Part shown: positions 1 to 64,000 of the stretch, one piece after another | Layout: each line of letters opens with the position of its first letter | How positions within the stretch are numbered: the stretch's first letter is position 1 | Assembly (NCBI GenBank): GCA_030248295.1 | Contig: JASANH010001278.1 | Span: 489,501 to 553,500 of the forward strand | Direction: 5' to 3' | Origin: Mesodorylaimus sp. YZB2_4 | Taxonomy: Eukaryota; Nematoda; Enoplea; Dorylaimida; Dorylaimidae | DNA length: 64,000 bases | Position numbers and translations under genes: made by a program | Notes under the pieces: generated by a model | Database searches by the model: none | Seen by the model: only the letters and a program-made list of their open reading frames with translations | What the model was told of the DNA's origin: nothing

Positions 1-235
1 TGTAATGCTTGATTTTTATGCTGAATTTTCGTTTCGGGTTCGGGTCTTGGGTGAAGTGAATTTTTTATACAAAATCTTAAATGATTGATCGCGTTGGAAA
101 AAGAATTAAAAAATTTTTTGGAACAGGTATTAATTTGGCAAAGTTACGTCAAGACCGTATTCACACAATACAGTACAGCCGGAAAGTAACATTCGGTTAT
201 GATTGATGCACCAAATTTTGTGCCGCTTACTTATC

Positions 236-640
236 TCATTCGCCCACAGGTTCTGGGTGTGGGGGACTCTGGCCACCTGTCTCATCGTCAGCTGGCAAGG
301 AACCAGTTTTCAGAGGTGTGGAAAGGGTTCCCTGTCCACCTGTCTCAGCTAGTAAAGAAACTGAGGCCAAGTGCTGGGAAAAACCGCAGGGTTTCTTCCA
401 AACTTGATCACAAGCAATAAAATTCTGTAAGCATGTCGAGCAGTTGTAATTCTGAGACAAACTGGTACGTCGAGATAAAATTGTTGGAAGACACAATTCT
501 TGAGTCACAGCACGATCTGCGCACACATGCCATCCGTATAGATCGCGACTCTGATGTTCCCACTCAACTTTGCCATCCTTACAAGGCCCCATGCATAGAA
601 TAAAATACTGTGCATAGGTCTGAATTCCTCGTAATTTCAG
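236..640 (-). CDS. possible exon of an unknown Cys-containing protein
   Basis: An open frame of about 130 codons on the minus strand with several cysteines in its N-terminal two thirds and a Pro/Gly/Thr-rich C-terminal end before a stop. It does not start with ATG (the first codon of the open stretch is TTG), and an acceptor-like AATTCAG lies near position 622, so if it is real it is a terminal exon whose upstream part is not identified. I recognise no family. It is listed because it is the longest open frame in the first 1.6 kb and has a non-random Cys pattern; it could equally be a chance frame in a repeat. Confidence 0.25.
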   Translation of the reverse strand: MKLRGIQTYAQYFILCMGPCKDGKVEWEHQSRDLYGWHVCADRAVTQELCLPTILSRRTSLSQNYNCSTCLQNFIACDQVWKKPCGFSQHLASVSLLAETGGQGTLSTPLKTGSLPADDETGGQSPPHPEPVGE

Positions 641-1675
641 CAGCAAATTTAAAATTCATGTTGATGCAAGACCGTGTTTCGACTGGTCAATAAAAAGTAG
701 TGAGAGTGAATTACTTACGTAGCATTTTGGGGAAATAAAAAGCGGGATTGTTTTCAAAAGTAACGTAACGAAAAAAAATGCAAAAACCTTGGCTTTTTAT
801 ATCTATTTATGGTCAGATGTACTCGGGCATTTGACGCCTGAAACATCATTCCGAAGAGAAACTACGACAAAAAAAATCCGGAACGAAGAAAACCTTAGTG
901 CTCAATTTCAAATTTCATAGTTATCCGATAATCAGGTTTGGCTACAGAATTGTCTGCTAGCCGCGGGAAAGTCCTGGGTGGCGACTGCACAGCAGGCATG
1001 CGACGCTGCGACGGCCGTGTCTGACGATGAGCAGCACCGCATGTTTTTTCCTTCAGATGTAGGTACCTAACAATATGTATGCAATACGAGTGACATGCAA
1101 TACATTGCAATGTGAAGATAAAGTGACATGCATCGCTAACTGACAAGCTCGTTTTTGGAACCCAATGAAAGCAGGAAATGTGAGCATCATGATGCGTTTG
1201 CATTCTGTCATCGAATCATCGTCCATTTGCCAGCATCTCAGATCGCATACTCTCAAAATTTCTTGTCCGTGCATTGTAAAGCGTGCACCTGCAGTTCATT
1301 TGCGCAAGTTGCTTCCAACTCTGTTGCAGCTGCAAGTGTGTCTGCACAGATTCTATCGCTACCACTTGAAGATTATATGTCCAAAATTGATTTGCGAATC
1401 AATAGCATGCATCAACAGCACAATTTGACATTGCAAATATAAAACTAGCCAAAAATTGCCCCTACAGGAAACGCGAGTCTGCACGCGCGACTAGTCGCTC
1501 CCCCAGACAGTCGCCCAGGCGGGCTCGCTCGCTCGCGCCTAAACATCGCTGCCGTCGGCCCAACTCGAGCTCACTTGTGTTGGCGGTTTCCGTTCCTTGT
1601 TTCTAGAACGTACGAATTCGCATTCTATTTGCTTAAAATTCCAATAGAAATCGATTGATTTCTCGACTTAGGAAA
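641..1675. other. non-coding upstream region of PGM1
   Basis: No convincing gene is seen. At about 1480-1570 there is a short GC-rich stretch with tandem GCTC(G) units, just upstream of the phosphoglucomutase start, which may be promoter or 5' leader. The last bases before the PGM1 ATG read TTTCTCGACTTAG followed by GAAA, an acceptor-like junction 4 nt before the start codon. Confidence 0.3.
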
Positions 1676-7574
<5,899 letters not shown>

Positions 7575-8070
7575 GGGACTGGAAGCAGTGATCGAGGCGA
7601 GGTGATGGGCGTAGTGGGTATATGCCATAGATGTTCTTTCCATTTGCGTAGCTTTTGTGATTGTGTGGGTTGGGTTACATAGCATCGATCATGACGTCGT
7701 ACTTGCCCATGGCAGTGTGTCCGTGTTAGGATTCAAAGGTGGGCGGTGTTCTTTCTAGACTATGGATATGGTAGGATGTGGAAGCGCGTTTGAATCAGAC
7801 GCCAATTGATGTCATAGAGGAATATGATTGTGAATGTAGCTGGGTCAGTTGGAAACATGACACTTCTTGCCACAATTAGTGATTGCGCAAGGATCAGAGG
7901 ATCAGTGGTGATATCACCGTCAGTGATGTGAAGGTCGGGCCTGTACACCAATGTGACTGCAGGTACTAGCGTTAACGGCAAGTATCAATGCTAACGATAA
8001 GTGCAAGCCACCCAGAGAATAGCCCATGCCTATTACGCAAATCACGCAAGGAGTGCCAAGGATGAAGGTC

Positions 8071-8515
8071 AGTGATGGCCGATACATCCTAGCTAGAGCG
8101 AACCATTGCTTTGCTAAGGCCCCATTCAAGGAGTCTCTTCTCCACCGACTGGGACGGCTCGAGCATGTGGCCACTTCTGACAAAGCGAACCATGGACGCG
8201 CTGGGCGCTTGGCAACTGGAAGTGCGAGCTTCCAATTGCCTCGTGGTTCTTTCAGTTGGCTGCTGCCCGCTGGAGGAAGCACGCGAACCAACTGGAGGTG
8301 CGGGCTTACAGTTGGCCGCAAAAACCTGGAACCTCCAGTATACCCAGACTCCCAAAATCGAAAATCCCGTCACGGGCCCAACGTGGGCCCATGTAAATCG
8401 CCCCCCCCCCCGCCACCACGTGGGCTCACGTCAAATCCCATGTGGCCGATACATCCTAGCTAGAGGTAACCATTGCTTTGCTGATGCCCCATTCAAGGAG
8501 TCTCACGTGGTGCCA
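8071..8515 (+). repeat. direct repeat pair, ~65 bp units
   Basis: Two near-identical units at about 8078-8140 and 8447-8507 share GGCCGATACATCCTAGCTAG, ACCATTGCTTTGCT and CCCCATTCAAGGAGTCTC, spaced about 370 bp apart. Between them lies an imperfect duplication of an AACTGGAAGTGCGAGCTT-type block (about 8216 and 8289). This could be a tandem duplication or the ends of a short unrecognised element. Confidence 0.75.
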
Positions 8516-8745
8516 CATGGGCCAATCCCATGTGGGCCACATGTGATTTGCACATGGGTAACAATTGCATGGCCACTCCATGTCCCACCAGCCCAGCAAC
8601 ACACCCCCACACCCCACCGGCAACCATCCAATTTGTGTCATGGGATTTGACATGGGCCCACGTGGCTACCATGTGCGTTGACCATTCACCACGTGTGCAA
8701 TGACCTCATGTGATTCCCATGTGCTGTAACCTGGGCAGCAAATCC
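8370..8745. repeat. CATGTGG/CACGTGG-rich degenerate palindromic block
   Basis: Dense interspersion of CCCATGTGG, CCACATG, CCCACGTGG and CACGTG words on both strands (for example around 8386, 8418, 8440, 8503-8555, 8650-8730). Because the word is nearly its own reverse complement, the block can form many small hairpins. It could be a degenerate satellite, or a cluster of E-box-like sites. It is not coding. Confidence 0.6.
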
Positions 8746-9387
8746 TTTTCTGTCCTTTTTTGCCCCATCTAAAATGACCTTCGTTGTCATTAAAAAAACA
8801 ATCAAACACTGGTCCTTTTTCGTTGCAGTTGCCACTTCCGATAGAACTTCCAAGAGAAAGCAAGCCGCAAAGACTTGATTGTCCACACTCAGTGCTATCT
8901 AATCTCATCGATTGCGAAATATGGGTCGAGTTGGCACATATAACATTTGTCAACCATATTCCTTTTTGCGGTTATGTTCTAACGAGCATGGAAAATGTCC
9001 TATTTTCACATCAACGGATTTAGATTTCAGCCCCAAGTCCTCTTGCATGTCCACAAATTGGATGGTTGCTGATAAGCTCAGCAGGGCTGTGATAGGCATG
9101 AGAAGTGCTGTTGCCAGTGCAGGCTGGTAGGGACAAGGAGTGGCCATGCAATTGTTACGCAGTCAGTTAGTGGCCTATCAGTATGGCAGAGCGGGGTCAG
9201 TGCTACTATGATATGAATGCACTGTCAGCGTGATCAGCTCTAGTCTGAATCAGCGAACTTTGAAGGCGATAAACTGCTGAACATACGATCAGCATGGACA
9301 CACGGCAAGGATATTCATAGCCAATACCAGTGCAATATGTTTCATGGTTATGTAGCTCGATGATCACAGGGATGGGGATACCCCGTT

Positions 9388-12300
9388 TCATGCACGGACA
9401 CTTTGTACCAAATCGATACGCTCTGACGCCGCTCCGTTTTGGACCATCATCTCGACTCGGACGCACGAGTCGAACTTGGAATCGATCAGTATGTCTTCCA
9501 ACCCGATTAGCGATAATCCGCTGAGTATTTGAGACAACAGACACAAGGCGAAGACGATGCTGCTGAACACGTAGGCCCGATGCTGTTCGGGGCTGGGGTG
9601 GTCCTTGTAGTAGAGGATGATCCGAGAGAGGAGTAACCCGTTTCCATCCACGTGTTGCCACAGGACGACGAAGGCCAGGGCGTTCATTATGGCCGCCAAG
9701 GGCAGGAAAACGGCCGAGGCGCGTAGTGTGAGGAATGTGCATGCTCCGGTGGCCAGGAGGAGGAGACCGAGGAATATGCACACGTCACCCAAATACTCGA
9801 CTGTGAAGAAGTTGGATAGGAAGAGGATAAACCCGAAGTTGACCATCAGTGCAGCACTGACCAACTGCAGGGCACCCATGATGGATAAGGCGCGGAATGT
9901 GTATTTGTGTTGGAGCTTGTTCGGAATAACGATGCCGATTGTTTCGCCTGGAAAAAGAAAACGAGTTGGAGCTTGTGGGATTCGAACTCGGCCTGTCTGG
10001 GTTTCTAGCCTCATTTTTTAATGAAGGTGTCTGGATGAAGAAGCGAGATTGCATGGTGTTTCTTTGTTCACTATATACAGTAAAACTGCCGAAGAACATG
10101 CTGGATAAGAAATAAAGTGATCTCTGATCTGTCGCGATGAAAAACACAAGAGGACCTCACCCACCCCACTTACTCAGTGTTCGCAGATACATAAATATTA
10201 GCACAGCCGAAAGCACAGTTTCCATAAGGGCGACGGAAGTCAGCAATAAGTGCACGCCTAATTTGGAAACCATGGGCATAGCAGCAGTGAAACTTTCATT
10301 GTGGTATCTCGGGACAATGACTTGATCTTGGGAAATCTTAGACGCAGCGTGATAATCGAACAAATACAAATCCCTTATTGCGTACAGTCCAACCAAGAAC
10401 ACCCATGCCACATTCAGCATAAGCACCAGGGCTGAGTAGGTTTGAGTCAGGCAATAGGATATTACCACATGGAGCAGAATAAGGATGGGCAAGGGTGTAA
10501 AGTCCAATAGATAAAGGAACTTTTCTCCAAAGCCAGCGATCCATACAATGTAATATAGGGAGGCCAGAAGGAGTTGAATTAGTGCTGTGTGCTGGTACAA
10601 TCGCCAGCCTCTTTTGGCAGCCAGTTCTTTAATGGCTGAGTTCAAGGCTTGTTGATTCGAGTCTCCTCTCGCTGTGTTTTGACTGTTTCCATTCATTAAT
10701 CGCTTGACGACGTTCAAAAATGAAAAAGCTGCCAGAACGAGAATGAAAAAATAAATTAATAGTTGCACAATGGATATTTTCACGTCCCGATCTGACATCG
10801 AAGATGCGGCGTAAATATTGGCCAGGGGATGGACATGGTTGCAGGCAGTGGTAACCAGAGCAGCGCCTTGAAGACTGAGCGAGACTACTTGAGTCCATCT
10901 TGTCCAATGAACTGATGATATGGCAACTGAGATACCAGCCACAGCGATCAGGAAACCGTGGTTGGTCATCTCGCTACTCAACGTCCATTTCACATTTTGC
11001 GACCATTGGCGATAGGAGAATGTGACTGAAAGAGAACATTGTAAATATTCGTTTAGTCCCCCCCCCCCCTGCCAGTTATCAAACCCCTAAATTAGTGGCC
11101 CTAATTTTCCCGAATCAGTAATAAAAATGCCCATGGGTATTAGAAATGTATTCGAGCGTTTTTGTATGAGTTGCAATTCGTAGCTTCATAAGTCGGTGCA
11201 AGGTCGTGTGAGGACGTGCGAATATACGAGGGGGGGGGCCAGAGAAAAAGTTGTCAAAGTCATGTGGCATGTTATAGGCCTAAGATGATAGATTTGGAGA
11301 GCAAGTTTACGAGACTGCAGTTTGAGGTGTCGGAAAAAAGACAGAATCGCAAGTTGATTAAAAAATTGACAAGAAATTCGAAATTAAAGAAGACGTTAAA
11401 TTTTGTACATGTAAAATACTTTTCCTAGCATGCAGGCTTTGGCCATACAGCCGTGTACATAGGGCTTGTAAAAATGCGCGTGCTTTAGCGTTCGTTCGGG
11501 ACTGGGATCAGGACTCGTTCAAATTCGAGCGGAACCGGGATTTCAAAGAGTGCTTTCTCCACTTTTTTTGGCTGATTACTTACACCCTACCCTGAGTAGC
11601 CAGCCAGCCAAAAACACTATTTCCTTGGATAATTCCTAGTACAGTATTTATGGTTGCATTCAAAATCAGGCAAGCAAAAGGGCGGAGAATCAGCCAACAA
11701 TTAGCAAAGGACTCCCTTTCTTCCTCTTTATCACTTCAATTATCCGCCAAATTTTCTTTAACTTCACCTTCCGAAACATCTCCACAACATTCAATCCAGA
11801 CCATGTTTTATCAGGATCAGGATCGGGATCCCGAACGGACGCTAGCAAGCTCGCAAACATATCTGCCAGTAGCTTTGACTGCGGAGCATTAATCAATTAA
11901 TAAAGAATTTTTAGATCGACGATTACAGACTTGCAAAAGTTGTACTAAAATAGGAAACATGTCTCGTGCTTTTTGTAGTTAGTATAACGGCCTTACTCGT
12001 TGTTTTTGCGCGAGTATGACAGGCTGGTATAAATTCCATCGTATTCACTGTTTTCTTCTGCTTTTGAGATGCCTCGACGGTGAGTTTTGGTTTTGGCGGA
12101 GGTGTTCTACGGATGCAGTTTTATGTGTCATCTCTCATAAGTGCATTACAAATGCTGCTGTGTGAGCTAATGACTTTTCCCTCACGGTCAATGCTTGCTG
12201 TAATGAAACTAAACATCTGACTATACCTTACCAAGTGCACAGTTTTTTGAAATGTATCCTGGCGTGTGCACGTGTACCTAACCAATTACTGAGCGTCTAG

Positions 12301-13764
12301 TGGTAGCGCTCACACGCGGCACTAACGAACAGGTTGGGTTTCCTATGCCCACACGCTTTAGAAGAGACGACTAACAGAAATACGCGATCTGACGAATCTG
12401 CAAACAAGAGACGCGCCATACTAATAACTAAGCCTACGCCTAAGCATAGGACAAGGTCGAAAGTGACAAGACATGCAAAAAGAAACAAAGGGATGGATGG
12501 AACAAGTTTCAAGTAGGAAATCCATCCTGCTCGTTAGTGCCGAGTTAGCGACCGCTCATACTCCTGATACAGTTATAAAAAACCCTATCCAGCAGATTTT
12601 GTTGTAAGTGCCTTGAACCTGCTGACCAATGAGAAATTCGCGCGAATTTAAAATTTTGACTTTGACAATGCGTTTTTGAGCCTTTTAGAAAAAGTGGGAG
12701 CATTTTTTGTTCGCAAAGTTAGCGTGTTCAGGCACAATTTCATGGGATTTTCTAAAAAGATTTGGCTACATCAACCGTTTGAAAGTGACATCTTCGCTTT
12801 GCCTGTTTTCGCAGACTGCATCGTTCGACTTACCATTTGTTCCATTGAGTGTGGGCATGGAATGTACGACTGTGGGCTCGCTCTCCAGCACAGCGTAGAC
12901 CCCAACAGTCAGTCCAGTAATAATAGCCCCGCATATGGACTGAGCCAACCCCAAGACCAGCGCCACGTGCTTGTGTTTGATGACGGCCGTAGATGAGCCT
13001 TCGCTCAAAGTGAATTGCGTGCGATCGATTGCCGTCGATGTAATCATTGCGGCAACCACAAGTTGAGCCAGAGATGACAGTGCCCCGATCAGACTGAATA
13101 TCAGGATGGCCACATCGATGCCGCGTTCTAATGGGTCTCTGATGTAGTAGAGATTCAAAAATTGCATGATCGTATCGCACAGTCCAGTTCCGAGTGCAAT
13201 CAGGGAAAAGCCGAGGAGGCAAGCCAGCGAAGTGGCCCTTAATCGACTGGCGGCCTTACACGATGCCAGACCGCTGAATAATAAAACCAACATGCCAAAT
13301 TTACTTTCGACTTGAAAGGCGGCATCGCCAGCGTACGATTCTGCGATAAAATCGAACACTCCGCACAAACAACACAAGACACCAGCGATGATGGAAACAG
13401 CTCCGCAAGCGGATAAAATAATCGATTCGCGTTTATTAGGTCCCCAAATCGGGGCACGAATATCGAATCGTTCATATTCAGCCATTTCTTCCCGTCGATC
13501 CGCGAAATGCGAAGTAAAACCACCAACTGCGAGATTACCCCCCGGGGTGGTCACTTCCAACTGCTGGACACCAGTCAGAGGCGAATTGTGTCTGGAACCA
13601 GAAGTGAGTACTGGCTCGAAATGATCATCATCGTCATCGGGATAATCGAAATCGTGATTTAATTGTAACGAAATATAATGGTCATCGTCGACCAAATTCG
13701 AATTATGCAAAGACGGATCGTTGGTGTAATCGACAATGGAATGCGGACTCGATCGGCGCGGCAT
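9388..13764 (-). CDS. large polytopic membrane protein built of four tandem four-helix modules
   Basis: Three exons read on the minus strand: 13764-12834, 11025-10174, 9947-9388. Phases match (931, 852, 560 bp) and give about 780 aa from a genuine ATG at 13764 to a stop at 9388. Residues 1-110 are hydrophilic with an Asp cluster (around 41-48) and are probably cytosolic. By eye there are then about 16 hydrophobic helices in four similar blocks: about 113-245, 266-420, 455-595 and 600-750. Sequons NGT and NVT (307, 310) and NES (553) lie in long loops that would be extracellular or lumenal. A short polar linker with NSQN and GDSNQQ (around 424-440) separates blocks 2 and 3. The middle and last exons have no plausible starts of their own, supporting one gene. 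The fold resembles repeated MS4A/tetraspan-like units, but I recognise no named family; function unknown. A related broken copy lies at 16290-17159. Confidence 0.8.
11058..11069. repeat. poly-C tract (12 C)
   Basis: Homopolymer run in intron 1 of the polytopic membrane gene. Confidence 0.85.
11486..11844 (+). mobile_element. non-autonomous TIR element, copy 1 (TAGCGTTCGTTCGG termini)
   Basis: Starts TAGCGTTCGTTCGGGA and ends with the inverted counterpart CCCGAACGGACGCTA. GGATC-type subterminal repeats lie just inside the ends, and the interior carries ACCCTGAGTAGCCAGC and TTCCTTGGATAATT. Copies 2 (25283-25964) and 3 (32696-33162, inverted) share the same termini and interior. It has no coding capacity and is MITE-like. 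It lies in the long first intron of the polytopic membrane gene. Confidence 0.75.
12068..12516 (+). CDS. candidate tiny basic protein, two exons (speculative)
   Basis: ATGCCTCGACG followed by a good GTGAGT donor lies about 35 bp after a TATA-like GGTATAAATT (12029-12038). A weak acceptor CTAACAG at 12375-12381 would join it in phase to an open frame ending at 12516. The product would be about 50 aa and very rich in Lys/Arg, reminiscent only in composition of small nuclear basic proteins. Weak points: the acceptor lacks a pyrimidine tract, the frame sits between imperfect inverted repeats (about 12293-12343 and 12510-12560), and the whole unit lies inside an intron of the opposite-strand gene. 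It may be a chance frame in a foldback element. Confidence 0.2.
12293..12560. repeat. imperfect inverted repeat around the basic open frame
   Basis: Arms at about 12293-12343 and 12510-12560 share CGGCACTAACGA(A/G)CAGG and TTTCCTA in opposite orientation, with about 170 bp between. This suggests a small foldback element or an RNA able to form a long hairpin. Confidence 0.5.
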
Positions 13765-16289
13765 TTCGCTCAGTTGGCCGAAGGTCGACAGGCTTTGTTG
13801 GGTGAGGAGAAAATGGAGAACCTTGAAAGTTTTTGGCGCACTTTTTATCAGAGGGTGAAAAATGTATGGTAAAGTGAGTTTGACATTGGCGAACGAGCTT
13901 TACCAGACGAGAAATGTTGAATCGAGGTGGGCAACCAGTTGAAATCGTGTGACACATGCAATACGTGCACGATTCAGTGCGCCTATCCTTCTGCGCCGCC
14001 ATCAAAGTCGTTTCGTTGTTGTCCTAGAGTCGTTTGTTGGAATAAGAAAAACCGGTTTTCTGCTCAGTCCTGTCCCGTGCATGTACTGTACAGTACGTTC
14101 CCTATTCTCCCTCTGGCCTGTCCAAGTAGGTACACACATTTTAGTGAAATATCCGTCTGGACGGACTCTGCTCGCCAGACCCCTACACGGCAAACACATC
14201 GTCGAAAAGGATGGCAGGAGAGCGGGCGATGAACATGATGACTATATGTGGTGAAGTAGGCAACCATGCACTGACTTATGGTGGAGAACATACGACAGAT
14301 ATGAGTCAACGTTAAAAAAGATCGACGATTCTTTTGAGCAGCTTGCAGAAATGGAAAACTGGGCTTGTAGTATCTGGTAAAGCAATATGTGAAGGGTATG
14401 TGATAGTATAAGTGAAGAAGGGAAACGACCAGGAGCGATTGGACAGATGACAAGATCTTGGTTTCTATTCGACAATGTCAGATTGAAAGTATTTGACTGG
14501 TGACTAGACACCAGATCAGATCGGGTTCAACCCGACTCGGTCCGAAAGTCCCTGACCGAAAATTGGGGTCGGGTAACAAAGTGACATTAAGCTGGAAACC
14601 TCCTGTCAGAAGCTTGGCTACTGCTGTAAGGAATGTAAAGGTGCCTGTGACTTTTGAAAAGTTTTTAAATGCAAAATGAATCCATCGTTTGCGAATAGAA
14701 CACAGGTAGGAAAAGCAGACATGTGACGTACCCTCACCCTGTCGACTGGTTTGACACAATGGTAAGATGTCCGCTAAATGACCGCCGCGGGCTTCATGAT
14801 ATAAAGAAGAATAAGGAGTCGTTCTTCATCGAATTCGTATTGCTGGCAATGTGGCCTTGTTGAATTTAGCCCATGAGTGTCATGAGTTGTCTGACAACTA
14901 CGAAGAAGAGCGAGCATGCATGTAATTGCGATATTGCAATTGTTTCAGGCTCATGAATTTGTGCCTCAGAATGGTTCATATTGCCCTCTTTTCAGGATCT
15001 CTCCTTCAAGAAGACAAGAGATCCGAGACAAAATGACGGATTTATGACATTCTTTCTCCACTTGGGAAGGCTGTTGTATGATATCACCTTTTGACAAGAC
15101 GTGGTCAGTTCCGGCTAATTCACGAATACAGGAACATGTGGGAGCTTCAAACGTTTTTGTTGCCAATCAAATTGTATTTTCATTTTCGTTGGTATATCAT
15201 CATGGCCATGCATGAAGAAAACAGACCAATCGCTGATTCCCCCAGTTTCGATTGGCTTCTAATAGTTTTGTCAGATTTGTAGCGAAAAATCATGAGCCGA
15301 TCATAGAAATGCCATCGTAAATCACCGACACCAGCAACTAGCATCATTTATGACACGTTTTATTAGCATCGTGGGGTGGGCTATTAGTTTCGTTGGCTGG
15401 CGGCTATGATATTGCGCGCACCAGAAACGTCCACAATTACAAACACATTACGTTCAAGCAGTTTATAGAGTCCTCTCATTACTTTTCTACTGTTCACGTT
15501 TCCGACTTACATAAGTACAATTTACCGCCAAACATAGTGGAGACTCACTCACTGTGGCATTTTGGCTACTGACTCGGTTAGACATGAGTGTTAATGAAAA
15601 TTTTTTAGCTCACTCAATTTAGATGTAGTCCTTGGATATCCTGTTAGAGCGGAATTCGCCTAGGAGCAGGCCGTGAACTTTTACAACTCGGAAAACAAAA
15701 AAAGGGGCGTATCATTTTGACAGGCACTGTATATTGAGCTCGGTCATATTTAAACGCGGTCTTTTTGCGTGAGGTGCTTTTGTCCGTGGTCTTTTGACAT
15801 GAAACCGGAAAAAATGCATGAAAGGCAACAATAACACATGAGCTTACATGAAGCGACAACCAATTTATGGTACTGTATGTATGTCGGTACAGCCAACCAG
15901 ATCACACACCAATGCGGATTAACACAAAAATACAAGCACACCCAAGCAAACGAGCACAGTAAACAGCTGACAGAATCGTTTCCACTTCAGTAAGGTGGAA
16001 GACGGCATCGCATGTGCTCCTCAGTGCAGTGCAGCGCCAGTTTCCTCCTCGCAGTCTTTCGAAACGGCTTAGAAAAGGCGACATATCTGTAAAAATGTGT
16101 GACATGAAATAGCAAGAAAAAGAAATTATGGGCGGCGGCCAGTCCTAAGTAGATCTTGGCCTAGCGAAGATGGTCAGTCGCCTGCGAGTAGGATAGCTGA
16201 ACCAGCCGACCAGCATTCGTCTCAAATGTCAACAATCTCAGTGCCGCCAGAAGCGAGCAGCTCAAGAAAAGTGGAATCGACTCCAAAAG
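13765..16289. other. intergenic stretch with no supported gene
   Basis: Open frames here are short, overlapping and without family resemblance or splice logic. A GGGTTCAACCCGACTCGG-type segment near 14520-14575 resembles the ACCCGA-rich repeats scattered through the window. Nothing else is supported. Confidence 0.5.
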
Positions 16290-17159
16290 TTAAAAAATAA
16301 TCATTTGATTAATGGCACATATGTCTCGCTGAACCGCCTCCCGAACTCGCTTTGGTGTCCCGCCCCCAGGCGCAAAGAATCTGCGCAGCCCCCATTTCAC
16401 TTTCAGATATCCATACAGGGCGGCTATTGTGAACACCAGTGCAAGGGCTGCTTCAAGGAAAGATGCCGAGCTGAGAATTTTAAAATAGTGCTCGACAATA
16501 CCAGCCGACACAAACCAAGTTCTGGTGTGGACATACTTCCCTAACGAAGCACTGTAGGAGACTAAGACGCAAAAAGCACTGGGTAGGTGGATCACGATCG
16601 AGAAAATGGTCAGTGCGCACACAACAGTTCACACAAATCTAGGCCGCCTAATTCTGTGCGCTATGGAGGGAAAGTTCAAGATGAAGCTCGTTTGCAGACA
16701 TGCCCAAAGAACGAGCAAGTCAACCAGAAATGGCCAACAGGCTTCATGCTTCGCATAGAAGAAGGCCGCGTAATGAGTTCAAAACCAGTGCAGATTGGTG
16801 GAGTCCCCGACATAGCGGGCCCCAACATTCAGGATCATGAAGCCTTAGTGCACCAGTTCGGCCAATTTGATGGCCTTGTAGATGGAATAGTTGACATTGC
16901 CGAATCTGGCGTCAGTAAAGACGAGTAGGGCGGGGATACAGCTGGACAGGGAGACCACCATGCCCGCGCACAGCAGCCAGAATTGCAGTGTTTCAAAATA
17001 AAAGTTCATGGCGTAGTCAATTTGCTGAATTTGACACAAAAGTCTGGGCAGTTTCGCAATTGGATCCATTAGGCTTGCTACATTGTAGAATCGAGCAATC
17101 TGTGATGTCAGATTGTTAGCAGGGCACACGTGTGGGGCAGTTTTCACTGGAAGTTCCAT
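16290..17159 (-). pseudogene. decayed relative of the polytopic membrane protein, three in-frame stops
   Basis: From an ATG at 17159, directly after an acceptor-like AACAG/G, one minus-strand reading frame runs to 16290. It is interrupted by TAA at 16845-16847, TGA at 16779-16781 and TGA at 16629-16631, with no frameshift. Before and after each stop it keeps the hydrophobic-helix pattern, an NLT sequon, and the arrangement of one module of the neighbouring 780-aa gene (a helix-loop-helix-helix-loop-helix block ending in a basic segment). Best explained as a partial pseudogene copy of that gene. Alternatives are unrecognised short introns covering the stops or programmed readthrough; neither has positive support. 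The adjacent intact relative on the same strand suggests local duplication. Confidence 0.6.
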
Positions 17160-17284
17160 CCTGTTTCAAGAATCCAAGACGCGAGGAAAGAAGAGGTCCA
17201 CACTGACTAGGCCGGCCTTCTCGCTGCCTATATACTGTATGAAACACTTTCTTTTGTTCTCTTTTTCGTAATGAGTTATCTCTG

Positions 17285-17786
17285 ATCTGGGTCTAAATTG
17301 AGCTGAATGTTGCGCTAGCAAAGATTTTATGATCGATGGCTTATTTAAACAATAGTCATCAATCAGAAAAGGCGAGGAAACACCATGGCAGATTTCTATT
17401 ACTTTTTTCGCCATTGATATTGCCATTATTATCCTCGATATCCTCTGATGAAGAATACATTCATCCTTTTTATCCACACATCTTACTAAGACATGCTAGG
17501 TCATGTTTAATATACAAACTGATGGCATATTTTGTAATGCATTTCGAGGTGTATTCCTAAAACTGCCCTATAGCAGAGATCCATAAATTATTTCATTCAA
17601 CTGGAAAACCATCTGATCTTATTTATTAGTAATTGCTGATTGAACAAATCACCTTCTGCAGGTAATCACATCATCGAAAATTAGAGAATACGTGCTCTAA
17701 CTTTTCACATTCCTTTCTATTCTTCAATTACGGGTAGTCATAGTAGGGAGCTGTCGTGTAGGGCATACAAACCACGTTGCAACCTT
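17285..17786 (-). repeat. left arm of a ~480-bp inverted duplication
   Basis: Its reverse complement matches about 18864-19350 closely over nearly its whole length, with scattered substitutions and small indels. Shared words include GTTTGTATATTAAACATGAC, GCCATCAGTTTGTATATT and CGATGATGTGATTACCT. The arm covers the region immediately 3' of the peptide precursor stop, so the duplication copied the 3' end of that gene. Confidence 0.85.
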
Positions 17787-17790
17787 CGCG

Positions 17791-17991
17791 TCACATGCAA
17801 ATTTGTCTCGGGTGCAGCATACGTTTGCTGAAATCATACTGTAGCTCACTAACACTCTTTCCAGAACGTGCACTAAAAACATACAAGATGGGGGCTCGTT
17901 TGGCGTCAGCTACATCCCTCGGAATGATCAGGCTCGCCCCTGCGAATTGAGCGGCAGTCACAAGGCACACCAGAAGGAGTATGGTCGGCAT
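17791..17991 (-). CDS. small secreted peptide-hormone-like precursor
   Basis: 66 aa from the ATG at 17991 to a TGA at 17791-17793. Residues 1-19 are a typical signal peptide (MPTILLLVCLVTAAQFAGA). A short spacer ends in a KR dibasic site, followed by a 23-residue segment (APILYVFSARSGKS...), a second KR, and a 9-residue tail with one Cys. Signal peptide plus paired KR sites is the layout of neuropeptide/hormone precursors processed by prohormone convertases; I do not recognise the peptide family. An acceptor-like GTTTCAG lies 10 nt before the ATG. After the TGA the same frame stays open for 20 more codons (to TAA at 17728-17730) and encodes GCNVVCMPY followed by a Tyr/Pro-rich end, so the true C-terminus is uncertain. 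The GCN.VC segment reappears in the inverted duplicate near 18868. Confidence 0.6.
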   Translation of the reverse strand: MPTILLLVCLVTAAQFAGASLIIPRDVADAKRAPILYVFSARSGKSVSELQYDFSKRMLHPRQICM

Positions 17992-17993
17992 CA

Positions 17994-18490
17994 ATGAATT
18001 CCTGAAACGGAGGTATAACGTGTGAAGCTGTTGCGGTGGTGCAGATGTTCGGCATTTGTCTCTCCGTATTGCTTTGGGGGGGGGGGGGGGAGGGGTAGTC
18101 GAACACCTGCAGGGCTCGGCTGTAGAACACAGCAGCAGGGCTCACAGCCCGCCCGCCATTGTCTAGGGAAGTTGGTGTCCAATCCAGGATGCCCTCGTGT
18201 GGAGGTGCTCCTACAGTAGTTGAGACTGGAAGAGGGACGCTGCTGTGAGAGCTGGCCGCGCTTATCACGTCATGACTGCTGGTCGGCTATAGGAAAAACG
18301 GGTTGGAAGTACCGTGGGGAGATGGGGTGGCATGGGACCCGACCATCGAAAACTTAAAAACTAAAAGAAAGGCAAAAGTCAAGACTTGAAGACTAGCAAA
18401 AGCTAGAATAATGCGCATGGATTTGGAAATTCTTACCACACAACTGAACAGATGGCCGCAGAAGACTCTCGAAAAGCAATGTATCTAGCC
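17994..18490. other. loop region of the inverted duplication, including a poly-G tract
   Basis: No supported gene; the Ser/Pro-rich frames on both strands are shadows around the G15 homopolymer at 18076-18090. Confidence 0.5.
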
Positions 18491-18858
18491 AGAGTTGAAT
18501 TTTCTGCTTGCTTTTACATGGAGAGCGGTCGTTGTTCAAGCTGTCTTGGATAATAACACAAATAAATTCTTCTCAGGAAAGCTCTCAGGATAGGCTCCTA
18601 TTTTTTAATATATCCGTAAATGGTCGTTGATAGTGTAGAGCTGTATAGTATCGTGTATAAAATGGTGTACAGTGTGGGATGTCCTTCTATGAGTTTATCT
18701 TGAGTATGCCCTCTCCCCATCAACAATCACTTACAGGTATATTTAAAAACAGCAGCCTAGCCAAAGAGATTTCCTGAGAAGAATTTTAGTGTTATTATCG
18801 AAGACAGCTTGAACCACGACTGCTCTCCACGTAAAAGCAAGCAGAAATTCAACCCTGG
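18491..18858. repeat. inverted repeat, ~88-bp arms with ~190-bp loop
   Basis: Left arm about 18491-18580 and right arm about 18770-18858 are reverse complements with few mismatches; shared words are TTCTGCTTGCTTTTAC, GGAGAGC and TTCAAGCTGTCTT. The structure abuts the right arm of the larger 480-bp inverted duplication, so two nested or adjacent foldbacks occur here. Confidence 0.8.
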
Positions 18859-18863
18859 GTGGC

Positions 18864-19350
18864 AAGGTTGCAACTTGGTTTGTATGCCTTACACGACAAC
18901 TGAATATTACGACTACCCGCGACTGAAGATTAGAAAGAAATATGAAAAGTTAGAGCACATATCTTCTAATTTTCGATGATGTGATTACCTAGAGAGGGTG
19001 ATTCGTTCAATCAGCAATTACTAATGAATAAGATACTATGGTTTCCAAGATGAATAAAAAATTGTGTTTCTCTGCTATAGGGCAGCAGGAGGAATACGTA
19101 CCTCGAAATGCAACACAAACTATGCCATCAGTTTGTATATTAAACATGACCTAGCATGTCGTAGTAAGATGTGTGGATAAAAAAGATGAATGTATTCTTC
19201 ACCAGAAGGTACCGAGGATAATACTGGCAATATTAATGGCGGAAATAATAAATAGAAATCTGCCTTGGTGTTGCCTCGCCTTTTCTGATTTATGACTATT
19301 GTTTAAAAGGGCTATCGATCATAAAATCTGCAGCATTCATTTCACAATTC
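18864..19350 (+). repeat. right arm of the inverted duplication, carries a peptide-gene 3' fragment
   Basis: Reverse-complement copy of 17285-17786. The start of the arm encodes GCNLVCMPYTTTEYYDYP on the plus strand, matching the segment downstream of the peptide precursor TGA. No signal peptide exon is found upstream, so this is a truncated, probably dead copy. Confidence 0.8.
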
Positions 19351-20593
19351 GGGGCTCAAATTAGGAATAATGCATTACAAAAAATGAAACAAATAGAAAC
19401 GTTTCACAATACGCAGTGAGACCACCAGTCGTCAATGTGGATCTGTTCTTTCGGAGTGCGACTGAATAAGAGCATATAGTACTGTAGAATAAGCAGCTGA
19501 GTAAGAACAGACCAACAACTGTGATTTTACTTCGTCTCGACTGAGGTTAACTAAAAATTACTGTGGGTCGGTCCATGGTCTAAAAATTGCGTTTCCCATT
19601 TCCTGCCCCTATTCATGCAGTCGACTCTTCAGATCATAACACACTGACAAAACTGCCTCACAAGTCTTAGAATAATGGCATGCTGCTTCACAAAAGGTCG
19701 CACATGAACCGCTCTGTCCAGATTTCCACCAATCCGCCAAAAACGTCAAAATCTGAAGCAATCCCGCAAAAACAGTCAATTCGCTGTCGGCCCAAAAATC
19801 TGCCAGATCTAGTGGATTCTAGCTGCATCTGACAAAGCTGCATTGTAGAGAGAGAAGAAAGACAAAGTGTCAATATCTAAACATGCCCTGAAAATCTCAG
19901 ACTGCCCTGAAATGTGCCCTGAGAGCTTGAAATTGCCCCATATTTAGGGCCATTGCCCTGCACCTGACAGCACCAGTCAACGATCAACAGCAAAGAATCA
20001 TAATGCGATCGAAAGTCAACCTAGAGTTTTGATCGTTAAAGCCCTATTCCCCATCAAATCATGCTCCTCCCATGTACATGCGGCCTACAGTTCAACTAAA
20101 AAATTGAAGACTTAACGATCTCAACAGTAAATGAGTCAACCACCACCCTATTGATCAGCCACCACAGGGCAGCTTGATGGCGCTGCAAAAAAAGGTTCAG
20201 GCTGACTTACTAGTTTTTTACTGGCTTTTGATTAATACTCTTCAATTCATTGCATGCGTAATGGAAGAACTGAGAAAAGCCGTGGATGTTTAGCTTCTCA
20301 CAAGCGTTCGATTATTTTCTTCTAATCTCTTCAGCGAATGCAATGTGAGCGGAAGTCAAAACTTCACTGATGAACTTGAAAAGGGCAACAAAATGCCTAG
20401 ACGCATTGTCAGTCAAATAAGGTATCCTAATATCATTTCCTGATAATACAATTTCTATAAACGCTAATCTTGAAAGCGATTTCGTATACCTAAATTGCCA
20501 AATCTAGCAATGAGTGAACTTATAAAAGATATCTACCTAGAAGCCCTAATAACCCCCAAAAGCACCCGCAAATCAATGTCTCCCTCTCTTAAC
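19351..20593. other. intergenic, no supported gene
   Basis: 3' flank of the epoxide hydrolase gene. The single 61-codon minus-strand frame near 19688-19873 has no recognisable features. Nothing else is seen. Confidence 0.4.
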
Positions 20594-23500
20594 TTAGACA
20601 GTCGTCACAAAACGAAAAACATCTTCAGCCAGTAATTTTGGTTCTTCAAACGCTGCAAAATGTCCACCACGAGGAAAATCCGTGTAGACGGTGATATTAC
20701 GAAATTTATAGGCTAAGAAATTTCGTGGCTGAGTTAATAAAAACTCGTTTGGAAGAGCCGCTATGCCAGTGGGCACGAAAACTGGAGCTCTAAATGAAAA
20801 AGCATAACATAATATAATTCTGCACTTTCAAATCATTTTTTTCATACTTACGCTTCATAAGCCAAATGAAGCGGATCCGTGAAATACTCCCTGTAAAACC
20901 GCTGTGATGTTGCAATACTACCCGTCGTCCAATAAATCATAATATTCGTCAACAACTCATCAAGTGTGAAATGTCTGGTCAAGCCGCCATCACGAAAACT
21001 ACGGAAATTATAATTGGTCCATGTTGAAAATTTTTCCAAAATGTAGGCGGCGAGACCAAGTGGAGAATCATTCAACGAAAAACCTACAAAAATACGAGAA
21101 GAAATATTGTAAAACAAGGTTTCGCAGGACTTTTGCATTGAATTTTTCAAGACTTTATGAGTCTGTAGTTCAAAATATGCTTTTCAAGACAACAAGGGAC
21201 AGCTGAGTCCTTTCGAACAAACTTACCCACAGTGTCCGGCTTGCTCGCTTGCAGATGCATATAACCAGATTCACCAATCAAACTGGAAAACTTTTCGCCC
21301 ATCGGGTACACTTTGTGATAATCAGTCGGGTGTAAAATCAAAGAAGGCGCGACCAGTCCGAGAAGCATCTGCACAGCAATTCCAGGAAAAACAAATGGCG
21401 AAACAAAGGCCATGTTGATGTGCAGACCAATGACCCTAAACGAAGAAAAATTTTAACTATACTCAAAACATTATTATTGCTAAAAATTGAAATAGGGCGC
21501 AAAGAATGGGAGGCAAATTTGCGTTTGTGAGTGGCTTCCCACAGCATGCGATCGACAGAAGGCTCCAAATTTAAATTTGTATCGCGCACCCGGTCATTTT
21601 GCAAAAAAATGCACTTCTGAACCAACAGCGCGGGAAATTCAAATCTTTACGAGCACGGCAAAGCCAATCATGGATACAGTATTAGTAAGGAAGGAAACTT
21701 ACTCTTGAGGAAACGCCTGAGCCAAATGTGTTGTGATTATACTGCCCCAGTCACCACCCTGGCAATAGTAGCGATCAAATTTTAGGCGTCGCATCAATTT
21801 GTGAAAAACACGAGCGGCAGCGATTGTACTGAATCCTAGAAAAAAATACAAGAAAGATATTAATAAGGCAATGTCTCCAATTCAATAAACACTAATTTTA
21901 CAAAATACGAAAAAATCTCAAACATGGAATCATGTTGAGATGTGCGATTGATGCAACGCAGACTATTAAAAGGCAATTGAAACTGAATAATGAAATCAAA
22001 AAAAAAAACGAAGCAGTCCAGTAAACATACTGTAAATCGCAGTCAGCGAAAAAAAAGAGCGCTTTTGCAAAAAAATTCTACTATTGTCCAGAAGACATCG
22101 CCATGCCAAGTAGGCCTAGCTTGACACTGACCTTAGCCGCAATTGGGTAATATGTACTGTAGCTGCCTATGTATGTCTCACTCTTGATACCTACCATGCT
22201 CACAGTGGTGGCTGGTACAACATTCATCAGCATTGATGTCAGAATGTGTGTATTCTGTATGTTTTTAAAGACCTCAAGCCTTTTCAATGTATTTTATGCA
22301 TTAGTCACGACCAGCTGTCACAGAATGAAAGAATTGCAGCCCTATTAATTCATACTGCTGTTGCATCCAACAGTAAAGTCCATTCTTCAATACATTCTAA
22401 GCCTTCAGTCAACTAGAGCACCCTGACCTGGATTACACATTATATCTACCTACAGTAGTCGACAAAAGTAGATCTCTGCTGCTCTTAGTTGTTATCTGAG
22501 GTATTATCAACTCATAAATCAGTATGTTCAAGCCAGTAGCATCAGTATGTGCCCAGTGGCTTGCACATACTGATTTATGAGCAACCCACTCCGCTGTAGT
22601 TTTTGGCAACAGAAACAGCAGGGCGGCTGGCCTTCCTGGCTTCACGAAAATATGTACTAGCTAATGCATGCTCGATTTCAGGATTTCTTACGAAACAGCG
22701 CTATTTCTGTCCTCATCGCTCAATGGAAACGGAAGAGAGCACAGTTGCAACCAAGTCTGGCAGGCACAAGAGAGAATGTGGTCAGCCGGAACAATCCCCG
22801 ACTAGGCAAGAAAAGTCATGCGACTACACCTGCGGCTGAAACATGAACCCGAGGGGTTGACGATTGATGGCTAGAGGAGATCAGTTAATCTTCTTCATTT
22901 GCAATCCCAGCAGGCGAAAAGGTTACTGGTCCGTTAAGGCGTAAACTCCCCAGCAACCATGCTGGCATATTGACGCTGTACAGTCCAGAAGAGATCCAAG
23001 CACAAGCTTACGCTACAGAAGCATCAGAAATCACTATATCAGGTCCCACCCACCAGAGGAAGCTTCAGCTGTTAATCGGGAGGCCCCAGATTTCTCCGTT
23101 AGTTCAACCACTGATCATAAGTCAGCGAACTATTAGCCACAGTCAACTTTACAGCTCAAGAGTTTTCAAAATCTCTGCGAGTAGTTACACAAACAGGACC
23201 ATTTCCCTCCGCAGGGTCGAGTCAAAGGAGTCTGTCCAACAGCCTCCTCTGACTTGACCCCGCTGCACTTTAATAATCTTTGGCAAAATGCTAAAGTATC
23301 ACCTCAGCTTACTTTCAGCCCATTTCGCCTTACCTTTCTTCTTTGGCGCATCCGACCATGCATATCCTGGAATGGATGGTGCAATGACGTGGAAGGCCAC
23401 ACCGCCATCCACACCCAGCTTGGACTTGGGATCAGTCAGCATGGGCAGAATCTTATAGAATTCATACACTGATCCTGGCCACCCGTGCACGAGCAACAGA

Positions 23501-23931
23501 GGCAGAACCTTTTTATATTTTCCACTCGGTGGTTTAGCTTCGATAAAATGAATTTTCAATCCTTCAATTTTAGTTTTAAAATGTGAAAATTCATTCAATT
23601 GAGCTTCCGCTTTTCGCCAATCGTAAACATTTCGCCAATAATTTTTCACTCCTCTCAAATATTCTGTATTGAATCCATACTCGAAATTCGTATTTTCTAG
23701 TGGATCATAAAATCTAGCTTTGTCCAAACGAAGTCTTAAATCTTCCAAAACTGCATCGCTGACATTGATAGAAAATGGAACGATTTTTGTATCGTCCGCT
23801 GATTTTGCGCCTTGTCCGAAATAACCATCTTTATTTGGCGGAAGTTTAGTTGGTAAATAATAATTTTTGTTAAACAGATAAGCCAAACCGATGCTGACCA
23901 AAATGGCTGCTAAAGCGAGTAATTTTCCCAT
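20594..23931 (-). CDS. EPHX1: microsomal epoxide hydrolase, complete, 5 exons
   Basis: Hydrolyses epoxides to diols at the ER membrane; arthropod members degrade juvenile hormone. Minus-strand exons: 23931-23334, 21835-21703, 21435-21227, 21083-20852, 20789-20594; phases join into 455 aa, the same length as human EPHX1. Visible: an N-terminal membrane anchor (about residues 3-19), the N-terminal epoxide hydrolase domain ([23 protein letters not shown]), the oxyanion motif HGWPGS, the nucleophile Asp in GGDWG (exon 2), paired Tyr-containing cap segments such as [15 protein letters not shown] and [11 protein letters not shown], and the catalytic His in [11 protein letters not shown]. Intron 1 (1498 bp) holds a dispersed repeat. 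An acceptor-like TTTTTCAG lies 4 nt before the ATG. The gene is 358 bp downstream of PTGES2 on the same strand. Confidence 0.97.
22725..22885 (+). repeat. dispersed repeat copy in EPHX1 intron 1
   Basis: Resembles the copies at 29540-29730 (same orientation) and 5601-5825 (opposite): GACTACACCTGC, GAAACAT and GGTTGACG blocks occur in the same order. Not coding. Confidence 0.55.
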
Positions 23932-24289
23932 CTCCCTGAAAAATTCAATGACATTTTACATGCTTGAAAAAATTTTTTTGAACGCATTAGAACCGTTCGA
24001 AAATTTATGAAAAATTGAATTGACACGCAAAACAATGCATGCTGCGCATTGAAAACTTTCGAAGCTACAAAGCAGAATCAGCTTTTTCTGCCAAACGTAA
24101 AGCCCAAAATTGAGCAGAACCAAAACATCGCGAAAAACCTTCAAAAAAAGGTTTGCCAACCCTTATCCAGAAATATCAATTCCTTCCGTCAACTATTTTA
24201 CTTTTAATCATCGATTATGCAGGGATAAAAATATCATCTACCTTATCCGCTTTGCAACTATTCAAAAGCGTCAACTCCTACATTCCATA
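23932..24289. other. 358-bp spacer between PTGES2 stop and EPHX1 start
   Basis: No frame of note. The spacer ends with ATTTTTCAG four bases before the EPHX1 ATG. A spacer of this size with an acceptor at the downstream start is what an operon with trans-splicing would show, but a private promoter plus a 5' UTR intron is equally possible. Confidence 0.5.
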
Positions 24290-34524
<10,235 letters not shown>

Positions 34525-34607
34525 ATGAGAAGAGAAGAAAAACAAGTGCTGCGATGAAAATGCAACAAGTGCTGCGTTGAAAATGCAAAAAAAAGCGAGT
34601 ACAGAAG

Positions 34608-35384
34608 CATGGCTACCTTATAGATCTAGCAGGCTGGCTCAAGCACACAAACCGTTATCGATTGACATGTCACCATTGCGCGCGCCCTATTCCCTAGCGT
34701 TAGAGGAGGCCGGAGGGCTTAGCATACAAGTCTCTGGCCACGTCGTATCATTGAACTTACCGCAAAAGCAGTCATATTTTTAAAAACAGCTTCAAAAGCT
34801 GAATAAAATCGTCGTCTTTGTTTTGTAATTTTAAGGAAACAATAAAATTTTCAAACATCCCGCTTGCAATTGTTCACATGTACATCTGCGACTCCTATAG
34901 CAAACAGTCTGCAAATGGGCGAGAATCGTCCACGGGACTGCTAATCTGACAATCATCACGCAAATAACTCGTATCAACTTATGTGTTCTCTTTCTAGTCG
35001 TTGTCATATGAAATATATGACAAGAGAATTTCAAAGAAAAGAGCGCGCACTAGTCCTGTTATCATTTTTCGCCCATTTGCAGACTGTTTGCTATAGGAGT
35101 CGCGTATGTACATGTGAACAATTGCAAGCGGGATATTTGAAAATTTTATTTTTTCCTTGAAATTACAAAACAAAGACGACGATTTTATTCAGCTTTTGAA
35201 GCTGTTTTTAAAAATATGACTGCTTTTGCGGTAAGTTCAATGATACGACGTGGCCAGAGACTTGTATGCTAAGCCCTCCGGCCTCCTCTAACGCTAGGGA
35301 ATAGGGCGCGCGCAATGGTGACATGTCAATCGATAACGGTTTGTGTGCTTGAGCCAGCCTGCTAGATCTATAAGGTAGCCATGT
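34608..35384. mobile_element. foldback element FB1, ~250-bp arms
   Basis: Arms about 34608-34880 and 35115-35384 are almost perfect reverse complements (CATGGCTACCTTATAGATCT outermost, CAATTGTTCACATGTACAT innermost) around a ~235-bp loop. No open frame of a transposase is present; the 62-68-codon frame occurs once per arm because the arms are copies. It lies 5' of PTGES2. Confidence 0.85.
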
Positions 35385-35393
35385 ACAGAAGAT

Positions 35394-36433
35394 CATGGCT
35401 ATACTTAAGGAATTCTCAGGCTCTCCTAACCACGCTCAAACCGGTTCTCTAACACGGAAAGAACTTGCCCATGGGCAAGCATGCAAGGAACAATACATAG
35501 GGTTCAAATTTGGAATTTTAACGCTATCGCGAAAATAATAGTTCCATTGAACTCCCCGCATCAGACTTGACCTTCTGACAAACTATCATGTTTTATATTT
35601 TCCCAATCAAAAAATTTCAATTTGGCGCTCCGACCCTGATGCGCAGGCGAGCAGACCTTTACATCGGCGCAAACTGGAAGTCTTACCGAATCAATCCATA
35701 ACATGTCCTACTCAACAGACCACCAGTATATGCTGGCTATAGAAAGAGAAGATTGTTTGTGTAAACAGTACTGACTATCGTGTTTATTTTATGAGTAAAA
35801 ACACTACTGATATTTCTCTGTAGCGTTTGCCAGAGCGCCAAAGAACCTGCGTGCGCATCTTACATCTAGCGGGCATCATACGCGCCAGATGATAACGAGA
35901 GCAGATCGCTTTACTTCAGAAGTTTTAAGCGAGAAAAGCTGCGTGCCGCGGCAATTGGTTTTGTACTGACGTCGGTCTAAAGCTTTCTTCAGTTTAGAGG
36001 CATTACTGTCACAATTTGAAACTACATAAACAACCGCGCACGGGGAAATTATCAACAGTAATTCTTTTCACAATTAGCTTTGTACTGCTTTGTGCACATG
36101 GGTACAGAGTGCTGGAGGAACTACGTAACCGGATACGCATGCTGCAGTAAATTTCGCGCTTGTAGCAGCTTATAGCAAGCGCCCAGCCAAGAACCTGCGT
36201 GCCGCCAAATTCAAATTTTTTGATTTGAAAAAATAAAACATAATAGTTTGTTAGACGGTCTAGTAAAATGCGAGGAATTCAATGAAACTGTTATTTCCGC
36301 GATAGCATTCGAATTCCAAATTTGAACCCTACCGTTCCATGCACGCGAGCCTATGGGCCGGTTCTTTCCGTGTTAGAGAACGGGTTTGAGCGTGGTTAGG
36401 AGAGCCTGAGAATTCCTTAAGTATAGCCATGCA
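35394..36433. mobile_element. foldback element FB2, ~230-bp arms, directly abutting FB1
   Basis: Outer ends CATGGCTATACTTAAGG (35394) and CCTTAAGTATAGCCATG (about 36417-36433). Arms match over CTCAGGCTCTCCTAACCACG, TCTAACACGGAAAGAAC, GGGTTCAAATTTGGAATT and a TTTTTGA-TTT block, with small indels. The ~560-bp loop has no coding frame. Only about 10 bp separates it from FB1. Confidence 0.85.
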
Positions 36434-37800
36434 GAAGATTGCGCACCTTCGGTGCGCCAAATGCTGGCGGCTGGACGTTTAGCTCAAGTCGCGGGAGTTT
36501 TGAATGTCGTGGGCCACGTGTTCGCGCCTCAGCATAACAATGTTATAAATCTGTATGCAATTAACTTCAAACAGTAACAGTAGTAAAGCCATGGTCTGCA
36601 TTTCGAGGTCCGTCTAAATATTAGCCCGGAAAACTGTACTGCAAGGCGAAAAACATTTTATTAGAAGAGCGAGAGCCCGGCCACGTTTTCGTCAAAACAT
36701 CTGGTTGTCAAACTTGTATACACAGTGTTCCAAATACCGCACGGTGTCAAATGCAGAGTGTCGCTGATACCAAACTAGAAATGCGTCTCGCCTTGACTGT
36801 ACCGGAAGTTTACGTCACCTGTTCTACTGATAAAACTTATTGTATTTCTGACAGCCCCGAAACCTAAAAATTTCGCGGCAGTCACTCATGTAACTCAAGA
36901 GATCAGTGACCATCACTATCCAAAGAGCTAAGGCTCGCTACGGCTTATGCAAGGCTCGAAGGTGCGCATGGCACGCATTACCCACCTATTTTAGCGATTT
37001 TAGCGTAACGGTCTGCCTGCGCAATTTTTTTCCTCTTGGTGTACTGTAAGCGGTGCGGATCATGATTCGCAGGTACCAGGTAATTTTTTAACTACTTACT
37101 GCAAAATTGACATCTGCAACGGAATTTCTACGCGCGACACGAATGGAGGCAGTCCCTATGAGGCTTCCTGTCTCCATCTTAAATTTGGGTCAAAACATGG
37201 AGACATCTTCACAGTATTGCCGTGATTCATCAGCAATGATCACTGGCACTTTGGAGAGCACACAATGGTGCATAGGCGATGCTTTAAGATACTCCTGTGC
37301 AACATACCTCTGTTATCCCCGGCACGATGGGAAGCAATATTTTAAAAAACCCCTGTACAAAACATACCGAAGGTTCAGCCTCCCCTGGCCAACGTTATAG
37401 TTTTAATGCATAATGAAGCTCGCAGACGTAATGAGGCCGTGAGGTGTTGGAGCTTCCAAAAGTAATTCAAACAAAGTGTTGCGCCAACTAAACCTAAGGA
37501 AACAACCAGACTGCCACCGTGAGAGTATTTACGTGAACCTGCAGACATCGTTCTGCGCATTTTCTCATGCTGTTAGTTCACGGGAAAAACAAGCAAAGGC
37601 TGGGTATTAGGCCAATGAACAAAGAGAGTGAATGACTATGCTTTAAGGTCGGACATACTCTGGAATGTTGGGAAACAAAATTCAGCTAACAAGGCAGTTA
37701 CGAATTTTAGACAAAGTTTTCTTTAAGAAAGTATAATTCTAATAATGATAACATAAGAAAGACGCTTGATGGCGGCCTAGAAACAAAAGTCATAATGCCA
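36434..37800. other. intergenic, no supported gene
   Basis: No gene recognised. A GCGATGCTTTAAGAT block near 37275 recurs near 39357 and 39554, indicating repeat content shared with the 39-kb direct repeats. Confidence 0.4.
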
Positions 37801-37929
37801 GCGTATGGATGGGAAAACAGGTGGTGTACTGTACTGATATGGCCTATATATGCTTACCATCCAGCGCAATGCTAGAAGATTTATCTGTCGGGTGTCTTAG
37901 CGCTTTGGCAAAGCCCTGCTTTCGGCCCC

Positions 37930-38864
37930 TCTACACTGGTTTTGGACAAGAACAAGGATGGAACTTGTGTTTGTCATCGACGATCGGCCTCTGCCATGGC
38001 GTAATTCTGGTCCCGTTCAATACTCGGAAATCGAAATGGGAGACCAAGCTGATTTATTTCTTTCACCAACCAAAGGATGTGACGTTCATCATCTTTGAAT
38101 ACCATCCTGACTCGGACCCGGGCCAGTTGGTATTAGCGTTACAACGATGATAAGCAAATTCTCGACCAACGCCATCACCATTCATGGACAACGGCCGCTG
38201 GCTTCAGAAGATATCGTCTTTGCCCGATCCAATCCAAAAATCAAACACACTGCAATCAGCGGAGAAATTTTTTCCAGTTTCAATCTCCCAATGTATTTCG
38301 AACGCTTTCGGTTCAGCCATACCCTTTTCCTCACTCGAGGGGCGACCAGCCTCGTCCATTATTTCCCAGAAACGGTCACCAGCCTCACTATCAGCAACAC
38401 TTATCTTATCGACAATGTGATTGCCCAACTTGTCGCAGACAACTCAAACATCGAATATTTGCTTCCCCTCGACTGCTTCAACGGCACATCAAATATCATC
38501 AAGCGCCTCAACGTCATAATCAATTACCAGCAGCTTGGTCGCAGACTCGTTCCCGAAATAACTATCCTCGGCGCGGTTTATTTCAACCTGCCGAACGTGA
38601 AATTCGAACTCCATCACCACCCCGCCAACATCTGTCGAATGATCAAATTTTATCAAGGTCCTGTTGTGGTGCTGCAAGTGGTAATATTCAACGATTGTAC
38701 ACAGCGATTCCGACAACGAAAGCTTGGATAACGCCCTGGAGGAAGAAGCGAACTTTATCATGGTATTTGAGGATGCTATGGACGAAGAGGACGAAGAAGG
38801 CGAAGAGGATGATGTTTATGAAGTGGAAGAACAGGGAAATACAGAATGCAGTGGGAGAGTATAA
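37930..38864 (+). pseudogene. intronless frameshifted coding relic with acidic C-terminus
   Basis: Strong coding-like base use (C/T-ending codons, no introns) is spread over three frames. A segment at about 37960-38095 contains VFVIDDRPLPWRN, a short segment follows, then a long open frame at 38147-38731 with LRR-like alternation (VTSLTISNTYLIDNVIAQL, IKRLNVIINYQQL). A +1 shift then leads into a Glu/Asp-rich tail at 38706-38864 that starts DSDNESLDNALEEE. The frames follow each other in order, as expected for one ancestral gene with several indels. Possibly a retrocopy of an F-box/LRR-type protein, but no family is certain. Confidence 0.45.
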
Positions 38865-39099
38865 CTTCAAAACACACAAAAACCCCACCCAAAAAGAACA
38901 GCGTTTTTATGTGAGGCCATTTTGCACTACTGTATATGTACCTTCATGCACATTGATTTACAGTTTTATTTAATATCCATTTGGTGTGCTCTTCATGCAA
39001 ACACAGTTTAGCCTTGCAAGCACTGATTCACTATAAAGTCAAATCATAAATTGCCGTGGTCTGGTCAAACAGTCCATTCACAAAAGTGGTCATCAAAAG

Positions 39100-39790
39100 T
39101 AGGAAGGACAATAAATTGAATATCCAGACTGCCACCGCTTCCAGACAGTCGACTCCATCTTTTTTTTCCTCCCTCCTCTTTTCCAAGCCAGGAAAATCAC
39201 GCCGTCCATACGCAATAAAGTCAGCCCGTGTGGCGCCAGAGTAGCCACTTTTTTTGGGTGAAGTGAATTGAAAAAAGTGAAAAAAGCATGGGCAATGATA
39301 TAAGATAACCCCTTAACGTAACACACTGTACACCTGTTATCCCTGCAATTTGTGGTGCGATGCTTTAGGGACCCTGTAGAAAGTGTACCTTCCAAGGCCG
39401 GCGTCGAAGCACTGCATCACGTCCACCTATCGACAGACAAAACAGCTCCCATGCATTTTTTTGTGATGCAATGCTGTCATATCCTTCCTGTCAGGGGTAC
39501 ACGCGTGCGAGGTACAAAACATGTTGTATAAGAGATGGAGGTACATACAGGCAATGCTTTAAGATAGGCCAATGGGGTCTGGGTCTGGGTACGTACACCC
39601 AGACTGTCCCGTTCCCAGACAGTCGACTTAGCCTTCTTTTTTCCAATCTCCCTTACCCAAGCCAGGAAAAACCGCAGCCCGCATGCATTCATAATGAAGC
39701 CATCCCGTTTGGCGCCGAAGCTTCCACGTTTAGGATACTGTTTCACGTTCCACGTTGGGATATTGCTTAAAGCCGCTGAAGTTCCTTGAG
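39100..39790 (+). repeat. ~420-bp-spaced direct duplication
   Basis: Blocks at about 39125-39250 and 39597-39725 share CCAGACAGTCGACT, AAGCCAGGAAAA and GTTTGGCGCC-type words. The intervening GCGATGCTTTA(A/G)G block (39357, 39554) also repeats and reappears at 37275. This looks like an imperfect tandem duplication of a dispersed repeat. Confidence 0.6.
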
Positions 39791-40779
39791 ATAAAAAGCA
39801 TGCACAAATCCCCTAAAAATGTGCTGACTTTCCTGTAAAGGTGACCGTGTGAAAATATTTCGATGTAACATTAGACGTCCCATTATAGGCACCAAAAGTT
39901 TCGTCTTTTGTTATTCCCTAGTAATCCTTATCGTTAGTAAATCCTTATAAAGAAGCATTCCCTCATATTTGTGCCCACAATAGTGCTCAAATGATTGAAA
40001 AAATATTTACAGCAGTGGGCGGCTAGGAGTCACCAAATTTTGGAGTCGGAGGCGGGGTAAATCATTTAAACAAAGAAATACCTAAATGATATTAACCCAC
40101 GCTAGAGTGTGCAGCACAAAAAATACTGCTTACAAAGTCATACTGTGCTGGGAACTAGCCCCTGTCAGAACCTCCACTACTGATGGAGGGATGTTAGGGT
40201 GCCTATGACTATTGAATACAGTAAACTGTTTTGCAATGATAATGTATAACGTTAAATGGTGGTCGAGGGGATTACTATTTGTGCAAATTTTGTGTGGTTT
40301 GCGCACAGGCCAAAATACCAGGTCTATACAAGAACTTATTTGTCATATTCAGGAATCAAATGTGATTGTAGATACTCCTCAGATATGTTAAAAATCATCA
40401 AGTCCTTCGCACGAGTCAGAGTATGGCTAGTCCCAACACATTCATTAGAGTTGCTAAGAATGTTTTAATAGGAGCCCTCAGATATTTTAGGAACCCCTTT
40501 TCCCGAAGGCTGTGGGCTTCTCAGCTGACCTTATCGCCATCAACTAGGGTCCATCCGGGATGGCAAGAGCGCGTGTTGATCTCTACTCCGCGATGTCAGT
40601 GGCTACCCCATGGGGTAAATTCCCAGCCCGTGCCCCATGAGGGGTCTGGATTCGAAAGTCCCTCGCCCCATAAGACCTCTCCTCGTTCATGGACACCGAA
40701 TGGATAAAGAGAGAGTCACCCACCAACAGGCGTGCAAGGCACAGAGGGAACTTGACCAAGTTCTCAGATGGCTAGAGTT

Positions 40780-40870
40780 GAATACAGGCTGACTGTCTCC
40801 AGCTCATCGTGAGCTAAGCAAACTGTGACACACGCCTTTCACCGCTACACCACCCAGGCGGCTCCTTACA
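40780..40870 (-). mobile_element. possible tRNA-derived SINE head
   Basis: On the minus strand GCCGCCTGGGTGGTGTAGCG contains a box-A-like TGGTGTAGCGGT, followed by a degenerate box B (about 40790). The start resembles the reverse complement of the 29580 repeat block (CACCCAGGCGGC). No cloverleaf can be folded with confidence. Confidence 0.35.
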
Positions 40871-41009
40871 TGTATCTACTGGTTGAAGCTCCTACGTGCA
40901 GGGAAGCAGGTATAACGGAGCTGATTGTGTTCTTTAAAAAGATCCAAGATTCCTATACGTTTTGAAGTATCAGCGGGAGATTCATCACATGCATAACCAG
41001 TTCCGATGA

Positions 41010-41105
41010 CTGAGGGTCACCCAGAAACCGCGAAAATTTGTATCCGCGAAATTTTGCAAAAGTCTAGAACCGCGAAAATTGGGTACCGCGAAATTAAAAT
41101 GATTT
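41010..41105. repeat. CCGCGAAA-type interspersed motif cluster
   Basis: Four spaced copies of ACCGCGAAA(A/T)T-like words; a related cluster (TTCGCGGT, ATCCGCGATA, ATCCGCGATT) occurs at about 46025-46095 in an ABCC intron. Confidence 0.5.
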
Positions 41106-41463
41106 ACAGTATTCTCTAGGCCGAGGAAAAGATTTGCTCTGAAGAGACTAACGCTGCAGGAAATGCCAAATATTTAGCGCCTTGCCAAATGCCTTTGCTA
41201 GTAACCGCAAAGTTAGCCACGGCTCTCCCTTTTCGCGCTAAAAAACCAGCAGGAAGTTTTCTGATTTCGAAATGTGTTGCAAATACCCGTTGCTAAAATT
41301 AGTGGCCATGTAGCTCTCAAACTGCTCCTTGACATCAGTGATGGATTGCGCAACACCAGCTGCTTGGTGTGCCGATACAATTTCTCTTTGGTGCACTGAA
41401 CAGAAATTGCAGTTCTACCTCTTCCGGTTGGGTTGTGTTTGTGGAATCGAACCGATCCGCCCG

Positions 41464-41618
41464 TCATGTCATATCATGTCATACTTTATCCATAGCCAAG
41501 CGCCATGAGGCGCACTCGAGGGTTGGGGAACACATGATTGGAAATCTTTTTGAACTGAGGCGGGTGCCGAACCCTCCCCTGTGAAATTGCGCACCCAGCG
41601 TGAGAGGCAGACGCCGTG
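41464..41618 (-). mobile_element. SINE-like insertion present only in duplicate A
   Basis: Absent at the matching point of duplicate B (58410-58412), where flanks join directly. Flanked by CCGT on each side, which could be a target duplication. Contains the GCGTGAGAGGCAG word shared with the 32090-32182 SINE-like copy and a box-B-like GGGTTCGGCACCC on the minus strand. Confidence 0.55.
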
Positions 41619-42066
41619 AGCATGCTGGCAATTTTTATTGCCCATGTTTTATTTGACTGGAGCCGACAGTACAGTAGTCTGACAGCAAATGGAGAGCATC
41701 AGCAAATTATACTGCTGACTTTTCCACATTTGGGAAGTAGTTTCCATATCCTTCTAATAGTAAGTGTCTCGTGTTGAACTACCCTCTAATGCGACTGACT
41801 TCATGACTGACGATAAGACAAAAACGCACATGGTTTTTTGAATTCTTCTTTCGCTTTCTGGTCGAGGAGAACGCCATGTCACACATTAGGACTGAATTTT
41901 AAAACGCGCTGCAACCGGAACGGCCTACAATTCTCGCATTGCGAGTTGACGACATTGAGACAACGTGTCGCAGTCGGTTAGAAAAGGGACTAGAAAGATA
42001 TTTTTTGACTACCTTGAGGTCTGTCTAGGATCTATGCACCAAATTCAGCTGCCTAATTTATTTGCG

Positions 42067-54494
<12,428 letters not shown>

Positions 54495-56640
54495 TCAAGA
54501 AATAATGACCATTCGATTCTTCTGGTCCAGGGTGGTCTGACATCACATTTGAAGTATGCAAACTCTGTTTTTAGTTTTTTGAGAGATGAATTCTTATGTT
54601 TACTCGTTTCATGGCTCTGTTCAAATCTGAAATGGAAATTAGTTGTAGTTGGTGTTGCATCAAGTATTTTTCACACATGGGAAAATATGGCACAGCTACT
54701 TCATGATGAATTTTTATCTTCCTAATTTTTATGGTGGTTTTAAAAAATTTTTAATTGCGGCACGAATTGTTTACATATGAATGACGCACTTTTTTTATTT
54801 TGCATGTGTTTTGCGTTGAGCTTGTAGTTTTGCGCTGAAATCGAATGTCCTAGACTTCTAACTAACAATAAGAACCAGTGGTGGAACCTAAGACAATACA
54901 ACTAGCCTCATTCATGTCGCCAGCCGCGCCAGGCTCTACTCATTAGACCCTGAGTAATCATGAGAACAACAATCACATGCAAGTGAATGTTTGGGAAACA
55001 GCGGATCTTGCGTGTCTTTCTACTTGATGCTTCCCTGACAATATAATCAAGCAAGAGGAGCAAGTCTGGCACAGCCGCTCGCTATCTATTTGCGAATCTT
55101 ACAATACAGTGTCGACACCCCAAAAATTTTGGGGCCATGAGGATGTTTACCCACTGTAGATGTAGCTTGGTGGTCTTGGCTGACCAGACGTATAAATCTC
55201 GCAGGTAAATTCCGCAAAGCAGAATAACTTAGGCACCCGAGAGAGAGCTCGTTTAACGACTTCTAGATGCCCGATGGGCCCGATCAAGAGGTCATAGTAT
55301 CACGCAGTTTCAGCTTCGAGCCCGAGAGTTTGCAGGACGCTGTACGAAACGAGTACTACAATCAATACCTATTTAAAAACCGGGTTATCCACTGCAGGAG
55401 GTAATATACTGTAGATCAGGAAAAGAAGACCATCTTGTCCCACCAAGCCCCCTTCTGACACGCGTCAAAGACAATGTGGGTTCTCTATGCATCCAAAAGC
55501 GATGTCAGCAAAAGCTAGCGTGGACACATCGACAAAAGTTTGTTCACGCTTAAACACGCAACAAAGATTTAAGATGTATGGGAATGCATCGAAAGTCGTG
55601 ACAAAGTGTTTTTTGATCGCAATTATCGGGACTAATCAGGAAGGTCAGAGTGTCGTCGTAGCACATTTAAAGTGGAAAGATGCTGTATACTGTATCTCAA
55701 AGTCATCCTGAGGTATTCAAAGCGGTTCAACAAGATGAAAGCAAGTTATCCATTTTTAGCAAAGGGATCACTGACTGAAAGGGATCATTCATAAAAACCC
55801 TGTGAGCGTCTACCCAAAATCGACCGTGATGGGGGCTCCGAATTTCCGTGAGGGTCCAAATTTCCAAGAATGTATTTTGTACAGACCAGGAGTTTCAATA
55901 CCACTTACCACCCGCAAACCAAACCTCGGTCTGGGCAGGACATACAGTAACGATAGGCTGAACTGTCCTCGTCCTCGTTGATGTTGACCTAGAACTCCTT
56001 GGTCAGTTGATCGATCTCGTCCATGATTCTCATTGTTTCTCGATTCTTCAAATCTTCTTGTGACGAAGTTGGTTGGGTTGTGACCTGAGACCTAACCACA
56101 CCATACTCAATGATGCTTACCCAAAGTGCGCCGGTAAGGCGAAAATCGTTACACACGCCGTGCGCCGGCGATTTAAGCCATTGGCTTGTTCACGGAAAGA
56201 AAGAAGGCAAAAAAAGAAACCAAATATGAGCGACCTTTATTCGAGTGAGACGTAGAATGAAAACTGACCAATACATGGACAGACACCCCTATTTCTGCCT
56301 ATCCTCCTAGTAGTCTGTCCTCCTGCTAGGAAGGAGCTTGTCAAGCGCCCTGTAGGAAACTAAGGGTTGGCTGTGGGTCCTTTCTACCTGGTCATTTTTT
56401 GGCCGTTAGGCTGAGGCGTACGGGAGCCAGACGACTCCATCAGACTTGGAAGTATGCTATGGTCTGTGTTCTGATACTGACCGCTCGTTTGGCTGTCGCA
56501 CTTTTCTGCGATTTTTTCTTAGCGACTGTGACGTCACCCGTTCCGTTGTTCTCTTCCGCTGTGGAGGATCAATTGGACGTCATAGTGATTTCCGTTTTTT
56601 GCTTTAGAAGCCCTTCGTTTTTCTGAGTTTTCGATCGGTC
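54495..56640. other. intergenic region between the ABCC copies, no supported gene
   Basis: Scattered short frames only (for example 55487-55711, Lys/Ser-rich, no family). Contains tandem TACTGTA-type words. No splice-supported exon is seen. Confidence 0.4.
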
Positions 56641-56763
56641 ATTTTCTGGATTTAGTCGACGATGTCGAGTATTCTTCGTTCCCTGAGACCAGTTCGTAAC
56701 GAAATCGAAAAGTCAATGGCTGAGAAGCCGGCCTTGAGAAGCCGGTGGACAGCTCCTTGAAGT

Positions 56764-58010
56764 ATGGCCGTTCAGCCCAGTGGACCCGTTCGAGTTTTGC
56801 AAGATGGGAGACCGATGCACGTGAGCTTTACAGTACGAGGCACATCTTCAATTGGATACATGGATCCCAAAACATACATTATTAATGCAAATTCTGCCCC
56901 CATTGATTGTGATTTAGCCCATGAAGTCTACATCAGTGATCCCAACGAAGGCTTATTGGTTAACACACCGCACACAACGTGATCGTCAAGCCGTTTGCAG
57001 GACAATTTATCAAGCATGCACTGCACTCTTCCAGGATCGCAGAATACGGTGACTTTACAGCAGTTATTCACAAGCCGACACAGTTGTATCCCCAGAGAGA
57101 GCTACGAGCACATAGCAGCTTTTAAATGACCTGCTCGCCACAGTGGATGGGCAAGCCGAAATCTTGCGACAGTTAGCGCAAGTAGCGCATGATATCCCTA
57201 AATCAAAGGACGCACAAGCCATTCTCGAAGCAGTAAGCAGCCTGACACCGTGGGGACTCATCAGCCATTGGGCCAGCAAGATTTTGTGGATTTGGGTCTA
57301 CAGGCGCTATACCCGAGTGACCTTGGAATTCATTGGGTCGTGCGCTGTCAAGTACATGCGTCGGCGCTTCCGCGCCAAAAGAGCCACCGAACCCCCAGTC
57401 GAAGGGCGTCCACGCCTCATCACATTGGCGGACATTGTGAGAGCAACCACAGTCGATAATCCATGAGGAAATCGTTGGCGTGGGAGTGTCGCGTCATCGC
57501 GAACTGTTAGCTTGGTGTCTAGATTAGTGATGAATGTTTACGATCTGTCTGAATTACTAGCATTAGTAGCCCGACTCGTCTAAACTATCCACAGTTGGGT
57601 AGTTACGTTTGCTTCGTTTAACTTAATGGAAAGGATGTGTGTATAGTTCGCAGTATTATCTGTTTTCTTCGGGAATATACACGCGGCACCATGGGCGATC
57701 CAAGGCTGGCAGCAACACTTGGATCGCCACGCAATGTCGACCTAACCACTTCTAATAAAACCCGCTATTTTCAAAATCTGCGTAGTGCACGCATATGTGC
57801 ATATCTTGTTTAGTAAACAGTCTAACCGTGCCACGAAGCAGACAATTATTTCTGCTATGCGATAAGTGGTTCATATCAGAGGCCGGCGATTTAAGTGTGC
57901 TGCCAGCTCTGGTTCGCACAATGGGCGACGGGCGTGTATATTCCCAAAGAAAATAGATAATGAACGAGTTTGTGAACGGTCGAGTATCTTATGTGGGAAG
58001 AGTCATCACA
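56764..58010 (+). mobile_element. 3' part of a second BEL/Pao-type retroelement, broken, with LTR
   Basis: 56764-57466 encodes, with a frameshift near 56975 and a stop near 57123, the same C-terminal product as the antisense relic in ABCC-A. It has a region ending in DLAHEVYISDP, a probable coiled coil (ILRQLAQVAHDI), a Trp-rich hydrophobic segment (LISHWASKILWIWVY) and a basic tail. By position just before the LTR this is compatible with an envelope-like product of an enveloped BEL lineage, but I cannot confirm it. The following 57487-58010 begins TGTCGCG and ends ATCACA and matches the 51204-51420 LTR at both ends, so it is the 3' LTR. It is not functional. Confidence 0.6.
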
Positions 58011-58120
58011 CCTTTCGCATCAGCGAAGTCTCACCGCACAACAGCCAGCTATGCGAGCAAGTGCGAGCGAGTCATCTGCAAAATTTTCTCAAAAAACTGA
58101 TGTGGCAGGAAATGTCAATA

Positions 58121-60059
58121 CTTATGGTTAGTGTCTTGCCTAATCCCTTTCCTAGTAACTGCAAACTCGGCCATGGCTCTCCCTTTTGCCAGCAAAAAAA
58201 AAGCAATTTTCCTGATTTCGAAACGGGTTTCAGATACCCGTTTATGAAATAGTGGCTATATAGCTCTCAAACTCCTCCTTGACATCAGTGATGGATTGCG
58301 CAACACCAGCTGCTTGGTGTGCTAAAACAATTTCTCTTTCGTGCACTAAACATAAATTTCGGCTTCACCTCTTTCGGTTTGGTTCTGTTTGTGGAATCGC
58401 ACCGATCCACCCGTTAGCATGCTGGCAAGTTTTGATGCCTATGTTTGACTGGAGCCGACAATAGATATGTGCGAAAAAGTTTTGTGGTCTTACAAATCGA
58501 TGAGAGCTGTCAGTAAATCGTACTGCTGACTTTTCCACATTTGAGAAATAGCTTCCATATTCTTCTGATCGTAAGTGTCTCGTGTTGAACTACCCTCCAA
58601 TGCGACTGAATTCATGACTGACGATAAGACAAACACGCACGCGGTGTTTTCAATTCTTCTTTTACTTTCTTGTCGAGGAGAACGCAATGTCGCACATTAA
58701 GACTGAATGTAAACCGCGCTGCAACGGAAACGGCCTACAATTCTCGCATTTGCGAGTTGACGACATTGAGACAACGTGTCGCAGTCGGTTAGGAAAGGGG
58801 CTGGAAGGAATTTTTTGACTACCTCGAGGTCTGTGTAGGATCTATGCACCGAATTTAGCTGCCTAATTTATTTGCGATGGAGAATAGCAGCTGTACCATA
58901 TTTATGGAAGTCGCTCAAGTAAATACCTCAAAGTAGAAGAGAATTGCGAATAAGATTTATGTGAATCTTTCAGAATGCATATGAAATTTGGAATTCAGGG
59001 AAGCCCTCCATTATCCTTTTAGCCAATTTCGAGAAGACAGTTCTGGCTTGGATTCCTTGTGGTCTTTTGTTTCTCTGGTTTCTCCCGTTATTTCCTTGGA
59101 ATCGCAAGGGAGAGTGGATTGAAACAAAATGCCGCGTCTGCTATTTCAGACTGGTGACTTTTTCTAAAGTTCTCTATATCTTACACTCAATCATTCTTCG
59201 TTTCAGGCATCTGTCAGCCTGGCGTTCATTGTGGGAATTACTCGTGCAAGCGGGATCCCCATGGAAGATGTCATATTTTGCGGATTCGCCAGCTTTTTCC
59301 GAGTCTTTTCATTAATTTTATGCACTTTGTGCTTCGTAAGCTGATTTCCTGATAGCTTGCTCAATTCATCCAATATTTGGTTCTAGTCCATCCTAATCAT
59401 TGCTACTCTCCGAGAATGTCGTTCATTGAAACCATCAGCATCGTTTCAGTTCCTCTCCATTGCAGGATTCATCATTTTCGGATTTCCCGAATTAGTGACC
59501 ATTTCTTATGCAATTTCGCAGGTCTTTTTTCCTGTTTCGAGCTTCGAAAAAAGCGAACTGTTCGTTTCAGGGTTCTGCATTCACAAGGAAATTCGATGCC
59601 GCAACTTTTTTTATACAATACACAATATTATGCGTAGCTTTGGTATTTTTTTCTAAAAGCCATGATCACAGCACGAATCGGGTTAGTAGGTCTTTTTTTG
59701 GGGTTGGAAAAGTGCAACATGGCGCTTGTTCTCTGCAGGACGAGAATATTTGGCCTGAATATTGCTTATCTTTTCCGAATCGACTTTTCTTCTTATACAT
59801 GTGGAAGTAGGGGAGCTTGAATCCGTCTTTTCGATAAAATATAAGAATTATTTTTTTGAAGGGTCATTAAAAAGGGTTACAAAAAGGCGTTGTCGATGGC
59901 CGATTTATGGGTCTTGGATGATACAGAAAAGGCCTCGGTTGTCTCCCAGATTTTATGGCAGCGTTATATCATTTTGAAGAAACAGTGGAGGTAACGAAAT
60001 AAGTAATCGGGATCCTGTAATGGTCGACCAGCGCCTTGCCAACTGGAAGTTTTGACCCC
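58121..60059 (+). repeat. segmental duplication, distal copy (5' flank and exons 1-7 of ABCC copy B)
   Basis: High-identity counterpart of 41163-43240, including introns; lacks the 41464-41618 insertion. At about 60060 homology stops at the edge of a ~3-kb insertion or replacement. Confidence 0.93.
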
Positions 60060-63000
60060 AGGTCTATGCTACCCCATAAGAGTATGGACGTAATGCAAAA
60101 GGCAAAGATACTCCACTATTCTGCATGGAAAGATTTTGTGGCAGCGAGCGATATGCTGCTTTGAAAATTATTTGAGGTACCTGAACAACAGTATTCAGGG
60201 TCGACCATACCACCGTACCGTACCATAACGCCGTATCAGGTGTGGTACAGTATAGTGCGATACGCATTTTTGTGAAAGTTGGACTTTCGCTAGCTAGCGC
60301 AGGCGTGCACGGAAGGGGTTGCTTGGGTGATCGAGTACCCCACGACCCTGAAAAGTAAGGTTCACCTCTCTAAACTTTGTGCATTCCTGGCCATGCGTTT
60401 GGTTGCATGTCCACTTAATACATTTTTGTGTTTTTGCAGCGCAAGATTAAAATTTTTTAATCTTGCGCGGCAGATAACCCTAGAGGCGATCACAGCGGTT
60501 GACATTGCGGCCAATCCATCGCTTGCGGTTAGTGTTCGCGCCTGTTTTCTGATTGAAAAATTGTTTCCTGTCTCAAATTGTTTCCTTCCAAAAATGTGGT
60601 AAGATACGAAATTGTTTTCAGAAGTGGCGAAAGTAAGTTGATTAGGAAAATGTTAGGCAGTATTACTTTGAATTCTTGGTTTTTCAGCAGGAGATGTTTC
60701 ACGGTTCTGTCAAAGGATGTGGTGGTGAATAGTAAGCGCGCGGTGGGATTCATGCAGTCCCAAAAGGGCTGACGAAGAGGGAAGGCGCCGCCGTCAAGTC
60801 TGTGGAATAATGTGAGAATATGTTGCCGTCACTTTGTCGATGGCCGACTGACCAAAGATAATCCGTATCCAGTCCTACACATGGGGCAAAGTGATGTACA
60901 ATTGACATCAGGCACAGCGAGATTCGTGATGCACCCCAAGTGGACGAAGTAGGAGAAGTGATCCATGAAAATAGAAATAGTGAAGAAGTTATAAATGACG
61001 AAAACGTTGTCGCTAGTGCCCTTCTGGGTTTGACTGTCGGGCCAGCACAACGATTGGAAGCCACAATCTATTGTCCATGTCCTGGCTTAGACGAAGATGG
61101 GGAAGAAGAAGCAGAAGGTAAGGCTGGGTGAACTGTTGGCCGTGAATTATGGAGGATGAGGGTTGTAGGAATTACTGCATGCACCGCTGGAGAAGTAAAT
61201 GGCTATTTAAAAAGCATAGACAGTCTTGTCCAGTTTCATAGGCTTATGCCCTCTCGTCAGTACATCGATACTGCATAGGCACTATGGTACTAGCAAAGGA
61301 ATGGAAGTCTTTCCAAAACCCATGACTTGTGTATCTTTTCAGTTTCCGCCCGCTAATAACTATAGCTAATAAAGACAGTCTCGCACCAAAAACAGCAGTA
61401 CCGTCCAAGATAAAATAAACGAACCATCCCTTGTTACCACTCAAACGGGTCAAGAAAGACGAATTTTCATTGGCTTTGGAACTGGATACAGCAGCAGTCC
61501 AAGACCAGTGCATAGTGCCAGGGGGAAAGATGATGCACTTTGCAAGATAATGCGCAGTTGCGTGAGAAACGACTTGCGTAGTGACGAAGGTACAATTATG
61601 CGATTCTGCTAAAGCAAGACGTTGTCCTCGAAAGATATTTTCGTGCGTCTATCGAAGTATGGCATGACTTCGTTTTGCAAAGTCTTCTTTTCTGGCCATT
61701 CGCGTTCCAGAAATGCGATCACTCTACCCAATGCGGGATCGCTGAGTGTACGTTTGCGTAGCATTGTACGAGTAACGGGTAATGCCTCAAATTGCCGTCC
61801 TTGTCCATGCGGAAACCCAGATACCTGACTTCCTATTGCATTAAGCGTAGCTTCGAAGTCTGTGTTCGCAAACCGACTTGGCGCAATTTGCTGAAAATAA
61901 GACGAAGCCGGTGAAGGTGCTCTTTTCTGGTCCGTCCTCCTGTCGCGATGTCATCCATCAGACAGGAAACTCCGTCGATGCCTCTCTGAGAAGTTTGTCC
62001 ATGAAGTGCTGAAAAATAACTGGCGCTGAACTAATCCCGAAGGGCATGCGTTTGTAACGGTAGTATCCGCGATGCGTTGCAATCACCGAATACTTCTGTG
62101 ACTTTTCATCCAATTCCAACTGCAGGAATGCGTCCTTTAGGTCGATCACGGAAAATTCTGTGAACCCTTGGAAATTGGAGACCACCTCCTCGAACTGTGG
62201 CAGGGGATGAGGATTCACAGTCATGTACGGATTGATTGAAACTTTGTAATCGCCACAAAGACGTACTTGGCCATTTGGCTTTGGAACGTAAACGACAGGG
62301 GATGCCCATTCAACTGCTGTGACCGCGGGATCCACTGGCTCGATGATCCAAAAATTTTGATCGGATTCGGATATTTCACATGATCTGATCCAATCTGAAA
62401 ATTTTCTGATCCAATCCAACAAACCCCCATCAGCCAAAGTGATAGGTGGATCGGTTATCTGAGCTGATGTGGATTGGGATCCGCCTAGGAAAATGTGTAT
62501 CTGAGAGAAAATGCAGATGAATCTATCACACATTGCACGTGCACGGCAAGTAGGCCAGTACAGCCGTACCAGATTTTACAACGATTTGTGCGATAACTTG
62601 GTGTTGGGGTGAATATTTTCAGGGTTCCCAGCGTCCTCGAAATCCTCAAAATCCTCAAAAAGTCCTAAAAAAGTCAGAAAATTTTTTTCTCGACTTTTTT
62701 AATCTGCCGAGATGAAATTTTTGGTTGGTACAGGTACGTTGTGGTACGGTTGGTACCAGGCCTCAGGTACGGGTGCGGTCAAAAAGTCGGTATGGTCGAC
62801 CCTGGGTTAAGACAGGCTGACCCCACGGTGTCAGGCGTAGTAAGTACGCCATGAGTGTATTGCGACGCAGATCAAATTATTACTCAACCCTTCTTTATGG
62901 AATTCCTAATTATATAAAAAACCGTTATACTTGGGCGATATGCCGTATTCGCTTACTCTTTGTCTAAGAGGGTGTCACAATTTTTTATTTGGCACGGGAG

Positions 63001-64000
63001 AATTCATGTGAGCCCACCCCGAAAAACCCCTGTCTCAAATGTAAGGAACGTTTTTCCTACAGACGGAGTCCCGAAGCGCTTCTGGAGCTAAGCCTTTTGC
63101 GAACGTATTGGCGATCTATTCTGGCGGTGGCACTTTTAATTATTTTTCGAGAAGTGCTTCTCCTTCTGCTTATTTCTACTGTGAAGTAAGTAGTTTATGC
63201 ATGCTATGGTTCAAAGAGTGCAGTGCCGAACCTGCTGAAAAATGTTCATTTTGGCAGTTAATAATAATTTGCTGATTATAATAGCTTGGGTAAAATGGTT
63301 AATTTTTGAAGGTGGTTAATCATGTTTGCAATGACAAAAGATGAGCCTCGATGGCATGCTTGGATATACGTGATCATGTTGTTCAGTTTTCAACTGCTTC
63401 GTAGTTTGTCCACCCAGCATATCGAGTGTCTACTAATTAAGATTTCCATTCGAATGCGTTCAGCATTAGCTTGTTGCGTCGCAAAAAAAGTGAGATAAGT
63501 TTTTGACTCTTGACGATATGTAGTTATTTGTTCGTCTCACGACAATTGCAGGCCATGTCACAATCGCTGGAAACTCGTCGCATTTTTAACCCAGGAGAAA
63601 TAACCACGTTTGTCACAGTTGATGCGGGACGATTTTTATGGGCATCAATGTGGATTCGACCGATTTTGTCAGCGCCACTTCAGGTAGCTTCTTGAGAAAA
63701 TGCATTGAGAAATGCTGCTATTTATCGTACCCACGGGCATGTTGGAAGTGCTTGAAGTACCAGGTTCGACATCAGGTATCCGACCCTTACCCGAGCCCGA
63801 AAACCCGACCCGTAAAGTTGGGTTTGATATCTCTTGGGCCTGTTTCTCCCCAAAAAACCCAACTCCACAGATAGGCGAAAATTTCTTGATACAAATTGGC
63901 TTCTCAAACTGTTTATAGCCCAATTTTTGTGCATAATTTGGATGGCATTAGCATAAAAATACAGAAGGTATATCTTCAGCCAGAAAAATGAAAATCTTCA
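58877..64000 (+). CDS. ABCC: ABCC/MRP-type transporter, copy B, 5' part, truncated by window end
   Basis: Tandem duplicate of the upstream transporter. Exons 58877-58918, 58974-59153, 59207-59335, 59387-59521, 59571-59681, 59739-59806, 59862-59990, 63063-63185, 63312-63489 and 63552-63683 have the same lengths and phases as exons 1-10 of copy A. No stop or shift is seen. They cover TMD0, the linker and the start of TMD1 (GYKKALSMADLW; SPEALLELSLLRTYW; GEITTFVTVDAGRF). Differences from copy A are few and partly conservative, and the introns are almost as similar as the exons, implying a recent duplication. Intron 7 is 3072 bp against 404 bp in copy A, because of inserted repeats including a Ty3/gypsy relic. 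Intron 10 has an ACCCGA-rich insertion. Exons 11 onward lie beyond the window, so function cannot be judged. Confidence 0.92.
60060..63050. repeat. ~3-kb insertion block in ABCC-B intron 7
   Basis: Absent from copy A. It contains GTACCGTACC-type words (60190-60260 and again 62730-62800 in the same broad style), the gypsy-type relic at 61620-62530 and GATCCG-rich repeats. GTACGG/GGTACC motifs near both ends suggest that one composite element or a nested insertion makes up the block. Confidence 0.6.
61620..62540 (-). mobile_element. Ty3/gypsy-type reverse transcriptase relic
   Basis: The minus strand shows RT fingers and palm: WASPVVYVPKPNGQVRLCGDY, then VIDLKDAFLQLELDE and YKRMPFGISSAPVIFQHFMD. 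The catalytic box region (MDDI) lies in a different frame after a frameshift near 61985, and a VRYLGFRMDKDG-like segment follows a stop near 61835. These motifs and their order are those of Ty3/gypsy pol. The upstream part is fused to GATCCG-rich repeat (62340-62480). A dead fragment; no LTRs identified. Confidence 0.8.

Follow-up and report, generated by a model that had tools for sequence, protein, structure and literature searches.

A predicted 16-helix membrane protein of four tandem four-helix modules, likely derived from MS4A/CD20 proteins

We describe a gene whose predicted 780-residue product consists of four tandem four-helix membrane modules. We consider it fairly probable that the modules derive from MS4A/CD20 proteins, that the chain is a single-polypeptide counterpart of MS4A oligomers and that module 3 is the likely sensing or docking unit. 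On sequence grounds we read the protein as a tandem array of four highly divergent MS4A-like modules that lies outside the formal Pfam CD20 family. The gene was found in a 64-kb stretch of DNA (G000:C12:489501-553500; hereafter the window) of a 145-Mb, 1067-contig assembly, which was the genome searched.

The original prediction had joined three open stretches in phase across two GT–AG introns, and its coordinates and junctions proved correct. A scan of GT–AG choices within about 15 bases of these junctions gave one in-frame joining, on the minus strand, whose exons contain no internal stop and whose spliced product is predicted to be 780 amino acids followed by a stop codon (Table 1). Elsewhere in the window, a microsomal-type epoxide hydrolase exon lies at 23302-23955 on the minus strand (EHN 3.2e-35, with an alpha/beta hydrolase match), and a reverse transcriptase fragment, likely a retroelement remnant, at 61961-62575 on the same strand (RVT_1 2.9e-13). 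Short tandem arrays of the CCCGA/ATCGGG type occupy 28710-28782 and 25893-25950, and by eye a similar sequence is visible near 11830. Nothing in Rfam matched in the 64-kb window.

Table 1. Predicted gene, protein modules and conserved residues, in window positions
Feature	Position	Strand	Description	Support
Exon 1	12834..13764	minus	Residues 1-310 plus the first base of codon 311; acidic N-terminal tail, all of module 1, helix a of module 2	Joining scan; paralog exon 1
Intron 1	11026..12833	minus	1808 bp, GT-AG, phase 1; predicted outer loop of module 2	Joining scan; paralog intron alike in loop and phase
Exon 2	10174..11025	minus	Remainder of module 2, almost whole module 3	Joining scan; P0002 match
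Intron 2	9948..10173	minus	226 bp, GT-AG, phase 1; helix 12 to module 4	Joining scan; homologous paralog residue; P0002, P0003, P0004
Exon 3	9388..9947	minus	Module 4, C-terminal tail, stop codon	Joining scan; P0003 and P0004
N-terminal tail	13423..13764	minus	Residues 1-114; 21 D/E and 9 K/R; predicted inside	Hydropathy; acidic cluster shared with paralog and P0001
Module 1	13024..13446	minus	Residues 107-247; predicted TM1-4; top sequence match to CD20-like profile	
Module 2	10688..12993	minus	Residues 258-423; predicted TM5-8; split by intron 1	
Module 3	9943..10621	minus	Residues 446-596; predicted TM9-12; most conserved; split near end by intron 2	
Module 4	9484..9915	minus	Residues 606-749; predicted TM13-16; modelled, nearest FceRI four-helix chains	
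Motif LDFTPLP	10487..10507	minus	Residues 484-490; predicted outer end of TM10	Identical in window protein, paralog, P0001, P0002
Motif IRDLYLFDYH	10349..10378	minus	Residues 527-536; predicted outer end of TM11	Kept with small changes in window protein, paralog, P0001, P0002, P0003
E579	10220..10222	minus	Sole acidic residue in a predicted helix core kept in all covering sequences	5 of 5 covering sequences

The same genome contains one paralog (G000:C26:256942-258968; L020:2730-5062), which is 42% and 47% identical to the window protein in two pieces; the whole-genome search otherwise returned only the gene's own three exons. Its best model, picked by alignment score among 130 in-frame splice choices, is 728 amino acids long, with 303 of 712 aligned residues identical to the window protein. 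Because this model has a matching three-exon plan, it supports the joining. Its two phase-1 introns measure 63 and 83 bp, compared with 1808 and 226 bp for those of the window gene; intron 2 lies at the equivalent residue (W595 = Q538), and intron 1 in the corresponding predicted outer loop, displaced by about ten residues in the alignment. An in-frame TAG within the paralog's first match falls inside its short intron 1. The runner-up choice for that intron (3538-3600 of L020) has better splice sites by eye and leaves the protein length unchanged. The assembly also holds 15 COX1-like places (L021-L023 and others), of which seven hold an internal TAA or TAG and some lie on long contigs (for example, C1 and C47); these are apparently mitochondrial pieces in a nuclear assembly. 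Translated with TGA as Trp and AGA/AGG as Ser, the best copy, L021, gives a sensible reading, which we take to fit invertebrate code 5.

Searches of 5.8 billion predicted proteins, each scoring about 8000 candidates, gave four relatives (P0001-P0004). P0001 is 708 amino acids in one frame and 25% identical (144 of 581 columns, over window residues 140-695). The others are 70-79% identical to the window protein over the parts found, with P0002 matching the exon 2 piece at 78% identity over 67% of that query. P0001 used as a query returned itself alone among the roughly 8000 candidates scored. Since P0001 runs as one uninterrupted frame over window residues 140-695, it supports the joining; junction 2 lies inside its aligned sequence, and junction 1 falls in a gap, so that P0001 backs junction 1 only through continuity on both sides. 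Junction 2 is further supported because P0003 is joined across it without a break, and because, to judge from the protein letters, the end of P0002 reads as a GTAAG-type donor and the start of P0004 as an acceptor.

Hydropathy averaged over the window sequence and its relatives gave 16 strong peaks, from which helix limits were set by hand, with weak peaks at residues 78 and 306 excluded. A plain Kyte–Doolittle scan of the window sequence alone missed helix 7 and merged helices 13-15. The predicted topology has 16 membrane crossings and places the N and C termini inside. All four modules share a plan of helix a, an outer loop of 7-41 residues, helix b, an inner turn of 2-6, helix c, an outer loop of 17-38, helix d and an inner linker of 25-38 residues. 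By hydropathy, each module thus has the MS4A-type combination of four helices, predicted inside termini and a short b-c turn. After the tail, the eight predicted inner loops contain 22 K/R in 144 residues, versus 13 in 177 for the outer loops. The sequons (N307, N310 and N553) fall in predicted outer loops in three cases out of three, as had been claimed, and the proposed acidic cytosolic head holds as a prediction for the 114-residue N-terminal tail.

We found no Pfam family that matches the 780-residue protein, and to that extent the earlier statement that it has no named family stands. The Pfam CD20 model had no match at E <= 10 in the protein, its exons, P0001-P0004 or pieces of module 4. 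A genome-wide PF04103 search returned nine places, this gene not among them, and the curated Pfam cut-off places the protein outside PF04103. Seven CD20-like (PF04103) places, L007-L013, lie above that cut-off in this probable invertebrate genome, and two of them are near-copies: L011 (G000:C2:1979302-1979754, minus) and L012 (G000:C2:2091535-2091987, plus) are near-identical, inverted and about 112 kb apart, which may reflect a recent duplication with inversion or an effect of the assembly.

A CD20-like profile was made from seven of the nine genome places, with L011, as a near-copy of L012, and a place on C132 left out and the domain trimmed by hand. Against this profile, module 1 gave E 2.9e-4 and module 4 gave E 0.012 (both single-comparison values), each in register over helices a-c and each with a score reached by 0 of 100 class-preserving shuffles. 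Without the paralog, 15 of 200 shuffles reached the module 4 score; modules 1 and 4 both gained from its addition. The scores of modules 2 and 3 were reached by 9 and 7 of 100 shuffles, respectively. With a matrix of the first CD20-like helix, whose anchor was chosen with the modules already in view, the a helices of modules 2 and 3 ranked 5 and 4 of 16; matrices from CD20-like helices 2, 3 and 4 gave no convincing match.

A Foldseek search of a predicted structure, as the original prediction had proposed, was run for module 4 (model pLDDT 66.6). In this PDB fold search, FceRI four-helix chains were the top match by both Foldseek and VIA. Peripherin, uroplakin and designed bundles scored at most about 2 Z units lower than the top FceRI match, and CD81 ranked lower (Foldseek E 0.15). 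P0001 folded alone reached a pLDDT of 42.6. In alignment A2, between P0001 and the three exons, exon 3 fell on module 1, and folding made no use of this alignment. PDB sequences contained no relative beyond chance (best rows, E 2.2 and E 0.51). The proposal of an MS4A/tetraspan-like unit is therefore supported for modules 1 and 4, through in-register CD20-like matches and, for module 4, the likeness of its model to FceRI chains, and has no clear signal in modules 2 and 3. These comparisons support an MS4A derivation for two of the four units, and we infer that modules 2 and 3 share the same origin.

The same observations bear on another explanation, which we consider unlikely yet worth weighing: four generic tetraspan bundles in tandem (tetraspanin-, claudin- or MARVEL-like, or lineage-specific), with an MS4A likeness due to convergence and a role as a structural membrane scaffold. 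Such bundles would fit the absence of a curated MS4A match, the small Z-score distance to peripherin, uroplakin and designed bundles and the lack of CD20-like signal in modules 2 and 3, and PMC2826416 argues that earlier invertebrate MS4A-like matches may be convergence. They are harder to reconcile with modules 1 and 4: both align in register with CD20-like proteins at scores that none of 100 class-preserving shuffles reached, and both gain with the paralog. Tetraspanins carry a CCG motif in their large outer loop. The motif occurs in none of the eight predicted outer loops of the window protein, which argues against the tetraspanin version; for this reason, and given the lack of a Pfam match, membership of PF00335 was rejected.

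We compared all 16 helices with a composition-corrected score and found that position-matched helices of different modules were more alike than other pairs. With the paralog included, residue-class-keeping shuffles reached the observed value in 0 of 500 cases at three widths, and permutation of helices with orientation kept gave p 0.0007-0.0024. Before its inclusion, 0, 1 and 1 of 1000 shuffles did so (permutation p 0.0026-0.016). The window protein alone carries little of this signal (1.4-2.7), and it is clear in both the paralog (3.4-5.0) and P0001 (5.0-5.4). Among the six module pairs, compared in three rounds, only two stood out in profiles of six sequences: M1-M4 scored 20.5 (reached by 2 of 100 class-preserving shuffles) and M2-M4 scored 19.1 (1 of 100). 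For the remaining pairs, shuffles reached the score in 7 (M1-M2), 92 (M1-M3), 21 (M2-M3) and 47 (M3-M4) of 100. Before the paralog, M2-M4 aligned in register (0 of 100 shuffles) and M1-M4 aligned best in a shifted register (4 of 100). The repetition thus appears weak in pairwise module comparison and clear in the helix test over the whole protein. Together with the 16 predicted helices, that test agrees with the original description of about 16 hydrophobic helices in four similar tandem four-helix blocks.

Module 3 shares 50 of 141 residues with P0001, compared with 35 of 135 for module 1, 31 of 135 for module 2 and 32 of 143 for module 4. Within its helices, Q461, H569 and E579 are kept in every covering sequence, as is H333 of module 2. 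Polar residues conserved inside module 3 helices, and profile similarity in just two of six module pairs, might be expected of a 16-helix transporter or channel without a true four-fold repeat, in which the repeats would be ordinary helix alternation and E579, H569 and Q461 would line a substrate path. We judge this improbable: the period-of-four signal withstands both class-keeping shuffles and orientation-keeping permutations, and we found no Pfam transporter family and no sequence relative of solved structure. A gene-prediction artefact, whether three open stretches with no relation to one another or a gene in decay, could appeal to the large intron 1 (1808 bp) and is very hard to credit, given the agreement of the paralog's exon plan and phases, relatives 70-79% identical over the pieces found, the contiguity of P0003 across junction 2 and exons free of stops.

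Under the preferred reading of four tandem MS4A-like modules, the protein would likely serve in the membrane as a one-piece sensor or docking scaffold. According to PMC2826416, MS4A proteins, including CD20, form oligomers, and tandem ones are interpreted as dimers, or multiples of them, that have become fused. Four units per chain would fix the number of an MS4A-type oligomer, and the modules may pack as two fused dimers. Because module 3 is the most conserved and has outer-end motifs and kept polar residues in its helices, we propose it as a ligand, ion or partner-protein site; LDFTPLP, IRDLYLFDYH, E579, H569 and Q461 would form this one putative site, with modules 1, 2 and 4 serving mainly as a structural frame for it. 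A change there could be relayed to the acidic N-terminal tail, the proposed cytosolic output, where cytosolic partners would be recruited. A sensing role is plausible because known MS4A activities include odour reception and control of ER calcium, as described in PMC11026480 and PMC8901757, respectively.

More tentatively, and with less confidence than in the modular reading itself, we suggest an old invertebrate family, with two paralogs in this genome, in which the fusion of four MS4A-like modules gave a tetramer in one chain and module 3 became specialised as an outward receptor site. On this view both MS4A-type proteins and the tandem mode of assembly would be older than jawed vertebrates. 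Since a paralog and relatives exist, the four-unit arrangement is probably old. If the modular reading is right, a covalent four-unit form, in which the chain fixes number and order, would offer a natural route to ask how MS4A units assemble, and the conserved module 3 supplies specific residues for mutation in a search for a ligand or partner site. PMC2826416 concludes that MS4A is a vertebrate invention, absent from invertebrates; our reading, if true, and the nine CD20-like places of this genome would jointly reopen that question.

Among known four-helix systems, tetraspanins (CD81, peripherin and uroplakin) differ in that the window protein lacks CCG in its outer loops and CD81 has a lower Foldseek rank. 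The four-helix chain of the dystrophin complex (8yt8_S, 9c3c_n), presumably sarcospan, is a single unit. MS4A proteins (CD20/MS4A1 and FceRI beta/MS4A2; PF04103) resemble the predicted modules in their four-helix unit, inside termini and very short inner b-c turn, in the nearness of the module 4 model to FceRI chains and in the in-register match that modules 1 and 4 make with CD20-like proteins encoded in this genome. Unlike them, the window protein has four units per chain rather than one and a long acidic N-terminal tail, matches no Pfam model and has two modules (2 and 3) with no detectable sequence relation to MS4A. The original prediction regarded internal repetition of such a unit as a novel architecture. 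This claim is too strong: tandem ('long') MS4A proteins with MS4A-like units head to tail in one polypeptide are described in PMC2826416, with two units in chicken, opossum and platypus and six in opossum. Those have two or six units, each assigned in that text to a human MS4A, whereas the window protein has four, so diverged as to be barely recognisable, and comes from a probable invertebrate; a paralog and relatives accompany it. In open-licence literature we found no four-unit MS4A form and no invertebrate tandem form. The tandem principle was already known; what is new is a four-unit, probably invertebrate family with a conserved module 3.
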